A stretch of DNA of 64,000 bases. It comes from Variovorax sp. IB41. GTDB taxonomy: Bacteria > Pseudomonadota > Gammaproteobacteria > Burkholderiales > Burkholderiaceae_C. The stretch is from contig NZ_JAEFCB010000012.1 in the NCBI RefSeq assembly GCF_016405905.1, positions 62,001 through 126,000 on the forward strand, read 5' to 3'. Every line of letters begins with the position of its first letter. Position 1 is the first letter of the stretch. Shown here piece by piece: positions 1 through 64,000 of the stretch. A model generated the notes under the pieces. The model saw nothing but the letters and a program-made list of their open reading frames with translations, made no database searches and was not told the origin of the DNA. The translations under genes and the position numbers were made by a program.

Positions 1-127
1 GCTCTGCGGAACATGGCGGACTTTCGGTTGGGATGGCGTGACAGCGTGAACAGACCGAATGCTAGGTTGCCGGAAACGAAACAAAAACCACCGCCGCCGC
101 AATGGATCGTTTCCGTTATCGGACGAA
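1..127. other. Left-edge non-coding stretch
   Basis: This 127-base stretch lies downstream of the LysR gene that ends at 128. I see no convincing gene, terminator or repeat in it. The neighbouring gene to the left is outside the window. Confidence 0.5.
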
Positions 128-1045
128 TCAGGCGCTGCCCGGCCGGTCCGTCGCGCAGCGTTCGAGGTGCGCCACCAGCAACTGCGCCGAAGGCGACAGC
201 GCCGCCTCGCCCCGGAAACAGATCGCGAAGCGCCGCCGCGCCCACTCGTCGGTGAGCGGCATCAGCCTGAGGCCAAAAGCCTCGGCGAAAGGCCGCGCGA
301 CCTCGGCCGGCACCACGCTGATCGCGAGCCCTGCGCGCACCACGCGCAGCGCCGCATCGAAGTTGGACACCAGCACGCGGTACACGAGCGGCTTGCCGGC
401 AACGGCCGCCTCGCGCGCGAGCATCAGCTGCACGGCGCTCAGCGCGGGCATGCCGACGAATTCGTGATCGAGCACCTGCTCGAAGCGCACCGCCTCGTGG
501 CGGGCCACGGGGTGCGACGGGTGCGCGACGATCGCGAGGTGGTCGGAGCGGTAGTCGCGCCGCTCCAGCCCTTCGAGATCGGCCGCGTCCCAGCACAGGC
601 CAATGGACGCGACGCCTTCGCGGATGCCGCGCACGATCTCGGGGCTCACGCGCTCTTCCATGTCGACGCGGATGTTGCGGTGCGCCGGGTCCTTGAGGAA
701 ACCGGCCACGTCCTCGGCCAGCGATTCGGCCATGACCGAGGCCGAGGCGAGGATGCGCACATGCCCGCGCGCACCGCCCGCGTACGCGGCCATGTCGCGC
801 TCGATGCGCGTCGCGCTGCCGAGCATGGCGCGCGCATGTTCGAGCAGCGTTTCGCCGGCCGGCGTCGGCACCACGCCGCGGCGCTTGCGCAGCAGGAGCG
901 GCGTGCCGACGGTGTCTTCGAGCTGCGCGAGGCGCTTGCTGATCGCCGAGCCGACGATGCTGGCCTGTTCGCCGGCGCGCGCGATGCTGCGGGTTTCGCA
1001 GACGGCGACGAACAGGCGCAGCGTGGTGAGGTCGAGGTCTCTCAT
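128..1045 (-). CDS. LysR-family transcriptional regulator
   Basis: A DNA-binding regulator of 305 residues, the usual LysR length. Residues 1-60 form the winged helix-turn-helix (start MRDLDLTTLRLF, with the AGEQASIVGSAISKRLAQLE recognition region). The rest is a periplasmic-binding-like effector domain. The ATG at 1045 was chosen because it begins the canonical LysR N-terminus; the reading frame stays open far upstream but that extension is Arg/Ala-rich noise. It is divergent from the acyl-CoA lyase, transferase and Bug genes at 1157-4343 across a 111-base gap that holds a perfect inverted repeat. This LysR therefore probably controls that catabolic set and itself. The effector is unknown. 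Confidence 0.9.
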   Translation of the reverse strand: MRDLDLTTLRLFVAVCETRSIARAGEQASIVGSAISKRLAQLEDTVGTPLLLRKRRGVVPTPAGETLLEHARAMLGSATRIERDMAAYAGGARGHVRILASASVMAESLAEDVAGFLKDPAHRNIRVDMEERVSPEIVRGIREGVASIGLCWDAADLEGLERRDYRSDHLAIVAHPSHPVARHEAVRFEQVLDHEFVGMPALSAVQLMLAREAAVAGKPLVYRVLVSNFDAALRVVRAGLAISVVPAEVARPFAEAFGLRLMPLTDEWARRRFAICFRGEAALSPSAQLLVAHLERCATDRPGSA

Positions 1046-1064
1046 GTTGTTTTGTGGTGTTCCG

Positions 1065-1089
1065 TTTTGGAAGCAGTTGGCTTCCAAAA
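1065..1089. promoter_or_regulatory. Inverted repeat operator between LysR and lyase genes
   Basis: A perfect palindrome with 10-base arms (TTTTGGAAGC / GCTTCCAAAA) and a 5-base spacer sits midway between the divergent starts at 1045 and 1157. It is nested in a looser repeat, GTTCCG near 1059 and CGGAAC near 1110. Position and symmetry fit a LysR-type operator. That LysR binds here is inferred. Confidence 0.6.
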
Positions 1090-1156
1090 TATACCTTCTG
1101 GACCGAATCGGAACTTCTAACATCGACGCCGTACCCTCACACGACGGAGACAAGAC

Positions 1157-2113
1157 TTGATTCACGCCTTCCTGCCGCCCCGCGCGGTCGTTCGCGAAGT
1201 GGGCCTGCGCGACGGGCTGCAAAGCATCTCCCGCGTGCTGCCCACCGCACGCAAGCTCGAATGGATCCGCGACGCGCACGCGGCCGGCCAGCGCGAGATC
1301 GAGGTCGGCTCCTTCGTGCCGGCGCACCTGCTGCCGCAGCTGGCCGACACGGCCGAGCTGCTGGCCTATGCCAAGACGCTGCCGGGCCTTTTCGCCTCGG
1401 TGCTCGTGCCCAACCTCAAGGGCGCGGAGCGCGCCATCGCGGGCGAGGCCGACCTGATGATGGTGCCGCTCTCGGCGAGCCACGCGCACAGCCTCGCCAA
1501 CCTGCGCAAGACGCCCGACGAGGTGGTGGCCGAGGTCGGGCGCATGCGCGCCGCGCGCGACGCGGCGGGCTCGAAGACGCTGATCGACGGGGGCGTGGGC
1601 ACGGCGTTCGGCTGCACGATCCAGGGCCATGTCGCACCCGACGAAGTGCTGCGCCTCATGCAGGCGCTGCTCGATGCGGGCGCCGACCGCGTGAGCCTCG
1701 CCGACACGGTGGGCTACGCCGATCCGGCGATGGTGCGCAGCCTCTTCGAGCGCGCGCTGCGCATCGCCGGCGACCGGCTCTGGTGCGGCCATTTCCACGA
1801 CACGCGGGGCCTCGGGCTCGCGAATGCGTATGCGGCGCTGGAGGTCGGCATCACGCGTTTCGATGCGTGCCTGGCCGGCATCGGCGGCTGTCCGCATGCG
1901 CCCGGCGCGAGCGGCAACGTCGACACCGAAGACCTCGTCTTCATGCTGGAGAGCATGGGTGTCGCGACCGGCGTCGACCTGCCGAAGCTGCTGGACCTGC
2001 GCAAGCGCGTGGCCGGCTGGCTCGATGGCGAGACGCTGCAGGGCACGGTGTGGCGCGCGGGCTTTCCGAAGACCTTCGCACCGGCCGCTGCGGCCGAAGA
2101 GGTGGCCGCATGA
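1157..2113 (+). CDS. Hydroxymethylglutaryl-CoA lyase family protein
   Basis: A 318-residue TIM-barrel enzyme of the HMG-CoA lyase (DRE-TIM metallolyase) family, which cleaves a 3-hydroxy-3-methyl acyl-CoA to acetyl-CoA and a keto acid. Visible are the N-terminal REVGLRDGLQ segment, carrying the metal-binding Asp and catalytic Arg, the HFHDTRG metal-binding histidines, and the family signature GIGGCPHAPGASGN with its catalytic Cys near residue 246. The start appears to be TTG. The stop overlaps the next ATG (ATGA), so the CoA-transferase is translationally coupled. Beside a class III CoA-transferase, the substrate may be HMG-CoA, citramalyl-CoA or a related branched acyl-CoA; sequence alone does not decide. 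Confidence 0.9.
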   Translation: MIHAFLPPRAVVREVGLRDGLQSISRVLPTARKLEWIRDAHAAGQREIEVGSFVPAHLLPQLADTAELLAYAKTLPGLFASVLVPNLKGAERAIAGEADLMMVPLSASHAHSLANLRKTPDEVVAEVGRMRAARDAAGSKTLIDGGVGTAFGCTIQGHVAPDEVLRLMQALLDAGADRVSLADTVGYADPAMVRSLFERALRIAGDRLWCGHFHDTRGLGLANAYAALEVGITRFDACLAGIGGCPHAPGASGNVDTEDLVFMLESMGVATGVDLPKLLDLRKRVAGWLDGETLQGTVWRAGFPKTFAPAAAAEEVAA

Positions 2114-3318
2114 GCGCTGCAGCCACCGAGCCGAAGCGCCTGCCGCTCGCAGGCATCCGCGTGGTCGAGTTCACGCACATGGTCATGGGCCCGACCTGCG
2201 GCATGGTGCTCGCGGACCTGGGCGCGGAAGTCATCAAGGTCGAGCCGATCGACGGCGACCGCACGCGGCACCTGCTGGGCGCGGGCGCGGGCTTCTTCCC
2301 GATGTTCAACCGCAACAAGAAAAGCATCGCGCTGGACCTGCGCAACCCGCAGGGGCTGGAGGCGGCGCTGCGCCTGTGCGCCACGGCCGACGTGGTGGCG
2401 CAGAACTTCCGTCCCGGCACGATGGACAAGTACGGCCTGGGCTACGCCGCGCTCGGCAAGCTCAATCCGCGCCTGGTGTACGTGAACCACACGGGCTTCC
2501 TGCCCGGCCCCTACGAGCACCGCACCGCGCTCGACGAGGTGGTGCAGATGATGGGCGGCCTGGCCTACATGACGGGGCGCCCCGGCGATCCGCTGCGCGC
2601 GGGCACGAGCGTGAACGACATCATGGGCGGCATGTTCGGCGCGATCGGCGCGATCGCCGCGCTCATGCAGCGCGCCGAGACCGGCAAGGGGCAGGAGGTG
2701 CAGTCGGCGCTGTTCGAGAACAACGTGTTCCTGGTCGGCCAGCACATGCTGCAGTACGCGATCACGGGGCAGGCGGCCGCGCCGATGCCCGAGCGCATTT
2801 CGGCCTGGGCGCTGTACGACGTGTTCACCGTGAAGGACGGCGAGCAGATCTTCCTGGCCGCAGTGAGCGACGCGCAATGGACGGTGTTCTGCGACGCGCT
2901 GGGCTTCGATGACCTGAAGGCCGATGCGGCCCTGCGCACGAACAACGAACGCGTGCGCCTTCGCCCCACGCTGCTGGCCGACCTGCGCGCGCGGCTGGCC
3001 GACCGTTCGGCCGCCGAGCTCTCGGCGATCTTCGAGGCGCGGGGCCTGCCGTTCGCGCCGATCACGCGTCCCGAGGACCTGTACGCCGATCCGCACCTGA
3101 AGGCCACCGGCGGCCTCGCGGACATTCGCCTTCCGGACGGCGAGCGCGCGGGGCAGATGGCGCAGACGACGCTCTTCCCGATCACGCTAGGCGGCGAGCG
3201 CCTGGGCGTGCGCCTGCATCCGCCGACGCTCGGCGAGCACACGCGCGAACTGCTGGCCGAACTGGGCTACGCCGACGCGCAGGTCGATGCAATGCATGCC
3301 GATGCGGCCGTGAGCTGA
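2110..3318 (+). CDS. CaiB/BaiF family (class III) CoA-transferase
   Basis: A 402-residue family III CoA-transferase that moves CoA between acyl donors and a carboxylate acceptor. The N-terminal motif GIRVVEFTHMVMGPTCGMVL and the ADLGAEVIKVE segment are typical. Asp170 in the SVNDIMGG motif matches the position of the catalytic Asp of formyl-CoA transferase (Asp169). The ATG overlaps the stop of the lyase by four bases. A likely role is activation of a dicarboxylate to its CoA ester for the lyase (inference). The family is certain; the substrate is not. Confidence 0.9.
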   Translation: MSAAATEPKRLPLAGIRVVEFTHMVMGPTCGMVLADLGAEVIKVEPIDGDRTRHLLGAGAGFFPMFNRNKKSIALDLRNPQGLEAALRLCATADVVAQNFRPGTMDKYGLGYAALGKLNPRLVYVNHTGFLPGPYEHRTALDEVVQMMGGLAYMTGRPGDPLRAGTSVNDIMGGMFGAIGAIAALMQRAETGKGQEVQSALFENNVFLVGQHMLQYAITGQAAAPMPERISAWALYDVFTVKDGEQIFLAAVSDAQWTVFCDALGFDDLKADAALRTNNERVRLRPTLLADLRARLADRSAAELSAIFEARGLPFAPITRPEDLYADPHLKATGGLADIRLPDGERAGQMAQTTLFPITLGGERLGVRLHPPTLGEHTRELLAELGYADAQVDAMHADAAVS

Positions 3319-3356
3319 CGCCGGCGATTCTTCAAAACATAAAGAGAGACAAGACC

Positions 3357-4343
3357 ATGACCACGAACTTCCTTCCGATGACGCGCCGCACGATGCTGGG
3401 CTTGGGCGCGGGCGCCGCGGCGCTTGCTGCATTCCCCGCATTTGGACAGGGCTCCGACAAACCGATCCGCTTCATCCTGCCGATCAGCGCCGGCTCGGGC
3501 GTGGACAACATCGTGCGCGCCGCCTCGGTGGCGCTGGGCAAGGCCTTCGGCCAGCCGGTGGTGATCGAGAACATGCCGGGCGCGGGCGGCATCACCGGCA
3601 CCGCGGCCATCGTCAAGGCGGCGCCCGACGGGCTCACGCTGGGCATGGTGTCGAACAACCACGTGATCAATCCGAGCGTGTTCAAGAAGATGCCCTTCGA
3701 TGCGATCAACGACATCACGCCCATCAGCGTGGTCGGCGCGACGCCGCTGGTGCTGATGGTGAACCCGAAGCTGCCCGCGAAGAACGTGAAGGAGCTCGTG
3801 GCGCTGCTGCGCGCGAAGCCCGAGGGCTACAACTACGCCTCGTCGGGCAACGGCACCATCATTCACCTGGCCGGCGAGATGTTCATGGACGAGGCCGGCG
3901 TGAAGGCGCGGCACATTCCGTACAAGGGCACCGGCCCGATGGTGACCGACATGATGGCGGGGCAGGTCGAGATCGGCGTGGTCGCGCTGCCCGCCGTGCA
4001 ACAGCACATCAAGAGCGGCGCGCTGCGTGCCATCGGCGTGTGCGGGCCGTCGCGCTCGCCGGCCGCGCCGGACATTCCGACGATCGCGGAGCAGGGCCTG
4101 CCGAACTACGCGGTCGAAGGCTGGTTCGCGGTGATCGGCCCGCCGAAGATGCAGGCGGCCGACATCAAGCGCGTGCACGACGCAGTGGTGGCGGCCTACA
4201 CCAGCGCCGAGGTGCGCGAGGCGATGGACAAGCAAGGCAACGTCATCAAGCCGACTTCATCCGACGAGGCCGCGAGCTACTTTCGCACCGAGGCCGCGCG
4301 CTATGCGGCGCTCGTGAAGAAGGCGAACGTGGTGCTGGAGTAG
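3357..4343 (+). CDS. Bug-family tripartite tricarboxylate transporter substrate-binding protein
   Basis: A 328-residue periplasmic solute-binding protein of the Bug/TctC family. The N-terminus has a twin-arginine-like signal (MTRRTMLGLG then an Ala-rich stretch), probably cleaved near residue 30. The mature start KPIRFILPISAGSGVDNIVR and the NMPGAGGITGTAAI loop are family hallmarks. It lies 38 bases after the CoA-transferase and is probably in the same operon. No TctA/TctB membrane partner is nearby, as is usual for the many orphan Bug proteins of Burkholderiales. It may deliver, or sense, the carboxylate handled by the two upstream enzymes. Confidence 0.9.
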   Translation: MTTNFLPMTRRTMLGLGAGAAALAAFPAFGQGSDKPIRFILPISAGSGVDNIVRAASVALGKAFGQPVVIENMPGAGGITGTAAIVKAAPDGLTLGMVSNNHVINPSVFKKMPFDAINDITPISVVGATPLVLMVNPKLPAKNVKELVALLRAKPEGYNYASSGNGTIIHLAGEMFMDEAGVKARHIPYKGTGPMVTDMMAGQVEIGVVALPAVQQHIKSGALRAIGVCGPSRSPAAPDIPTIAEQGLPNYAVEGWFAVIGPPKMQAADIKRVHDAVVAAYTSAEVREAMDKQGNVIKPTSSDEAASYFRTEAARYAALVKKANVVLE

Positions 4344-4355
4344 CAGCCAGGCAAT

Positions 4356-4676
4356 TCAAGCCGGGCTCGTGAGCTTGAGCCCGAGGATGCCCGCCACGAT
4401 CAGCCCCACGCACGCGAGCCGCGCCGCATTGGCCGGCTCGTGGAACAGCACGATGCCCAGGATCACCGTGCCCACGGCGCCGATGCCGGTCCACACCGCG
4501 TAGGCCGTGCCCACGGGCAGCGAGCGCATCGCCCAGCCCAGCAGCACGATGCTCAGGATCATCGAGATCACGGTGCCCACCGACGGCCAGAACTTCGTGA
4601 ATCCTTCGGTGTATTTGAGGCCGATGGCCCATCCCATTTCAAGCAGACCAGCCACCAGCAATACGACCCAGGCCAT
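4356..4676 (-). CDS. sugE: SMR-family transporter, Gdx/SugE-like guanidinium exporter
   Basis: A 106-residue, four-helix small multidrug resistance protein. It has the membrane glutamate Glu13 in [17 protein letters not shown] and the conserved [20 protein letters not shown] segment, closer to SugE/Gdx than to EmrE. Gdx members exchange guanidinium for protons. A good Shine-Dalgarno (AAGGAG) precedes the ATG at 4676. The gene follows the HPP-CBS gene by 34 bases on the same strand. That gap is too short for a guanidine riboswitch and I see none. Confidence 0.88.
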
Positions 4677-4710
4677 GCGCGCTCCTTGGTGAAAACGATA
4701 GAGAGGGGTT

Positions 4711-5841
4711 TCAGTTCTCCGGCCGCACGGCGCGGTAAAGCGCGCGCACGAAATCGGACTGCGTGATCATGCCGGTGAGGCGCTTTTCACCATCGATGAT
4801 GGGGATATGGTGGTGGCCGCCTTCGGAGAAAAGCGGCACGAGATCGACCACCGGCCGCTCGGCGCTGGCTACGCGCACCTGGCGCGTCATGATCTGGCCG
4901 ACCACCTCGGGCTTGTTCGAGACCACCGTGCGCGTGGCGCGGATCAGGTCGCGCAGCCGGCCCGCGATGCCTTCGTGGTGCTGCAGGTCGAGCTGGCGGA
5001 AGAAGTCGGCCTGCGTGACGATGCCCACCACGCGGCGCGTGCGGTCGGTCACCGGCAGCGCCTTGATGCGCTTGTCGTGCATCAGCGCCCAGGCCTCCTG
5101 CAGCGGCGTTCCGAACTCCACCGACACGGGGTTGGGCGACATGATGTCGCCGCAATCGAGCGTGCCCAGGCGCCGCTTGTACGACTCCAGCTCGGTCTGC
5201 TGGATCAGCGATTCGAGGTCGTCGCGGCTGATGTCCAGCACCTGGTTGTAGCGGGCGAGCACCGCGTCGATGTCGGCCTGGCTGAAGCGCGCATCGGCGC
5301 GCGGCGGCTGCGCCACCTGCACGTGCGGATAGCGCCGGCCGGTGAGCGAGTTGTAGACGACGCCGGCCAGCACCAGCAGCAGTGAGTTGGTGAAGAACGG
5401 AAAGAGCGCCGACGAGAAATGCGTGGTGTGCGTGAGCACCGCCAGCAGCGCCGCCGCGCCGCCCGGCGGGTGCAGGCAGCGCGCGAAGAACATCACGCCG
5501 ATGGCGCCGGCCACCGCGATCGAGGCGGCCACGGCCGGGTCGGGAATGAAGCTCACGCTCGCGATGCCGACCACGGCCGACAGCGTGTTGCCGCCGATCA
5601 CCGACCAGGGCTGCGCGAGCGGGCTCGCGGGCACCGCGAACACCAGCACCGCGCTCGCGCCCAGCGGCGCGATCAGCCAGACGGCGCTGCCCAGCGGCCC
5701 CGCCAGCCAGCGGCACAGCACCGCGGTGACGAAGAGGCCGATGGCCGCGCCGCACACGGCGCGCAGGCGCTCGCGCATGTCGACGGCGGTGCGGCCCGGC
5801 AGCCAGGCGCGCGCATAGGCAAGAACTGCGGAGAGCCGCAT
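4711..5841 (-). CDS. HPP-family membrane protein with two CBS domains
   Basis: A 376-residue protein with an N-terminal HPP domain of about four membrane helices (residues 30-170, containing the [15 protein letters not shown] signature that names the family) and a cytoplasmic C-terminal CBS pair. The CBS units start near [15 protein letters not shown] and [15 protein letters not shown] and each ends in a TQ(A/S)DF motif. HPP proteins have been linked to nitrite transport in plants and cyanobacteria; CBS pairs bind adenine nucleotides. The start at 5841 was chosen for [13 protein letters not shown] just before the first helix. The substrate is unknown. Confidence 0.85.
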
Positions 5842-5855
5842 CGAGCCGGTTCCTT

Positions 5856-7091
5856 TCAGGTTTCGTGGGCGAGGCTGCGGCCGATCTCGGGCCAGCGGCC
5901 GTGCAGCCAGACCCAGGCGACGAGGCCGATGCCCAGCATCAGCGTGGAGGTGACCGCCAGCGCCAGCGTGGAGTGCATCACCAGCGGCGCGATCGCGCCG
6001 GCGACCACGCCGTTGGCGGTCGAACCGATCACCGCCTGCAGCGACGAGGCCATGCCGCGGCGCTCGGGGTGCAGGTCGAGCACCAGCAGCGTGACCACCG
6101 GCACCATCAGCGCCCAGCCGAAGGCGAATACCGCGAGCGGCCACAGCGCCCAGGCCACGTGCGGCGTGAAGAAGGTGTTGGCCACCACGTTGACCACCGA
6201 GGTGACCAGCATGATGAGGAAGCCGTCGCGGATCTGCCGCTTGGGCGTGACCTTGCCGGCCATGCGGCCGCTGGCGCGTGCGCCGAGCATGATGCCGCCG
6301 ATGGTCAGAAGGAAGAACCAGAAGAACTGCTGCGGCTGCAGCGCGAGGTGGTCGCCCAGGAACGCGGGCGCGGCCAGCACGTAGAGGAACATGCCGTTGA
6401 AGGGCACGCCGCTCGCGAGCGCGAGCAGCAGAAAGCGCGGGTCGGAGCACAGGTCCCAGTAGCCGCGCAGCAAGTGCCGCACGTGGAACGACTGGCGGTG
6501 CGAGGCGTGCAGCGTCTCGGGCAGCAGCTTGTAGTTGGCCACGAACAGCACCACGCCTACGGCCACCAGGAACCAGAACACCGCGTGCCAGCCCGCATGC
6601 ACGAACAGGAAGCCGCCGATGATCGGCGCGATCGCAGGCGCCACGCCGAAGTAGATCGTCACCTGGCTCATCACCCGCTGCGCCTCGGCGGGCGGGAACA
6701 TGTCGCGGATCACCGCGCGCGAGACCACGATGCCCGCGCCGGTCGAGAGGCCCTGCAGCCCGCGGAACAGCACCAGCTGCGTGATGTTCTGCGACAGCGC
6801 GCAGCCCAGCGAGGCGATGGTGAATACTGCGAGGCCCCACAGCACCACGGGCCGGCGGCCGAAGCTGTCCGACAGCGCGCCGTGGAACAGGTTCATGAAC
6901 GCGAAGCCGAAGAGGTACGCCGAGAGCGTCTGCTGCATCTCGGCGGGCGTCGCGCCGATGGAACGCGCGATGCCCGAGAAGGCCGGGATGTAGGTGTCGA
7001 TGGAGAACGGCCCGAGCATGCCGAGCACCGCGAGCAGGACGGCCAGCGCCCAACGCGGGGCCTGCCAGAGTTTGTCGGCGTCGGGATTCAT
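5856..7091 (-). CDS. Bcr/CflA-family multidrug efflux MFS transporter
   Basis: A 411-residue, 12-helix major facilitator of the drug:H+ antiporter 1 group. Helix 1 carries LGMLGPFSIDTYIPAF, typical of Bcr/CflA proteins. The loop 2-3 motif A appears as GALSDSFGRRPVVLWG, and motif C-like sequence occurs in helix 5 (APAIAPIIGGFL). It ends 14 bases before the HPP-CBS gene, so the three minus-strand genes may be one transcript. Expected role: export of bicyclomycin-like drugs, sulfonamide or small peptides. Actual substrates cannot be read from sequence. Confidence 0.88.
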   Translation of the reverse strand: MNPDADKLWQAPRWALAVLLAVLGMLGPFSIDTYIPAFSGIARSIGATPAEMQQTLSAYLFGFAFMNLFHGALSDSFGRRPVVLWGLAVFTIASLGCALSQNITQLVLFRGLQGLSTGAGIVVSRAVIRDMFPPAEAQRVMSQVTIYFGVAPAIAPIIGGFLFVHAGWHAVFWFLVAVGVVLFVANYKLLPETLHASHRQSFHVRHLLRGYWDLCSDPRFLLLALASGVPFNGMFLYVLAAPAFLGDHLALQPQQFFWFFLLTIGGIMLGARASGRMAGKVTPKRQIRDGFLIMLVTSVVNVVANTFFTPHVAWALWPLAVFAFGWALMVPVVTLLVLDLHPERRGMASSLQAVIGSTANGVVAGAIAPLVMHSTLALAVTSTLMLGIGLVAWVWLHGRWPEIGRSLAHET

Positions 7092-7238
7092 GGCTTGGAT
7101 GGGAAGAAGAGCTGCGAGAACGGCGCGCCAAGGGTGCGCACCGAAAGAGTGCGAGCGTAGCAGACGCGCCGGACGTTCGCCGGGGCGGGCCGCCCACTAA
7201 ACTGCGCGCCTGCGTGCATGAAGAAGAAGGGACGAGGA

Positions 7239-8414
7239 ATGAGTCAGGAGTTTCTGTCGATCACCCGTGGCGAGCTGTGGCTGCGCGGCGGCCAGGCCGC
7301 GCCGGTGCAGATCGAATCGCCGTTCGCGCGCGAGCTGATCCAGCGCGAGGCCAACAGCCGCCGCACCACTTCCTGGAAGCACGCCGAGCGCGAGGAGTCC
7401 CAGGGCATGCTCTCGGGCGCCGCGCTGTGGGGCCGGGGCGGGCCGGGCGGCGCGATGGCGCCGGCGCGCTTCCAGCACGTCTGCCGCGGCGGGCCGCGCA
7501 CCATCTACTACGTGCTGAGCGTGGGGCGCAGCATCGGCCTGTTCCGCTACGAGCTGGACGAGAAGCGCGAGGTGCGGCTCTTTCATCGGCAGCACACGCC
7601 GATCCTGGGCATGGCCTATGTGCCCGAGACGCGCCACCTCGTGCTGGCCGTGGGTCAGCCCGACGGCACCGCGCAGTTGGAGGTGTTCGACGAAGAGGGC
7701 AACGCCAAGGGCGCGATCACCGGCGGCGACAGCCTGGACGCCGCGCCGGCCGCGATGCCGGGCGCGCCCTCGACGCTGGTCTACCAGTCGTGCGGCGTCG
7801 CGCGGCATGCCGAGAGCGGCGTCGTCGTCGCGATGGGGCATTCGACGGTGAACTGGCTCGACTACAAGAGCGCCCAGATGGACAGCCTGCTCGACGACCC
7901 CGAGTGGGACTACATCGTTCCGCGCATCGCGTCCGACGGCACGCTCTACGCGATCCGCCGGCCGGTGGAAAAGCCCGCGCACGAGCGCGCCGGCGGCGCG
8001 ATCAAGGACACGCTGATGATGCCGTTGCGCCTGGGCAAGGCGGTCTTCGGCTACCTCAACTTCTTCTCGATGATCTACGGCAAGGAGCCGCTGCGTTCGG
8101 CCGGCGGCCCGCGCACGCCCGAGCTCGACCAGGACCTGGGCAAGCTCTGGCTGCACGGCCGGATGATCGAGTTGTCGAAGGTGCGCAGCGACCCGCAGTA
8201 CTCGGGCAACCTCGTGCCCGGGTCGTGGCAGCTGATCGCGCAGGAAGGCCGCCGCGCGAGCCCGCGCGTGATCGCCTCGCATGTGGCGCACTTCGACCTC
8301 GCACCCGACGGCGCGGTGCTCTACAGCAACGGCTACGACATCTTCTCGTGGTCGCGCGGCGAGCAGCGCAAGCTGGACCGCGAGGCGCTGGTGGAGGGGC
8401 TCGCGGCGCTCTGA
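7239..8414 (+). CDS. Uncharacterised protein, possible beta-propeller
   Basis: A protein of about 391 residues that I do not recognise. It has no signal peptide or membrane helix. Short hydrophobic strand pairs alternate with charged loops (for example ILGMAYVPETRHLVLAVGQ and HFDLAPDGAVLYSNGYDIF), in the manner of WD40/YVTN-type propellers. The ATG at 7239 has an AAGGGA-GAGG ribosome site; another in-frame ATG lies at 7218. The gene is divergent from the Bcr-type exporter and convergent with rpoD, from which a bidirectional terminator separates it. Base composition matches its neighbours. Confidence 0.7.
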   Translation: MSQEFLSITRGELWLRGGQAAPVQIESPFARELIQREANSRRTTSWKHAEREESQGMLSGAALWGRGGPGGAMAPARFQHVCRGGPRTIYYVLSVGRSIGLFRYELDEKREVRLFHRQHTPILGMAYVPETRHLVLAVGQPDGTAQLEVFDEEGNAKGAITGGDSLDAAPAAMPGAPSTLVYQSCGVARHAESGVVVAMGHSTVNWLDYKSAQMDSLLDDPEWDYIVPRIASDGTLYAIRRPVEKPAHERAGGAIKDTLMMPLRLGKAVFGYLNFFSMIYGKEPLRSAGGPRTPELDQDLGKLWLHGRMIELSKVRSDPQYSGNLVPGSWQLIAQEGRRASPRVIASHVAHFDLAPDGAVLYSNGYDIFSWSRGEQRKLDREALVEGLAAL

Positions 8415-8438
8415 AGAAATCGGTGCACCGGCCCCAAG

Positions 8439-8480
8439 AAAAAGGCCCGGGACCGCGTGAAGCGGTTCCGGGCCTTTTTT
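8439..8480. terminator. Bidirectional intrinsic terminator
   Basis: A strong hairpin (GGCCCGGGACCGC / GCGGTTCCGGGCC) is flanked by an A-run on the left and a T-run on the right. It can end both the plus-strand unknown gene and minus-strand rpoD. Confidence 0.9.
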
Positions 8481-8522
8481 CGAGCCTTCCGACACCGTCG
8501 CCGGTGCCGGAGAACCCATGCC

Positions 8523-10859
<2,337 letters not shown>

Positions 10860-10966
10860 ACGACCTCGTTACGACAAGAATGGACAAGCGGAAATCACAG
10901 GCGCACTGCCATTCGGGCAGCGCCACCACAGCCCGCGCACAGGCACGGACATAAACAATTGGGAAA

Positions 10967-10982
10967 GAGGAATTAATTCCTC
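10967..10982. promoter_or_regulatory. 16-base perfect palindrome in the rpoD leader
   Basis: GAGGAATTAATTCCTC is a perfect palindrome about 110 bases before the rpoD ATG. It lies inside the predicted 5' untranslated region and could be a protein-binding site. With no loop it is a poor RNA hairpin. Confidence 0.35.
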
Positions 10983-11135
10983 AGCAGACAAGATGTCGGG
11001 CGAACATTTGGTGTGCAGTCCTTGCGGTTATTGACCCTTTCCGCCGGAATTTACCGTTGGAGTGCGTTGCGCTAGGGGTCGGCCCGGAGGTGCTGCTGTC
11101 GCTCTTGTCTGATTTCGCCAGTTGCGAAGCCCTAC

Positions 11136-11141
11136 ATTATA
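11136..11141 (-). promoter_or_regulatory. -10 element of an rpoD promoter
   Basis: On the minus strand a perfect TATAAT lies 16 bases past the end of dnaG, preceded by TTGAAA with a short spacer. Transcription from here would give rpoD a leader of about 270 bases. The -35 assignment is weak. Confidence 0.55.
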
Positions 11142-11157
11142 GCGTATTGCACAAATT

Positions 11158-13149
11158 TCAAGCAGTTTCTGAACCGCGCGGACTCAGGCGGTTGCGCAAT
11201 TCCAACCGCCGCGCCTCGAGCGCCTTGTAGCGCTCCAGGGCTTTCGGATCTTTTCCGACCGCGGCGATGGCTTCGCTTTGCTGGGCCTTCAGGCGGTCGT
11301 CCAGCATGAAGTCGAGCACGCTGGAAAGCTCCTTGGCCGCATCGGCCAGGTGTTGTTCCTCTTCGCCCTCGGGTACCGGCGCAGCGTCGGCGACGTTCAT
11401 GAGCCGCTCGGCCAGCGCCTCGAAATCCAGCCCGCGCATGCCTTCGCGCAAGGCCGCCCAGGGTTGCACGCCATGCTCGTGCAACTGGCTGTCGAGCCAG
11501 GTGAAGAGCGCGCCGTGCGTGCCGGGCAGGTCGCACAGCATGAGGTGCAACTCGTGCGAGAGCGCGTCCCACTGCGCCATGTTCGAGAGCAGCAGGCGCA
11601 CCGCCACGTCGGGCCGGCTCGGGGGCTTGCCCCGCCCGCGCAGCGGCTCGATGGACTCTTCGTACTTGCCGCCCCAGCGCTTGCCCTTGACGAATTTGCG
11701 CGGCTTGCTATCGGTTTCATAGCGCGGCGCTTCAAATTCCATCGGCGGCGGCATGTCCGGATAGTCCCCGTCGTCGCCGCTGGATTCGCTGTGGCGCGGC
11801 GCAGGCGGCGCCGCGGCCTTGCGCGGACCGGGCGTGGAGGCCCACAGGTCCGAAAGGGCCGCTGCGTCGAGCTGCACCAGCGTGGCGATCTCGCTCAGCA
11901 GCTGGCGCTTGAGCGCGCCGTCCGGCATCGCGCTCCAGAGCGGGCGCACGTTGCTGGTCATGTGGGCGCGGCCTTCGGCGGTGGTCAGGTCGCAGCCTTC
12001 GCGCGCTGCCTCGAGCATGAAGCGCGACAGCGGCGTGGCTTCAGTCACGAAGCGGGCGAAGGCCTCGGCGCCGTGTTTGCGGATGAAGCTGTCGGGGTCA
12101 TGCTCGGCCGGCAGGAACAGGAACTTGATGCTGCGCACGTCGGTGGCATAGGGCAGGGCGCCGTCGAGCGCCTTGCGCGCGGCGCGGCGGCCGGCGGCAT
12201 CGCCGTCGAAGCTGAAGACCACCGATTCGGTGAAGCGGAAGAGCTTTTGCACGTGCTCGGTCGTGCAGGCGGTGCCGAGCGTGGCCACCGCGTTCGGAAA
12301 GCCCAGTTGCGCGAGGGCGACCACGTCCATGTAGCCCTCGGTGACCAGCGCATAGCCGCGGTCGCGGAAGGCAGCGCGCGCTTCGTAGAGGCCGTAGAGC
12401 TCGCGGCCCTTGCTGAAGACGGGCGTCTCGGGCGAATTCAGGTACTTGGGCTTTTCGTCGCCGAGCACGCGCCCGCCGAAGCCGATGCATTCGCCCTTGA
12501 CGTTGCGGATGGGGAACATCACGCGGTCGCGGAAACGGTCGTAGCGCTTGGCCTCGCTCGCCTCGAGCTGGCCGTCTTCGGTGTTGACGATCACCAGGCC
12601 GCTCTCGGCGAGCAGCGGATCGTCGTAGTCGGGGAATACGCTGGCGAGAGCCCGCCAGCCCGCGGGCGCATAGCCGATGCCGAACTGCTTGGCCACTTCG
12701 CCGGAGACACCCCGGCCCTTGAGGTAGTCGATGGCGCCGGGCGCCTGCCGCAGTGACTTGCGATACGCGTCGCCGGCCTTCTCGAGCACGTCGGTCAGCG
12801 TGGCCTGCTTCTGGCGCTGGCTGGCGGCACGGGCGCGCTCGGCGGGGGAGGCGTCGTCTTCGGGCACCTGCAGGCCGTACTGGCCGGCCAGGTCGTGCAC
12901 CGCCTCGACGAAGCCCATCCCCGCGTGCTCCATGAGAAAGCCGATGGCGTTGCCATGCACCCCGCAGCCGAAGCAGTGATAGAACTGCTTGGTCGGGCTG
13001 ACGGAAAAAGAGGGGGATTTCTCGCCGTGGAAGGGGCACAGCCCCATGAAATTAGCGCCGGCCTTCTTGAGCGGCACATAGCGGCCGACGATCTCGACCA
13101 CATCGGCGCGCGCGATGAGTTCCTGGATGAATGAGGCGGGGATGGTCAT
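11158..13149 (-). CDS. dnaG: DNA primase DnaG
   Basis: The replicative primase, 663 residues, which makes RNA primers for DnaB-driven forks. The N-terminal CHC2 zinc finger has Cys38, His41, Cys59 and Cys62 (LCPFHGEKSPSFSVS, HCFGCGVHGN). The TOPRIM catalytic core follows, with EGYMDVVALAQLGF and FSFDGDAAGRRAARKAL. The C-terminal third is the DnaB-interacting domain. The start at 13149 gives the standard MTIPASFIQELIARADVVEIV N-terminus. rpoD follows 298 bases downstream on the same strand; no rpsU lies upstream, where a YihY gene is divergent instead. Confidence 0.97.
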   Translation of the reverse strand: MTIPASFIQELIARADVVEIVGRYVPLKKAGANFMGLCPFHGEKSPSFSVSPTKQFYHCFGCGVHGNAIGFLMEHAGMGFVEAVHDLAGQYGLQVPEDDASPAERARAASQRQKQATLTDVLEKAGDAYRKSLRQAPGAIDYLKGRGVSGEVAKQFGIGYAPAGWRALASVFPDYDDPLLAESGLVIVNTEDGQLEASEAKRYDRFRDRVMFPIRNVKGECIGFGGRVLGDEKPKYLNSPETPVFSKGRELYGLYEARAAFRDRGYALVTEGYMDVVALAQLGFPNAVATLGTACTTEHVQKLFRFTESVVFSFDGDAAGRRAARKALDGALPYATDVRSIKFLFLPAEHDPDSFIRKHGAEAFARFVTEATPLSRFMLEAAREGCDLTTAEGRAHMTSNVRPLWSAMPDGALKRQLLSEIATLVQLDAAALSDLWASTPGPRKAAAPPAPRHSESSGDDGDYPDMPPPMEFEAPRYETDSKPRKFVKGKRWGGKYEESIEPLRGRGKPPSRPDVAVRLLLSNMAQWDALSHELHLMLCDLPGTHGALFTWLDSQLHEHGVQPWAALREGMRGLDFEALAERLMNVADAAPVPEGEEEQHLADAAKELSSVLDFMLDDRLKAQQSEAIAAVGKDPKALERYKALEARRLELRNRLSPRGSETA

Positions 13150-14135
13150 GTAGGCGAAGAGCGGCAAATCATACGCAAGCGGCCGGCCTCCGGCGGCGCA
13201 GCGGCATACTGAATGCGATCCTGATTCCCAACGCATGACGACGCCCAACCCATTGCAACACGCCGCGCCGCTGCTGCGGCACCCGCTCCGATTCATCTGG
13301 GATGCGCTGAAGGCCTTTCGCGCCAACCAGGGGCTGCTGCTCGCGGGCGCGGTGGCGTATTACGCGCTGTTGTCCATCGTGCCGCTCTTGATCGTGAGCG
13401 TGATCGCGATCTCGCATGTCATCGATCAGGCCGAGTTGCTGCGCACCATCGGGCGGTATCTCGAATGGCTGCTGCCGGGGCAATCGAAGGCGATCGTGAC
13501 GGAGCTGTCGAGCTTTCTGGACCATCGCGACGTGATGGGCCCGGTGCTGCTGGTGACGATGATCTTCTTCAGCTCGCTGGCCTTCAGCATCCTGGAGAGC
13601 GCCATGGCGGTGATCTTTCACCACCGCAAGGCCGACCACAAGCGCCACTTCCTCGTCTCGGTGGCGATGCCCTACATCTACATCCTGTGCCTGTGCGTGG
13701 GGCTGCTGCTGGTCACGCTGGTGTCGGGCGCGCTGCAGCTGGTGGGGCAGGAAAGCGTGGACCTGTTCGGGCGCAACTGGTCGCTCTCGGGCGTCTCGGG
13801 GCTGCTGCTGTACCTGCTGGGACTGGGCGGCGAGATCTTCATGCTGACCTCGCTCTACCTCGTGATGCCGGCCGGCCGGATGTCGCTGCGCCACGCGCTG
13901 CTGGGCGGCGTGACCGCCGCGCTGCTGTGGGAAGCGACGCGGCGGGTGCTGATCTGGTATTTCTCGACACTTTCGCAGGTCAACGTGGTCTACGGCTCGC
14001 TCACCACGGCGATCGTGGTGCTGCTGAGCCTGGAGATCGCCGCCACGCTCGTGCTGCTGGGCGCGCAGGTGATCGCGCAGTACGAGCGGCTGGACCGCAC
14101 GGGCAGCACCGCAGTGCCGCCGACGGTGCCCGGTG

Positions 14136-14894
<759 letters not shown>

Positions 14895-14944
14895 GGAGAG
14901 TCTCCTGAAATGAGACCGGCATTATCGAAGACGCACGTTGGGCC

Positions 14945-14974
14945 AAAAAAAAGGCCTCATCCGAAGATGAGGCC
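14945..14974 (-). terminator. Intrinsic terminator of the phasin gene
   Basis: On the minus strand GGCCTCAT / ATGAGGCC forms an 8-base stem followed by an eight-base T-run, 50 bases past the phasin stop. Confidence 0.85.
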
Positions 14975-15024
14975 CTGAATTGGATCCGTGAGGACCCAAG
15001 GAGACAACTGGTGGTGGTCGGTGC

Positions 15025-15576
15025 TTAGCGCTTGCGCGAAGCGGTGGCCGTCTTGGCGGCAGCGACGGCTTGCGTCGACACGGCGTTGAAGTTGGCTTCG
15101 GCGACGTCGGAAGCTTGCTTGACAGCCTTCTGGACCGATTCGAATGCGTTGTTGGCGGCGGCCACGGCGCTCTTCAGGACGGCGACGGCGGTTTCCGAAC
15201 CGGCGGGGGCGTTCTTGGAAGCGCTGTCGACGAGGCCGACGAAAGTTTGCTGGGCTTCAGAGGCCTTGGCTTCGAAAGCCTTGGAGAATTCCGCGCCGGT
15301 GCCTTGGGCGATGTCGTACAGGTGACGGCTGTAGGCGGCGGTCTTTTCGGCCAGGGGCTGGAACAGGCTGGCTTGCAGCGTCAGCAGTTCTTGCGCGTCC
15401 TTGACGTTCAGCGCAGCTTGGGCGGTGCCAGCAGCTTCGGCCAGGGCAGCCTTCGAGGCGGTCACGTTCAGTTCGACGAGCTTCTCGACGCCTTCGAAAG
15501 CCTTGGTGGTCAGGCCGAACAGGGTTTCGAGGTTTGCTTTTTGGGCGGCGAGGATTTGGTCAGCGGTCAGGGCCAT
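15025..15576 (-). CDS. phaP: Phasin family protein
   Basis: A 183-residue phasin that coats polyhydroxyalkanoate granules. It is Ala-rich, lacks Trp, and is predicted helical and amphipathic throughout. Family features are the start [20 protein letters not shown] and the central [20 protein letters not shown]. It ends in a basic TASRKR tail. The length matches PhaP1-type phasins. A CTGC-N3-GCAG site, the sequence recognised by the PHA-responsive repressor PhaR, lies upstream, so expression probably follows PHA accumulation. It has its own terminator. Confidence 0.93.
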
Positions 15577-15656
15577 TTGGGATCTCCAGAAGGGATGGTG
15601 GTCGATTCACGTTGCGCTGCGCCTCGTCGTCTTTGTTGCGGTGCAGCATGGCCTCA

Positions 15657-15684
15657 AGTATAGGCAGCTGAGTTTCTCGATCAA
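15657..15684 (-). promoter_or_regulatory. Phasin promoter (-35/-10)
   Basis: On the minus strand TTGATC (15679-15684) and TATACT (15657-15662) are separated by 16 bases, about 80 bases before the phasin ATG. It is a sigma-70-like promoter. Confidence 0.55.
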
Positions 15685-15691
15685 GGGGTTT

Positions 15692-15708
15692 TTGCTGCTG
15701 TGCAGCAA
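15692..15708. promoter_or_regulatory. PhaR-like operator upstream of phaP
   Basis: A palindrome with 7-base perfect arms, TTGCTGC-TGT-GCAGCAA, lies just upstream of the predicted -35. It contains CTGC-N3-GCAG, the motif reported for PhaR of Paracoccus. Binding here is inferred. Confidence 0.6.
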
Positions 15709-15746
15709 TCTAGAGGTCACCTTCTAAAACCGGCCCGCAACGCAGA

Positions 15747-16682
15747 ATGCCGGACATGCGCGCCTTCTATTCCGGCAAGTTCGTCTTGCCCCTGCCGCCC
15801 GGCCACCGCTTTCCCATGTCGCGCTACGCCTTGCTGCGCGATCGCCTGGAGGAACACCTGCCCGCCGTCGAAATGGACCAGGCCCCGCGCGCCAGCGACG
15901 GCGAACTGGCGCTGGCCCACACACCGCAGTGGATCGCCGCCATCAGCGACGGCAGCGTGAGCCCGCAGGCGACGCGCGAAATCGGCTTCCCCTGGAGCGA
16001 GGCGATGGTCGAGCGCTCGCGCCGCTCCACCGGCGCCACCATCGCCGCCTGCCGCGCCGCATTCGCAGGCGGCATCGCGGCGAACATGGCTGGCGGCACG
16101 CACCACGCCTATGCCGACAAGGGCGGCGGCTTCTGCGTCTTCAACGACGCGGCCGTGGCGGCCCGGCTGATGCAGGCGGAGCACGGCCGCAGCGGCCGGC
16201 AGCTGAAGGTCGCGGTGATCGACCTGGACGTCCACCAGGGCAACGGCACGGCCAGCATCTTTCGCGACGACCCTAGCGTCTTCACGCTCTCGATGCACGG
16301 CCAGAAGAACTTTCCCTTCCGCAAGGAGGCCAGCGACTTGGACGTCGAACTGCCCGACGGCTGCGGCGATGCCGACTACCTCACCGCGCTGGAGCATGCC
16401 CTGGACGAGCTCGATCGCCGCTTCTCCCCCGGTCTCGTGATCTATCTGGCCGGCGCCGACCCCTTCGAGCGCGACCGCCTCGGCCGCCTGAAACTCAGCT
16501 TCGACGGCCTGGAGGCGCGCGATCGCCGCGTGTTCGACTGGACCTGGCAGCGCCGCATTCCCGTGGCCTTCGCCATGGCCGGCGGCTACGCCAGCGACAT
16601 CGCGGAAACCGTGCAGGTGCAGCTGGGCACCTTCCGCGTGGCGTTCGACTACTGGCGCCGCTGGCAAAATGCCGCGCGATGA
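15747..16682 (+). CDS. Histone deacetylase family protein
   Basis: A 311-residue zinc-dependent deacetylase of the class II/AcuC-like bacterial group. The catalytic His pair lies in [20 protein letters not shown]. The metal-binding Asp and His are in [16 protein letters not shown], and a further Asp in [13 protein letters not shown]. Bacterial members remove acetyl groups from small amines or protein lysines; the substrate here is unknown. An internal ATG at 15756 is an alternative start. The stop overlaps the thioesterase start by four bases, suggesting coupled translation. Confidence 0.88.
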
Positions 16683-17125
16683 GCTCCTCCGCCGCCAAAC
16701 CCACGCCGAATTCCCGCAGCAGCTACCGCGCGTTCCGCAGCATCCCGACGCGCTGGGCCGACAACGACATGTACGGCCACGTCAACAACGTCGTGTACTA
16801 CAGCTGGTTCGATACGGCGGTGAATGCCCTCCTCATCGAGCGCGGCGCGCTCGACATCCACCAGGGGCAGACCATCGGCTTCGTGGTCGAGACCCAGTGC
16901 AACTACTTCGCCCCGATCGCATTCCCGCAGACGGTGGAGGCCGGCATCCGCGTGGCGCAGGCAGGGCGCTCGAGCGTGCGCTATGAAATCGCGCTCTTCG
17001 CCGAAGGCGCCGACACCGCGGCCGCGCAAGGCCACTTCGTGCACGTCTACGTGGACCGCGAGACGCAGCGGCCGGTGCCGTTGCCCGAGGCGCTGCAGCG
17101 CGTGGTCGACACGCTGAAAGCCTGA
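16679..17125 (+). CDS. Acyl-CoA thioesterase, 4HBT/hotdog family
   Basis: A 148-residue single-hotdog thioesterase related to 4-hydroxybenzoyl-CoA thioesterase and YbgC. The active-site segment is [21 protein letters not shown], where the Asp at the start of the helix is the usual nucleophile or base. It hydrolyses acyl-CoA to free acid and CoA; acyl preference is not evident. It is translationally coupled to the deacetylase upstream and ends at a strong terminator. Confidence 0.88.
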
Positions 17126-17143
17126 TCCCCGGTCCCCAAGAAA

Positions 17144-17173
17144 AACGGCGCCCGAGGGCGCCGTTGTCTTTTG
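17144..17173. terminator. Intrinsic terminator
   Basis: A 10-base perfect stem (AACGGCGCCC / GGGCGCCGTT) has a T-rich tail on the plus strand and an A-run before it. It can serve the thioesterase and also the minus-strand gene at 17209-17616. Confidence 0.85.
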
Positions 17174-17208
17174 TCATGCGGCCGATCTACCGATCGGGCC
17201 GCAGTGCC

Positions 17209-17616
17209 TTACATGGCCTTCTTCATGGCCTTGACTTCGGCCTTGCCCTGGGCTTCGTCAGCCTTGGCCTGCTTCTGGCAGGCATCCTTGGCGGCGCCGT
17301 TCTGGTCGTCGCACTTTTCCTTCGCGACTTCGTAGGTGGCCTTCACCTTCTCTTCAGCGACCTTGCGCGCATTGCTGTCGCTCGGCTTGTATTGCTGTTC
17401 CAGTTCGGCCTTGGCGACGTCTTCCTTGCCCTTGGCTTCCTTCTGGCAGACGTCCTTGGCGTTGTCCTTCATCGTGTCGCACTGGGTCTTGGCGACCTTG
17501 TAGTCGGCCTCGATCTTTTCCTTGGCGACCTTGTGTTCGTCACCGGTCATCGCGCTGGCTTGCGTGGCGACGAAACAGGTGGAGGCGAGAGCGAGCATGA
17601 GCAGGTGTTTTTTCAT
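17209..17616 (-). CDS. Secreted helical protein with paired-cysteine repeats, unknown function
   Basis: A 135-residue exported protein with a signal peptide (MKKHLLMLALASTCFVATQASA, cleavage near residue 22). The mature part is Lys/Glu/Ala-rich and predicted helical. Two matching units occupy residues 39-62 and 95-118; each has the form Y-x-VAK-x-x-C, ten residues, then C-Q-K (Cys46/57 and Cys102/113). The cysteines would pair within each helical unit in the periplasm. I know no function. The csbD gene lies 70 bases upstream on the same strand. Confidence 0.75.
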   Translation of the reverse strand: MKKHLLMLALASTCFVATQASAMTGDEHKVAKEKIEADYKVAKTQCDTMKDNAKDVCQKEAKGKEDVAKAELEQQYKPSDSNARKVAEEKVKATYEVAKEKCDDQNGAAKDACQKQAKADEAQGKAEVKAMKKAM

Positions 17617-17686
17617 TGGAGTTTTCCTTCGAGGTTGTTGAAATTCGGGTGCGTTCCGGCTGGCTGACGGCCAGCCGGCATTGGGA

Positions 17687-17920
17687 TCAGTACTTTTCGA
17701 ACCAGAGCGCATCCGGCGAGCGGCCGTCGCGCGATTCCCAGTCCTTGACTTGCTTTTCGGCTTCATCGCGGCTGATGCCGTGGCGTTCCTGGATGCGGCC
17801 GAGCAGTTGGTCGCGCTTGCCGGCGATGACGTCGAAGTCGTCGTCGGTCAACTTGCCCCATTGCTCCTTGGCCTTGCCCTTGAGCTGTTTCCAGTTGCCT
17901 TCGATGGTGTCCTTGTTCAT
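17687..17920 (-). CDS. CsbD family general stress protein
   Basis: A 77-residue CsbD-like protein. The family core NKDTIEGNWKQLKGKAKEQW is complete at the N-terminus, followed by GKLTDDDFDVIAGKRDQLLG. These small hydrophilic proteins accumulate in general stress and stationary phase; the biochemical role is unknown. The ATG at 17920 has a GGAG-type ribosome site. It lies directly upstream of the secreted cysteine-repeat gene and the pair may be co-transcribed. Confidence 0.9.
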   Translation of the reverse strand: MNKDTIEGNWKQLKGKAKEQWGKLTDDDFDVIAGKRDQLLGRIQERHGISRDEAEKQVKDWESRDGRSPDALWFEKY

Positions 17921-18102
17921 TGCGAATCTCCTTTGAGAGGTTGATTCGGCGGGCTGTGTCGCCGCCGTGAAACGAATGTCTCGTGATGGATTCGCCCTGC
18001 CGGTAGGACGTGCTGTGCAGCCCCCGTAGGCAGAGGCCGACGCTGCCCGTGATAATCGAGCGGACGCCGAAAAGTTTGAGACACCGCGCACCGACGACGA
18101 CC

Positions 18103-19323
18103 ATGATCATCCACAGCCTGCTCGACACCGACCTCTACAAGTTCACGATGATGCAGGTGGTCCTGCATCACTTCCCGGGCGCCCGGGTCGAGTACCGCTT
18201 CAAGTGCCGCAACCCCGGCGTCGACCTGGCGCAGTTCGCGGGCCAGATCCGCGACGAGGTGCGCAGCCTCTGTTCGCTGCAGTTCCGCGACGCTGAGCTG
18301 GCCTACCTGAGGTCCATGCGCTTCATCAAGAGCGACTTCGTCGACTTCCTCGGGCTCTTCCGGCTCAACGAGAAGTACATCAACATCATTCCCCAGCCCT
18401 CGGGCGAACTGGAGATCCGCATCCAGGGGCCGTGGCTGCACACCATCCTCTTCGAGATCCCGGTGCTGGCCATCGTCAACGAGGTGTACTTTCGCAACAC
18501 GCAGAAGAAGCCCGACATCGAGGAAGGCCGCCGCCGCCTGGAAACCAAGATCGCCCAGTTGCAGGACGCGGGCCTGGCGGACCTGAAGATCGCCGACTAC
18601 GGCACGCGCCGCCGCTTCTCGAAAGACTGGCACGAAGAAGTCCTTCGCACCCTGAACTCGCGCCTGGGCGCCGTCACGCCGCCGCCGATGCAGGCCAAGC
18701 CCGGCGCCCGGCTGCCGCAGCTGGCGGGCACCAGCAACGTGCTGTACGCGATGAAGCTGGGCCTCATCCCTCTCGGCACCATGGCGCACGAATACCTGCA
18801 GGCCTGCCAGGCGCTCGGCCCGCGGCTGCGCGACAGCCAGATCTTCGGCTTCGAGAGCTGGGCGCGCGAATACCGCGGCGACCTCGGTATCGCGCTGTCC
18901 GACGTGTACGGCATGAGCGCGTTCCTGCGCGACTTCGACCTGTACTTCTGCAAGCTCTTCGACGGCGCCCGGCACGACAGCGGCGATCCGTTCCAGTGGG
19001 GCGAGCGCATGCTGGCGCACTACGCGGCCAACCGGGTCGATCCGCTCACCAAGACGCTCATCTTCAGCGACGGCCTCACGGTGCCGCGCACCATCGAGCT
19101 CTACCAGCAGTTCCGCGGCCGCTGCCAGCTGGCCTTCGGCATCGGCACCAACCTCACCAACGACCTGGGCTACGAGCCGCTGCAGATCGTCATCAAGATG
19201 ATCCACTGCAACGGCCAGCCGGTCGCAAAGCTCTCGGACACGCCGTCCAAGAACATGTGCGAGGACGAAAAATACCTGGCGTATCTGCGCCAGGTGTTCG
19301 AGATCGAACAGCCGGCCGCCTGA
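18103..19323 (+). CDS. pncB: Nicotinate phosphoribosyltransferase
   Basis: A 406-residue PncB, which converts nicotinate, PRPP and ATP to nicotinate mononucleotide in the NAD salvage pathway. The N-terminus [20 protein letters not shown] and the [13 protein letters not shown] active-site segment ([19 protein letters not shown], whose His is the phosphorylation-site region) are diagnostic. The [22 protein letters not shown] stretch binds the substrate. The ATG at 18103 was chosen because it starts the family N-terminus; upstream in-frame sequence is not conserved-looking. It is 48 bases before the antiporter gene. Confidence 0.95.
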
Positions 19324-19371
19324 GCGCGGCCCGGCCTCGGCCCGAGCTCGGTCTGTTACGGTACGGCACCC

Positions 19372-20784
19372 ATGAAAAAGACCCTCCGCCTCGCGGCAGC
19401 CGCAGTGCTGCCCATGCTCTTTCCCGCCCTGGCCCGCGCCGCGGATTTCGACGGCGCCGTGCTCTCGCCGCTCTGGGGCGTTCCGTTTGCCGGCATCCTT
19501 TTGTCGATCGCGCTGCTGCCGCTGCTGGCTCCGTCTTTCTGGCACCACCACTACGGCAAGATTTCCGCGGCCTGGGCGCTGGCCTTCCTGCTGCCCTTTG
19601 CCGCCATCTACGGCGCGGGCCTCGCGGGCGGGCAACTGGTGCATGCGCTGGTGGCCGAGTACATCCCGTTCATCATCCTGCTGACGGCGCTCTTCACCGT
19701 GGCGGGCGGCATCCACATCCGCGGCAACCTGCACGGGGCGCCGGGTCTCAATACGGCGATCCTGGCGATCGGCGCGGTGCTCGCGAGTTTCATGGGCACC
19801 ACGGGCGCCTCGATGCTGCTGATCCGGCCGCTGATCCGCGCGAACGACAACCGCCTGCACAAGGTGCATGTGATCGTGTTCTTCATCTTCATCGTCTCGA
19901 ACGCGGGCGGCTCGCTCACGCCGCTGGGCGATCCGCCGCTGTTCCTCGGCTTCCTCAAGGGCGTGAGCTTCTTCTGGACGGTGCAGAACATCCTGCCCGA
20001 GACGCTTTTCATCGTGGGCGTGCTGCTGGCGCTGTTCTATGCCATCGACCGCCACTACTACCGCAAGGAGGGCGTGCTGCCGGTCGACCCGACCCCCGAC
20101 ACCCCGCGCATCGGCTTCGACGGCGCCGCCAATTTCTGGCTGCTGGGCGGCGTGGTCGTGCTGGTGCTGCTGAGCGGCTTCTGGAAATCGCCGGTGAGCT
20201 TCGATGTATTCGGCACCCCGGTCGGGCTGCCCGGGCTGGTGCGCGATGTGGGGCTGCTGTTGATCGCCCTTGTCTCCTACAAGCTCACCGCGCCCAAGGT
20301 GCACGCCGACAACCAGTTCGAGTGGGGCCCGATGGCCGAGGTGGCCAAGCTCTTCGCGGGCATCTTCCTCACCATCATCCCGGTGATCGCGATGCTCAAG
20401 GCCGGCACGCAAGGCCCGTTCGGCGCCATCGTCTCGGCCGTGACGCGTGCCGACGGCCAGCCCGACCCGGCGATGTACTTCTGGGCGACAGGCGTGCTGA
20501 GTTCGTTCCTGGACAACGCGCCGACGTACCTCGTGTTCTTCAACACCGCGGGCGGCGACCCGGCCGCGCTCATGACCACCTACGCGAGCACGCTGGCCGC
20601 CATCTCGGCCGGCGCCGTCTTCATGGGTGCCAACAGCTACATCGGCAACGCGCCCAACCTCATGGTCAAGGCCATCGCCGAGAGCCGCGGCGTGCGCATG
20701 CCCAGCTTCTTCGGCTACATGGCGTGGTCCGTGGCCATCCTGATTCCGCTGTTCGTCATCTCCACCTTCCTCTTCTTCCGTTGA
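19372..20784 (+). CDS. Sodium:proton antiporter, NhaD/ArsB-like ion transporter superfamily
   Basis: A 470-residue polytopic protein with a signal-like first hydrophobic stretch and roughly 11-12 helices. Family-type elements are SNAGGSLTPLGDPPLFLG and VLSSFLDNAPTYLVFFN in the two inverted repeats, matching the sodium:proton antiporter proteins of the IT superfamily. It probably exchanges Na+ for H+; ion specificity is inferred from family. It starts with MKKTLRLAAAA after a 48-base gap from pncB and is followed 11 bases later by the dehydrogenase gene. Confidence 0.85.
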   Translation: MKKTLRLAAAAVLPMLFPALARAADFDGAVLSPLWGVPFAGILLSIALLPLLAPSFWHHHYGKISAAWALAFLLPFAAIYGAGLAGGQLVHALVAEYIPFIILLTALFTVAGGIHIRGNLHGAPGLNTAILAIGAVLASFMGTTGASMLLIRPLIRANDNRLHKVHVIVFFIFIVSNAGGSLTPLGDPPLFLGFLKGVSFFWTVQNILPETLFIVGVLLALFYAIDRHYYRKEGVLPVDPTPDTPRIGFDGAANFWLLGGVVVLVLLSGFWKSPVSFDVFGTPVGLPGLVRDVGLLLIALVSYKLTAPKVHADNQFEWGPMAEVAKLFAGIFLTIIPVIAMLKAGTQGPFGAIVSAVTRADGQPDPAMYFWATGVLSSFLDNAPTYLVFFNTAGGDPAALMTTYASTLAAISAGAVFMGANSYIGNAPNLMVKAIAESRGVRMPSFFGYMAWSVAILIPLFVISTFLFFR

Positions 20785-20795
20785 GTGCACACATC

Positions 20796-21782
20796 ATGAG
20801 CAAGCCCAAGATCCTGGTCGCGCGCGCGATCTTTCCCGAGACCATCGAGCGCCTGTCGCAGCATTTCGAGGTCGAGTCGAACCAGTCCGACGAGAGCTGG
20901 AGCAAAGAGCAACTCATCGACAGGCTCAAGGGCAAGCAGGGCGCCTTCACCACCGGCAGCGAGCGCATCGATGCTGCCGTGCTCGACGCGAACCCCGACC
21001 TCGAGATCTGCGCCAACATGGCCGTGGGCTACAACAACTTCGACGTCGATGCGATGGCCGCGCACGGCGTGCTGGGCACCAACGCGCCGGACGTGCTGAC
21101 CGAGACCACCGCCGACTTCGGCTTCGCGCTGCTCATGGCGACCGCGCGCCGCATCACCGAGAGCGAGCATTTCCTGCGCGCCGGCAAGTGGGAGAAGTGG
21201 AGCTACGACATGTTCGCGGGCTCCGACATCCACGGCGCCACGCTCGGCATCATCGGCATGGGCCGCATCGGTCAGGGCATCGCCAGGCGCGGCGCGCACG
21301 GCTTCGGCATGAAGGTGATCTATCACAACCGCTCGCGCCTCGATGCAAAGCTCGAAGCCGACTGCAAGGCCAGCTACGTGAGCAAGGAAGAACTCCTCAA
21401 GACCGCTGACCACGTCGTGCTGGTCGTGCCGTATTCGCCCGCTTCGCACCACACCATCGGCGCGGGCGAGATCGCGCTGATGAAACCGACCGCCACGCTG
21501 GTGAACATCGCGCGCGGCGGCATCGTCGACGACGCGGCGTTGGCCGTGGCGCTGCGCGAGAAGCGCATCGCGGCGGCGGGCCTGGACGTGTTCGAGGGCG
21601 AGCCCAAGGTGCACCCGGACCTGTTGACCGTGCCCAATGTCGTGCTGACGCCCCACATCGCGAGCGCCACCGTGCCCACGCGCCGCGCCATGGCCGACCT
21701 CGCGGCCGACAACCTCATCGCGTATTTCAGCGGCAAGGGGCCGCTCACGCCGGTCACGCCCGTTCCAGCCGCCACGAAGTAA
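20796..21782 (+). CDS. D-2-hydroxyacid dehydrogenase (glyoxylate/hydroxypyruvate reductase type)
   Basis: A 328-residue NAD(P)-dependent dehydrogenase of the D-glycerate dehydrogenase group. The Rossmann motif is LGIIGMGRIGQGIARR. Catalytic Arg is in NIARGGIVDD, Glu in LDVFEGEP and His in LTPHIASAT. It reduces glyoxylate or hydroxypyruvate, or the reverse. The ATG at 20796 directly follows the antiporter stop, so both are probably on one transcript, with rmuC next. Confidence 0.92.
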   Translation: MSKPKILVARAIFPETIERLSQHFEVESNQSDESWSKEQLIDRLKGKQGAFTTGSERIDAAVLDANPDLEICANMAVGYNNFDVDAMAAHGVLGTNAPDVLTETTADFGFALLMATARRITESEHFLRAGKWEKWSYDMFAGSDIHGATLGIIGMGRIGQGIARRGAHGFGMKVIYHNRSRLDAKLEADCKASYVSKEELLKTADHVVLVVPYSPASHHTIGAGEIALMKPTATLVNIARGGIVDDAALAVALREKRIAAAGLDVFEGEPKVHPDLLTVPNVVLTPHIASATVPTRRAMADLAADNLIAYFSGKGPLTPVTPVPAATK

Positions 21783-21806
21783 ACACCTGACACACAGCGA
21801 CGCTCC

Positions 21807-23177
21807 TTGGAACCGACTGAGTTGATTCTTCTCGCGCTGGCCGCGCTCGCCGTCGTCCAGCTCGTGCTGGTGATCTGGTTGCTCGCACGCCGGCAGCCCA
21901 AGCCGGACCACGGCGAGATGCTGGGCCTCTTGGCCGCGCTGAGATCGGCCAATGAGCGCACCGAACGCGAACTGCGCAACGACATCGGCGAAAGCGCGCG
22001 CGGCACGCGGCAGGAAACGGCACAGGCCTTCGCCACCTTCCAGCAGTCGCTGGTGCAGCAGGGCGCCGAGGCCACGCGCACGCAGAACGCGCAGCTCGAC
22101 GCCTTCGCGCTGCAGCTCGCATCGCTGCAGAAGTCGCTGGCCGACACGCTCAACACCCAGTTGCAGGGCCTGAGCGAATCGAACGCGCGGCGCCTGGCCG
22201 AAGTGCGCGCGACGATGGAAACGCAGCTCGCGCAGCTGCAGCAGAGCAACGCCGCCAAGCTCGACGAGATGCGCAAGACCGTCGACGAAAAGCTGCAGAG
22301 CACGCTCGAGGCGCGCCTGGGCGAGAGCTTCAAGCAGGTGGCCGACCGGCTCGAGCAGGTGCACAAGGGCCTGGGCGAAATGCAGACGCTGGCCGTCGGC
22401 GTCGGGAGCCTGCAGCGCGTGCTGACCAACGTGAAGACGCGCGGCGTGTTCGGCGAGGTGCAGTTGGAGGCGCTGCTCGAGCAGGTGCTCACGCCCGAGC
22501 AGTACGCCAAGCAGATCGAGACCAAGCCGCGCAGCGGCCAGCGCGTCGATTTCGCGATCCGCTTTCCGGGTCGCGGCGACGACGGTGCGCCGGTGTGGCT
22601 GCCCATCGATGCCAAGTTTCCGCGCGACGACTACGAGCGCCTGATCGATGCGCACGAGCGCGCCGATGCAGCTGGCGCCGAACTCGCGGCCAAGGCGCTC
22701 GAAGCGCGCATCCGCCTGGAGGCGCGTTCGATCGCCGAGAACTATCTCGCCGCGCCGCACACGACCGATTTCGCGATCCTCTTTCTGCCGGTCGAGAGCC
22801 TCTACGCCGAGGTGCTGCGCCGGCCCGGCCTGATGGACGCCATCCAGCGCCAGCACCGCGTGACGCTGGCCGGCCCGACCACCTTGCTGGCGATGCTCAA
22901 CAGCCTGCACATGGGCTTTCGCACGCTCGCGCTGGAACAGCAGGCCTCGGAGGTCTGGAAGGTGCTGGGCGCGGTCAAGACCGAGTTTGAGCGCTACGGC
23001 AAGTGGGTCGAGCGCATCAAGGATCAAGTGGGCAAAGCTTCCGACACCATCGACGAAGCCGCCACTCGCGCCAAGCAAATGCAGCGTGCGTTACGCAAGG
23101 TCGAAGCAATGCCCGAAGAGCAGTCGCAGGTGCTTTTGCCCCCGACCACCGATACCGAGGGCGACGACACCCCGTGA
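21807..23177 (+). CDS. rmuC: DNA recombination protein RmuC
   Basis: A 456-residue RmuC. It has an N-terminal membrane anchor (LILLALAALAVVQLVLVIWL), a long coiled coil (about residues 40-185, rich in Gln, Leu and Ala), and the nuclease-like RmuC domain with LPIDAKFPRDDYERL and NSLHMGFRTLALEQQA. It limits recombination at inverted repeats and has been linked to stalled-fork DNA processing. The start appears to be TTG at 21807. The stop overlaps the GTG of the next MFS gene by four bases. Confidence 0.93.
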   Translation: MEPTELILLALAALAVVQLVLVIWLLARRQPKPDHGEMLGLLAALRSANERTERELRNDIGESARGTRQETAQAFATFQQSLVQQGAEATRTQNAQLDAFALQLASLQKSLADTLNTQLQGLSESNARRLAEVRATMETQLAQLQQSNAAKLDEMRKTVDEKLQSTLEARLGESFKQVADRLEQVHKGLGEMQTLAVGVGSLQRVLTNVKTRGVFGEVQLEALLEQVLTPEQYAKQIETKPRSGQRVDFAIRFPGRGDDGAPVWLPIDAKFPRDDYERLIDAHERADAAGAELAAKALEARIRLEARSIAENYLAAPHTTDFAILFLPVESLYAEVLRRPGLMDAIQRQHRVTLAGPTTLLAMLNSLHMGFRTLALEQQASEVWKVLGAVKTEFERYGKWVERIKDQVGKASDTIDEAATRAKQMQRALRKVEAMPEEQSQVLLPPTTDTEGDDTP

Positions 23178-24337
23178 AAGGCTCCGAACTGCTGCGTGTG
23201 ATCGGCGCCCAGGTCTGCCTGCACGCCACGATGGCCGGCATGCGCCTGGCCACGCCGCTGCTGGCGCTGCAGCAGGGCTACAGCGCGGCGGCGGTCGGCG
23301 TGCTGATCGCGCTGTTCGCGCTGACCCAGGTGTTCCTGGCGCTGCCGGCGGGGCGCTTTGCCGACCGGCACGGGTTCAAGCGGCCGCTCTGGTGGTCGGT
23401 GATCGCCGCCTCGGTCGGCGCGGGGCTGGTGCTGGTCTTTCCGATCTTTCCGGTCATGTGCATCGCGGCGCTGCTGACGGGCGGCGCCACCGGCGCGACC
23501 GTCATCGCCTTGCAGCGGCACGTCGGGCGCTCGGCCACCAATGCGACGCAGCTCAAGCGCGTGTTCAGCTGGTTGGCCATCGCGCCCGCGGTGGCCAATT
23601 TCGTCGGGCCCTTCCTGGCCGGCATGCTGATCGACCACGCCGGCCGCGCGCCCGCGGACCTGCTGGCGTTTCGCGTCTGCTTCGCGGCGATGGCTTTCTT
23701 GCCGATCCTTTGCTGGATGCTCGCGCGCGGCGCCTACGAGCCGCCACGGGCAGCCCCCGCGGTGGGCGCCGTGCCGACGCGCGCCTGGGACCTGCTGCGA
23801 GAACCCATGTTCCGCCGCCTCTTGTTCGTGAACTGGCTGCAGTCGTCCAGCTGGGACGTGCATGCCTTCGTGCTGCCCGTGCTGGGCCACGACCGCGGCA
23901 TCAGCGCCTCGGTGATCGGCTCGATCCTCGGCGCGTTCGCCATCGCGGCCGCCGCGATCCGCGTGGTGCTGCCGCTCATCGCCTCGCGCGCGTCGGAGCG
24001 CAGCGTGATCCTGAGCTCCACCATCGTCACGGCGGCGATGTTCGCGGTGTATCCGCTGCTCGACTCGGCCTGGACCATGGGCCTGTGCTCGGTCGTCCTC
24101 GGTTTCGCGCTCGGCGCGGTGCAGCCGATGGTGATGAGCATGCTGCACCAGATCACCCCGCACGCGCGGCACGGCGAGGCGCTGGGGCTGCGGCTCATGA
24201 CCATCAACGCCTCGAGCGTGGCGATGCCGATGCTGTTCGGCTCGCTCGGGGCGCTGATCGGCATCGCGGGGGTGTTCTGGGTCGTGGGCGGCGTGCTGGC
24301 GCTGGGCGCGCGGGCGACGTGGGGGCTGAAGCTCTAG
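23174..24337 (+). CDS. MFS transporter
   Basis: A 387-residue, 12-helix major facilitator. The motif A loop is GRFADRHGFKRPLWWS. Helix 1 begins VIGAQVCLHATMAGMRLATPLLAL. The start was taken as GTG at 23174, which overlaps the rmuC stop (GTGA), in place of open frame further upstream that lies inside rmuC. Substrate unknown. The C-terminal end is followed by a 108-base control region for the next transporter. Confidence 0.85.
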   Translation: MKGSELLRVIGAQVCLHATMAGMRLATPLLALQQGYSAAAVGVLIALFALTQVFLALPAGRFADRHGFKRPLWWSVIAASVGAGLVLVFPIFPVMCIAALLTGGATGATVIALQRHVGRSATNATQLKRVFSWLAIAPAVANFVGPFLAGMLIDHAGRAPADLLAFRVCFAAMAFLPILCWMLARGAYEPPRAAPAVGAVPTRAWDLLREPMFRRLLFVNWLQSSSWDVHAFVLPVLGHDRGISASVIGSILGAFAIAAAAIRVVLPLIASRASERSVILSSTIVTAAMFAVYPLLDSAWTMGLCSVVLGFALGAVQPMVMSMLHQITPHARHGEALGLRLMTINASSVAMPMLFGSLGALIGIAGVFWVVGGVLALGARATWGLKL

Positions 24338-24365
24338 GCGGCTTTCAGGCGAAATCCACGTTCCA

Positions 24366-24384
24366 GATAAGAGTAATTCTCATC
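24366..24384. promoter_or_regulatory. Palindromic box resembling a Fur site
   Basis: GATAAGAGTAATTCTCATC, inside a longer imperfect palindrome at 24363-24387, matches the 19-base Fur consensus at 13 positions by eye. It lies immediately upstream of a TTGACT hexamer. It could be a Fur box or a second site for another regulator. Confidence 0.4.
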
Positions 24385-24387
24385 TGG

Positions 24388-24414
24388 TTGACTTTTAACT
24401 GACTCGAAGTCAGT
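24388..24414 (+). promoter_or_regulatory. Promoter with TetR-type operator before the DHA2 transporter
   Basis: A TTGACT hexamer (24388-24393) is followed by the palindrome ACTGACT-CGA-AGTCAGT (24398-24414), with perfect 7-base arms. The palindrome fills the space where RNA polymerase would bind, as is typical for TetR-family repression. The TetR-type regulator at 26165 is the natural candidate. Confidence 0.6.
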
Positions 24415-24445
24415 ATCGGCGCCTTCTTCAACAAGGAAGGCGTCC

Positions 24446-25975
24446 ATGGACTCCCCGACTTCGGTCCAGACCGATCCGCGCCGCCGCCTCGCGCTCGTGG
24501 CGGCGGTGTACCTGGGCAGCTTCATCGCCACGCTCGACGTGAGCATCGTCAACGTCGCGCTGCCCACGCTGCAGCGCGCGCTCGCCACCGACCTGGCCGG
24601 CCTGCAGTGGGTGATCGACATCTACGCGCTGTGCCTCTCGGCCTTCATCCTGTCGGCGGGTCCGGTGGGCGACCGCTACGGCCGCAAGCGCGCGTGGCTG
24701 GCCGGGGTGGTCGTGTTCACGCTGGGCTCGGCGATGTGCGCGATGGCCGGCAATCTTTCCACGCTGCTGGCGGGGCGCGCGGTGCAGGGCGTGGCGGGCG
24801 CGCTGATGATTCCCGGCGCGCTCTCGCTGCTGGCGCATGCGTTTCCGGAGCCCGCCAGCCGCGCGCGGGTGATCGGCGGCTGGTCGTCGTTCACGGCGCT
24901 GTCGCTGATCCTCGGGCCGATGCTCGGCGGGCTTCTGGTGGACCACGCGGGCTGGCAGAGCATCTTTCTCATCAATCTGCCGATCGGCGTGCTGACCGTG
25001 GGGCTCGGGCTCTGGGGCATCCGCGAGAGTTCGCACCCGGAGCACGCGGCGCTCGATCCGCTCGGGCAGGTGCTCAGCGTGCTGTGGCTCGGTGCGCTGA
25101 CCTACGGGCTGATCGCCGCCGGCGAGCATGGCTGGGGTTCCGGCCGCGCCGCGACCGCGCTGGTGGCCGCAGCCGTCGGACTTGCGCTGTTCCTGATGGT
25201 GGAGGCGCGCGTGGCGCGGCCGCTGCTGCCGCTCGCGCTGTTCCGCGATGCGCGTTTCTCGGCCACCAACTTCGCCTCGTTCGTGCTCGGTTTCTCGTCG
25301 TACGCGAGCCTGTTCTTCTTCTCGCTCTTCCTGCAGCAGGTGCAGGGCTGGTCGGCCAGCGACACCGGCTGGCGCTTGGTGCCGCAGTTCGTCGCGACCG
25401 GCCTTGTCGCTTCGCAGTTCGGCCGGCTGGCGCGGCGCTTCGAGGTGCACACGCTGATGGTCGCTGGCTACGCGCTCATCGGCGGCGCGATGCTGCTGCT
25501 CACGCTGTTCTCGGCCGAAACGCCTTACCTGCTGCTGGCGCTGCTGTTCGTGTTCCTCGGCGCGGGCACGGGCCTGGCGGTGCCGTCCACGAGCATGGCG
25601 GTGATGGCGTCCGTGCCCGCGCAGCGCTCGGGCATGGCCTCGGCCACGATGAACGCGCTGCGCCAGGCCGGCATGCTGATCGGCATCGCGCTCCTGGGCA
25701 CGCTGATGAGCACGCGGGCGACCGCGCTGCTGGCCACCGCGCTCGAGCAGGCCGGGCTTCGCGATGCGCAACAGGCAGCCGTCGCGGCCGTCTCGCGGCA
25801 TGACCTCGCCGCGCTGGCCGCACTCGATGCGGACACAGCGCACACCCTGCTGGCCGGCGCTCTCGCGGGCGGGTTCCACGCCGCCGTGGCCTGTGCTGGC
25901 GTGGCCGGTTTGCTCGCGGCGGGGTTGCTGGTGCGCGTAAGGCCGCGGGCCGCGGCGCTGCCCGCGCGGGCCTGA
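24446..25975 (+). CDS. DHA2-family (14-helix) MFS drug transporter
   Basis: A 509-residue transporter of the EmrB/QacA (DHA2) type. Helix 1 carries SFIATLDVSIVNVALPTLQRA with the family D-x-T/S-x-x-N-V-A-L-P pattern (motif D1). Motif A is GPVGDRYGRKRAWLAG, and antiporter motif C-like GPMLGGLLVDHAGWQSIF is in helix 5. About 14 helices fit the length. A palindromic operator lies in its promoter and a TetR-family gene follows 189 bases downstream, suggesting drug-inducible expression. Substrates unknown. Confidence 0.88.
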   Translation: MDSPTSVQTDPRRRLALVAAVYLGSFIATLDVSIVNVALPTLQRALATDLAGLQWVIDIYALCLSAFILSAGPVGDRYGRKRAWLAGVVVFTLGSAMCAMAGNLSTLLAGRAVQGVAGALMIPGALSLLAHAFPEPASRARVIGGWSSFTALSLILGPMLGGLLVDHAGWQSIFLINLPIGVLTVGLGLWGIRESSHPEHAALDPLGQVLSVLWLGALTYGLIAAGEHGWGSGRAATALVAAAVGLALFLMVEARVARPLLPLALFRDARFSATNFASFVLGFSSYASLFFFSLFLQQVQGWSASDTGWRLVPQFVATGLVASQFGRLARRFEVHTLMVAGYALIGGAMLLLTLFSAETPYLLLALLFVFLGAGTGLAVPSTSMAVMASVPAQRSGMASATMNALRQAGMLIGIALLGTLMSTRATALLATALEQAGLRDAQQAAVAAVSRHDLAALAALDADTAHTLLAGALAGGFHAAVACAGVAGLLAAGLLVRVRPRAAALPARA

Positions 25976-26164
25976 GGCCGCGCCACGGCATGCCTGCCGC
26001 CCTCGTGCCCATTCGCTTGCGCAGCGCGGTGCCGGCCGGGCAATGCGAGAAAATCCGCCCATCGAAAATCGAGAAGCATCCCGGAGCGCGAAAAACTGCG
26101 CCGCGCGGCCTGCAACCCGATACGGTCATCGACGCCACGTTCCCCCTGTTCACCGAGATTTGCC

Positions 26165-26839
26165 ATGACACGAAGTGATCCGGCCACCGATTCCGCTCCG
26201 GCAGACGAGGCCGAACCCGCGCCGCGCCGCCGCACCAAGGCGCCCGAAACGCGCGCCGTCGCGCTGATGGACGCCGCCGAGCGCCTCTTCATCGCCAAGG
26301 GCATCGCCACCACCAGCATCGACGACATCGCGGCCGGCGCGCAGGTGGCCAAGGGCACGTTCTACCTGTACTTTCCCTCGAAGGAGGCGATGCTCGGCGC
26401 GCTGCAGCAGCGCTTTGTCGATACGTTCTGCGAGCGTCTGCAGAACGCCATGGACCGCCATCGCCCCGACAACCATCACGCGCGCCTGAAGGCCTGGGTG
26501 GAGACGGGGCTGGAAACCTACCTGGACAACGTCGCGCTGCACGACGTGGTGTTCCATGAATACCGTCCCGAAAACCGGCGCATGCGCAACGACAACGCGG
26601 TCATCACGCAGCTGGTCGGCCTGCTCAGGCAGGGCGATGCGGCGGGGGTGTGGGAGGTGGAGGACGCGACGCTCACGGCCGTGATCCTTTTCAATGCGCT
26701 GCACGGCGTGGCCGACGACGCCGTGGCCATGGGCCCGGCTGGCGATCCCGTTGCCGACCGCCGCCGCCGTGCCCGCGCGCTCACGCGATTCTTCGAGCAA
26801 GCGCTGCACCCGGACGTCGTCGACGACAGCGACGCCTGA
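26165..26839 (+). CDS. TetR/AcrR-family transcriptional regulator
   Basis: A 224-residue regulator. A disordered, Pro/Ala-rich N-terminal stretch of about 28 residues precedes the helix-turn-helix (ALMDAAERLFIAKGIATTSIDDIA, then QVAKGTFYLYFPSKEAML). The rest is the ligand-binding and dimerisation part. It is downstream of the DHA2 transporter on the same strand and probably represses it through the palindrome at 24398-24414. No copy of that palindrome is visible in its own 189-base upstream gap. Confidence 0.9.
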   Translation: MTRSDPATDSAPADEAEPAPRRRTKAPETRAVALMDAAERLFIAKGIATTSIDDIAAGAQVAKGTFYLYFPSKEAMLGALQQRFVDTFCERLQNAMDRHRPDNHHARLKAWVETGLETYLDNVALHDVVFHEYRPENRRMRNDNAVITQLVGLLRQGDAAGVWEVEDATLTAVILFNALHGVADDAVAMGPAGDPVADRRRRARALTRFFEQALHPDVVDDSDA

Positions 26840-26852
26840 GCGCCCGCGCCGA

Positions 26853-27716
26853 TCAGAGCTTGTAGAAGCGCTTGATTGCGTCCCATGCGTCGTCGGGCGC
26901 GTCGACGTATTCGAAGAGCTTCACGTCGCCCGGCGAGATCACGCCTTCATCGACCAGGAAGTCGAAGTCGATCATCCGCTTCCAGTAGTCCGAGCCGAAC
27001 AGCACGATCGGCACGGGCTTGGACTTCTTGGTCTGCACCAGCGTGATGACTTCGAACAACTCGTCCAGCGTGCCGAAGCCGCCCGGGAACGCTACCAGCG
27101 CCTTCGCACGCATCATGAAATGCATCTTGCGGATCGCGAAGTAATGGAACTTGAAGCTCAGCGCGGGCGTGACGTAGGGGTTGGCTTCCTCCTCCATCGG
27201 CAGCGCGATCGCCAGGCCCACCGAAATGCCGCCGCCTTCGTGCGCGCCGCGGTTGGCCGCCTGCATGATGCCGGGGCCGCCGCCGGTGCAGACGAAGAGC
27301 TTGTCCTGCGGCTCCTTGCCGTTGCTGTATTGCGCGACCAGCTTGCCGAAGGCGCGGGCCTTTTCGTAGTAGTGCGAGCTGCGCGCCAGGCGCCGCCAGC
27401 GCTCGGCGGCCACCGTGTCGCCCGCGGCCTCGGCCTGCGCGATCATGGCGGCGGAGTCTTCCTCGCTGCGAAAGCGGGCGCTGCCGAAGACCACCACGGT
27501 GTTCTCGATGCCATGCGCGCGCTGCTCGACGTCGGGCTTCATCAGCTCCAGCTGCATGCGGATGCCGCGCGTCTCGCGTCGCAGCAGGAATTCGGGATCG
27601 GCGAAGGCGATGCGCGAGGGATCGGGGTCCAGCGGCAGGCCCTTGTCGGAATGCGCGCGGAGCGTGGCCCAGGCGTCGGCCAGGCGTTTGTCGTGAAGAT
27701 CGTGCGTGTTGTTCAT
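26853..27716 (-). CDS. LOG family protein (TIGR00730-type Rossmann fold)
   Basis: A 287-residue member of the LONELY GUY family, whose characterised members are phosphoribohydrolases that release cytokinin-type bases or AMP-derived products. The motifs CTGGGPGIMQAANRGAHEGGG and FPGGFGTLDELFEVITL are complete, the latter being the PGGxGTxxE signature. It is longer than the 190-residue plant-type LOGs, with an N-terminal extension of about 75 residues, like the YgdH/PpnN-related long forms. Start at 27716 chosen as MNNTHDLHDKRL; an upstream in-frame ATG exists but lacks a ribosome site. Confidence 0.85.
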   Translation of the reverse strand: MNNTHDLHDKRLADAWATLRAHSDKGLPLDPDPSRIAFADPEFLLRRETRGIRMQLELMKPDVEQRAHGIENTVVVFGSARFRSEEDSAAMIAQAEAAGDTVAAERWRRLARSSHYYEKARAFGKLVAQYSNGKEPQDKLFVCTGGGPGIMQAANRGAHEGGGISVGLAIALPMEEEANPYVTPALSFKFHYFAIRKMHFMMRAKALVAFPGGFGTLDELFEVITLVQTKKSKPVPIVLFGSDYWKRMIDFDFLVDEGVISPGDVKLFEYVDAPDDAWDAIKRFYKL

Positions 27717-27780
27717 GAAGGACTCGGACAGGAAGACCCGATGGATTGTGCAGCGTTGCAATCGCCGTGCCCAAGAAACG

Positions 27781-27805
27781 AAAAAGGCCCCTTGCGGGGC
27801 CTTTC
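27781..27805 (-). terminator. Intrinsic terminator of efp
   Basis: On the minus strand GGCCCC-GCAA-GGGGCC is followed by a five-base T-run, about 37 bases past the efp stop. Confidence 0.85.
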
Positions 27806-27841
27806 TTCAGAGAGGGTTGCCGGCCGGAAGGCCGGGAACAC

Positions 27842-28396
27842 TCAGACGCGCTTGCGGTATTCGCCGGTGCGGGTGTCGATTTCGATCTTGTCGCCTTGCG
27901 AGACGAAGAGCGGAACCGGCACTTCGAAGCCGGTGGCGATCTTGGCGGGCTTCAGGACCTTGCCCGAGGTGTCGCCCTTGACGGCCGGCTCGGTCCAGGT
28001 GATTTCGCGCTCCACGCTGGTGGGCAGTTCGACCGAGATGGCCTTGCCGTCGTAGAACACCACTTCGACGGCCATGCCGTCTTCCAGGTAGTTCAGCGCG
28101 TCGCCCATGTTCTCGGCTTCGACTTCGTACTGGTTGTAGTCGGCGTCCATGCAGACGTAGAGCGGATCGGCGAAGTAGGAGTAGGTGCAGTCCTTCTTCT
28201 CGAGCACGATCTGGTCGATCTTGTCGTCGGCCTTGAAGACCACTTCGGTGTTGAAGTTGGCCACCAGGCTTTTCATCTTCATGCGCACGGTGGCGGAGTT
28301 GCGGCCGCCGCGGCTGTATTCGGTCTTGAGGACGACCATCGGGTCCTTGCCGTGCATGATGACGTTGCCGGCGCGGATTTCTTGAGCGATTTTCAT
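27842..28396 (-). CDS. efp: Translation elongation factor P
   Basis: EF-P, 184 residues in three beta-barrel domains, which rescues ribosomes stalled at polyproline. The loop tip reads [10 protein letters not shown] with Arg32 where E. coli has the modified lysine. Arg32 is the residue rhamnosylated by EarP, whose gene lies 175 bases upstream on the same strand. The C-terminus carries the conserved [17 protein letters not shown]. The proline-rich TonB encoded in this window is a plausible dependent protein. Confidence 0.98.
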
Positions 28397-28571
28397 AACA
28401 GGTTCTCTGGATGTTGGCCGCTCGGTGCACGGGGCATTCTCTCGACATCCGGCGGCGTTCGAAACGCGCTTGCCGGAGTGTCTGGCCCCGCGGTACATGT
28501 CCCGCGGCAGGTTTGGCGGAGAGCATCTCGGGTCCTGACGACCCGGGCCGAAATCCGCAAAGCCCGCTATT

Positions 28572-29678
28572 TTAGCTTTTTTGGGCGATCAGATGCCGCA
28601 GTTGGGTGACCAGATCGTCCTGGGCGCGCAGCGCCGCGCGCCCGGCCAGCACCGTTTCCCGCCATGGGCCCTGCGTTTCCAGGTGGGGCAGGGGGCCGTC
28701 GCCGAACCCGTTCCAGACGTGGTGAAAACGCCTCAGCGAGGGCGGGGCGCCGAGCCAGTCGAGCCAGGCGTTGAGCTTGGCGTGGTGGGCGTCGTCGTCC
28801 TGCGGGTAGATCTGCCAGACCGTCGGCGCGCCGGCCCAGAGGGCGCGCACGAGCGAATCCTCGCCGCGCACGAAATTCAGGTCGCAGGCCCAGAGCAGGT
28901 GGTCGAAATCCGGCTGCGTGAGGTAGGGAAGGTATGAAATCGATAGCGCGCCGTGCCCATGGGGCGCCGGGCTCTCCGGCGAAATGTTCGACAAATGGGC
29001 TTTCACGGCATTGGCGGCGCGGCCCGCTGTCACCAGCAGCCGCGTGGGTTCCGGGCCGTCGGCGAACTGGGTCAACAGATCCGCCAGCGCCGAAGGCTCA
29101 TAGCAGAAGAGAGAAACGAGACGCTCGCCCTCCGTCCACGGAATCTGCTGCGCCGCCAGCCATTGCGCACGGTCGAAGCGCGCTTGCCGTTCCAACAGAT
29201 CGGGCTCCCGCAGCAGCCCGCCGGTCGCGGGCGTGAAGCCCGGATAGAAAAAGCGCTTGGTCAGCCCGGCGCCCGGCCCCTTGAACACCGGCGAGGGCAG
29301 GCCGTGCAGGCGCTCGACGTACGGCTCGGCCGACAGGTATTCGAGATTGATCCAGGACCGCGGCCCGCCGGCGCTCGATGCCTCGGCAAATCGCGCGATC
29401 AGTTCCGGCGCCGGCTCGCAGCCGAAGGCCTCGACCAGCACATCCGGCGCCGACTCCGCCGCAGCCTGCTGCACCGCGGCCGCGTCGAGCCAGTCGATCA
29501 CCTGCACGCCTTCGCAGCCCGTGGGCGCCATCCAGTGCAGCGCCGTCGCGTCGTCGATCCACAGCCGCACGCGTTCGCCGAGCGCGGCCAGTTGGGAGCC
29601 CAGCCGCCAGCACACGCCCAGGTCGCCGTGGTTGTCGATGACCTTGCAGAAGATGTCCCATTGCATGCGCGTGCCCAT
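28572..29678 (-). CDS. earP: EF-P arginine-32 rhamnosyltransferase EarP
   Basis: A 368-residue GT-B glycosyltransferase that attaches rhamnose from dTDP-rhamnose to Arg32 of EF-P. The N-terminal [20 protein letters not shown] is the family signature, including the catalytic-region Asp residues. The C-terminal half has the nucleotide-sugar site with [19 protein letters not shown] (the RGEDS motif). The start could be either 29678 (MGTRMQ) or 29666. Adjacent to efp with matching Arg32, so the pair is functionally linked. Confidence 0.95.
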
Positions 29679-29764
29679 GGCCGCGAGTGTGCCCGTCTTC
29701 GGGGGCTGTTCGGCGCCCGGCTTGCTATGCTGGCCGCACAACAACCACCGGAGAGAGAAAGACC

Positions 29765-31216
29765 ATGAGGATGCAGAACCGTTCGCAGTTTCCCCATCGT
29801 TGCGCGAAGACCGTGCTCGCCCTGTCGCTGGCCCTGTGCGGCCTCGCCGGCATAACCGGTGCGTCGGCCCAGACGAGCACCGCGCCGCAGTCGCTCACGC
29901 CGCAGCAGCAGCGCTTCCACGACATCTACAAGGAGCTCATCGAGATCAACACCACCCACTCGACCGGTGACAACACGCTGGCCGCGCGCGCCATGGAAAA
30001 GCGCCTGGTCGAATCGGGCTTCGCGCCCGGCGACATCCAGATCTTCGAACCCTTCCCGAAGAAGGGCAACCTGGTGCTGCGCTTCAAGGGCAACGGCAGC
30101 AAGAAGCCGCTGCTGCTGCTGGCGCACATCGATGTGGTCGAGGCCCGGCGCGAAGACTGGAAGACCGACCCCTTCAAGCTGCAGGAAACCGGCGGCTACT
30201 TCACCGCGCGCGGCTCCATCGACGACAAGGCCATGGCCTCGGCGCTGGTCTCGGTGCTCGGGCAGCTCAAGCAGGAGGGCTTCAAGCCCAGCCGCGACAT
30301 CATCCTGGCGCTGACCGCCGACGAGGAGCGCGGCGATGCGCTGAGCAACGGCGCCTTCTGGCTCATCAGCAACAAGCCCGAGCTGCTGCAGGCCGAGTTC
30401 GGCATCAACGAGGGCGGCGGCGGCGAACTGCGCGGCGGCAAGCCGAACCTGCATCGCATGCAGGTGGCCGAGAAGATGTACACCACCTACATGCTGGAGG
30501 CGCGCGACGTGGGCGGCCACAGCTCGGTGCCGACGAAGAACAACCCGATCTACGCGCTCTCGGCGGGGCTGGAGCGGCTGGGCAACTACGCCTTCCCGAT
30601 CAAGCTCGCGGACGTCACCAAGACCTACTTCGCGCGCAGCGCGCCGTTCGCCACCGGCCAACTGGCCGACGACATGCGCGCCATCGGCACCGGCAACCCC
30701 GATGCGGGCGTGCTGGAGCGCATGACGGCCAACCCGGCCTACAACGCGCAGCTGCGCACCACCTGCGTGGCGACGATGGTGCAGGCCGGCCACGCCGAGA
30801 ACGCGCTGCCGCAATCGGCCAAGGCCACGGTCAACTGCCGCATCCTCCCGCACGACGACCCCGACGAGGTCGAGCGCCTGCTGACCCAGGCCGTGGGCAA
30901 CGACAAGATCGTGGTGCGCAACATGGGCAAGCCGCTGCGCAGCCCGGCGTCGCCGCTGAACGGCGACCTGGTGAAGACGGTGGAATCGCTCACGCAGCAG
31001 ATGTGGCCCGGCGTGCCCGTGGTGCCCGCGATGAGCACCGGCGCCACCGACAGCCGCTTCATGCGCAATGCCGGCATCCCGATGTACGGCGTGACCGGCA
31101 TGTTCCTGGAGCCGGCCGATGCGCGCGCGCACGGGCTGGACGAGCGCATCGAGATTCAGCGGCTGTACGACGGGCGCGAGTTCCTGTACCGGCTGGTGTC
31201 GGAAGTCGCGAAGTAA
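29765..31216 (+). CDS. M20 family metallopeptidase, exported
   Basis: A 483-residue zinc peptidase of the M20/M25/M40 group. It has a signal peptide ending near GASAQ (about residue 36). The metal and catalytic residues are in LLLLAHIDVVEA, ARGSIDDKAMASALV and LALTADEERGDALSN. The dimerisation domain begins near GGHSSVPTKNNPIY. It probably hydrolyses di- or small peptides or N-acyl amino acids in the periplasm. It shares a bidirectional terminator with the convergent gamma-glutamyltransferase, another periplasmic peptide-processing enzyme. Confidence 0.88.
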   Translation: MRMQNRSQFPHRCAKTVLALSLALCGLAGITGASAQTSTAPQSLTPQQQRFHDIYKELIEINTTHSTGDNTLAARAMEKRLVESGFAPGDIQIFEPFPKKGNLVLRFKGNGSKKPLLLLAHIDVVEARREDWKTDPFKLQETGGYFTARGSIDDKAMASALVSVLGQLKQEGFKPSRDIILALTADEERGDALSNGAFWLISNKPELLQAEFGINEGGGGELRGGKPNLHRMQVAEKMYTTYMLEARDVGGHSSVPTKNNPIYALSAGLERLGNYAFPIKLADVTKTYFARSAPFATGQLADDMRAIGTGNPDAGVLERMTANPAYNAQLRTTCVATMVQAGHAENALPQSAKATVNCRILPHDDPDEVERLLTQAVGNDKIVVRNMGKPLRSPASPLNGDLVKTVESLTQQMWPGVPVVPAMSTGATDSRFMRNAGIPMYGVTGMFLEPADARAHGLDERIEIQRLYDGREFLYRLVSEVAK

Positions 31217-31222
31217 TCAGGC

Positions 31223-31251
31223 AAAGGGGCAGGCATCGCGCCTGCCCCTTT
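31223..31251. terminator. Bidirectional intrinsic terminator
   Basis: A 12-base perfect stem (AAAGGGGCAGGC / GCCTGCCCCTTT) lies between the convergent M20 peptidase and gamma-glutamyltransferase genes. Its ends supply short A- and T-runs on both strands. Confidence 0.85.
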
Positions 31252-31255
31252 GTCG

Positions 31256-33304
31256 TCAGGGCGTGAAGGTATCGCCCAGCACGATGCCTTCGCGCCGCGG
31301 GTCCGCGCCGCCGGTGAGCACAGGTTTGCCGCCCACGGTCGTGCGGATGATGGTGCTGATGCCGCTGGACTGCGGCCCGAAGCTCACCGTGTGGCCGAGC
31401 GCGCGCAGGCCCGCGATCAGCGGGTCGTTGTTGCCCGTGTTCGAGGTGTCGATCGCCGGGTGCTCGCCGCCCACGTTGGTGCTTGGGCTGTTGGTCGCGC
31501 CGAAGTCCACCAGCGAGGTCGCCTGCTGCGCGTCGAGCCCCCAGTCGAGCGCGCCGACCACGGTCTTGACCACGTACTGGATGATCGTGCCGCCGCCCGG
31601 CGAGCCGGTGCCCATCACGAACTCGCCCATGCTGCCGTCGCCGTTCTTCCTGAACACCATCGTGGGCGCCATCGTGCTGCGCGGGCGCTTGCCCGGCGCG
31701 ACGCGGTTGGCGACCTTGATGCTCGGGTCCTTGGTGTCGTTCGGGTCGGCCGAGAAATCGGTCAGCTGGTTGTTCAGCATGAAGCCCTGCGTCATGTGGA
31801 ACGAGCCGAGCGTGCTTTCGACGGTGGTGGTCATCGTCACGACGTTGCCGTCCTTGTCGACGATCGTGAAGTGCGTGGTGCCGTGCTCCTCGGTCTTGTC
31901 GATGCCCAGCGGCACATTGCCCAGGTTGCCTGCCGTTGCCGTGCCCATGCTCTTGGACAGGCTGATGAGGCTTGCGCGCTGCTGCAGGTAGGGCTTGTTG
32001 AGCAGCGTGTCGACCGAGCCGCCCGGCAGCGGGATGAAATCGGTGTCGGCCACGTACTTGTCGCGGTCGGCGTAGGCCAGGCGCTCGGCCTCGCTCACCA
32101 GGTGCACGCCCATCACCGTCGGCTTGCCGCCCTCGATGTCGATGGCGGTGGGCTTGTACAGGCCCAGGTTGAAGGTCTCCAGGATGCCCAGCGCCTGCAC
32201 CACGGCGATGCCGCCCGAGGACGGCGGCGACATGCTGCACACGTAGTAGTCGCGGTAGGTGCCGCAGACCGGGTCGCGGCGCTTGGCCACGTAGTTGGCC
32301 ATGTCGGCCATGGTCGTCTTGCCCGGGGTGATGACGGAGCCGTCGACGGCCGCCGTGACGGCGATCTTGTCGACGATGGCCTGCGCGATCGGGCCGGTGT
32401 AGAAGGCATTGGCGCCCTCGGTGGCGAGGGTGGTCAGCGTCTGGGCGTAGGCCGGGTTCTTGAGCCTGGTGCCCAGGGCCTTGGGCGTGCCGTCGGCGTT
32501 GAAGAAGTAGGCCGTCGCCTCGGCGTCGCGCTTCAGGTTGGCTTCGGAGGAGGAAATCGCGGCGGCCATGCGGCCACCGATCGAGAAGCCGTCCGATGCC
32601 AGCGTGATGCCGTAGCTGAAGAGGTCCTTCCACGGCAGCTTGCCGTGGTCCTTGTAGGCGATGTCGAGCATGCGCACCGCGCCCGGCGTGCCGATGGAGC
32701 GGCCGCTCGCGCGCAGCGGCGAGGGCTTGGGCACGGTCTTGTCGCTGACATCGTCGATGTAGCGCAGGTAGTTCTCCGTGGCCGCGGCCGGCGCCATCTC
32801 GCGTCCGTCGTAGGCCTGCACCTTCTTCGTCTTCGCGTCGTAGTGCAGCATGAACGCACCGCCGCCCAGGCCGCTGGACTGCGGCTCGACCAGGCCGAGC
32901 ACGGCCTGAACGGCCACCGCCGCATCGACCGCGCTGCCGCCGGCCTTGAGCACGTCGCAGCCCGCGCGCGTGGCCAGCGGATGGTTGGCCACCACCATGT
33001 AGTTCTTCGCATAGACCAGCTTGTGGCCGAGCACGTAGCCCGAGGCGGGCTCGGGCGCGGCGGGGTCGCCCGGATCGCCCGAACCCACCACGACCGGCGT
33101 GCCGCTGTCGCCGATCAGGCAGCCCTTGTCGGCCGGGGGCGGGGCGGGCGGCTGGTTGTTGGCCGCGTTGATGGCGGCGATCGCGGCGATGAGCGCCGCG
33201 TTGTCCTGCCCGCCACCACCACCGCCGCCGCAGCCGGCCACGCTCAATGCAAGCGCCAGGGGCGGGAGCGCCCGCCAGGCGCGCGCCTGGATCTTCTTCG
33301 TCAT
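31256..33304 (-). CDS. ggt: Gamma-glutamyltransferase, lipoprotein form
   Basis: A 682-residue GGT, an Ntn hydrolase that cleaves glutathione and transfers the gamma-glutamyl group. The autoprocessing and nucleophile Thr is in EEHGTTHFTIVDKDGNVV; GSPGGGTIIQYV near the C-terminus is the oxyanion and substrate region. The N-terminus is a lipoprotein signal (LALSVAGC, Cys25) followed by a run of seven glycines, so it should be membrane-anchored in the periplasm. It is about 100 residues longer than E. coli GGT, partly a linker after Cys25. Start at 33304 (MTKKIQARAW) chosen because it begins the signal peptide. Confidence 0.92.
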   Translation of the reverse strand: MTKKIQARAWRALPPLALALSVAGCGGGGGGGQDNAALIAAIAAINAANNQPPAPPPADKGCLIGDSGTPVVVGSGDPGDPAAPEPASGYVLGHKLVYAKNYMVVANHPLATRAGCDVLKAGGSAVDAAVAVQAVLGLVEPQSSGLGGGAFMLHYDAKTKKVQAYDGREMAPAAATENYLRYIDDVSDKTVPKPSPLRASGRSIGTPGAVRMLDIAYKDHGKLPWKDLFSYGITLASDGFSIGGRMAAAISSSEANLKRDAEATAYFFNADGTPKALGTRLKNPAYAQTLTTLATEGANAFYTGPIAQAIVDKIAVTAAVDGSVITPGKTTMADMANYVAKRRDPVCGTYRDYYVCSMSPPSSGGIAVVQALGILETFNLGLYKPTAIDIEGGKPTVMGVHLVSEAERLAYADRDKYVADTDFIPLPGGSVDTLLNKPYLQQRASLISLSKSMGTATAGNLGNVPLGIDKTEEHGTTHFTIVDKDGNVVTMTTTVESTLGSFHMTQGFMLNNQLTDFSADPNDTKDPSIKVANRVAPGKRPRSTMAPTMVFRKNGDGSMGEFVMGTGSPGGGTIIQYVVKTVVGALDWGLDAQQATSLVDFGATNSPSTNVGGEHPAIDTSNTGNNDPLIAGLRALGHTVSFGPQSSGISTIIRTTVGGKPVLTGGADPRREGIVLGDTFTP

Positions 33305-33447
33305 GGAAATCTTCCCGAGTAGTTTTGGTGAAATGACACGGGCGCTCCTCGCGCCCGTCTTCATCATCAGCACAATTCGTTCCAGCCACCTCGGGGTTTG
33401 CGCGCAGGCGTGCGACGCGGGTTCCGCGTGACGCCACAATAGCCGCC

Positions 33448-35439
33448 ATGTCAGACGTGCATTCCGATCAACTGCTCAGCGAGGTCGCGGCGCTGCCGCA
33501 ACTGCCGGGCGTGTACCGCTACTTCGACGCCGCCGGCGCGGTGCTCTACGTGGGCAAGGCGCGCAACCTGAAGAAGCGGGTCGCCAACTATTTCCAGAAG
33601 AGCCACGGCGGCACCCGCATCGGCCACATGATCTCGAAGATCGTGCGCATGGAGACCACCGTGGTGCGCTCCGAGGCCGAGGCGCTCTTGCTCGAGAACA
33701 ACCTGATCAAGACGCTCAAGCCGCGCTACAACATCCTGTTTCGCGACGACAAGAGCTACCCCTACCTGAAGATCGCGTCGCACGCATTTCCGCGGCTGGC
33801 CTACTACCGCGGCTCGGTCGACAAGAAGCACCGCTACTTCGGGCCGTACCCGAGCGCCTGGGCGGTGAAGGAATCGATCCAGCTGCTGCAGAAGGTGTTC
33901 AAGCTGCGCACCTGCGAGGACACGGTGTACGCCAACCGCACGCGGCCTTGCCTGCTGTACCAGATCAAGCGCTGCACCGGCCCCTGCGTGGACTACATCA
34001 CGCCCGAGGCCTACGCACAGGACGTGGCCAGCGCCGAGGCCTTCTTGATGGGCGACACGCAGCTCGTGCTCTCCCGGCTCGAGCAGCGCATGACCACGCA
34101 CGCCGAGAAGCTCGAGTTCGAGCAGGCGGCGGAGTTGCGCAACCAGATGTCGGCGATCTCGCGGGTGCTGCACCAGCAGTCGATCGAAATCGCCTCGGAC
34201 AAGGACGTCGACATCCTCGCGGTCAAGGTGCAGGGCGGCAAGGCCTGCGTCAACCTCGCGATGGTGCGCGGCGGGCGGCACCTGGGCGACCGGCCCTACT
34301 TTCCGGTGCACGTGGAAGACGCGGCGCAGATCCACCACGGCGAGATGGACGATGTGGAAGAGGGCGCCGCGCCGGTCGCGGCCGATCCCATCGAGGTGCA
34401 GGTGCTCGAAGCCTTCATCGCCCAGCACTACATCGACGTGCCGGTGCCGGCCACGCTGGTGCTCAGTCACCTGGTGAGCCGCGAGCTGATCGAGGCGATC
34501 TCGCTGCAGGCCGGCGGGCGCGTGACGGCCGTGTTCCAGCCGCGGGAGCAACGCCGCCACTGGCTCGAGATGGCCGAGACCAATGCCGGCCTGCAGCTGG
34601 CTCGCCTGCTGGCCGAAGAAGGCTCGCAGCAGGCGCGCACCCGCGCGCTGGTCGAGGCGCTGGAGCTCGCGTGCGACGACCTGGACAACTTCCGCGTCGA
34701 ATGCTTCGACATCTCGCACACCGCGGGCGAAGCCACGCAGGCCTCGTGCGTGGTGTTCGAGCACCACACGATGCAGAACAAGGAATACCGCCGCTACAAC
34801 ATCGAGGGCATCACGCCCGGCGACGACTACGCCGCGATGCGCCAGGTGCTGCACCGCCGCTACGGCAAGCTGGCCGAGGCGATGGCGGCCGAGACCGAGG
34901 CGCTGCCGCCCGGCGACGCCGAGAGCGAAAACGTCGAGCCCGTCGAAGGCGCCGAGACCGGCGAGGCATCGCCCAGGACGCGGACCGCGCGCATGCCCGA
35001 ACTGGTGCTGGTCGACGGCGGCAAGGGGCAGGTGTCGATGGCGCGCGAGGTGTTCAGCGAACTGGGCCTGCCGCTCTCGCTGATCGTCGGCGTCGAGAAG
35101 GGCGAGGGCCGCAAGGTCGGCCTTGAAGAGCTCGTGTTCGCCGATGGCCGCGAGAAGGTCTATCTCGGCAAGGACTCGGCTGCGCTGATGCTGGTGGCGC
35201 AGATCCGCGACGAGGCGCACCGCTTCGCCATCACCGGCATGCGGGCCAAGCGCGCGAAGGTGCGGGTGGGCGGCAGCCAGCTCGAAGACATTCCGGGCAT
35301 CGGGCCGAAGCGCCGGGCACGCCTGCTGCAACGCTTCGGCGGCATCCGCGGCGTGGCCGCGGCGAGCATGGAGGACATCGCCTCGGTCGAGGGCATCGCC
35401 GCCGAACTGGCCGAGGAGATCTACAAGGCGCTGCACTGA
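33448..35439 (+). CDS. uvrC: Excinuclease ABC subunit C
   Basis: UvrC, 663 residues, makes the 3' and 5' incisions in nucleotide excision repair. The N-terminal GIY-YIG domain reads [24 protein letters not shown]. The UVR motif ([16 protein letters not shown]) follows near residue 225. The RNaseH-like endonuclease core begins [21 protein letters not shown] and includes [11 protein letters not shown]. The helix-hairpin-helix pair is at the C-terminus ([18 protein letters not shown]). It contains a Glu/Ala-rich insert of about 25 residues near 490-510. pgsA follows on the same strand. Confidence 0.97.
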
Positions 35440-35498
35440 GGCAAACACCGAGAGACGAAGCAGCCTGCGGGGTCATCCCGCCATGACACAATCAAGCG

Positions 35499-36065
35499 AT
35501 GTTCTGGACCCTACCGACCATCATGACCTGGACGCGCATCGTCGCGATCCCATTGATCGTCGGGGTGTTCTATCTGCCGATCGCCGAGCCGATGCGCAAC
35601 CTGATCGCCACGGTCATGTTCATCGTCTTTGCCGCCACCGACTGGCTCGACGGCTACCTGGCGCGCAAGCTCAACCAGACCTCTTCCTTCGGCGCCTTCC
35701 TCGATCCGGTGGCCGACAAGTTCCTCGTGTGCGCCGCGCTGCTGGTGCTGGTGCACCTGCAGCGCGCCGATGTGTTCGTGGCGCTCATCATCATCGGCCG
35801 CGAGATCGCCATCTCGGCGCTGCGCGAATGGATGGCGCGCATCGGCGCCGGCAAGAGCGTGGCGGTGCACATGATCGGCAAGGTCAAGACGACCGTGCAG
35901 ATGGTCGCGATTCCCTTCCTGCTCTATGACGGGCACCTTTTCAAGGTGATCGACACGGGCCTCTGGGGCCAGTGGCTGATCTGGATCTCGGCGGTGCTCA
36001 CCGTCTGGTCGATGGTGTATTACCTGCAGAAGGCCATTCCCGAGATCCGGGCCCACTCCAAATGA
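35499..36065 (+). CDS. pgsA: CDP-diacylglycerol--glycerol-3-phosphate 3-phosphatidyltransferase
   Basis: PgsA, 188 residues, an inner-membrane enzyme making phosphatidylglycerophosphate for phosphatidylglycerol and cardiolipin. The CDP-alcohol phosphatidyltransferase motif DG-x2-AR-x8-G-x3-D-x3-D is complete in WLDGYLARKLNQ and FGAFLDPVADKF. About four to six membrane helices. It sits 59 bases after uvrC, the same order as in many proteobacteria. The stop overlaps the ATG of the following DMT gene by four bases. Confidence 0.96.
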   Translation: MFWTLPTIMTWTRIVAIPLIVGVFYLPIAEPMRNLIATVMFIVFAATDWLDGYLARKLNQTSSFGAFLDPVADKFLVCAALLVLVHLQRADVFVALIIIGREIAISALREWMARIGAGKSVAVHMIGKVKTTVQMVAIPFLLYDGHLFKVIDTGLWGQWLIWISAVLTVWSMVYYLQKAIPEIRAHSK

Positions 36066-36949
36066 CGGTGGCCGCCGCGGCACGTGGCTCGGGCTGGATC
36101 CGGGCCATGCCGGCAGTCTTCGTGCTGATCTGGAGCACGGGCTTCATCGTTGCGCGCTACGGCATGCCGTATGCGCCGCCCCTCAAGTTCCTCGCCGTGC
36201 GCTATGCGCTCTCGCTCGTGTGCTTCGGCGCGTGGGTGGCGCTCGCGCGGGTCGCGTGGCCGAAGGAGCGCGCGCAGTGGGGGCACCTCGCCATCACGGG
36301 CGTGTTGATGCAGGCGGGGTATCTGGGCGGCGTCTGGGCGGCGGTGCATGCGGGCATGGGCGCGGGGCTCGTGGCGTTGCTGGTCGGCATCCAGCCGGTG
36401 CTCACCGCGATCTGGCTGTCGTTCAACGGCGGGCGCATTTCGAAGCGGCAGTGGGCCGGCCTCGTCCTGGGTTTCGCGGGCCTCGTGCTCGTGGTCTCGC
36501 GCAAGTTCGGGCAGGGCGCCGAGGTCAATGCGCTGACGTTGGGGCTCGCAGTCTTCGCGCTGCTTTCGATCACGGCGGGCACGCTGTACCAGAAGCGCTT
36601 CGTCGCGCCCTGCGACGTGCGCAGCGCGAGCGCGGTGCAGATGGCCGCGGCGCTGCTGGTGACTCTGCCCTTCGCTGCAATGGAATCGCAGGGCATCGAA
36701 TGGAACGCGCACTCGACGGGCGCGATGGCCTGGTCGGTGCTGGCGCTGTCGCTCGGCGGGAGCTCGCTGCTCTACATGCTGATCCAGCGCGGCACGGCCA
36801 CGGCGGTCACGAGCCTGCTTTATCTGGTGCCGCCCTGCACCGCGGTGATGGCGTGGCTGCTGTTCGCCGAGCCGATCACGCTCACGACGCTGCTGGGCAT
36901 CGGGCTCACCGCGATCGGCGTGAGCCTGGTGGTGCGCAGCGAGCGCTGA
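36062..36949 (+). CDS. DMT-family (EamA) transporter
   Basis: A 295-residue, ten-helix drug/metabolite exporter built of two EamA repeats. The first helix has PAVFVLIWSTGFIVARYGMPY, the typical W-S-(S/T)-x-F start; the second repeat ends in LLFAEPITLTTLLGIGLTAIGVSLV. It probably exports amino acids or related metabolites. It is coupled to pgsA by an ATGA overlap and is convergent with the LysR gene, three bases apart. No terminator is visible between them. Confidence 0.88.
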   Translation: MTVAAAARGSGWIRAMPAVFVLIWSTGFIVARYGMPYAPPLKFLAVRYALSLVCFGAWVALARVAWPKERAQWGHLAITGVLMQAGYLGGVWAAVHAGMGAGLVALLVGIQPVLTAIWLSFNGGRISKRQWAGLVLGFAGLVLVVSRKFGQGAEVNALTLGLAVFALLSITAGTLYQKRFVAPCDVRSASAVQMAAALLVTLPFAAMESQGIEWNAHSTGAMAWSVLALSLGGSSLLYMLIQRGTATAVTSLLYLVPPCTAVMAWLLFAEPITLTTLLGIGLTAIGVSLVVRSER

Positions 36950-36952
36950 ACT

Positions 36953-37912
36953 TCAGCGCGCGCCGGTCTTTGCCGGCTTCCACGGCTCGCCGCGAAACTG
37001 CTCCGCGAGGTGATCGAGCAGGAGGCGCACGCGGCGCGGCGTCTTCGGCCGCCACGGCGCGACCCAGTGGATGTCGGCATCGGGCATCGCGTACTGCGGC
37101 AGCACGCGCACCAGCTCGCCGCTCGCCAGTTGCGGTGCGATGTCCCAGAGGCTGCGCAGCATGATGCCGTGGCCCGCCATGCACCAGTCGCGCACCATCT
37201 CCCCCGAATTGCTCGCGAGCGGCCCTTGCACGCGAACGCGCGCCGTGCTGCTGTCGCGCGCATGGCGCAATGTCCAGAGCGCGAACTGGCGCTGGTTGAC
37301 TTCGCCGTTCTCACGCGCGACGAGGCACGCGTGCGCGGTGAGCGCATCGACCGTGGCCGGCATGCCGTGCCGCGCGATGTACGAGGGCGCGGCCGCCAGC
37401 ACGCGCTGGTTGCGCGCGATGCGCCGCGTGACCCAGTCGGCCGCGCGGTGCTGCTGCACGGCCCACAGCCAGAGCGCGCCGTCGTAGCCCTCGGCGCCCA
37501 GATCGGGCAGGTGCTCGGTCAGCAGCAGCTCGATCTGCAGGGCAGGGTGCCGGGCCTGGAAGGCCGCCAGCGCCGGACCGAGCCAGCGCCTGCCGAAGCC
37601 GAAGGTGGCCGCAAGGCGGATCGTGCCGACCAGTTCGTTCTGCCGCTCGCCCAGCTCGCTTTCGAGCGCCGCGAAGCCTTCGAGCAGTGCGCGCGCATGC
37701 AGGCACACCGCCTCGCCCTCGGCCGTGACGCTGAGCCGGCGCGTGGTGCGGTCGAACAGCCGCTGCCCGAGCCGCCCCTCGAGCGCACCGAGCCGCTTGG
37801 TGATGACCGAGGGCACGACATCGAGCGTGGCGGCCGCGCCGGCGAGGCTGCCCTGGTCGCGAATTGCCAGCACCAGTTCGAGATCGCTGCGTTCCAGCGA
37901 GGAGGGATTCAT
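36953..37912 (-). CDS. LysR-family transcriptional regulator
   Basis: A 319-residue LysR regulator. The helix-turn-helix lies in residues 5-60 (LERSDLELVLAIRDQGSLAG, then VPSVITKRLGALEGRLGQ). The effector domain follows with the C-terminal pattern WCMAGHGIMLRSLWDIAPQL typical of the DsdC/TtdR-like LysR group. It is divergent, across 70 bases, from the dehalogenase-like hydrolase and the tartrate/malate-type dehydrogenase. It probably regulates those two genes. Confidence 0.88.
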   Translation of the reverse strand: MNPSSLERSDLELVLAIRDQGSLAGAAATLDVVPSVITKRLGALEGRLGQRLFDRTTRRLSVTAEGEAVCLHARALLEGFAALESELGERQNELVGTIRLAATFGFGRRWLGPALAAFQARHPALQIELLLTEHLPDLGAEGYDGALWLWAVQQHRAADWVTRRIARNQRVLAAAPSYIARHGMPATVDALTAHACLVARENGEVNQRQFALWTLRHARDSSTARVRVQGPLASNSGEMVRDWCMAGHGIMLRSLWDIAPQLASGELVRVLPQYAMPDADIHWVAPWRPKTPRRVRLLLDHLAEQFRGEPWKPAKTGAR

Positions 37913-37982
37913 GCCAATCCGGAAAGTATGAATTGGCCGATTGTTGCTTGATGATCGCCGGGGCGCAACGCACAATCGTTCC
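37913..37982. promoter_or_regulatory. Divergent promoter region between LysR and the hydrolase gene
   Basis: This 70-base gap must hold both promoters. It contains the imperfect repeat CAATcc...gaATTG near 37915-37938, of the T-N11-A kind used by LysR proteins, but no strong -10 element could be assigned. Confidence 0.35.
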
Positions 37983-38906
37983 GTGACTGCCTCCTTCCTC
38001 AGCTTTCCCTCCTTCGACATCGAGCGCAACGGCGTGCGCATCCATGGCCGCATCGGTGGCAAGGGGGCGCCGTTGCTCCTGCTGCACGGCCATCCGCAGA
38101 CGCATGCGATCTGGCATCGCGTGGCACCGCAACTGGCCGAGCGCTTCACCGTGGTCGCGGTGGACCTGCGCGGCTACGGCGACTCGGGCCGGCCCGCGGC
38201 CGATGCAGAGCATGCGGTCTACAGCAAGCGCGAGATGGCGCTCGATGCGCTCGCCGCCATGCGGCATCACGGCTTCGAGCGCTTCGGCGTGTTGGCGCAC
38301 GACCGCGGTGCGCGGGTGGCGCACCGGCTCGCCGCGGACCATTCTTCGGCGGTCGAGCGCATGCTGCTGCTGGACATCGCGCCCACGCTCGCGATGTACG
38401 AGAACACCTCCGAGGCCTTTGCCAAGGCCTACTGGCACTGGTTCTTCCTGATCCAGCCGCCGCCGTTGCCCGAGGCGCTGATCGCCTCCGATCCGGTGCG
38501 CTACGTGCGCAGCGTGATGGGTGGGCGGCATGCGGGCCTCGCGCCTTTCGCGCCCGAGGTGCTGGCCGAGTACGAGCGCTGCGCGCGCATCCCGGGCACG
38601 GCCGAATCCATCTGCGAGGACTACCGCGCCTCCGCAACCATCGACCTCGTGCACGACCGCGCGGACATCACCGCCGGCCGCAAGCTCGCGCAGCCGCTGC
38701 GCGTGCTGTGGGGCGAGCACGGCGCGGTAGGCAAGTGCTTCGACGTGCTCGCGCTGTGGCGCGCGTGCGCCGATGACGTGTCGGGCCGCGCGCTGCCATG
38801 CGGCCACTATGTTCCCGAAGAAGCCCCGGCCGAATTGCTCGCCGAGGCACTCGCGTTCTTTTCACCTCTCCAACCATCTCTTCCGCAGACAGGAGCCATT
38901 CCATGA
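37983..38906 (+). CDS. Alpha/beta hydrolase, fluoroacetate (haloacetate) dehalogenase-like
   Basis: A 307-residue alpha/beta hydrolase. Residues match the known fluoroacetate dehalogenase layout: nucleophile Asp107 in AHDRGARVAHR, carboxylate-binding Arg108 and Arg111, acid Asp131, halide-pocket His152 and Trp153 in YWHWFF, Tyr214 in DYRA, and catalytic His275 in CGHYVP. These enzymes cleave C-F or C-Cl in haloacetates to give glycolate. The start is taken as GTG at 37983. It overlaps the following dehydrogenase by four bases and is divergent from a LysR gene. Family is sure; fluoroacetate as substrate is inferred. Confidence 0.85.
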   Translation: MTASFLSFPSFDIERNGVRIHGRIGGKGAPLLLLHGHPQTHAIWHRVAPQLAERFTVVAVDLRGYGDSGRPAADAEHAVYSKREMALDALAAMRHHGFERFGVLAHDRGARVAHRLAADHSSAVERMLLLDIAPTLAMYENTSEAFAKAYWHWFFLIQPPPLPEALIASDPVRYVRSVMGGRHAGLAPFAPEVLAEYERCARIPGTAESICEDYRASATIDLVHDRADITAGRKLAQPLRVLWGEHGAVGKCFDVLALWRACADDVSGRALPCGHYVPEEAPAELLAEALAFFSPLQPSLPQTGAIP

Positions 38907-39988
38907 GCACCCACAGAATCGCAGTCATCGCCGGCGACGGCATCGGCAAGGAAACCATGCCCGAGGGCCTGCGCGTGGTCGACGCGGCGGCGCGCAAGTT
39001 CGGCATCGACCTGAAGTTCGACCACTTCGATTTCTCCAGCTGGGACTACTGCGAGAAGCACGGCAAGATGCTGCCCGACAACTGGAAGGACCAGATCGGC
39101 GGCCACGACGCGATCTTCTTCGGGGCGGTCGGCTGGCCCGAGAAGATTCCCGACCACGTGTCGCTCTGGGGCTCGCTCCTTTTGTTCCGCCGCGAGTTCG
39201 ACCAGTACATCAACCTGCGTCCCGCGCGCCTCATGCCCGGCATCGTCGCGCCCGTGGTGCGCCGCGACGGCACGCCGCGCCAGCCCGGCGAGATCGACAT
39301 GTACATCGTGCGCGAGAACACCGAGGGCGAGTACTCCAGCATCGGCGGGCGCATGTACGAAGGCACGCCGCGCGAGATCGTGGTGCAGGAAACCGTGATG
39401 TCGCGCATCGGTGTCGACCGCGTGCTCAAGTTCGCATTCGAGCTTGCGCAGTCGCGGCCGAAAAAGCACCTGACGAGCGCCACCAAGTCGAACGGCATCT
39501 CGATCACCATGCCCTACTGGGACGAGCGCGTGGCCGAGATGGCCAAGAACTACACGGGCGTGAAGCTGGACAAGTTCCACATCGACATCCTCACCGCGCA
39601 CTTCGTGCAGCGCCCCGATTTCTTCGACGTGGTGGTCGCGAGCAATCTCTTCGGCGACATCCTCTCGGACCTCGGCCCGGCCTGCACCGGCACCATCGGC
39701 ATCGCGCCGAGCGCCAACCTGAACCCCGAGCGCACCACGCCGTCGCTGTTCGAACCGGTGCACGGCTCGGCGCCGGACATCGCCGGCAAGGGCATCGCGA
39801 ACCCGATCGGGCAGATCTGGTGCGGCGCGATGATGCTCGAATTTTTGGGTCACAAGGATGCGCACGACGCGATCCTCTCGACCATCGAGCGGGTGCTCGC
39901 GCCCCAAAGCGGAGCACCGCGTACGCCAGATATCGGTGGCACGGCAAGTACCAGCGACCTCGGGAAGGCGATCGCTGAAGCGCTTTGA
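38903..39988 (+). CDS. Tartrate/D-malate dehydrogenase (isopropylmalate dehydrogenase family)
   Basis: A 361-residue beta-decarboxylating dehydrogenase of the TtuC/DmlA type. Features are the N-terminal [20 protein letters not shown], the substrate segment [19 protein letters not shown] (with no phosphorylatable Ser of ICDH), the catalytic Tyr and Lys, and the metal-binding [14 protein letters not shown]. The NAD site [16 protein letters not shown] follows. It oxidises tartrate, meso-tartrate or D-malate. Translation is coupled to the hydrolase by overlap. LeuB and isocitrate dehydrogenase are less likely because of the RPARLMPGI and [14 protein letters not shown] segments. Confidence 0.9.
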
Positions 39989-40076
39989 AAAGTACTTCAC
40001 GAAACGTCCCGGAAAGTGCGCAACGAAACGCCCCTAAAATCGCGCGCTCCGCTGTTCTGCATGGCCTCGTGTCTTA

Positions 40077-40105
40077 TTGACACCCTGCAGGGCAGTGGTT
40101 GTAAT
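40077..40105 (+). promoter_or_regulatory. Promoter of the HU gene
   Basis: A perfect TTGACA (40077-40082) and TGTAAT (40100-40105) are separated by 17 bases, the optimal sigma-70 spacing. It lies about 118 bases upstream of the HU start. The remaining 88 bases between 39989 and 40076 show nothing notable. Confidence 0.75.
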
Positions 40106-40222
40106 CCTCGCTGGCAGTGCGCTGCCGAGGCGTCAGGCCTGCCAAGCTCTTGAGTCGCACCCACCCGCGGCCAGGTCGCAGCTGACGAAAGCCGACCAAC
40201 TTTTTCTCTACAAGGGGCCCTT

Positions 40223-40495
40223 GTGAACAAGACCGAACTGATTGAGCACATCGCAAAGAACGCCGATATTTCCAAAGCAGCTGCCACCCGCGCGCTCGAA
40301 TCCACCATCGGCGCCATTCGTACCACGCTCAAAAAGGGCGGCTCCGTGTCGCTCGTCGGTTTCGGCACTTTCGCAGTGGGCAAGCGGGCCGCCCGCACCG
40401 GCCGGAATCCCCGCACCGGCGACGCGATTAAAATCAAGGCAGCCAAGATTCCGAAGTTCCGTCCGGGCAAGGCGCTGAAAGACGCGCTCAACTAG
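40223..40495 (+). CDS. hupB: HU family DNA-binding protein
   Basis: A 90-residue HU-type nucleoid protein. The N-terminus [20 protein letters not shown], the GFGTFAV turn and the arm region [22 protein letters not shown] are complete, with the intercalating Pro in RNP. It starts with GTG preceded by AAGGGG. A strong promoter lies at 40077-40105. tRNA-Val follows 28 bases later without an intervening terminator, so both are probably on one transcript. Confidence 0.95.
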
Positions 40496-40523
40496 GACGT
40501 AGACTCGGAGAGTATTCCGGTGG

Positions 40524-40599
40524 GGTGCTTAGCTCAGTTGGTAGAGCGGCGCCCTTACAAGGCGTAGGTCGGGGGTTCGAGCCCCTCAGCACCCACCAC
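40524..40599 (+). tRNA. tRNA-Val (anticodon TAC)
   Basis: A full cloverleaf: acceptor GGGTGCT / AGCACCC, D-loop AGTTGGTAGA, anticodon TAC at 40557-40559 in loop CTTACAA, T-arm GGGGGTTCGAGCCCCTC, and CCA encoded at 40597-40599. Confidence 0.97.
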
Positions 40600-40611
40600 C
40601 ACCCAGATGCA

Positions 40612-40640
40612 AAGGCGAACACCAGTTCGCCTTTTTTATT
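40612..40640 (+). terminator. Intrinsic terminator after tRNA-Val
   Basis: A 10-base stem, AAAGGCGAAC-ACCA-GTTCGCCTTT, runs straight into a T-run. It ends the HU/tRNA-Val transcript 13 bases past the tRNA. Confidence 0.88.
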
Positions 40641-40675
40641 GCCGTCCGACTTCCGTCGAAAAAGAGTGTTCAAGC

Positions 40676-42592
40676 ATGTTTGATTTCTTCCGCAAGTACA
40701 ACAAGATCGTCATGATTTTCTTGTTCTTGCTGATCATTCCCTCGTTCGTGCTCTTCGGTGTGGAGCGTTACCAGGGCTCCGGCCGCGACGAGAAGGTTGC
40801 CCACATCGAAGGCGGCGACATCACCAAGCCCGAGTGGGATCAGCAGCACCGCATCGAGACGGACCGCATCCGCCAGCAGTCGCCCAACGTCGATCCGACG
40901 GTGCTCGATTCGGACGCCCTGCGCTATGCCACGCTGGAGCGCATGGTGCGCGACCGCGTGCTGGCCGCAGCCGCCGCCAAGGCGAACATGACCGTCTCCG
41001 AAGACCGCCTCGCGCGGATCTTCGCGCAGGACCAGGGCCTCGCGTCCTTCCGCACGCCCGACGGCAAGTTCGACCGCGAGACCTTCCTGCGCGTGACGGG
41101 CCGCACGCCCGAGCAGTACGAAGCCTCGGTGCGCGCCGACATGTCCACGCAGCAGGTGCTGCTGGGCGTCTCGGGCACGGCCCTCACGCCGCCTGCGCTG
41201 GTGGCCGCCACGGTCAACGCCTTCTATGACCGCCGCGAGATCCAGGTCGCGCGCTTCGCGCCCGAGAGCTTCGCCTCGAAGGTGACCGTGAGCGATGCAG
41301 ACATCGAGGCCTACTACAAGGACCACACCTCGCAGTTCCAGGCGCCCGAGCAGGCCAGCATCGAATACCTCGTGCTCGACCTGGACGCGGCCAAGAAGAA
41401 CATCTCGGTGAACGAGGCCGATCTCAAGAATTACTACGACCAGAACAAGGAGCGCTTCGGCACGAAGGAAGAGCGCCGTGCGAGCCACATCCTGATCACC
41501 GCGCCGGCCAGCATGTCCGCCGGCGATCGCGAGAAGGCCAAGGCCAAGGCCGAGCAACTGCTCGCCGACGTGAAGAAGGCACCGAACACCTTCGCCGACG
41601 TGGCGCGCAAGAACTCGCAGGACCCGGGCTCGGCCGAGAAGGGCGGCGACCTGGATTTCGTCACCAAGGGCGCGATGGTCAAGCCGTTCGAAGACGCGAT
41701 GTTCGCGCTGAAGAAGGGCGAGATCAGCAGCCTCGTGGAGACCGAGTTCGGTTATCACATCATTCATCTGACCGACATCAAGCCGGCCGTGGTGCCGCCC
41801 TTCGAGCAGGTGCGCGCCACCATCGAGAACGAAGTTCGCGCCGCGCAAGCCACGCAGGAATTCGCGAAGGCCGCCGAGACCTTCACCGATGCCGTGTACC
41901 AGCAGCCCGACAGCCTCAAGCCCGCCGCGGAAAAGCTCAAGCTCACGATCCAGACCGCGACCAATGTCCCGCGCATCCCCGCGCCGGGCGCCAAGGGCCC
42001 GCTGGCCAGCCGCAACTTCCTGAGCGCGCTGTACGCGAGCGACTCGCTCGAGCGCAAGCAGAACACCGAAGCGGTCGAGGTCGGCTCCAGCCAGCTCGCC
42101 TCGGGCCGCGTGACGCAGTACACGCCCGCGCATCCGATCCCGCTGGCCGAGGTCAAGGACAAGATCCGCGCGCAGCTCATCACCGAGCGTGCCGCGGTGC
42201 TGGCCAGGACCGAAGGCGAAGCCAAGCTCGCGGCCTGGACCACCAAGGCGGACGGCGCGACATTCGCTGCGCCGGTCACGGTCTCGCGCATCGATGCGCA
42301 ATCGCAGCCTGTTCCGGTGATCGATGCCGCGCTGCGCGCCGATGCCACCAAGCTGCCTTCGCTGGTGGGCGTGGACCTGGGCACGCAGGGCTATGCGGTG
42401 GTTCGCGTGACCAAGGTGGTCCCGCGCACGCCGCCGCCACCCGAGCAGGCGCAGCAGGAAAGCGCGCAGGTCGGCCAGTCGGTGACCGCCGCCGAGGCCG
42501 CCGCCTACTACAACCTGCTGAAGGAACGCTTCAAGGCCGAGATCCTCGTGCCGAAGCCGGCGGACACGCTGCCTGTCGCTTCCGCGCGCTGA
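40676..42592 (+). CDS. ppiD: Peptidylprolyl isomerase PpiD-type periplasmic chaperone
   Basis: A 638-residue membrane-anchored foldase. A single N-terminal helix (IVMIFLFLLIIPSFVLFGV) tethers it to the inner membrane. A SurA_N-like chaperone region follows, then one parvulin PPIC domain (about residues 265-360: RRASHILITAP, QDPGSAEKGGDLDFV, GYHIIHL). The length and layout match PpiD, which assists outer-membrane protein folding at the Sec exit. It lies just downstream of hupB, the same neighbour as in E. coli. The start at 40676 begins the FDFFRKYNK motif. Confidence 0.93.
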   Translation: MFDFFRKYNKIVMIFLFLLIIPSFVLFGVERYQGSGRDEKVAHIEGGDITKPEWDQQHRIETDRIRQQSPNVDPTVLDSDALRYATLERMVRDRVLAAAAAKANMTVSEDRLARIFAQDQGLASFRTPDGKFDRETFLRVTGRTPEQYEASVRADMSTQQVLLGVSGTALTPPALVAATVNAFYDRREIQVARFAPESFASKVTVSDADIEAYYKDHTSQFQAPEQASIEYLVLDLDAAKKNISVNEADLKNYYDQNKERFGTKEERRASHILITAPASMSAGDREKAKAKAEQLLADVKKAPNTFADVARKNSQDPGSAEKGGDLDFVTKGAMVKPFEDAMFALKKGEISSLVETEFGYHIIHLTDIKPAVVPPFEQVRATIENEVRAAQATQEFAKAAETFTDAVYQQPDSLKPAAEKLKLTIQTATNVPRIPAPGAKGPLASRNFLSALYASDSLERKQNTEAVEVGSSQLASGRVTQYTPAHPIPLAEVKDKIRAQLITERAAVLARTEGEAKLAAWTTKADGATFAAPVTVSRIDAQSQPVPVIDAALRADATKLPSLVGVDLGTQGYAVVRVTKVVPRTPPPPEQAQQESAQVGQSVTAAEAAAYYNLLKERFKAEILVPKPADTLPVASAR

Positions 42593-42616
42593 CGCAAGGC
42601 ACTGCGCAAAGAGAAC

Positions 42617-42645
42617 GCCCGGGTCGATGACCCGGGCTTTTTTTT
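42617..42645 (+). terminator. Intrinsic terminator of ppiD
   Basis: A 9-base GC-rich stem, GCCCGGGTC-GAT-GACCCGGGC, is followed by eight T residues. Confidence 0.92.
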
Positions 42646-42695
42646 GGTCGCACGAGGGACAAGCGCCGCTCCCGCTTCTTGCCAGAATCCGGCGC

Positions 42696-43370
42696 ATGGG
42701 AACCCTCTACCTCGTGCGCCACGGACAGGCCAGTTTCGGCGCTGCCGACTATGACAACCTGAGCGAGCTCGGACACCGCCAGTCCGTGCGCCTGGGCGAG
42801 TACTGGCGCGAGCGCGGCATGGCGTTTGATGCCGTCATCACCGGCACCTTGAAGCGCCATCGCCAGACCTGGGAGGGCATCGCCAAGGGCCTGGGCCTCG
42901 AGCGCGACGACGTGCTGCCGTGGCCCGGGCTCAATGAGTACGACAGCGAGGCGGTCATCGCCACGATCCACGAAGGTAAGCTCGAGAAGCCCGACTCACC
43001 CGAGATGTACCGCCATCACTTCCGCCTGCTGCGCGAAGGCCTGGGCGCCTGGATGCAGGGCAAGACAGCGCCGGTCGGCATGCCGAGCTATGTCGACTTT
43101 TTGGCCGGCGTGACGACGGCCCTCGACCACGTGCGCGACCGGCACCATGGCGCGAAGGTGCTGGTGGTGTCCAGCGGCGGGCCGATCAGCACCGCGGTCG
43201 GCCATGTGCTGGGCACGAGCGCGGAGACCACCATCGAGCTCAACCTGCGCATCCGCAACACCTCGGTGACCGAGTTCGCCTTCACGCCGAAGCGGCACAT
43301 GCTCGTGACGTACAACACGCTGCCGCATCTGGATGGCCCGGCGTACGAGGACTGGGTCACCTACTCCTGA
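42696..43370 (+). CDS. Histidine phosphatase family protein
   Basis: A 224-residue member of the phosphoglycerate-mutase-like histidine phosphatase superfamily. The phosphorylated His9 lies in the N-terminal LYLVRHGQASFG motif; a second His region occurs at VVSSGGPISTAVG where many members have SHG, so here the canonical second His is replaced by Gly-Gly. Its substrate is unknown and could be a phosphosugar, a phosphoprotein or another small phosphate ester. The start at 42696 puts the RHG motif at the expected position. Confidence 0.85.
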   Translation: MGTLYLVRHGQASFGAADYDNLSELGHRQSVRLGEYWRERGMAFDAVITGTLKRHRQTWEGIAKGLGLERDDVLPWPGLNEYDSEAVIATIHEGKLEKPDSPEMYRHHFRLLREGLGAWMQGKTAPVGMPSYVDFLAGVTTALDHVRDRHHGAKVLVVSSGGPISTAVGHVLGTSAETTIELNLRIRNTSVTEFAFTPKRHMLVTYNTLPHLDGPAYEDWVTYS

Positions 43371-43397
43371 TATTTCCGATGCGCGCTGCGCGGCGCA

Positions 43398-43730
43398 TCA
43401 GGCCTGCCAGACGCCGTAGCCGGCCTTGCGCAGCGCGATGCCGAGGTCGACCTCCATCAGGCGTGCGTCGTCATAGGGCATCGGGTTGTAGCGCTCGTAG
43501 AGCGCGGGCAGCAGGCGCAAGCCGAACTCCTGCACGAAGCTGTTGGCCTGGATGCCGGCCTTGTGCTTGTCGAAGCGGATGTCGGGGTCCAGGCCGGTCA
43601 TGCCGACATAGACGAAGGGCTTGCCGAGCTGGTAGTCGGGGTTGGCGCGCCTGAAACGGCTGCTGTTCCACACGCGATCGTCGAGTTCGACCACATAGAC
43701 GTGGTGCCTGGCGCGTGGCTTGCGGGGCAT
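43398..43730 (-). CDS. Small protein with degenerate GIY-YIG-like motifs
   Basis: A 110-residue protein I cannot name. Residues 11-13 (VYV) and 41-43 (YVG) with Arg52 downstream (GMTGLDPDIRFDKHKAG) resemble the two halves of a GIY-YIG nuclease fold. The spacing of about 28 residues is longer than the usual 10-ish. Glu79 and Glu93 could serve as the catalytic Glu. The N-terminus is strongly basic (PRKPRARHH). It lies 53 bases upstream of nothing on its strand and downstream of the GlsB-type gene. Nuclease activity is a guess. Confidence 0.65.
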   Translation of the reverse strand: MPRKPRARHHVYVVELDDRVWNSSRFRRANPDYQLGKPFVYVGMTGLDPDIRFDKHKAGIQANSFVQEFGLRLLPALYERYNPMPYDDARLMEVDLGIALRKAGYGVWQA

Positions 43731-43783
43731 GGGATTCGCGACCTCGCCGCGCTGCGCGCGCGCCGGCAAGGTCGCGCGGGGAA

Positions 43784-44032
43784 TCAGCTCTTGCGCTTGA
43801 TCAGGCCGTAGAGGATCAGCAGCACGATCGCGCCCAGCACGGAGGCGATGAAACCGGCGCCCTGGCCCGCGGTGTACCAGCCCATGGCCTGGCCGACGTA
43901 GGTGACGATCAGCGAGCCCGCGATACCGATCAGCGTGGTGACGATGAAGCCGGCGGAATCGTCGCCCGGCTTGACGGCGCGTGCCACCAGACCCACGACG
44001 AACCCGATCAGAATAGTCCAGACGATGCTCAT
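43784..44032 (-). CDS. GlsB/YeaQ/YmgE family stress-response membrane protein
   Basis: An 82-residue protein of three hydrophobic helices. The family pattern is clear: MSIVWTILIGFVVGLVARAV, GFIVTTLIGIAGSLIVTYVG, and GAGFIASVLGAIVLLILYGLI. These transglycosylase-associated proteins are induced in stress and their biochemical role is unknown. It carries a positively charged KRKS tail. The small GIY-YIG-like gene follows 53 bases downstream on the same strand. Confidence 0.9.
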   Translation of the reverse strand: MSIVWTILIGFVVGLVARAVKPGDDSAGFIVTTLIGIAGSLIVTYVGQAMGWYTAGQGAGFIASVLGAIVLLILYGLIKRKS

Positions 44033-44249
44033 GAAGAAATTCCTTTGGTGGTGAAGTGGAAGTGGCGAAAAGCCGCGCCCGTCTGCGCGGGCCGCGTCGA
44101 TGATAGCGGAGCCATTCGAGCCGCCGCACCCGCAGTTCGCATCGGCGCCGGCGAACGAGAATTTCTGCCGCAGGGCGGCGGCAAGCGCGGCGGCGAGGGC
44201 GCTGCGGCGTCCTACAGCGCGCGCTGGCATGCGGGGCTATACCGGATGC

Positions 44250-44891
44250 ATGCTTGAAAAACTACCCGAAGCTGTCGGCCGCGCGCTGCACGGTGTGCGC
44301 GCCGGCCTGGACAACATCGTGTTCAACACGCTCGGCCTGCGCGAAGGCATGGCATCGATCGCGCTGACCAGCGTGGCATTCGCCGACCATGCGCCGATGC
44401 CGCCGCGCTACACGGCCGATGGGGACGGTGTCTCGCCGCCTTTGCAATGGACGGGGTTGCCTTCGGGGGCCGCGTCGCTGGTGCTGATCGTCGAAGACGC
44501 CGACTCGCCCACGCCGAATCCGCTGGTGCATGCCATCGTGGTCGGCCTGGGGCCTGGAGACGACAGGTTGGTCGAGGCCGCCATTCCGAGCAGCGACCAG
44601 GAAGGCGCCGGCTTGCACGTCGGGCGCAATTCGAGCCTGCAGGCGACCTGGCTGCCGCCGGACCCGCCGCCCGGCCACGGCGTGCATCGCTACGCCTTCC
44701 AGCTGTTCGCGCTCGACAATGTTCCGGTGTTTTCCGAGGAGCCGGGCCGCGACGAGGTATTCGGTGAATTGCGCGATCACGCCATGGCCAGCGGCCTCTT
44801 GATCGGCACGTGCGAGCGATCCGATGGCTCTATCAAGATAGAAGAGGGCGTCGCGGCTTCCGGCCCTTCCGGTCCTTTGGCGGCGGGCTGA
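44250..44891 (+). CDS. YbhB/YbcL family Raf kinase inhibitor-like protein (PEBP)
   Basis: A 213-residue phosphatidylethanolamine-binding-protein family member. The ligand-pocket motifs are PPRYTADGDGVSPPLQW, IVEDADSPTPNPLVHAIV and GHGVHRYAFQLFALD. Bacterial members are soluble; their ligand is not established. The N-terminal 45 residues (LEKLPEAVGRALHGVRAG) precede the domain. The ATG at 44250 was preferred to open frame upstream that runs through the divergent promoter. tRNA-His follows 75 bases downstream. Confidence 0.85.
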   Translation: MLEKLPEAVGRALHGVRAGLDNIVFNTLGLREGMASIALTSVAFADHAPMPPRYTADGDGVSPPLQWTGLPSGAASLVLIVEDADSPTPNPLVHAIVVGLGPGDDRLVEAAIPSSDQEGAGLHVGRNSSLQATWLPPDPPPGHGVHRYAFQLFALDNVPVFSEEPGRDEVFGELRDHAMASGLLIGTCERSDGSIKIEEGVAASGPSGPLAAG

Positions 44892-44966
44892 ATGTGAATT
44901 TCAAGCCACGGCGCAGGCCGGTCAAGCCGAAACGGCGATTTTTGACGCTACAATTGCTGGCTCTGC

Positions 44967-45043
44967 GGTGGCTGTAGCTCAGCTGGTAGAGTCCCAGATT
45001 GTGATTCTGGTCGTCGTGGGTTCGAGTCCCATCAGCCACCCCA
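44967..45043 (+). tRNA. tRNA-His (anticodon GTG)
   Basis: Acceptor GTGGCTG / CAGCCAC is complete, with the extra 5' G at 44967 that marks tRNA-His opposite C73. The anticodon GTG is at 45001-45003 in loop TTGTGAT. The T-arm GTGGGTTCGAGTCCCAT and encoded CCA (45041-45043) are present. Confidence 0.97.
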
Positions 45044-45090
45044 AAAAATATCTCCCTGCCGCTATTGCTCAATAGCATTCAAGGGATTCC

Positions 45091-45112
45091 AACGCCGGGT
45101 TTACCCGGCGTT
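45091..45112 (+). terminator. Hairpin after tRNA-His
   Basis: A 9-base perfect stem, AACGCCGGG-TTTA-CCCGGCGTT, lies 48 bases past the tRNA. The following bases are only weakly T-rich, so termination may be partial or Rho-assisted. Confidence 0.55.
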
Positions 45113-45261
45113 GTCATTTCCGGCGCACTGCTCGCTGCAGCAGTTGCCCTCAGTCTTTTTCCCCTGTTCTCCCTCGATATACGCCGCCAAAACGGTGCGC
45201 TTTCCGTTGCGCGCTGTTGCATTGATCCATTGGGTGTCCATTTTTTCTGCGGCCGATGCAC

Positions 45262-45289
45262 TTGTGGCAAATGCAAATTGAATTAAAAT
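45262..45289 (+). promoter_or_regulatory. Probable promoter of the H-NS-family gene
   Basis: TTGTGG (45262-45267) and TAAAAT (45284-45289) are 16 bases apart in an AT-rich patch, 32 bases before the start codon. The rest of the 45113-45320 gap shows no convincing gene. Confidence 0.5.
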
Positions 45290-45320
45290 CCACCCGTTTT
45301 CAATTTTCAGGAGTCCAACA

Positions 45321-45665
45321 ATGGCTTCGACACTCGCCGATATCAATTCCCAGATCAAGAAGCACGACGAGCAGATTGCGCAATTGCGCAAGCAGGCCGA
45401 AGACCTGCGCAACCAGGAACGCTCGGGCGTGATCGAGGAGTTGCGCAAGAAGATCGCGGAATTCGGTTTGACCGCTTCCGACCTGAAACTCGGTGGCCGT
45501 GGCGCCGCCGCCAAGCGCACTGCGGGTACCGCAGCACCCAAGGCAGCTGCCAAATACCGCGGCCCGACGGGCGAAACCTGGTCCGGTGGCCGTGGCCGCA
45601 AGCCCCGCTGGGTGACCGAAGCATTGGCTGCCGGCAAGTCGCTTTCCGATTACGAGATCAAGTAA
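45321..45665 (+). CDS. H-NS family nucleoid protein
   Basis: A 114-residue xenogeneic-silencer-type protein. The N-terminal coiled coil (residues 5-50, IKKHDEQIAQLRKQAEDLRN) drives oligomerisation. A flexible Ala-rich linker follows, then the H-NS DNA-binding motif YRGPTGETWSGGRGRKPRW with the GRGRKP minor-groove loop. The size is typical of Burkholderiales H-NS paralogues (BpH3/Bv3F-like). The CAGGAG ribosome site is 5 bases from ATG. It sits between tRNA-His and a strong bidirectional terminator. Confidence 0.93.
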   Translation: MASTLADINSQIKKHDEQIAQLRKQAEDLRNQERSGVIEELRKKIAEFGLTASDLKLGGRGAAAKRTAGTAAPKAAAKYRGPTGETWSGGRGRKPRWVTEALAAGKSLSDYEIK

Positions 45666-45693
45666 GCGCCGCGAATCGCCGAACTTTTATCAA

Positions 45694-45722
45694 TAAAAAA
45701 GCCCGCATGCGCGGGCTTTTTT
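45694..45722. terminator. Bidirectional intrinsic terminator
   Basis: The hairpin GCCCGC-ATGC-GCGGGC has six A residues before it and six T after, serving the convergent H-NS-family and quinone oxidoreductase genes. Confidence 0.92.
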
Positions 45723-45746
45723 ATTGGGTGCTGAAACGCGCGTCGC

Positions 45747-46733
45747 TCAGTTCACCATCACGAGTTTTCCTTTGACGCCGCGCGAACCCATGTGCGCATA
45801 CGCGGCCTTCAATTCGGCCATCGGCATCGTGCTGTCGATCACGGGCTTGATCTTTCCCTGGCCGTACCACTGCGCCAATTCGGCCATCATCTGCGCATTG
45901 GCCTTGGGTTCGCGGCGGGCGAAATCGCCCCAGAACACGCCCACGAGCGAAGCGCCTTTCAACAGCGTCAGATTCAATGGCAGCGATGGAATGGGGCCCG
46001 ATGCAAAACCCACCACCAAATAGCGGCCGCGCCAGCCAATGGAGCGAAAAGCCGGCTCTGCAAAATCGCCGCCCACCGGGTCGTAAATCACATCGGGGCC
46101 CTTGCCGTCGGTTGCCGCTTTGACCGCATCGCGAAAACCATTGGGGAGGGCGTGCGTCGTGTAGTTGATCGTCGCGTCGGCGCCAATGGAACGGCAGAGT
46201 TCGCATTTCTCGTCGGTGGAGGCCGCTGCAATCACCTTGGCGCCGGCGGCCTTTGCGATCTGGATGGCTGCAGTTCCCACGCCGCCCGCCGCGCCGAGCA
46301 CCAGCACGGTTTCGCCGGCCTTGAGCTGCGCGCGGTCCATCAGTGCATGCCACGAGGTGGCGTAGATCATGATGAACGCGGCTGCATCGACATGGCCGAA
46401 GCCCTCGGGCAGCGGCATGCACAACGCGGCAGGGGCGATCGTGTGGGTGCCGAAGCCCCCGGTGCCCGAAAGGCACGCCACGTTCTGGCCCACCTTCAGG
46501 TGCGTGACGCCTTCGCCGACCGCCTGGATGACACCCGCATATTCCGAGCCGGGAACGAAGGGCAGGGGCGGCTTCATCTGGTACTTGTTCTGCACGATCA
46601 GCAGGTCGGGGAAATTCAGGCTCGCGGCCTTGATCTCGATCAGCACCTGCCCCGGGCCCGGCGTGGGCGTCGGCAGTTCTTTCCAGGTGAGCGCGTCGAC
46701 GCCAACGGGGTTTTCGCAAAGCCATGCGTGCAT
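45747..46733 (-). CDS. NADPH:quinone oxidoreductase family protein
   Basis: A 328-residue zinc-free medium-chain dehydrogenase. The N-terminal GroES-like part includes PGPGQVLIEIKAASLNFPDLL and PFVPGSEYAGVI; the Rossmann motif is VLVLGAAGGVGTAAIQIAKAAGAKVIA. No zinc-binding cysteine cluster is seen. It reduces quinones or enoyl substrates with NADPH; the substrate is unknown. Start at 46733 (MHAWLCENP) chosen as the family N-terminus. It is divergent from surE with a 127-base gap. Confidence 0.88.
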   Translation of the reverse strand: MHAWLCENPVGVDALTWKELPTPTPGPGQVLIEIKAASLNFPDLLIVQNKYQMKPPLPFVPGSEYAGVIQAVGEGVTHLKVGQNVACLSGTGGFGTHTIAPAALCMPLPEGFGHVDAAAFIMIYATSWHALMDRAQLKAGETVLVLGAAGGVGTAAIQIAKAAGAKVIAAASTDEKCELCRSIGADATINYTTHALPNGFRDAVKAATDGKGPDVIYDPVGGDFAEPAFRSIGWRGRYLVVGFASGPIPSLPLNLTLLKGASLVGVFWGDFARREPKANAQMMAELAQWYGQGKIKPVIDSTMPMAELKAAYAHMGSRGVKGKLVMVN

Positions 46734-46860
46734 GCTCGGGTCTCCTTCGGATGGGTAATGTTGAGGCAATGACTGCGGGCATGATAGGGGCCGCGGCAGG
46801 GCGTCCTTGTCCCTGCTGCGACGCACCCGACGCCTACAATCCGGTGCATCGAAAAGCACC

Positions 46861-47619
46861 ATGAAGATACTTATTTCCAATGACGATGGCTTCCAGGCGC
46901 CCGGCATCGTCGCACTGCACGACGCGCTCAAGGACATCGCCGACGTCGAGGTGGTCGCACCCGAACACAACAACAGCGCCAAGTCGAACGCGCTCACCCT
47001 GGCAGCCCCGCTCTACGTGCACAAGGCGCACAACGGTTTTCGCTACGTGACGGGCACGCCGGCCGATTGCGTGCACATCGCGCTCAAGGGCCTGCTCGAC
47101 TATCGGCCCGACCTCGTGGTCTCGGGCATCAACAACGGCGCCAACATGGGCGACGACACCATCTATTCGGGCACCGTCGGTGCGGCCATGGAGGCTTACC
47201 TCTTCGGCATTCCTGCCATCGCCTTCTCGCAAATCGAAAAGGGCTGGGCGCACGTGGATGCGGCCGCGCAGGTCGCGCGCCGCCTGGTGCAGCAGATCGA
47301 GCGCGAGAAGATGATCGGCGGCCCCGCCTTCCTGCTCAACGTGAACGTGCCGAACCGGCCGTTCGACGAGCTCAAGCCGGTGAAGGTCTGCCGCCTCGGC
47401 CGCCGTCACGCGGCGGAGAAAGTCATCACGCAGGACAGCCCGCGCGGCGAGACGATGTACTGGATCGCGGGCGCAGGCGGCGCCAAGGACAGCGGCGAGG
47501 GCACCGACTTCCACGCCACCGCCGCCGGCCACATCGCGCTCACGCCGTTGCAGATCGACCTGACCGACCACGCCAACCTGGGCCAATGGCGCGAGACGGT
47601 GGCCCGTCTTGGCAATTGA
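46861..47619 (+). CDS. surE: 5'/3'-nucleotidase SurE
   Basis: SurE, 252 residues, a metal-dependent nucleoside monophosphate phosphatase with exopolyphosphatase activity. The N-terminal MKILISNDDGFQAPG carries the metal ligands Asp8 and Asp9; APEHNNSAKSNALTL and VSGINNGANMGDDTIYSGTVGAA complete the active site. It heads the surE-pcm-nlpD-rpoS order known from enterobacteria, with one base between its stop and the pcm ATG. Confidence 0.96.
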   Translation: MKILISNDDGFQAPGIVALHDALKDIADVEVVAPEHNNSAKSNALTLAAPLYVHKAHNGFRYVTGTPADCVHIALKGLLDYRPDLVVSGINNGANMGDDTIYSGTVGAAMEAYLFGIPAIAFSQIEKGWAHVDAAAQVARRLVQQIEREKMIGGPAFLLNVNVPNRPFDELKPVKVCRLGRRHAAEKVITQDSPRGETMYWIAGAGGAKDSGEGTDFHATAAGHIALTPLQIDLTDHANLGQWRETVARLGN

Positions 47620-47620
47620 C

Positions 47621-48394
47621 ATGGCCACGCAACGGCCCAGTTTCCCGGTTCGCCTGACACCCACCGCTTCGGCAGCCACGCGCGGGCGCATGCCCGCCGT
47701 GCCGGTCAAGCCCATGGTGCCGTCCACGCCCTCGATGGCTTCCGACGCCGTGCGCGCGCGCATGGTGCAGAAGCTTGCGGCGCAGGGCATTTCCGATCCG
47801 CGCGTGCTGCGCGCGATGAGCGCTGTCGAGCGCCATCGCTTCGTCGACAGCGCGCTGGTCAACCAGGCCTACGAAGACACGAGCCTGCCGATCGGCCTGG
47901 GGCAAACCATTTCCAAGCCGAGCGTCGTGGCCCGCATGATCGAACTGCTGCTCGCAGCGCCCGCGCTGGCCGGCAAGCCGCAGGAGCGCCTGGGGCGCGT
48001 GCTCGAGATCGGCACCGGCTGCGGCTACCAGGCCGCGGTGCTGAACCATGTGGCGACCGAGGTCTACAGCATCGAGCGCCTGCGCGGCCTGCACGAGCGC
48101 GCGCGGGCCAATCTGCGGCACTTCCGGCTCGCCACGGTGCACCTGATGCTGGGCGACGGAATGATCGGCTACGCCAAGGGCGCGCCCTACGCCGGCATCA
48201 TCGCGGCCGCTGGCGGCGAAGCCGTTCCGCAGGCCTGGATCGAACAACTCGCGGTCGGCGGGCGCATCGTTGCGCCGACCCATTCGGCCAAGGGTGGACA
48301 GGCCCTTGTCGTCATCGATAAAACTGCCCGTGGGCTGGAGCGGCTCATTCTTGAGGCGGTTCACTTTGTCCCCCTAAAATCGGGCATCGCTTGA
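47621..48394 (+). CDS. pcm: Protein-L-isoaspartate O-methyltransferase
   Basis: Pcm, about 257 residues, methylates isoaspartyl residues of damaged proteins with S-adenosylmethionine. The core starts at ARMVQKLAAQGISDPRVLRAM; VLEIGTGCGYQAAVL is the SAM-binding motif I and GLGQTISKPSVVARM the substrate segment. The N-terminal 45 residues (RPSFPVRLTPTASAAT) are an extension over the 208-residue E. coli form. A TTG at 47609 overlapping surE is an alternative start. Confidence 0.94.
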   Translation: MATQRPSFPVRLTPTASAATRGRMPAVPVKPMVPSTPSMASDAVRARMVQKLAAQGISDPRVLRAMSAVERHRFVDSALVNQAYEDTSLPIGLGQTISKPSVVARMIELLLAAPALAGKPQERLGRVLEIGTGCGYQAAVLNHVATEVYSIERLRGLHERARANLRHFRLATVHLMLGDGMIGYAKGAPYAGIIAAAGGEAVPQAWIEQLAVGGRIVAPTHSAKGGQALVVIDKTARGLERLILEAVHFVPLKSGIA

Positions 48395-48405
48395 AGGAAT
48401 AACAA

Positions 48406-49314
48406 ATGCAGGGTTTTGGCAATCGGAGTTTGTTCGCGGGCATCACGTTGGCCGTTGTGCTCGTGATCGCGGGCTGCTCCGCACCGCGCGGGCCGGCGCC
48501 CGTCGAGGACCGCGGCACCATGACGCGGGCGCCCGGTGCCACGCCAGGTGGTTCTCCTCTCACGGTCGATGCCAACGGCAAGCCGCTTGCGGGCATCGAG
48601 AACTACGGCAAGCCCGGCTACTACGCCGTGCGCCCCGGCGACACGATCCGCCGCATCGGCAGCGAGACCGGACAACGCTGGCAGGACATCGCCCGCTGGA
48701 ACAACCTGGACAACCCCGACCTGATCGAAGTGGGCCAGGTGCTGCGCGTGATTCCGCCGTCCGGTTCGGGCACCGCCGTTGCAACCGCTCCCGCAGCTTC
48801 GGGTTCGGAAGGCGCGGTCGCCAAGCCGGTGACGCCGCCTTCGGTGGTGGCGCCTGTTCCGGCGAGTGGCGCCAGCGCGCCGGTCAAGCCCGTGGCACCT
48901 GTCACGGCTTCTCCTGCAAGCCCCGGCAGCGGCAGCTCGGGTGACGAAGACCTCGGCTGGATCTGGCCCGCGAGCGGTTCGTTGATCGCCGGCTTCGACG
49001 AAGCCAAGAACAAGGGCTACGACATCAGCGGCAAGGCGGGAGACCCCGTGCTGGCCGCGGCCGACGGACGCGTGGTGTATGCCGGCGCAGGCCTGCGCGG
49101 CTACGGCAACCTGATCATCCTGAAGCACAACAACACCTACCTCACGGCGTATGCGCACAACCAGACGCTGCTCGTGAAGGAAGACCAGTCGGTTCAGAAG
49201 GGCCAGAAGATCGCCGAAATGGGCAACAGCGACGCCGATCGCGTGAAGCTGCATTTCGAGATCCGCCGCCAGGGCAAGCCCGTCGACCCGTCACGCTACC
49301 TGCCCGGCCGGTGA
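48406..49314 (+). CDS. nlpD: LysM/M23-domain lipoprotein NlpD
   Basis: NlpD, 302 residues, an outer-membrane lipoprotein that activates the amidase AmiC during cell division. The lipobox IAGC (Cys24) is followed by a LysM domain (about 67-111, [18 protein letters not shown]), a Pro/Ser/Ala linker, and a degenerate M23 domain. The site that would be H-x3-D reads [12 protein letters not shown], so the first metal His is missing, as in enterobacterial NlpD. Eleven bases after pcm and four before rpoS. In E. coli the main rpoS promoter lies inside nlpD; the same may hold here. Confidence 0.93.
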
Positions 49315-49318
49315 TGCC

Positions 49319-50344
49319 ATGGCTGCCTCCCGCCCCCGTCGCACGCTGCCCGTGCGCGGGCTGGCGGGCCGAGGCGGCCGGGCTTCTGGCGACAAGGACG
49401 CCTCGCCCGACGAGGCGCTCTTAGCCGACCCGCTGGCGCTCAACGCGGCGCTGCCACGCGGTGCCGTGACCGAGCAACTGATCGGCGGCGAAGGCGCAGA
49501 CGCGCTGACCATCTACCTGCGCCAGGTCCGGCGCACCGAGCTGTTCACCCCCGACGAGGAATTCAAGACCGCCTGCGCCGCGCGGTCCGGCGATTTCGCG
49601 GCGCGGCAATCGATGATCGAGCACAACCTGCGGCTCGTGGTCAACATCGCCAAGGGGTACCTCGGACGCGGCGTGCCGCTGTCGGACCTCATCGAGGAGG
49701 GCAATCTCGGGCTGATGCATGCCATCACCAAGTTCGAGCCCGAGCGCGGTTTCCGTTTTTCCACGTATGCGACCTGGTGGATCCGCCAGTCGGTCGAACG
49801 CGCGGTCATGACGCAGGCGCGCGCGATTCGCCTGCCGGTGCACGTGGTGCGCGAACTGCAGCAGGTGCTGCGGGCCCGCCGCACGCTCGAAGGCGATGCG
49901 GAGTTTGTGGCGCGCCGGCCCGACGGCGTGCGCGTGGAAGACATCGCCGCGCTGCTCGGCCGCGACGTGCAGGCGGTGGCCGACCTGCTGGCCCTCTCCG
50001 AAGCGCCGCGTTCGCTCGATGCCGGCGATGCGCGCGGGGACGAAGGCTTCAAGCTGGCCGACACCGTGGCATCCGACGACGAGCAGGGCAATCCGAGCGG
50101 CGTGACGCAGGCGCACGAGGTGGAGCGCCTGCTCGACCAGTGGGTCCACGCGCTCGATGCCCGCGAGCGCGAGGTGCTGGAGGGCCGCTACGGCCTGCAC
50201 GACCGCGAGCCTGAAACGCTCGAGGTGCTGAGCGTGCGCCTGGGCCTCACGCGCGAGCGCGTCAGGCAGATCCAGAACGAGGCGCTCGCCAAGATGCGCC
50301 GCCAACTGGCGCGCTCGGGCATCGGGCGGGACGCGCTGTTCTAG
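49319..50344 (+). CDS. rpoS: RNA polymerase sigma factor RpoS
   Basis: The stationary-phase and stress sigma factor, 341 residues. Region 1.2 begins [21 protein letters not shown]. Region 2 ([30 protein letters not shown] and [18 protein letters not shown]) and region 4.2 ([21 protein letters not shown]) are complete. The Arg-rich N-terminus of about 60 residues is variable. The surE-pcm-nlpD order upstream supports RpoS over RpoD or RpoH. rlmD follows after 43 bases. Confidence 0.96.
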
Positions 50345-50387
50345 CAGGGCGAAAAAGCGGGGGCGGCCGCACTGAGACAATCGGGGG

Positions 50388-51824
50388 ATGACGGAATCCA
50401 TCGAAGAAAAGAAAGTCCCCACGAACCCCAGCGAAGAATGGCTGAACGTCGAGTCGCTCGACCTCGACGCGCAGGGCGTTTCCCACAAGGCCGACGGCAT
50501 GGTCGTATTTATCGAAGGCGCATTGCCGTTCGAGGAAGTGCAGTTCAACGTCCATCGCCGCAAGAACAACTGGGAGCAGGGCACGGTCACCCACATCCGG
50601 CGCGAGTCGTCGCAGCGGGTGCGTCCCGGCTGCCCGCATTTCGGCCTGCACACCGGCGCCTGCGGCGGCTGCAAGATGCAGCACCTGGACGCGGCCGCGC
50701 AAGTGGCCGTGAAGCAGCGCGCCATGGAGGACAACCTGTGGCACCTGGGCAAGGTGCGCCCCGACAACGTGCTGCGCCCGCTCGAAGGGCCGGCATGGCA
50801 CTACCGTTACCGCGCGCGCCTGTCGGTGCGCCACGTGGTCAAGAAGGGCACGGTGCTGATCGGCTTTCACGAGCGCAAGAGCCGCTACCTGGCCGACATG
50901 CAGGTGTGCCCGGTGCTGCCCAAACAAGTCAGCGACATGCTGATGCCGCTGCGCGCGCTGATCGGCTCCATGGACGCGCGCGAGACCTGCCCGCAGATCG
51001 AGCTCGCCTGCGGCGATGCGCCGGGCTCCACGGCGCTCGGCACCATCGCCCTGGTGCTGCGGCACCTGCAGCCCCTGTCAGGCGCCGATATCGACCGGCT
51101 GAAGGCGTTTGCCGCGCAGAACGAAGGCGTGCAGTGGTGGCTGCAGGCCAAGGGGCCGGAAACGGTGAAGCTGCTGGAAGAAGGCGGCACGCCGCTCGCG
51201 TACCGCCTGCCCGAATTCGGCGTGACGATGCCGTTCAAGCCGACCGATTTCACGCAGGTCAATCCGCACATCAACCGCGCGCTGGTGGGCAAGGCGCTCC
51301 GCCTGCTCGACGTGCAGTCCGACGAGCGGGTCATCGACTGGTTCTGCGGTCTGGGCAACTTCACCTTGCCGCTGGCGAGCCAGGCGCGCGAGGTGCTGGG
51401 CATCGAGGGCAGCGACACGCTGGTGGCGCGGGCGACCGACAACTTCAAGAAGAACCAGCCCGCAACGAGTGCGCGTCGAGCGCTTTCGGCGACGCAGTTC
51501 GTGGCACGCAATCTGTTCGAGATGACGCCGGCCATGCTGGTGGCCGATGGCAGCGCCGACAAGTGGCTGGTCGATCCGCCGCGCGAAGGCGCCTTCGCGC
51601 TGGCCAAGGCGATGGCCGACCTGCATCAGCAGCCTGAACTTCGCACCGACGGCTGGACGCCGCCCAAGCGCATCGTCTACGTGAGCTGCAACCCGTCGAC
51701 GCTGGCGCGCGATGCGGGTCTGCTGGTGCATCAGGCGGGCTACCGGTGCACGTTCGCGGGCGTGGTCAACATGTTCCCGCACACGGCGCACGTCGAGTCG
51801 ATTGCGGTTTTCGACCTGGAATGA
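50388..51824 (+). CDS. rlmD: 23S rRNA (uracil-C5)-methyltransferase RlmD
   Basis: A 478-residue SAM-dependent RNA methyltransferase of the TrmA/RlmC/RlmD group, which methylates U1939 of 23S rRNA. An N-terminal TRAM-like segment is followed by an Fe-S cluster motif ([20 protein letters not shown], with a further Cys in MQVCPVL). The SAM-binding motif is [21 protein letters not shown] and the nucleophile Cys in [12 protein letters not shown] complete the catalytic site. It follows rpoS on the same strand and ends at a strong terminator. Confidence 0.93.
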
Positions 51825-51850
51825 AAAAGGGCCCCTCGGGGCCCTTTGTC
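51825..51850. terminator. Intrinsic terminator
   Basis: The stem AAAGGGCCCC / GGGGCCCTTT lies directly after the rlmD stop, with A residues before and T after. It may also serve the convergent BI-1 gene. Confidence 0.88.
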
Positions 51851-51869
51851 ATTGCGCGGTGTCGCTCGA

Positions 51870-52571
51870 TCAGTCGCGTTCACCGCCGAAAATGCCCAAG
51901 AGGGCGAGCAAGCTCTGGAACACGTTGAACAGGTCCAGGTACAGGGCCAGCGTGGCGGTGATGTAGTTGGTTTCGCCGCCGTCCATGATCTGCTTCAGGT
52001 CATAGAGCATGTAGGCCGAGAAGATGCCGATGGCGGCCACCGAGATGACCAGCATGCCCGTGGTCGAGCCGACGAACACGTTGATGATCGCGCCGAACAT
52101 CAGAACCAGTGCGCCGACGAACAGGAATTTGCCCATGCCCGACAGGTCGCGCTTGATGAAGGTGGCCAGCGTGGCCATCACCAGGAACACGCCCGCCGTG
52201 CCACCGAAGGCCGTCATGACGAGTTCGGAGCCGTTCTTGAAGCCGAGCACCATCGCGATCAGGCGCGAGAGCATGAGGCCCATGAAGAAGGTAAAGGCCA
52301 GCAGCACCGGCACGCCGGCGGCCGAGTTCTTGGTCTTCTCGATGGCGAACATGAAGCCGAATGCGCCGCCGAGGAAGACGATCAGGCCGAGTCCGCCGGT
52401 AAGCGAGCGCGTGAGGCCGGTGCTCACGCCGAGCCAGGCGCCCAGCACGGTAGGCACCATGCTCAGTGCCAGCAGCCAGTAGGTGTTGCGCAGGACGCGT
52501 TGGCGCTCCGCCTGCGGCAACGTCTGGCCGTAGCCAGTGGAAGTGTCGAGGGTGGTGACGCGGTCGTTCAT
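51870..52571 (-). CDS. Bax inhibitor-1/YccA family membrane protein
   Basis: A 233-residue protein of seven membrane helices. Family features are NTYWLLALSMVPTVLGAWLGV in helix 1 and the C-terminal SAYMLYDLKQIMDGGETNYI, whose two Asp residues form the pH-sensing pair of YetJ-type BI-1 channels. In E. coli YccA binds FtsH. The start at 52571 (MNDRVTTLDTSTGYGQ) is a typical N-terminus. Probably monocistronic. Confidence 0.92.
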   Translation of the reverse strand: MNDRVTTLDTSTGYGQTLPQAERQRVLRNTYWLLALSMVPTVLGAWLGVSTGLTRSLTGGLGLIVFLGGAFGFMFAIEKTKNSAAGVPVLLAFTFFMGLMLSRLIAMVLGFKNGSELVMTAFGGTAGVFLVMATLATFIKRDLSGMGKFLFVGALVLMFGAIINVFVGSTTGMLVISVAAIGIFSAYMLYDLKQIMDGGETNYITATLALYLDLFNVFQSLLALLGIFGGERD

Positions 52572-52732
52572 GGCCGAAGCTCCTGTGGTTGCTGCTACGC
52601 AGTTGGGCGCATTCTAGGTGTCTGCAAGAGGCGGGCGTTCGAAAGACCGTATCGGGGTTGTTCTTAAGCGGCTGGAGCTTTTTGAGGCGGGCGGCCGTTA
52701 TGCTGTCGGGTTTTTACGCAACCTGAGCTCAC

Positions 52733-53140
52733 ATGAAGACCAAATCATTCCTCGAACTCGCCGACGTCAAGGCCATCGCCGCAGCGGCTGAAGCCGAGGC
52801 CCTCAAGAACAACTGGGCCGTGACCATCGCCATCTCGGACGATGCCGGCAACCTGCTCTGGCTGCAGCGCCTGGACGGCGCCGCGGCGCTGTCGTCGCAC
52901 ATCGCTCCCGCCAAGGCGCACACGGCGGCCATGGGCCGGCGCGAGAGCAAGGTCTACGAGGACATCATCAACGGCGGCCGCACGGCGTTCCTGACGGCGC
53001 CCGCGGTGCAGGGCCTGCTCGAAGGCGGCGTGCCGATCGTGAAGGACGGCCAGGTCATCGGCGCGGTCGGCGTGAGCGGTGTGAAGTCGAACGAAGACGC
53101 ACAGATTGCCAAGGCGGGCATCGCGGCGATCGGCCTCTGA
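52733..53140 (+). CDS. GlcG/HbpS family heme-binding-like protein
   Basis: A 135-residue protein of the GlcG/HbpS (DUF336) family. The core AEAEALKNNWAVTIAISDDAGNLLWLQRLDGA and the Gly-rich end IVKDGQVIGAVGVSG are typical. Some members bind heme and others accompany glycolate or diol metabolism, so heme binding is uncertain. The neighbour at the convergent side is hemP and the iron island, which gives mild support. No signal peptide is seen. Confidence 0.85.
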   Translation: MKTKSFLELADVKAIAAAAEAEALKNNWAVTIAISDDAGNLLWLQRLDGAAALSSHIAPAKAHTAAMGRRESKVYEDIINGGRTAFLTAPAVQGLLEGGVPIVKDGQVIGAVGVSGVKSNEDAQIAKAGIAAIGL

Positions 53141-53160
53141 GTCTTTCTCGCTTCACAAAG

Positions 53161-53190
53161 CAAAACGCCGACTTCGAGGTCGGCGTTTTC
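53161..53190. terminator. Intrinsic terminator
   Basis: AAAACGCCGAC and GTCGGCGTTTT form an 11-base stem with a small loop. It follows the GlcG-family gene and can also act on the minus strand for hemP. Confidence 0.88.
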
Positions 53191-53321
53191 TTTGGAGCGT
53201 TCAGCGTGAAAAAAAGCTTGGCTAGTCGGCGAACCGTTGGCTAGCAAAAAACGACCCTTCGGAGATGAATCTCCTTGAGTCGCCCCACGATGAAACTTGC
53301 GCGGAGGGCGTGCTGAGCGAC

Positions 53322-53534
53322 TTATTTGGTCAGGATCAGCTTGCCGAGTTTGGTGGCTTGGAGCCGGTAGAGCGAACCGTTGTGCATGATGCCCACGGTC
53401 TTGCTTCCCTTGAGAAGCTCCGTGCTTTCGACCATCGGCACCGGACGCGATGCCTGGATCGACGCATGACCGCCACCCGATTGGTCGAGCGAAGGATGGT
53501 TCAGAACAGTGAAGGCGTTCGGTGTGGCTGGCAT
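53322..53534 (-). CDS. hemP: Hemin uptake protein HemP
   Basis: A 70-residue HemP. The conserved C-terminal core is present (STELLKGSKTVGIMHNGSLYRLQATKLGKLILTK, residues 37-70, of which SLYRLQATKLGKLILTK is diagnostic). In Burkholderia, HemP is a small Fur-regulated protein required for heme uptake, possibly through activation of the receptor gene. A near-perfect Fur box overlaps its -10 element. No heme receptor gene is visible in this window. Downstream of tonB-exbB-exbD on the same strand but with its own promoter. Confidence 0.92.
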   Translation of the reverse strand: MPATPNAFTVLNHPSLDQSGGGHASIQASRPVPMVESTELLKGSKTVGIMHNGSLYRLQATKLGKLILTK

Positions 53535-53561
53535 TTGGAGTTCCGTGATCGAAGCGATGAC

Positions 53562-53592
53562 TGAATGATAACGATTCTCAAATAGAAGTCAA
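53562..53592 (-). promoter_or_regulatory. hemP promoter with Fur box
   Basis: On the minus strand TTGACT (53587-53592) and TATCAT (53565-53570) are 16 bases apart. A Fur box, TGAATGATAACGATTCTCA on the plus strand (53562-53580), covers the -10, so iron-bound Fur should block transcription. The start codon is about 30 bases downstream. Confidence 0.8.
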
Positions 53593-53631
53593 TCGCGAAG
53601 ATTGATTTTTTTCACACGCTTCGAATCCAGA

Positions 53632-54045
53632 TCACTTCGCGTCGGGTTCGGTGATGAAACCGATCTTGCGCACGCCGGCTTCCCGCGCTTCAGACATGGC
53701 CTTGGCCACGCGTTCATAGCGCACGGCCTTGTCGCCGCGGATGTGCAACTCGGGTTGCGGTTCCTTGGCGGCTTCGGCGGCGAGGCGGCTGGGCAATTCG
53801 CTGTCGTCGATCTTCGTTTCGTTCCAGTAGTAGCTTCCGTCGGCCGTGACGCTGAACAGGATGTTCTGCGGCTTGGGCTGCTCGGGCTCGCTGGTGGCGC
53901 GAGGAAGATCGATATTGACCGCGTGCTTCATCACCGGCACGGTGATGATGAAGATGATCAAAAGCACCAGCATGACGTCGACCAGCGGCGTCATGTTGAT
54001 CTCGTTCATCACCTCATCGGGTTCGTCTTGTGTTCCGAAGGCCAT
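53632..54045 (-). CDS. exbD: Biopolymer transport protein ExbD
   Basis: ExbD, 137 residues, part of the inner-membrane motor that powers TonB with the proton gradient. The single helix carries the essential Asp23 (MTPLVDVMLVLLIIFIITVPV region); the periplasmic domain follows. ExbD has the N-terminal acidic QDEPDEVMNEINMTP typical of the family. It begins five bases after exbB and is the last gene of tonB-exbB-exbD. Confidence 0.94.
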   Translation of the reverse strand: MAFGTQDEPDEVMNEINMTPLVDVMLVLLIIFIITVPVMKHAVNIDLPRATSEPEQPKPQNILFSVTADGSYYWNETKIDDSELPSRLAAEAAKEPQPELHIRGDKAVRYERVAKAMSEAREAGVRKIGFITEPDAK

Positions 54046-54050
54046 GGTGC

Positions 54051-54767
54051 TCAGCCCTTCTTGAGCGGAACCACGATGGCATCGCCGCTACCGCTTTGCA
54101 CGCGGGCGCCGGTGACGAAGTAGGCATGCAGGTCGTGTGCGAAGCTGTTGAGCTTGGTCAGTACGAACTTGTTGCCGCGAACCAGCGCGTTGTAGCCGAG
54201 CACGGCGGGAATCGCCACTGCCAGGCCGAGCGCCGTCATGATCAGCGCCTCGCCGATCGGGCCCGCCACCTTGTCGATGGTGGCCTGGCCGGCCGAGCCG
54301 ATGCTCATCAGTGCGTGGTAGATGCCCCACACCGTGCCGAACAGGCCGATGAAAGGTGCCGTGGAGCCCACCGATGCCAGGATGGCAAGGCCGGTTTGAA
54401 GGCGAGCGGTGAACGCGTCGATGCCGTTGCGCAGAGCGCGCGTGATCCAGTCGCTCACGTCGAGCGCATCGTGCAGGTGAGCCTTGGTGTTGCGGTGGTG
54501 TGCCGCCGCTTCGCGGCCTTCGAGCGCCAGCGCGCGGAAGGGGTTGCTGTCGTCCTTGCCGAGCTTGTTCAGCGCGGTGGCGAAGTCTTCGCTGTGCCAG
54601 AAGTCCTGCGAGTGCTTGGCGAGGCGCTTGTACTTGATGACGTCGAGCGCCTTGACGACGATCACGATCCACGATGCGAGCGACATGCCGATCAATAGCA
54701 CCGCGACGGCCTTGGTGACGAAATCGCCCTGATTCCAGACGTTCATCAAGCCGAATTGGGAGTCCAT
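54051..54767 (-). CDS. exbB: Biopolymer transport protein ExbB
   Basis: ExbB, 238 residues, of the MotA/TolQ/ExbB proton-channel family. Three helices: WNQGDFVTKAVAVLLIGMSL at the N-terminus, and GLAILASVGSTAPFIGLFGTVWGIYHAL and GEALIMTALGLAVAIPAVLGYNAL near the C-terminus. The pore threonines are in the second and third. It follows tonB by 14 bases. Confidence 0.94.
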   Translation of the reverse strand: MDSQFGLMNVWNQGDFVTKAVAVLLIGMSLASWIVIVVKALDVIKYKRLAKHSQDFWHSEDFATALNKLGKDDSNPFRALALEGREAAAHHRNTKAHLHDALDVSDWITRALRNGIDAFTARLQTGLAILASVGSTAPFIGLFGTVWGIYHALMSIGSAGQATIDKVAGPIGEALIMTALGLAVAIPAVLGYNALVRGNKFVLTKLNSFAHDLHAYFVTGARVQSGSGDAIVVPLKKG

Positions 54768-54781
54768 AAAGTGCCTTCTTG

Positions 54782-55501
54782 TTACTTGGGTTGATCAAAA
54801 ATAATGGACGCCGGAAGCATGAAAAGCGTGTCTTCGTTGGCGTTTGGAAATTGCGAGACGGTGAGCGAAGACAGTGCGACTGCATCACGGGCCGCCTTGT
54901 CCAGCCGGTCGTAGCCGCTGGACTTCTGTATCTCGGTACGTTTCACGGTGCCGTTGCGGGTGAAATAGACCGCGATGACCACGGTGCCGTATTCGCCGAG
55001 CCGGTCGCTCAGGGCAGGCCGCCGAGGGGCTGGCTTGCGCAGCCACTGTGCTTGCGCGGCGGTGACTTCGACAACCTTGGGCGCAGCGGGCGGTGCAGGC
55101 GGCGGCGCCGGCGGCGCTGGGGGAGCGGGTTCGGGTGCCGGAGGCGCGGGCGGCGGCGGCGGTTCGGTAGTTCCGACCGGGGCCGCAGGCGCCGGCGTCG
55201 GCTTGGGCTCGCGAATGGCCTGCGGTCGCGGAGGAGGCGGCGCCTTGGTCACCTTGGGCGGTGGGGGCGGAGGCGGCGGCGGGTCCACCTTGGGTTTCGG
55301 TGGCTCGACGAACTGGCTCATGATTTCCACCGGAATCACCACTTCGGCGGCCCGCCGCAGCAGGCCGCTTTGCAACGCCCAGAGCGCAGCCGCGTGAAAC
55401 AGGATGACGCCGCTCGCAATGACGACATTGCGCGAGAGGCCAAAAACCGAGGGGGGAGGGGCAAAGCGGTCAGACACGATCAACCATTCGAGTGCGGACA
55501 C
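54782..55501 (-). CDS. tonB: Energy transducer TonB
   Basis: TonB, 239 residues, links the ExbBD motor to outer-membrane receptors. An N-terminal anchor helix (VVIASGVILFHAAALWALQ, with the conserved His), a long Pro-rich spacer (residues 65-150, including runs of up to nine Pro), and the C-terminal domain with YFTRNGTVKRTEIQKSSGYDRLD are present. The polyproline runs should need EF-P for translation. It is first in tonB-exbB-exbD and lies 80 bases after bfd, probably on the Fur-controlled bfd transcript. Confidence 0.93.
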   Translation of the reverse strand: MSALEWLIVSDRFAPPPSVFGLSRNVVIASGVILFHAAALWALQSGLLRRAAEVVIPVEIMSQFVEPPKPKVDPPPPPPPPPKVTKAPPPPRPQAIREPKPTPAPAAPVGTTEPPPPPAPPAPEPAPPAPPAPPPAPPAAPKVVEVTAAQAQWLRKPAPRRPALSDRLGEYGTVVIAVYFTRNGTVKRTEIQKSSGYDRLDKAARDAVALSSLTVSQFPNANEDTLFMLPASIIFDQPK

Positions 55502-55540
55502 GGCAAAACGTGCCCCGATTGCAGCAAAACCGCTACGACG

Positions 55541-55615
55541 TTACTTGCGAAAAATCCACCAGACCGAGCCTGCAACCAAGATCAGGCTGCCGCCGAGTGC
55601 CGAGACGAGTTCCAT
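55541..55615 (-). CDS. Possible 24-residue single-helix membrane peptide
   Basis: A tiny frame, MELVSALGGSLILVAGSVWW then IFRK, that would span the membrane once with a basic C-terminal tail. It overlaps the 3' end of bfd by 34 bases and ends 39 bases before tonB. A weak GGAAAG/AAGG ribosome site precedes it. I do not know a family for it and it may be chance. Confidence 0.25.
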   Translation of the reverse strand: MELVSALGGSLILVAGSVWWIFRK

Positions 55616-55854
55616 GCCTTGCTTTCCGTGATGGAGCTGGCAAGCTGGATCGCCCTCGGACCCGATTCGCGGTTCAGCGCGGCGACCGGATGCGAAGCGC
55701 TGCACTGCGCGACGATATCGCGCGCACAACCTTCACATTGACCACACTGGGTGGCCACGCCAAGCTCGAATTGGACTTCGTCGAACGTCATGCCGGCTCG
55801 CACATGACGTGCGATTTCACGGTCGGAGACTCGGCGGCAGACGCAAACGATCAT
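55582..55854 (-). CDS. bfd: Bacterioferritin-associated ferredoxin
   Basis: Bfd, 90 residues, a [2Fe-2S] protein that reduces bacterioferritin cores to release iron. Ligand cysteines are Cys4, Cys6, Cys37 and Cys40 (IVCVCRRVSDREI and TQCGQCEGC). It is about 20 residues longer than typical Bfd at the C-terminus. Start at 55854 was chosen since it gives the standard MIVCVC N-terminus. A Fur-like box lies 46-67 bases upstream. The bacterioferritin gene itself begins beyond the right edge of the window. Confidence 0.93.
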   Translation of the reverse strand: MIVCVCRRVSDREIARHVRAGMTFDEVQFELGVATQCGQCEGCARDIVAQCSASHPVAALNRESGPRAIQLASSITESKAWNSSRHSAAA

Positions 55855-55899
55855 GGCGGTGAAAGCGGCAGTTGGCTGGCTGTTGGTTGCCCGATTATA

Positions 55900-55921
55900 A
55901 ATAAGAATCCATCGCATTTGC
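55900..55921 (-). promoter_or_regulatory. Fur-like box before bfd
   Basis: AATAAGAATCCATCGCATTT matches the betaproteobacterial Fur pattern in its outer arms (AAGAAT...CATTT) and lies 46-67 bases before the bfd start. It is a weaker match than the hemP box. Confidence 0.5.
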
Positions 55922-55969
55922 AATAACTATGGTGTTACCGGACTTTTGCGACGGTTCCTTGGCAACTCG

Positions 55970-56650
55970 CTACACCTCCGCCCAGAGCCGCAAAAGATTG
56001 TGATAGTGGCCCGTGAGCGCGACCGTCTCTTCGCACTCCCCGAGCCGGCCGCGCAATTTCTGGATGCTCTGGTCCAGCTCGAACAGCATGCTGCGTTGCT
56101 GATCGTTGCGCACCATGCTCTGGAGCCAGAAGAACGAGCAAACACGCGCCCCGCGAGTCACCGGATGAACGCGATGCAGGCTGCTCGCCGGATAAAGAAT
56201 GAGATCGCCAGCCGGCAGCTTGACCTCGTGCGATCCGTAGGTGTCGATCACCTCGAGTTCTCCCCCGTAGTAGTCCTCCGGATCGCACAGGAACAGCGTG
56301 CACGACAGGTCCGTGCGCAATTGCTGACCGCTTCCGGGCAGCGCACGAACCGCGCCGTCGACGTGAACCCCATAGTGCTCGCCGCCTTCATAGCGGTTGA
56401 AGAGCGGCGGAACGAACCGCGAGGGCAGCGCTGCCGAAAAGAAAAGCGAGTGACGCGCCAGCGCGGCCAGCACCGTGCTGGCGAGTTCGCGGCCGATGGG
56501 CGACGACTCCGGCAGTTGCTGGTTGCGCTTGACCTGCGCGCCCTGTTCGCCAACGGTCTCGCGGCCGTCGATCCAGCTGGTGGCATCCAGCGCCGCGCGC
56601 ATTTCGCGCACTTGGGTCGAGCTCAGGACCTCGGGCACATGCAGCATCAT
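55970..56650 (-). CDS. PKHD-type Fe(II)/2-oxoglutarate hydroxylase (PiuC/YbiX family)
   Basis: A 226-residue Fe2+-dependent dioxygenase. The iron facial triad is His96, Asp98 (YGVHVDGA) and His159 (SSLHRVHP); Arg169 would bind 2-oxoglutarate. Family members sit beside Fiu/PiuA-type catecholate siderophore receptors and are iron-regulated; their substrate is unknown, perhaps the siderophore. That pairing holds here, as the receptor gene is 87 bases upstream on the same strand. A hairpin terminator lies between them, so PiuC may be expressed at a lower level. Confidence 0.92.
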
Positions 56651-56671
56651 TTTTCAGGCACTCCGCAATGA

Positions 56672-56697
56672 GAAAAGCCCCGGCGCAGGCCGGGGCT
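56672..56697 (-). terminator. Intrinsic terminator/attenuator after the receptor gene
   Basis: On the minus strand AGCCCCGGCC and its complement form a 9-base stem followed by TTTTCTC. It lies between the receptor stop and the PiuC start and may only partly stop transcription. Confidence 0.75.
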
Positions 56698-56737
56698 CGA
56701 GTTTCGCACCGTGCCGGGCGAACCCGGCAGGCAAGGA

Positions 56738-59116
56738 TCAGAACGCGAAGTTCGCGGTGATCTTCGCCGAGCGGGGCGTACCCGGCGTGTAGCGGTAGCC
56801 GCTCTTGTTGATGGCGGCCGCGTACTGCTTGTCGAACAGGTTGGAGACGTTCAGCTGGATGTCGATGTTCTTGTTGATGCGGTAGGACGCCATCGCGTCG
56901 AACACCCAGTAGGAGTCGATGTACAGCGGCGTGCCCACGGCGCCGTCGGTGCCGCGGTGCAGCTTGCCGTTGTAGCGCGCGCCGCCGCCGATGGTCAGGC
57001 CGAGCGGGAACTGGTAGGTGGTCCAGGCCGTGAAGGCGTTCTTGGGGGTGTAGACCAGCACGTTGGTGCCGTCGGCGGTCACGTTGGGGCCGCTCTGGAC
57101 CTTGGTGTCCATCGTCGTGAAGCCGGCCGTCACGCCCCAGCGCTCGGTGATGCTGCCCGCCACGCCCAATTCGATGCCCTGGACACGCTTCTTGCCGCTC
57201 TGGTAGTAAGCAGCGGTGTTGGTCGGGTCCTGCACGACTTCGTTGCTCACGTCCGTGCGATAGATCGCGCCGGTCAGCGACAGCTTGTCGTTCATCACGT
57301 CCCACTTCGTGCCGACTTCGAAGGTCTTGGCCTTCTGCGGCAGGAAGTCGGTGCGCGCGGCGCTGTTGCCCGAACCGGCGGCCGACAGCGAGAAGTTCGC
57401 GCCGCCCGGCGGCTGCGCCGAGGTGCCGTAGGCCGCGTAGATGCTGCCGTTCTTCGCGGGCTTGTAGACCACGCCGAGCTTGCCGGTGAACAGGTTGTCG
57501 GAGAGCTTGAGCGACGAGGGCACCAGCGTGCCGAGCGTCAGGCCCGGATTGGTCGTCGCGGTCGACAGCGTTGCGCCCTGGAACGACGTGCTGTAGTGGT
57601 CGAAGCGCAGGCCGCCGGTGATCTGCCATTGCTCGTTGAGCTTGACCGTGTCGAAGGCATAGAGGCCGACGGTGTTGGTCACGCCCTTGCTGTCGGCGCC
57701 GCTCTCGATGCGGCTGTAGCCGTTGACATAGGGATTGGGCGCATACAGGTTCGCGGCCGGCCAGGCGCCGTTCTGCACGACCCTGCCGTTGAATGTCGCG
57801 CCGGGGGCGAAGTAGCCCAGGTTGGTCTGTTCTTCGCGGATCAATTCAACGCCCGCGCTCAGCGAGTGGCTTACGCTGCCGGTGTCGAACTTGGCGGTCA
57901 CGTTCGTCTGGTTGACGAAGATCGTGTTTTCCTGGTTCTTGTTGGTCGGCGAGTTGCGTGTGACCGACCAGGTGGATGGCAGGCCGGGAACCGGCGTATC
58001 GAGAAACGCCGTGCCGGTCGCCGGACGCGCACCGGTGGCCGTGAGGCCGCCGAGCATGAACGACGTCAGCATGTAGTCCTGCTTCGTCTTGGCGTAGCGT
58101 GTGGTGTTGCGCAGCGTGACGTCGGGCGTGAAGTCGTGCTCGACGCGCGCGGTGAACATGTCCGCCGTCACCTTGTTGAAGTCGTAGGCCGTGCCGTAGA
58201 AGTTCTTCGGATCGACCGGTGCGGCGTAGTTCAGGAAGCTGCGGCGGCGTGCGCCGAGTGCCGTCGGATCGGGGTTCGAGTAGCTGGGCAGGCCGATGGT
58301 CGGCACGCCGCCGTCGGGGACGTTGTCCTGGTCGACGTGCAGGTAGTCGAAGTAGAAGCGGGTGGGCGAATTCAGGCCGAGCGCGATCGACGGTGCGATG
58401 GCTGTGTGCTTGTTCTTGACGAAGTCGCGGCCCACAACGCCCGCGTCTTCCACCACGGCGTTCAGGCGGAATGCGGCGCCGATGCCGTCGGCACCGCTGA
58501 GCGACTTGTTCCAGTCGATGCTGCCGCGTTTGTAGTCGGCGCTGCCGAACCCGATCGAGCCGACGAAGCTGTCGTCCAGCTTCGGCTTCTTGGTGACCAG
58601 GTTGATGTAGCCGGTGGGCGAGGTGCGACCGACGTCGGTGCCCGACGGGCCCTTCACCACTTCGACCTGCTCGATGTTGAACACGTCGCGCGAGATCGAG
58701 CCGAGGTCGCGAATGCCGTCCACGAAGATGCTGCTGGAGCTGTCGAAACCGCGCATGAAGACGGCGTCGCCGGTGTTCGTGTTGCCGTTCTCGCCGAGGA
58801 AGAAGGTGCCCACGCCGGGCGTGTTGCGCAGCGCTTCTGTCAACGTCGTCGCGCCCTGTTCGCGGATGACCTGTTCTTTGATCACCTGGACGGTCTGCGG
58901 CGTGTTGAGCAGCGGCGCGGTGAACTTGGGGTTGGCCGAGGTGTCGGCTTTGTAGTCGGCTGCGGGGGTGTCCTGCACGCGAATTTCGGGCAGCGAGCCG
59001 CCGGCTTGGGCGAACGCGGCCGGGGCCGCAAAGGCCATCAGCGTCGCGGCGGCAGCGCCAGAGAGGTGTGGAACGGCGCGCGCGACGGCGTGTTTGCGGC
59101 TCTTGATGTAGGCCAT
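56738..59116 (-). CDS. TonB-dependent siderophore receptor (Fiu-like)
   Basis: A 792-residue outer-membrane receptor. The signal peptide ends at AAFAQ (about residue 36). The plug begins with a TonB-box-like PEIRVQDTP, then FTAPLLNTPQTVQVIKEQVIREQG, and VEVVKGPSGTDVGRTSPTGYINLVTKKP. A 22-strand barrel follows, ending in FAF with the C-terminal aromatic used for BAM insertion. It groups with Fiu/PiuA-type receptors for catecholate siderophores, supported by the PiuC neighbour. A Fur-like box and a perfect inverted repeat precede it. Ligand inferred, not shown. Confidence 0.93.
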   Translation of the reverse strand: MAYIKSRKHAVARAVPHLSGAAAATLMAFAAPAAFAQAGGSLPEIRVQDTPAADYKADTSANPKFTAPLLNTPQTVQVIKEQVIREQGATTLTEALRNTPGVGTFFLGENGNTNTGDAVFMRGFDSSSSIFVDGIRDLGSISRDVFNIEQVEVVKGPSGTDVGRTSPTGYINLVTKKPKLDDSFVGSIGFGSADYKRGSIDWNKSLSGADGIGAAFRLNAVVEDAGVVGRDFVKNKHTAIAPSIALGLNSPTRFYFDYLHVDQDNVPDGGVPTIGLPSYSNPDPTALGARRRSFLNYAAPVDPKNFYGTAYDFNKVTADMFTARVEHDFTPDVTLRNTTRYAKTKQDYMLTSFMLGGLTATGARPATGTAFLDTPVPGLPSTWSVTRNSPTNKNQENTIFVNQTNVTAKFDTGSVSHSLSAGVELIREEQTNLGYFAPGATFNGRVVQNGAWPAANLYAPNPYVNGYSRIESGADSKGVTNTVGLYAFDTVKLNEQWQITGGLRFDHYSTSFQGATLSTATTNPGLTLGTLVPSSLKLSDNLFTGKLGVVYKPAKNGSIYAAYGTSAQPPGGANFSLSAAGSGNSAARTDFLPQKAKTFEVGTKWDVMNDKLSLTGAIYRTDVSNEVVQDPTNTAAYYQSGKKRVQGIELGVAGSITERWGVTAGFTTMDTKVQSGPNVTADGTNVLVYTPKNAFTAWTTYQFPLGLTIGGGARYNGKLHRGTDGAVGTPLYIDSYWVFDAMASYRINKNIDIQLNVSNLFDKQYAAAINKSGYRYTPGTPRSAKITANFAF

Positions 59117-59214
59117 GAAGTTATCTCCGAGAGAGGCGGCGAGCGGAAGGACTCGACTGGCGATGTCCGCACGCACGCTTTCAGCAGAGAAAACTGGGGG
59201 GACTGGCTGGGTGA

Positions 59215-59242
59215 GTCAATTTGCAAAGGATTGCAAATTGAC
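59215..59242. repeat. Perfect 12-base inverted repeat in the receptor leader
   Basis: GTCAATTTGCAA-AGGA-TTGCAAATTGAC has arms matching at all 12 positions. It is 99 bases upstream of the receptor ATG, just downstream of the Fur-like box. It could be an operator for a second regulator or an RNA hairpin; no T-run follows on either strand. Confidence 0.65.
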
Positions 59243-59245
59243 GCA

Positions 59246-59264
59246 GATGATAATGTTTCTCAAT
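59246..59264 (-). promoter_or_regulatory. Fur-like box before the siderophore receptor
   Basis: GATGATAATGTTTCTCAAT on the plus strand keeps both half-sites of the Fur consensus (GATAAT...TCTCA) and lies 130 bases before the receptor start. Confidence 0.65.
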
Positions 59265-59356
59265 ACCTTTGACCTCACCAAAATGCTGGCTAAGCCGAAA
59301 GTACCTTTGCTTTGTTGCCGGAGCGCAACTGTCGACAACGCTGGCGGCGGCCGAGG

Positions 59357-60715
59357 TCAGTAGACGTCGCGGCGATAGCGGCCGGTTGCCGACAGCTCGC
59401 GCCAGGAAGCATCGCCGACGATCTGCCTCAAAGCGGCGTCCACGCCCGACGCCATGCCCTGCAGGCTCCCGCACACGTAGATGGCCGCGCTGTTTTCGAG
59501 CCAGGCGCGCAGCGGATCGGCCGATTGCAGCAGCCGATGCTGCACATAAACACGCTCGGATTGGTCACGCGAGAAGACCATGTCGAGCCGTTGCAGCACG
59601 CCGTTGGCCTGCCAGCCTTCGATCTCCTCGCGGCACAGGAAATCGTGGGCCGTCTGCCGCTCGCCGAACACCAGCCAGTTGTCATTCCGACCCGCCGCCG
59701 CGCGAGCGCGCAGATGGGCGCGCAGGCCCGCCAGCCCGGTGCCGTTGCCGATGAGGATCAGCGGCCGGCTCTCGTTGCCGTCGAGGCGGAAGGTGCGATG
59801 CGGCCGCAGGCGGAGGGCGACGGTGTCGCCGACCGTGAGCGTCGAGGTGAGCAGCCCCGACGCCGTGCCGAGCGTGCCATCAGGATGCTGCTCCTGTCGC
59901 ACCAGCAACTGCAATTCGCCGTCGGTAGGCAGCGAAGCGATCGAGTAGTCGCGCGGCCGCGCCGGATCGCTTGCAACGGCGATCTGCACCAGATCGCCGG
60001 AGGCCCAGTGAGGCATTGCGCCTGATTGCGGCACCAGGCCGAGTTGGAAGACCGGAGCGCCTGCGCTGCCGGCGTTGAGCAGCTCACGCCTCGCGAGCCG
60101 CCATGGCGCGAATGCGCCAGCCGGATCTTCGTGGCCGACATCCGCGTCGCCCCACCGGGCCTGCCAGGCGGCCAGCGCAGCCGGATCGCTGTTGTCGACC
60201 TCGATGCATTCGAAGTCTCGCCTGGCGCCCGCCGCATGCAGCCACGCATCGAGCGCGCGGCCGAAGCCGCAAAAGTTCTTGTACTGCCGGTCGCCCAATG
60301 CCAGCACGCCATAGCGCAGCGAAGACAGGGTGACGGGCGAACCCATCACGCGCTCGGCGAACACGCTGGCACCGTCGGGTGCATCGCCCTCGCCGTACGT
60401 GCTCGCCACGAAGAGCGCGCGGCCTGCGGAACCCAGCGTGGCGGCGTCCAGGGCGTTGAGTTCCATCACGCGCACCGACTCACCTGCCGCGCGCAGTTGC
60501 CGCGCCGTCTGCCAGGCGATCGTCTCTGCCTGGCCGGTCTGGCTGGCGAAGAGGATGAGCGTGGGAGCTGCATCGCCGTCGGCTGAAAGCGCCGCCGCTT
60601 CTCGGGCAGCCGCGGTGCGCAGCCGTCGCTGTCGCGCATAGACGGCAAGGCACAGCGCCGTGTAGGCGGCTGCCGTGGCGCCCGCGCCCAGGGCGCGCAG
60701 CATCGCCTCGCTCAT
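59357..60715 (-). CDS. Membrane-anchored flavodoxin/FAD-NADPH reductase (CysJ-like)
   Basis: A 452-residue diflavin reductase. An N-terminal helix (about 9-27) anchors it. The flavodoxin domain follows (LILFASQTGQAET near 53-66, ASTYGEGDAPDG, LALGDRQYKNFCGFG), then the FAD domain (RDYSIASLPTDGE) and the NADP-binding part (ILIGNGTGLAGLRAHL, IYVCGSLQGM). The end, RRDVY, with terminal Tyr stacking on FAD, matches CysJ. The helix distinguishes it from soluble CysJ. It should pass electrons from NADPH to a membrane or periplasmic acceptor. The ATG overlaps the apbE stop by four bases. Confidence 0.88.
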   Translation of the reverse strand: MSEAMLRALGAGATAAAYTALCLAVYARQRRLRTAAAREAAALSADGDAAPTLILFASQTGQAETIAWQTARQLRAAGESVRVMELNALDAATLGSAGRALFVASTYGEGDAPDGASVFAERVMGSPVTLSSLRYGVLALGDRQYKNFCGFGRALDAWLHAAGARRDFECIEVDNSDPAALAAWQARWGDADVGHEDPAGAFAPWRLARRELLNAGSAGAPVFQLGLVPQSGAMPHWASGDLVQIAVASDPARPRDYSIASLPTDGELQLLVRQEQHPDGTLGTASGLLTSTLTVGDTVALRLRPHRTFRLDGNESRPLILIGNGTGLAGLRAHLRARAAAGRNDNWLVFGERQTAHDFLCREEIEGWQANGVLQRLDMVFSRDQSERVYVQHRLLQSADPLRAWLENSAAIYVCGSLQGMASGVDAALRQIVGDASWRELSATGRYRRDVY

Positions 60716-61716
60716 GCGCCGGCCTGCGCGAGCCAGGCGCGCGTGGCGCGCAGCTGTGGCGACGCGTCGCCGTGGCTGACGAACAGGGCCGCGACGTCGT
60801 GCCGCTCCGCGAAGGCCAGGCCCTCGTCCGGACCCAGCACGGTCAGCACTGTGGCCAGCGCATCGGCCTGCATGCACTGCGCATGCAGCACCGTGACGCT
60901 CGCCAGCGCGTGCGCGACCGGCTCGCCGGTGCGCGGGTCGATGGTGTGCGACCAGCGGCGCCCCTCATGCGCGCGGCGATGCCAGCGGTCGCCCGAGGTG
61001 GCGATGGCCATGTCGGCCAATGCAACACGCTGCATGGCCGCCGATTCGCCGTCGACAAGCACCTGCCACGGCTGGCCGTCAGGACGGCGCCCGATGCCCC
61101 GCAATTCCCCGCCGATTTCGAACAGCAGCTCGGTAAGGCCCAACTCACGCAGTGCCTCGACGCCGTGGTCGACAGCGAAGCCCTTGGCGATACCCGAGAG
61201 ATCGAGCGTGACGCCGCCCGGTTGCAGCAGGGCGGCGTTTGCTTCATCGAACGCCAGTTGCTGCCAGCCGGCGAGCGCACGCGCCGCGGCGAGTGTTTCG
61301 GGCGAGGGCAGGCCGCTCTCGGCTGCGTCAGGCCCGAATCCCCAGCAGGCGACCAGCGGACCCACGGTCGGATCGATCGCGCCTGCGCTGGCGCGCGCCC
61401 AGTGAAAGGCGCAGGCCATCACTTCGGCGAATTCCTTGGGCAACACATGACGCGAGCCCGCGGGCGCGCGGTTGAACCGGCTGATGTCCGACGCCGGCTC
61501 CCAATGGCTCATCTGCGCGATCACGCGCGCAAGCGCCGCTTCGACCGTCTCTCGCACCTTTTCCAGCGCAAGCATCCGAGGGTTGTCCAAGCGCAGCGAC
61601 CAGGTCGTGCCCATCGTCTGACCGCCCAGTTGCTGCAGGGTGGCGGGGTCCGCGCGGCGCGGGACGGCCGCGTTGGCGTAGCCGCCCGCGCGCCAGGTGC
61701 TGAAGGAAATTCCCAA
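60712..61716 (-). CDS. apbE: FAD:protein FMN transferase (ApbE)
   Basis: A 334-residue ApbE that links FMN covalently, through phosphate, to Thr or Ser of target proteins in the periplasm. Core motifs are LGGQTMGTTWSLRLD, LDLSGIAKGFAVDHGVEAL, IGGELRGIGRRPDGQPWQV and the Mg2+-binding SHTIDPRTGEP and MQADALATVLTVLG. No clear signal peptide or lipobox is seen, only a short N-terminal stretch (GISFSTWRAGGYANA), so export is uncertain. It lies between DUF4198 and the flavoreductase. The most likely target is the DUF2271 protein encoded two genes away. Confidence 0.93.
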   Translation of the reverse strand: MGISFSTWRAGGYANAAVPRRADPATLQQLGGQTMGTTWSLRLDNPRMLALEKVRETVEAALARVIAQMSHWEPASDISRFNRAPAGSRHVLPKEFAEVMACAFHWARASAGAIDPTVGPLVACWGFGPDAAESGLPSPETLAAARALAGWQQLAFDEANAALLQPGGVTLDLSGIAKGFAVDHGVEALRELGLTELLFEIGGELRGIGRRPDGQPWQVLVDGESAAMQRVALADMAIATSGDRWHRRAHEGRRWSHTIDPRTGEPVAHALASVTVLHAQCMQADALATVLTVLGPDEGLAFAERHDVAALFVSHGDASPQLRATRAWLAQAGA

Positions 61717-61731
61717 GGGAGCGCGCGCTTG

Positions 61732-62541
61732 TCAGGGCATCACTTCAAGGGTGGCCGCGTAGCTCAGGCGGCGTTCCTTGGCTTGCGGCACGGTGGTCTT
61801 GGTGTCCTTGGTGTTCGCGTCGAGCCAGTACATGCCGGCGGTCGGCCAAGTCACGCTGAACTGGCCCTTGTCGTCGGTCTTGAGCTTGATCTCCTCGAGC
61901 TTGTCGCGGTACTGCGTGTTGCCGGCGGTGACCGTCACTTCGAGGTTCTTCGCGGGTTGGCCGTCGAGGTTCAGCGTGAAGCTGGCTTTCTCGCCCTTGA
62001 CCAGATCGGTCGGGCTGCCGGCCACGATCAGTTCCAGCCCCTGGCCGATCGGCTTGAGTGCCGATGGCTTGCCGACCGTCACGAAGGTCTCGATGCGGCC
62101 GGACGACTGGGTGATGGTGACGTCCTGCGCGTCGGCCGGGATTTCCTTGCCGATCGTCTCGGCCGTGCCGCGTGCGCGCTTGTTCTGGCCCGTGGCCTTG
62201 TCCTTCCAGCTCGCGAAGGCGCCCGCGTTGATCACGGCGATGCGGTACGTGCCCGGCTGTGCCACGCTCACGTCGAACACGTTGCGCAGCTTGAGCTTGG
62301 CTTCGCTCTCGGGCTTGACGGTGCTGCCGTCGGGCGCGGTGATCTGCAGGCCATCGAGCCGCAGCGGCGCATGGTTCGCGACGAACAGGTCGTTCGACAC
62401 GGCGGCATCGATGCTCACGGTGTCGGCCTTCGAGAAGACGGTGGAGGAGGGCAGCAGCCAGGCGTTGTGCGCCATCGAAACGGAAGCGATGGCCGACAGG
62501 GCGATGGCGAGGCCGGTGGCGCGCAGGGTGGAACGGGTCAT
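61732..62541 (-). CDS. DUF4198 domain periplasmic protein
   Basis: A 269-residue exported protein of the DUF4198 family, often beside TonB receptors and metal genes. The signal peptide ends SVSMA, and cleavage would expose His25 as the new N-terminus in HNAWLLPSSTVFSKADTV. The C-terminal half is a carboxypeptidase-like or Ig-like beta domain (LEVTVTAGNTQYRDKLEEIK, GMYWLDANTK). Function unknown; metal handling is the common guess. It follows the DUF2271 gene by 49 bases and precedes apbE by 15. Confidence 0.85.
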   Translation of the reverse strand: MTRSTLRATGLAIALSAIASVSMAHNAWLLPSSTVFSKADTVSIDAAVSNDLFVANHAPLRLDGLQITAPDGSTVKPESEAKLKLRNVFDVSVAQPGTYRIAVINAGAFASWKDKATGQNKRARGTAETIGKEIPADAQDVTITQSSGRIETFVTVGKPSALKPIGQGLELIVAGSPTDLVKGEKASFTLNLDGQPAKNLEVTVTAGNTQYRDKLEEIKLKTDDKGQFSVTWPTAGMYWLDANTKDTKTTVPQAKERRLSYAATLEVMP

Positions 62542-62590
62542 GGGAAGTCCTTGAGGGATGAAGCTTGCAGAGAAGGGGGGCCGTCGTCGA

Positions 62591-63124
62591 TCAGGGCTTG
62601 AGTTCGAGCTTGATCTCGCCGAGCTCTTCCTTGCCGGCCGCGGTCGGCTGCGCTGCCGCGGTCGGTGGCCACTGGAACGGAATGCTCACGACCTCGCGGC
62701 CGCCGACTTCACGGGCCGCTTCGACCACCAGCTTGTAGGCGCCCGGCGCGAGCTTGGGCATCGGCGCTGTGCCTTCGTTGAAGCTCAACTGGTGCTTGCC
62801 GGCGGGCTTGGTGGCGCCGGTCACGCCATCGACAGGCACCGCGAGTTCGCGGCCGCCGCGGCGCCACCACTGGCGCATGTCCTTGAGCCACTTCGTGCCT
62901 TCGCCTTCGGGGTTGTTCGTCTTGGTGCGCACGTCGTACCAGACGGCCAGCGTGCCCGCGACCGTGTTGTCGGCGCGCTCGATCCACGTCGCCACGTAGG
63001 GGCGGTGGTACTCCGACGCGTTCAGCCGCGGGATCTCGATGTTGACGGCCAGGCTCGCCGCGAAGGCCGGGGTTGCGAGCAACGCCGACATGGCGATCGG
63101 CGCGAGTGAATAGCGAACGTGCAC
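62591..63124 (-). CDS. DUF2271 domain periplasmic protein with putative FMN-attachment motif
   Basis: A 177-residue exported protein with a signal peptide (cleavage after FAA, about residue 23). The DUF2271 core includes YVATWIERADNTVAGTLAVWYD, a Trp-rich segment (KWLKDMRQWWRRGGR) and DGVTGATKPAGKH at 99-111. Asp99-Gly-Val-Thr-Gly-Ala-Thr105 matches the D-G-x-S/T-G-A-T site where ApbE attaches FMN to NqrC and RnfG. The gene lies 33 bases after the PepSY gene and upstream of apbE, in one operon. Electron carriage by this protein is inferred. Confidence 0.85.
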   Translation of the reverse strand: MHVRYSLAPIAMSALLATPAFAASLAVNIEIPRLNASEYHRPYVATWIERADNTVAGTLAVWYDVRTKTNNPEGEGTKWLKDMRQWWRRGGRELAVPVDGVTGATKPAGKHQLSFNEGTAPMPKLAPGAYKLVVEAAREVGGREVVSIPFQWPPTAAAQPTAAGKEELGEIKLELKP

Positions 63125-63157
63125 GTGAAACCTCTTTTTCCTGAATCAATCGGTCAA

Positions 63158-63802
63158 TCAATGAATGAACAGCAGCGCGAGCAGCACCGGCACGACCAGC
63201 CCCATGCCCACCATCGGCCAGGTGAACGGTCGGTTGCCCGCGTGCATCTTGAGAATGAACAGCCCGGTGATCGAGAAGACCAGCGCGGCGCCCGCGAAGA
63301 TGTCGATGAACCAGCTCCAGGCGGCGCCGGTGTTGCGCCCCTTGTGCAGGTCGTTGAGGTAGGAGAGCCAGCCGCGGTCGGTGCGCTCGTATTCGATTTC
63401 GCCGTCGGCCAGACTCAGGCGCAGCCAGGCGTCGCCGCCGGGGCGGGGGAGCGAGAGATAGATTTCATCGTCCGACCACTCGGCCTCGCGGCCGGCGGTG
63501 CCGACGTCCCAGTTCTTCTGGACCCAGCCTTGCAGTTCGGAGGGCAGGGGCGCCTTGCCTTTTTGCGCCTTGGCAGCGGGCAATTGTTGTTCGAGCCGGG
63601 CGCGCAACGGCTCATCGATCGTGCCGTTCAACTTCGTGATCGCCGGCTTGGCTTCGATCTGCCCTGCGTGGTTGAGGGTGAAACCCGTGACGCTGAACAG
63701 GATCATGCCGATGAGGCAGATCGCGGAGCTCACCCAATGCCATTCGTGCAGGGTCTTGAGCCAGTAGGAACGGCGGCGGTTGTCGGGGCGGGTGGCAGTC
63801 AT
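63158..63802 (-). CDS. PepSY-associated TM domain protein
   Basis: A 214-residue inner-membrane protein. Helix 1 (about 24-44) is preceded by HEWHWVSS; a periplasmic PepSY-like part follows, then helices at about 163-184 and 194-213. Histidines 19, 22, 45, 153 and 187 sit at helix ends and resemble heme ligands of PepSY ferric reductases such as FoxB. It could be the transmembrane electron path of the operon. No clear ribosome site precedes ATG at 63802; a hairpin sits in its place. First gene of the operon, after a Fur-like box. Confidence 0.85.
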   Translation of the reverse strand: MTATRPDNRRRSYWLKTLHEWHWVSSAICLIGMILFSVTGFTLNHAGQIEAKPAITKLNGTIDEPLRARLEQQLPAAKAQKGKAPLPSELQGWVQKNWDVGTAGREAEWSDDEIYLSLPRPGGDAWLRLSLADGEIEYERTDRGWLSYLNDLHKGRNTGAAWSWFIDIFAGAALVFSITGLFILKMHAGNRPFTWPMVGMGLVVPVLLALLFIH

Positions 63803-63807
63803 CGAAG

Positions 63808-63826
63808 GCGCGGATTCTATCCGCGC
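63808..63826. repeat. Hairpin directly before the PepSY start codon
   Basis: GCGCGGAT-TCT-ATCCGCGC has perfect 8-base arms and ends five bases before the ATG at 63802 on the minus strand. It occupies the place of the ribosome-binding site. Confidence 0.6.
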
Positions 63827-63827
63827 A

Positions 63828-63848
63828 GATGAGAATGACTGCTATTTG
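63828..63848 (-). promoter_or_regulatory. Fur-like box before the PepSY operon
   Basis: GATGAGAATGACTGCTATTT on the plus strand retains the GAGAAT and TATTT arms of betaproteobacterial Fur sites, 26-46 bases before the operon start. Confidence 0.6.
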
Positions 63849-63878
63849 GAGGCCGTTAAGTTACGTAAAGCAATAAAA

Positions 63879-63898
63879 AACGGGACCGAAGTCCCGTT
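63879..63898 (-). terminator. Intrinsic terminator of bacterioferritin
   Basis: On the minus strand AACGGGAC-TTCG-GTCCCGTT is followed by a T-rich run (63873-63880). It lies 22 bases past the bfr stop. Confidence 0.8.
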
Positions 63899-63920
63899 GA
63901 TTGATGTCGAAAGACTGCGC

Positions 63921-64000
63921 TTATTCGAGTTCGCCCATTTGCGATTGCAGGTAGTTCTGCAGGCCGACGCGGTCGATCAGGTCGATCTGGGTTTCCAGGA
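63921..64000 (-). CDS. bfr: Bacterioferritin, C-terminal fragment
   Basis: The last 26 codons of a minus-strand gene cut by the window edge. The peptide LETQIDLIDRVGLQNYLQSQ then MGELE is the standard C-terminus of bacterioferritin (helix 4 end and LGLQNYLQ-type helix 5). Bfr stores ferric iron as a 24-mer. Its partner ferredoxin Bfd is encoded at 55582-55854. The terminator at 63879-63898 follows. Confidence 0.85.
   Translation of the reverse strand, partial: LETQIDLIDRVGLQNYLQSQMGELE

Follow-up and report, generated by a model that had tools for sequence, protein, structure and literature searches.

A putative periplasmic ferric reductase operon with a leaderless ApbE in Variovorax sp. IB41

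Gene organization

The stretch of Variovorax sp. IB41 DNA analyzed here (64,000 nucleotides; referred to as the window) contains five closely spaced genes on the minus strand. These encode a PepSY_TM_like_2 membrane protein (63158..63802; PF16357, E 6.6e-83), a predicted periplasmic flavin carrier of the DUF2271 family (62591..63124; PF10029, E 5.7e-50), an exported DUF4198 protein with a metal-binding fold (61732..62541; PF10670, E 2.3e-50), an ApbE FAD:protein FMN transferase that starts at TTG and has no signal peptide (60712..61716; PF02424, E 6.6e-80), and an NADPH diflavin reductase consisting of a flavodoxin and a CysJ-like FAD/NAD part (59357..60715; PF00258 and PF00175). In the list of open reading frames, the first four genes are separated by 33, 49, and 15 bases, and the ApbE and reductase genes overlap by 4 bases. 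This layout had been reported by an earlier reading of the same DNA (referred to as the sequence-only reading), and its gene identities were all confirmed by the Pfam matches. The genome (6.87 Mb) encodes a single ApbE, a single DUF2271, and a single DUF4198 scoring above its cut-off, each of them at this operon, and the five-gene order was found again in relatives, instead of the random order that the earlier reading had named as evidence against itself; the grouping is therefore more than chance.

The operon is the Variovorax copy of an already described bacterial gene set. Clusters with the same PepSY, ApbE, DUF2271, and DUF4198 proteins were described by Meheust et al. (2021), with a proposed role in iron reduction (PMC8238504). 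Since a PF03929/PF16357 protein lies within a flavinylation-associated cluster, as the definition of that survey has it, the locus is filed as a PepSY-like flavinylation system by gene content. It differs from the systems described there in its separate diflavin reductase gene and in its leaderless ApbE, which is a departure from the survey filter: clusters were kept as extracytosolic machinery when their ApbE or FMN-bind gene carried a signal peptide or a lipidation site. In Caulobacter crescentus, CC_3059-3063 (CCNA_03155-03159) encode the identical five families in the identical order; according to the available text of two reports, these genes are regulated by Fur and iron (PMC3751524), and insertions in them reduce fitness in EDTA (PMC11870441). 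Unlike in the window, that text mentions no array of Fiu, PiuC, or TonB genes next to the Caulobacter operon. The sequence-only reading, which knew of no full biochemical description of the set, had overlooked these three publications.

PepSY protein and diflavin reductase

The PepSY protein (214 amino acids) has three predicted TM helices and one PepSY unit (structure model, mean pLDDT 93.5), and its H22 and H153 are invariant in 55/55 relatives, which supports the electron conduit proposed previously. Siderophore reductases of the FoxB/HiuB type likewise consist of a PepSY-TM protein with conserved histidines and ferric reduction at the inner membrane. FoxB has four TM helices and two PepSY domains and, in the available text, no described flavin partner, whereas the window system has DUF2271 as a putative flavin carrier. 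The PepSY protein of the window was not assigned to the FoxB-type class, which has two haem sites in a four-TM bundle with two PepSY domains: it has one helix and one PepSY unit fewer, although H22 and H153 are retained. A homodimer could supply the rest of the dihaem bundle.

The reductase carries a single predicted N-terminal TM anchor (approximately residues 8-26). Its assignment as the electron source was reinforced by 26 survey loci (referred to as class II), in which PepSY and reductase form one fused protein with a four-TM PepSY_TM domain (domains confirmed by Pfam in 3 of the 26). These fusions adjoin DUF2271 in all 26 loci, 25 of which also contain ApbE, and have four conserved histidines, each present in 25-26 of the 26. 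The class I PepSY protein aligns with the second PepSY repeat of the fusions (probability 95.4).

DUF2271 and its flavinylation motif

The DUF2271 protein (177 amino acids) has a predicted Sec-type signal peptide and no cysteine. An [S/T]GA[S/T] motif is present as TGAT (residues 102-105) within the flavinylation motif D-G-V-T-G-A-T (62810..62830, minus strand), the putative acceptor being Thr105 (codon 62810-62812). The acceptor position was Thr or Ser in 87/87 DUF2271 loci, and the form D..[ST]GA[ST] occurred in 34/75 DUF2271 ORFs versus 2/68 reductases, 0/55 PepSY, and 0/55 DUF4198 proteins; without the leading D, the counts in the same sets were 42, 8, 2, and 1, respectively. A DUF2271 protein of A. 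ursilacus with the same motif type was shown to be flavinylated, and a signal-less DUF2271 was flavinylated by a signal-less ApbE when both were made in E. coli (PMC8238504). As judged from its sequence, the window protein is probably flavinylated, as suggested earlier.

Fur-like boxes and neighboring genes

A gene for a Fiu-type TonB-dependent catecholate receptor (56738..59176, minus strand; 1037.6 bits versus the NCBIfam Fiu cut-off of 686) lies 180 bases downstream of the operon and is preceded by a strong Fur-like box (59249..59267; 15/19 matches, reached in 0/300 shuffles). It is followed on the same strand by genes for a PiuC/YbiX-type PKHD Fe(II) dioxygenase (55970..56650), a Bfd-like [2Fe-2S] protein (55582..55923), and TonB, ExbB, and ExbD-type proteins (53632..55501), and the iron context claimed previously was borne out. 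The Fur-like box that had been placed before the first gene is present (63831..63849) and is weaker than was implied: 11/19 matches to the E. coli consensus, a number reached in 123/300 shuffles. With a matrix built from the boxes of 27 relatives, this site scored 10.9, which was reached by 8/645 overlapping tiles of the window and 24/500 shuffles. Its core is conserved in a relative of the same genus (L105), and a Fur-like site with no more than 7 mismatches lies upstream of the operon in 27/55 relatives, versus 4-6 expected. In line with an iron role, a TonB receptor matching a profile was found within 5 kb of 35/55 class I loci and of 0/26 class II loci.

The sequence-only reading had the electrons pass to siderophore-bound ferric iron delivered via the adjacent receptor, and suggested co-occurrence with Fiu-like receptors as a check. 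With a Fiu-type receptor, the substrate would be one particular ferric catecholate. The position of the Fiu-type gene and its strong box are in line with this proposal, as are the related TonB receptors found within 5 kb of 35/55 class I loci and the reduction of ferrioxamine by FoxB-type PepSY proteins (PMC13001220, available text). On the other hand, the receptor profile search found none within 5 kb of the remaining 20 class I loci; the TonB-related family counted by Meheust et al. is encoded by 231/3220 PepSY clusters (PMC8238504); and the available text on the Caulobacter insertions (PMC11870441) gives the drop in EDTA fitness and names no siderophore for the operon. We regard a dedicated siderophore as possible but rather doubtful. 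The more cautious description is that of a reductase of ferric iron in the periplasm, which may accept chelates with EDTA or citrate just as well.

DUF4198 and metal specificity

The DUF4198 protein (269 amino acids) has a fold of the metal-binding type, and signal cleavage is predicted to leave His25 (codon 62467-62469) as the N-terminal residue, as this type of site needs. Other candidate ligands, numbered from this mature N-terminus (His1), are Asp21 (in 51/55 relatives) and His33 (in 39/55). The protein probably binds metal in the periplasm. Its relatives bind nickel (IsDUF4198, PDB 9GCB; PMC12537917, available text) or, judging from entry titles, zinc, copper, and cobalt (Zcp, PDB 9MHI-9MHO), and in Bordetella, copper oxidases are aided by a PepSY_TM protein (PMC13038864, available text), so that the system might serve one of these metals and not iron. 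Against this, the second ligand differs from both IsDUF4198 and Zcp, the window protein having Val in place of the nickel ligand His18 of IsDUF4198; the neighbors (Fiu, PiuC, and Bfd) are iron genes, and Fur boxes are present; and the Caulobacter operon is under Fur and iron control and supports fitness in EDTA. A role with these other metals appears very unlikely.

Leaderless ApbE and the site of flavin loading

The ApbE reading frame contains a stop six codons upstream of the TTG start and leaves no room for a signal peptide. The protein scored 268.9 bits against PF02424 and keeps the conserved residue at 19 of 21 positions (those at least 90% conserved in 68 control ApbEs), differing at two. 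In the genome, we detected no second ApbE and no protein of three other ApbE substrate families, namely FMN_bind, NqrB/RnfD (NQR2/RnfD), and DUF3570. By a simple rule, a signal peptide was absent from 67/72 surveyed DUF2271-linked ApbEs and present in 63/68 other ApbEs; 22 further entries, mostly Lysobacterales, are exceptions that retain a signal or signal-like segment. At least two cysteines were found in 137/156 leaderless ApbEs versus 0/20 signal-bearing ApbEs of the same operon, the independent switches being too few for significance. Natural pairs exist, for example Luteibacter (signal-bearing) and Dyella (leaderless).

ApbEs characterized to date are mostly exported lipoproteins, the membrane-bound enzyme installs FMN on secreted targets, and periplasmic placement was essential in early work (PMC12052999, available text). 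The present copy could accordingly reach the periplasm by an unrecognized route and load FMN there in the canonical manner, the reductase function being unchanged; the signal is kept in same-operon orthologues of some Lysobacterales, and a signal-bearing ApbE is encoded elsewhere in the genome for 6/6 examined (of 7) DUF2271 loci without their own ApbE. Given a frame without space for a signal, and leaderless ApbEs with cysteines like those of cytosolic proteins, we consider this route unlikely. Still less probable, to a degree that we give it little credence, is a cytosolic ApbE acting mainly on a cytosolic protein other than DUF2271. The signal-less ApbE of Klebsiella pneumoniae does modify a soluble cytoplasmic fumarate reductase (PMC12052999, available text), whereas the only candidate target found here is the exported DUF2271; the three other substrate families searched for are missing from the genome, the motif with its leading D is rare or absent in the reductase, PepSY, and DUF4198 proteins, and the acceptor residue is kept in 87/87 DUF2271 loci.

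With one leaderless ApbE, one DUF2271, and none of the three other substrate families in the genome, and with the signal and cysteine counts and the tree, flavin is probably attached to DUF2271 in the cytosol before Sec export. The usual view of flavinylation in the periplasm does not suit this copy. The sequence-only reading had not noticed that ApbE lacks a signal peptide, nor the metal-binding fold and N-terminal histidine of DUF4198; of its overall interpretation, the gene identities, flavinylation motif, PepSY histidines, reductase as donor, and iron context were retained. Cytosolic loading is not universal, because some operons keep a signal-bearing ApbE. On balance, we lean slightly toward the view that, in most carriers, a cytosolic ApbE loads FMN on the DUF2271 precursor before Sec, that the cofactor is exported with the polypeptide, and that the loading side switched several times among close relatives, with cysteine content following.

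Proposed function

From the genes, their order and uniqueness, the signal peptides, the motif, and the conserved histidines, all read from sequence, we think it likely that the operon encodes a periplasmic ferric reductase for iron starvation, with FMN most likely put on the DUF2271 precursor by the leaderless ApbE in the cytosol before Sec export. Electrons would pass from NADPH via the membrane-anchored diflavin reductase to the PepSY protein, probably a dihaem assembly moving them across the inner membrane, and then to FMN on Thr105 of DUF2271 and to ferric iron in the periplasm; the ferrous product would be taken up by FeoB, which the genome encodes once.

The gene set is widespread and already known; we found in print neither the loading of the flavin inside the cell nor the pairing of an ApbE lacking a signal peptide with a signal-bearing DUF2271. 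The fused PepSY-flavodoxin-reductase relatives suggest a specific cytosolic source of electrons for reductases of the PepSY type. Cytosolic loading, if true, would bypass the need for periplasmic FAD; a cytosolic loader of an exported protein would change the rule of periplasmic placement and would explain how iron-starved cells avoid FAD export. With 2833 PepSY-like clusters containing DUF2271 (PMC8238504), the site of flavin loading is a general question.

Operon and gene neighborhood

Five minus-strand ORFs (59357-63802), encoding a PepSY_TM_like_2 protein (PepSY), DUF2271, DUF4198, ApbE, and an NADPH diflavin reductase in this order, were separated by gaps of 33, 49, and 15 bases and a four-base overlap, in agreement with the sequence-only reading. 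PF16357, PF10029, PF10670, PF02424, and Flavodoxin_1 with NAD_binding_1 were all detected over their own Pfam cut-offs in the five proteins. Among the matches listed, the nearest named DUF2271 loci were from Variovorax sp. CAN15 (97%) and V. boronicumulans (93%). The next gene on the same strand encoded a Fiu-type receptor (over the NCBIfam cut-off), and further genes beyond, also on this strand, a PiuC/YbiX-type Fe(II) dioxygenase (PKHD), a Bfd-like protein, and TonB, ExbB, and ExbD. PepSY_TM matches over cut-off were found at seven places in the window's genome, two of them in one frame and the window's own included.

With the relatives' matrix, only three separate sites in the window (59249, 53561, and 55903) ranked above the Fur-like box of the operon; those at 53561 and 55903, near ExbD and the Bfd-like gene, respectively, were also strong. 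A Fur-like site with six or fewer mismatches was present upstream in 20 of the 55 relatives (1-2 expected).

Gene content and order among relatives

PF10029 was found over cut-off in 43/299 phylum genomes and 44/200 family genomes (the window's genome is included in both counts), and all 87 distinct places were fetched. With P, D, 4, A, and R standing for PepSY, DUF2271, DUF4198, ApbE, and reductase, a PepSY_TM_like_2 gene was nearby at 32 of the 44 phylum places: PD4AR 12, PD4 7, PD4A 6, PD4R 4, PDAR 2, and PDA 1. The other 12 comprised DUF2271 with ApbE and a fused reductase (7), DUF2271 with a fused reductase (1), D4 (3), and D alone (1). The 45 family places consisted of PD4AR 22, PDAR 2, and PD4A 1 with PepSY, together with D-A-fused R 18, D with a shorter R 1, and D alone 1. 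The gene order in relatives was conserved rather than random: P, D, 4, A, and R occurred in that order in 70/80 named loci, although these were the best 80 of at least 550 and, hence, selected for likeness to class I (loci with a separate PepSY gene, as in the window). A TonB receptor matching the profile used was located within 5 kb in 35/55 class I loci, but in 0/26 class II loci (e.g. L037 and L116), in which PepSY, flavodoxin, and reductase are fused; therefore, the acceptor of class II may differ from that of class I.

Electron path and flavin carrier

The class II fusions (~735 aa) contained PepSY_TM, Flavodoxin, and NAD_binding in one protein (Pfam, 3 checked), with four TM helices N-terminal to flavodoxin, and, therefore, the separate reductase of the window is the likely electron donor to its PepSY protein. 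Three TM helices were estimated from hydrophobicity in 43/44 class I PepSY proteins shorter than 260 aa, and among the PepSY histidines, H22 and H153 were conserved in 55/55, H45 and H214 in 49/55, and H187 in 43/55. Since the window PepSY protein aligned to one PepSY repeat of the class II fusions, a homodimer may provide both haem sites. At one locus (L043:4633-6431), DUF2271 adjoined a Ferric_reduct, FAD, and NAD-binding protein in place of the PepSY protein.

The acceptor Thr/Ser of DUF2271 was present in 87/87 loci, within a strict [ST]GA[ST] motif in 54 and variants such as TGPT or TSAT in the remaining 33, and a signal was recognized by a simple rule in 81/87 (twin-arginine in one). The aligned mature N-terminus of DUF4198 was Gln, not His, only in L138 among 55.

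Signal peptide of ApbE

An in-frame stop was located six codons upstream of the TTG start of the window ApbE, the N-terminus of which had no hydrophobic stretch. DUF4198 and ApbE shared a common reading frame at 61717-61734 (TGA, five codons, and then the TTG start), which was absent in the same-genus L105. A signal was called, with any start codon, from an uncharged 10-mer of mean hydropathy ≥1.6, a positive n-region, and a small-x-small site. At this threshold, 5/72 DUF2271-linked ApbEs passed: the fusion L036 and four others (L075, L081, L138, and L146), the latter judged to have short or partly hydrophobic stretches. Control ApbEs (30 listed loci and 40 chosen down the ranking with DUF2271 clusters skipped, and, thus, biased to high-scoring ApbEs) passed in 63/70, or 63/68 without the DUF2271-linked failures L166 and L176; at 2.2, the values were 2/72 vs. 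60/68. L036:5288-6763 was an ApbE-DUF2271 fusion with a signal peptide and a PepSY gene alongside; no separate reductase was found in this locus.

ApbE and DUF2271 each occurred once in the window's genome, in which proteins of the FMN_bind, NQR2/RnfD, and DUF3570 types were not found. Among 200 genomes searched for ApbE, 12 of the 16 with ApbE inside a DUF2271 cluster had no second ApbE, and all seven with ApbE-free DUF2271 clusters had an ApbE elsewhere, which passed the signal rule in 6/6 sequences read. An R-V-L-I-P-like motif within 50 residues before the ApbE fold was observed in 34/134 leaderless class I ApbEs (e.g. L255, L263, L282, and L298) vs. 0/68 controls.

The leaderless state of the operon ApbE was not universal. 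In the named set, 16/76 ApbEs passed at 1.6 and 8/76 at 2.2, the latter having unambiguous signals and coming from Luteibacter (4), Dokdonella (2), Lysobacter (1), and Allopusillimonas (1); the N-terminus of L279 (Luteibacter) was signal-like by eye. None of the four Dyella rows of this set had a leader, in contrast to the rows from Luteibacter and Dokdonella. Among 43 loci read from the order of another surveyed genome (G031), 38 had DUF2271 or DUF4198, and a signal or signal-like segment was found in 13 of these 38. The other five had neither; three held leaderless ApbEs (L356-L358, of one genus), with DUF2271 and DUF4198 absent within the 5.4-5.5 kb fetched.

Cysteine content and phylogeny of ApbE

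Cysteine content served as an independent indicator of the compartment. Cysteines, counted from the MGT motif on, averaged 3.3 (n=43), 4.08 (n=24), and 3.65 (n=66) in leaderless ApbEs of class I, class II, and the named set, respectively, 0.89 in DUF2271-linked ApbEs with a signal (n=9), and 0.74 in the 68 controls (zero in 42). Among 196 unique rows, two or more were present in 137/156 leaderless and 0/20 signal-bearing DUF2271-linked ApbEs, and in 3/20 controls, these 20 being those of the 68 selected for a closer position on the tree. Of the window proteins, DUF2271, DUF4198, and Fiu, all exported, had no cysteine, and ApbE and the reductase had 3 and 5, respectively.

Leaderless ApbEs formed clades I (43 rows, SH-aLRT 94) and II (24 rows, 100), with L036 outside both; when the tree was rebuilt without L036, they together formed one side of a branch (support 75). 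With signal-bearing operon forms included, 5-6 changes in the signal state were required on the tree. Since the rows were related, independent pairs numbered 3-4 on well-supported branches and 5 on all; 2.3-2.8 on average were in the predicted cysteine direction and almost none opposite (one against in a few of 200 pairings), and the paired test was unable to reach significance with so few pairs.

Relationship to the described system

In the literature, 3220 PepSY-like flavinylation clusters were reported, with DUF2271 in 2833, DUF4198 in 1500, and an NAD-binding domain on 1077 PepSY genes; A. ursilacus DUF2271 was flavinylated by its own ApbE, the flavin was lost upon a change in the acceptor threonine, and iron reduction was the proposed role (PMC8238504). 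Caulobacter CC_3059-3063, annotated as a transporter, DUF2271, DUF4198, ApbE, and sulfite reductase flavoprotein, increased in expression under iron limitation and in a fur mutant (PMC3751524). This set was named a PepSY-like system, and insertions caused EDTA fitness defects; loci with large defects included the five-gene operon and a separate adjacent gene pair, one being a 2OG/Fe(II) dioxygenase (PMC11870441). In the window, a receptor and a PKHD dioxygenase adjoin the operon. Iron-induced Alteromonas proteins had DUF2271 joined to a PF16357 or COG1477 domain (PMC7190382). Therefore, the earlier remark on the lack of a full description holds solely for biochemistry, the gene set being already in print. 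The overall reading, a Fur-associated periplasmic flavin-based ferric reductase, was correct in outline, with a ferric siderophore as a proposed acceptor. No statement on the flavin-loading compartment was found in the accessible parts of the open-licence literature on this system. The window operon is an ordinary member of the described system, and the flavin-loading compartment is its sole unexpected feature.
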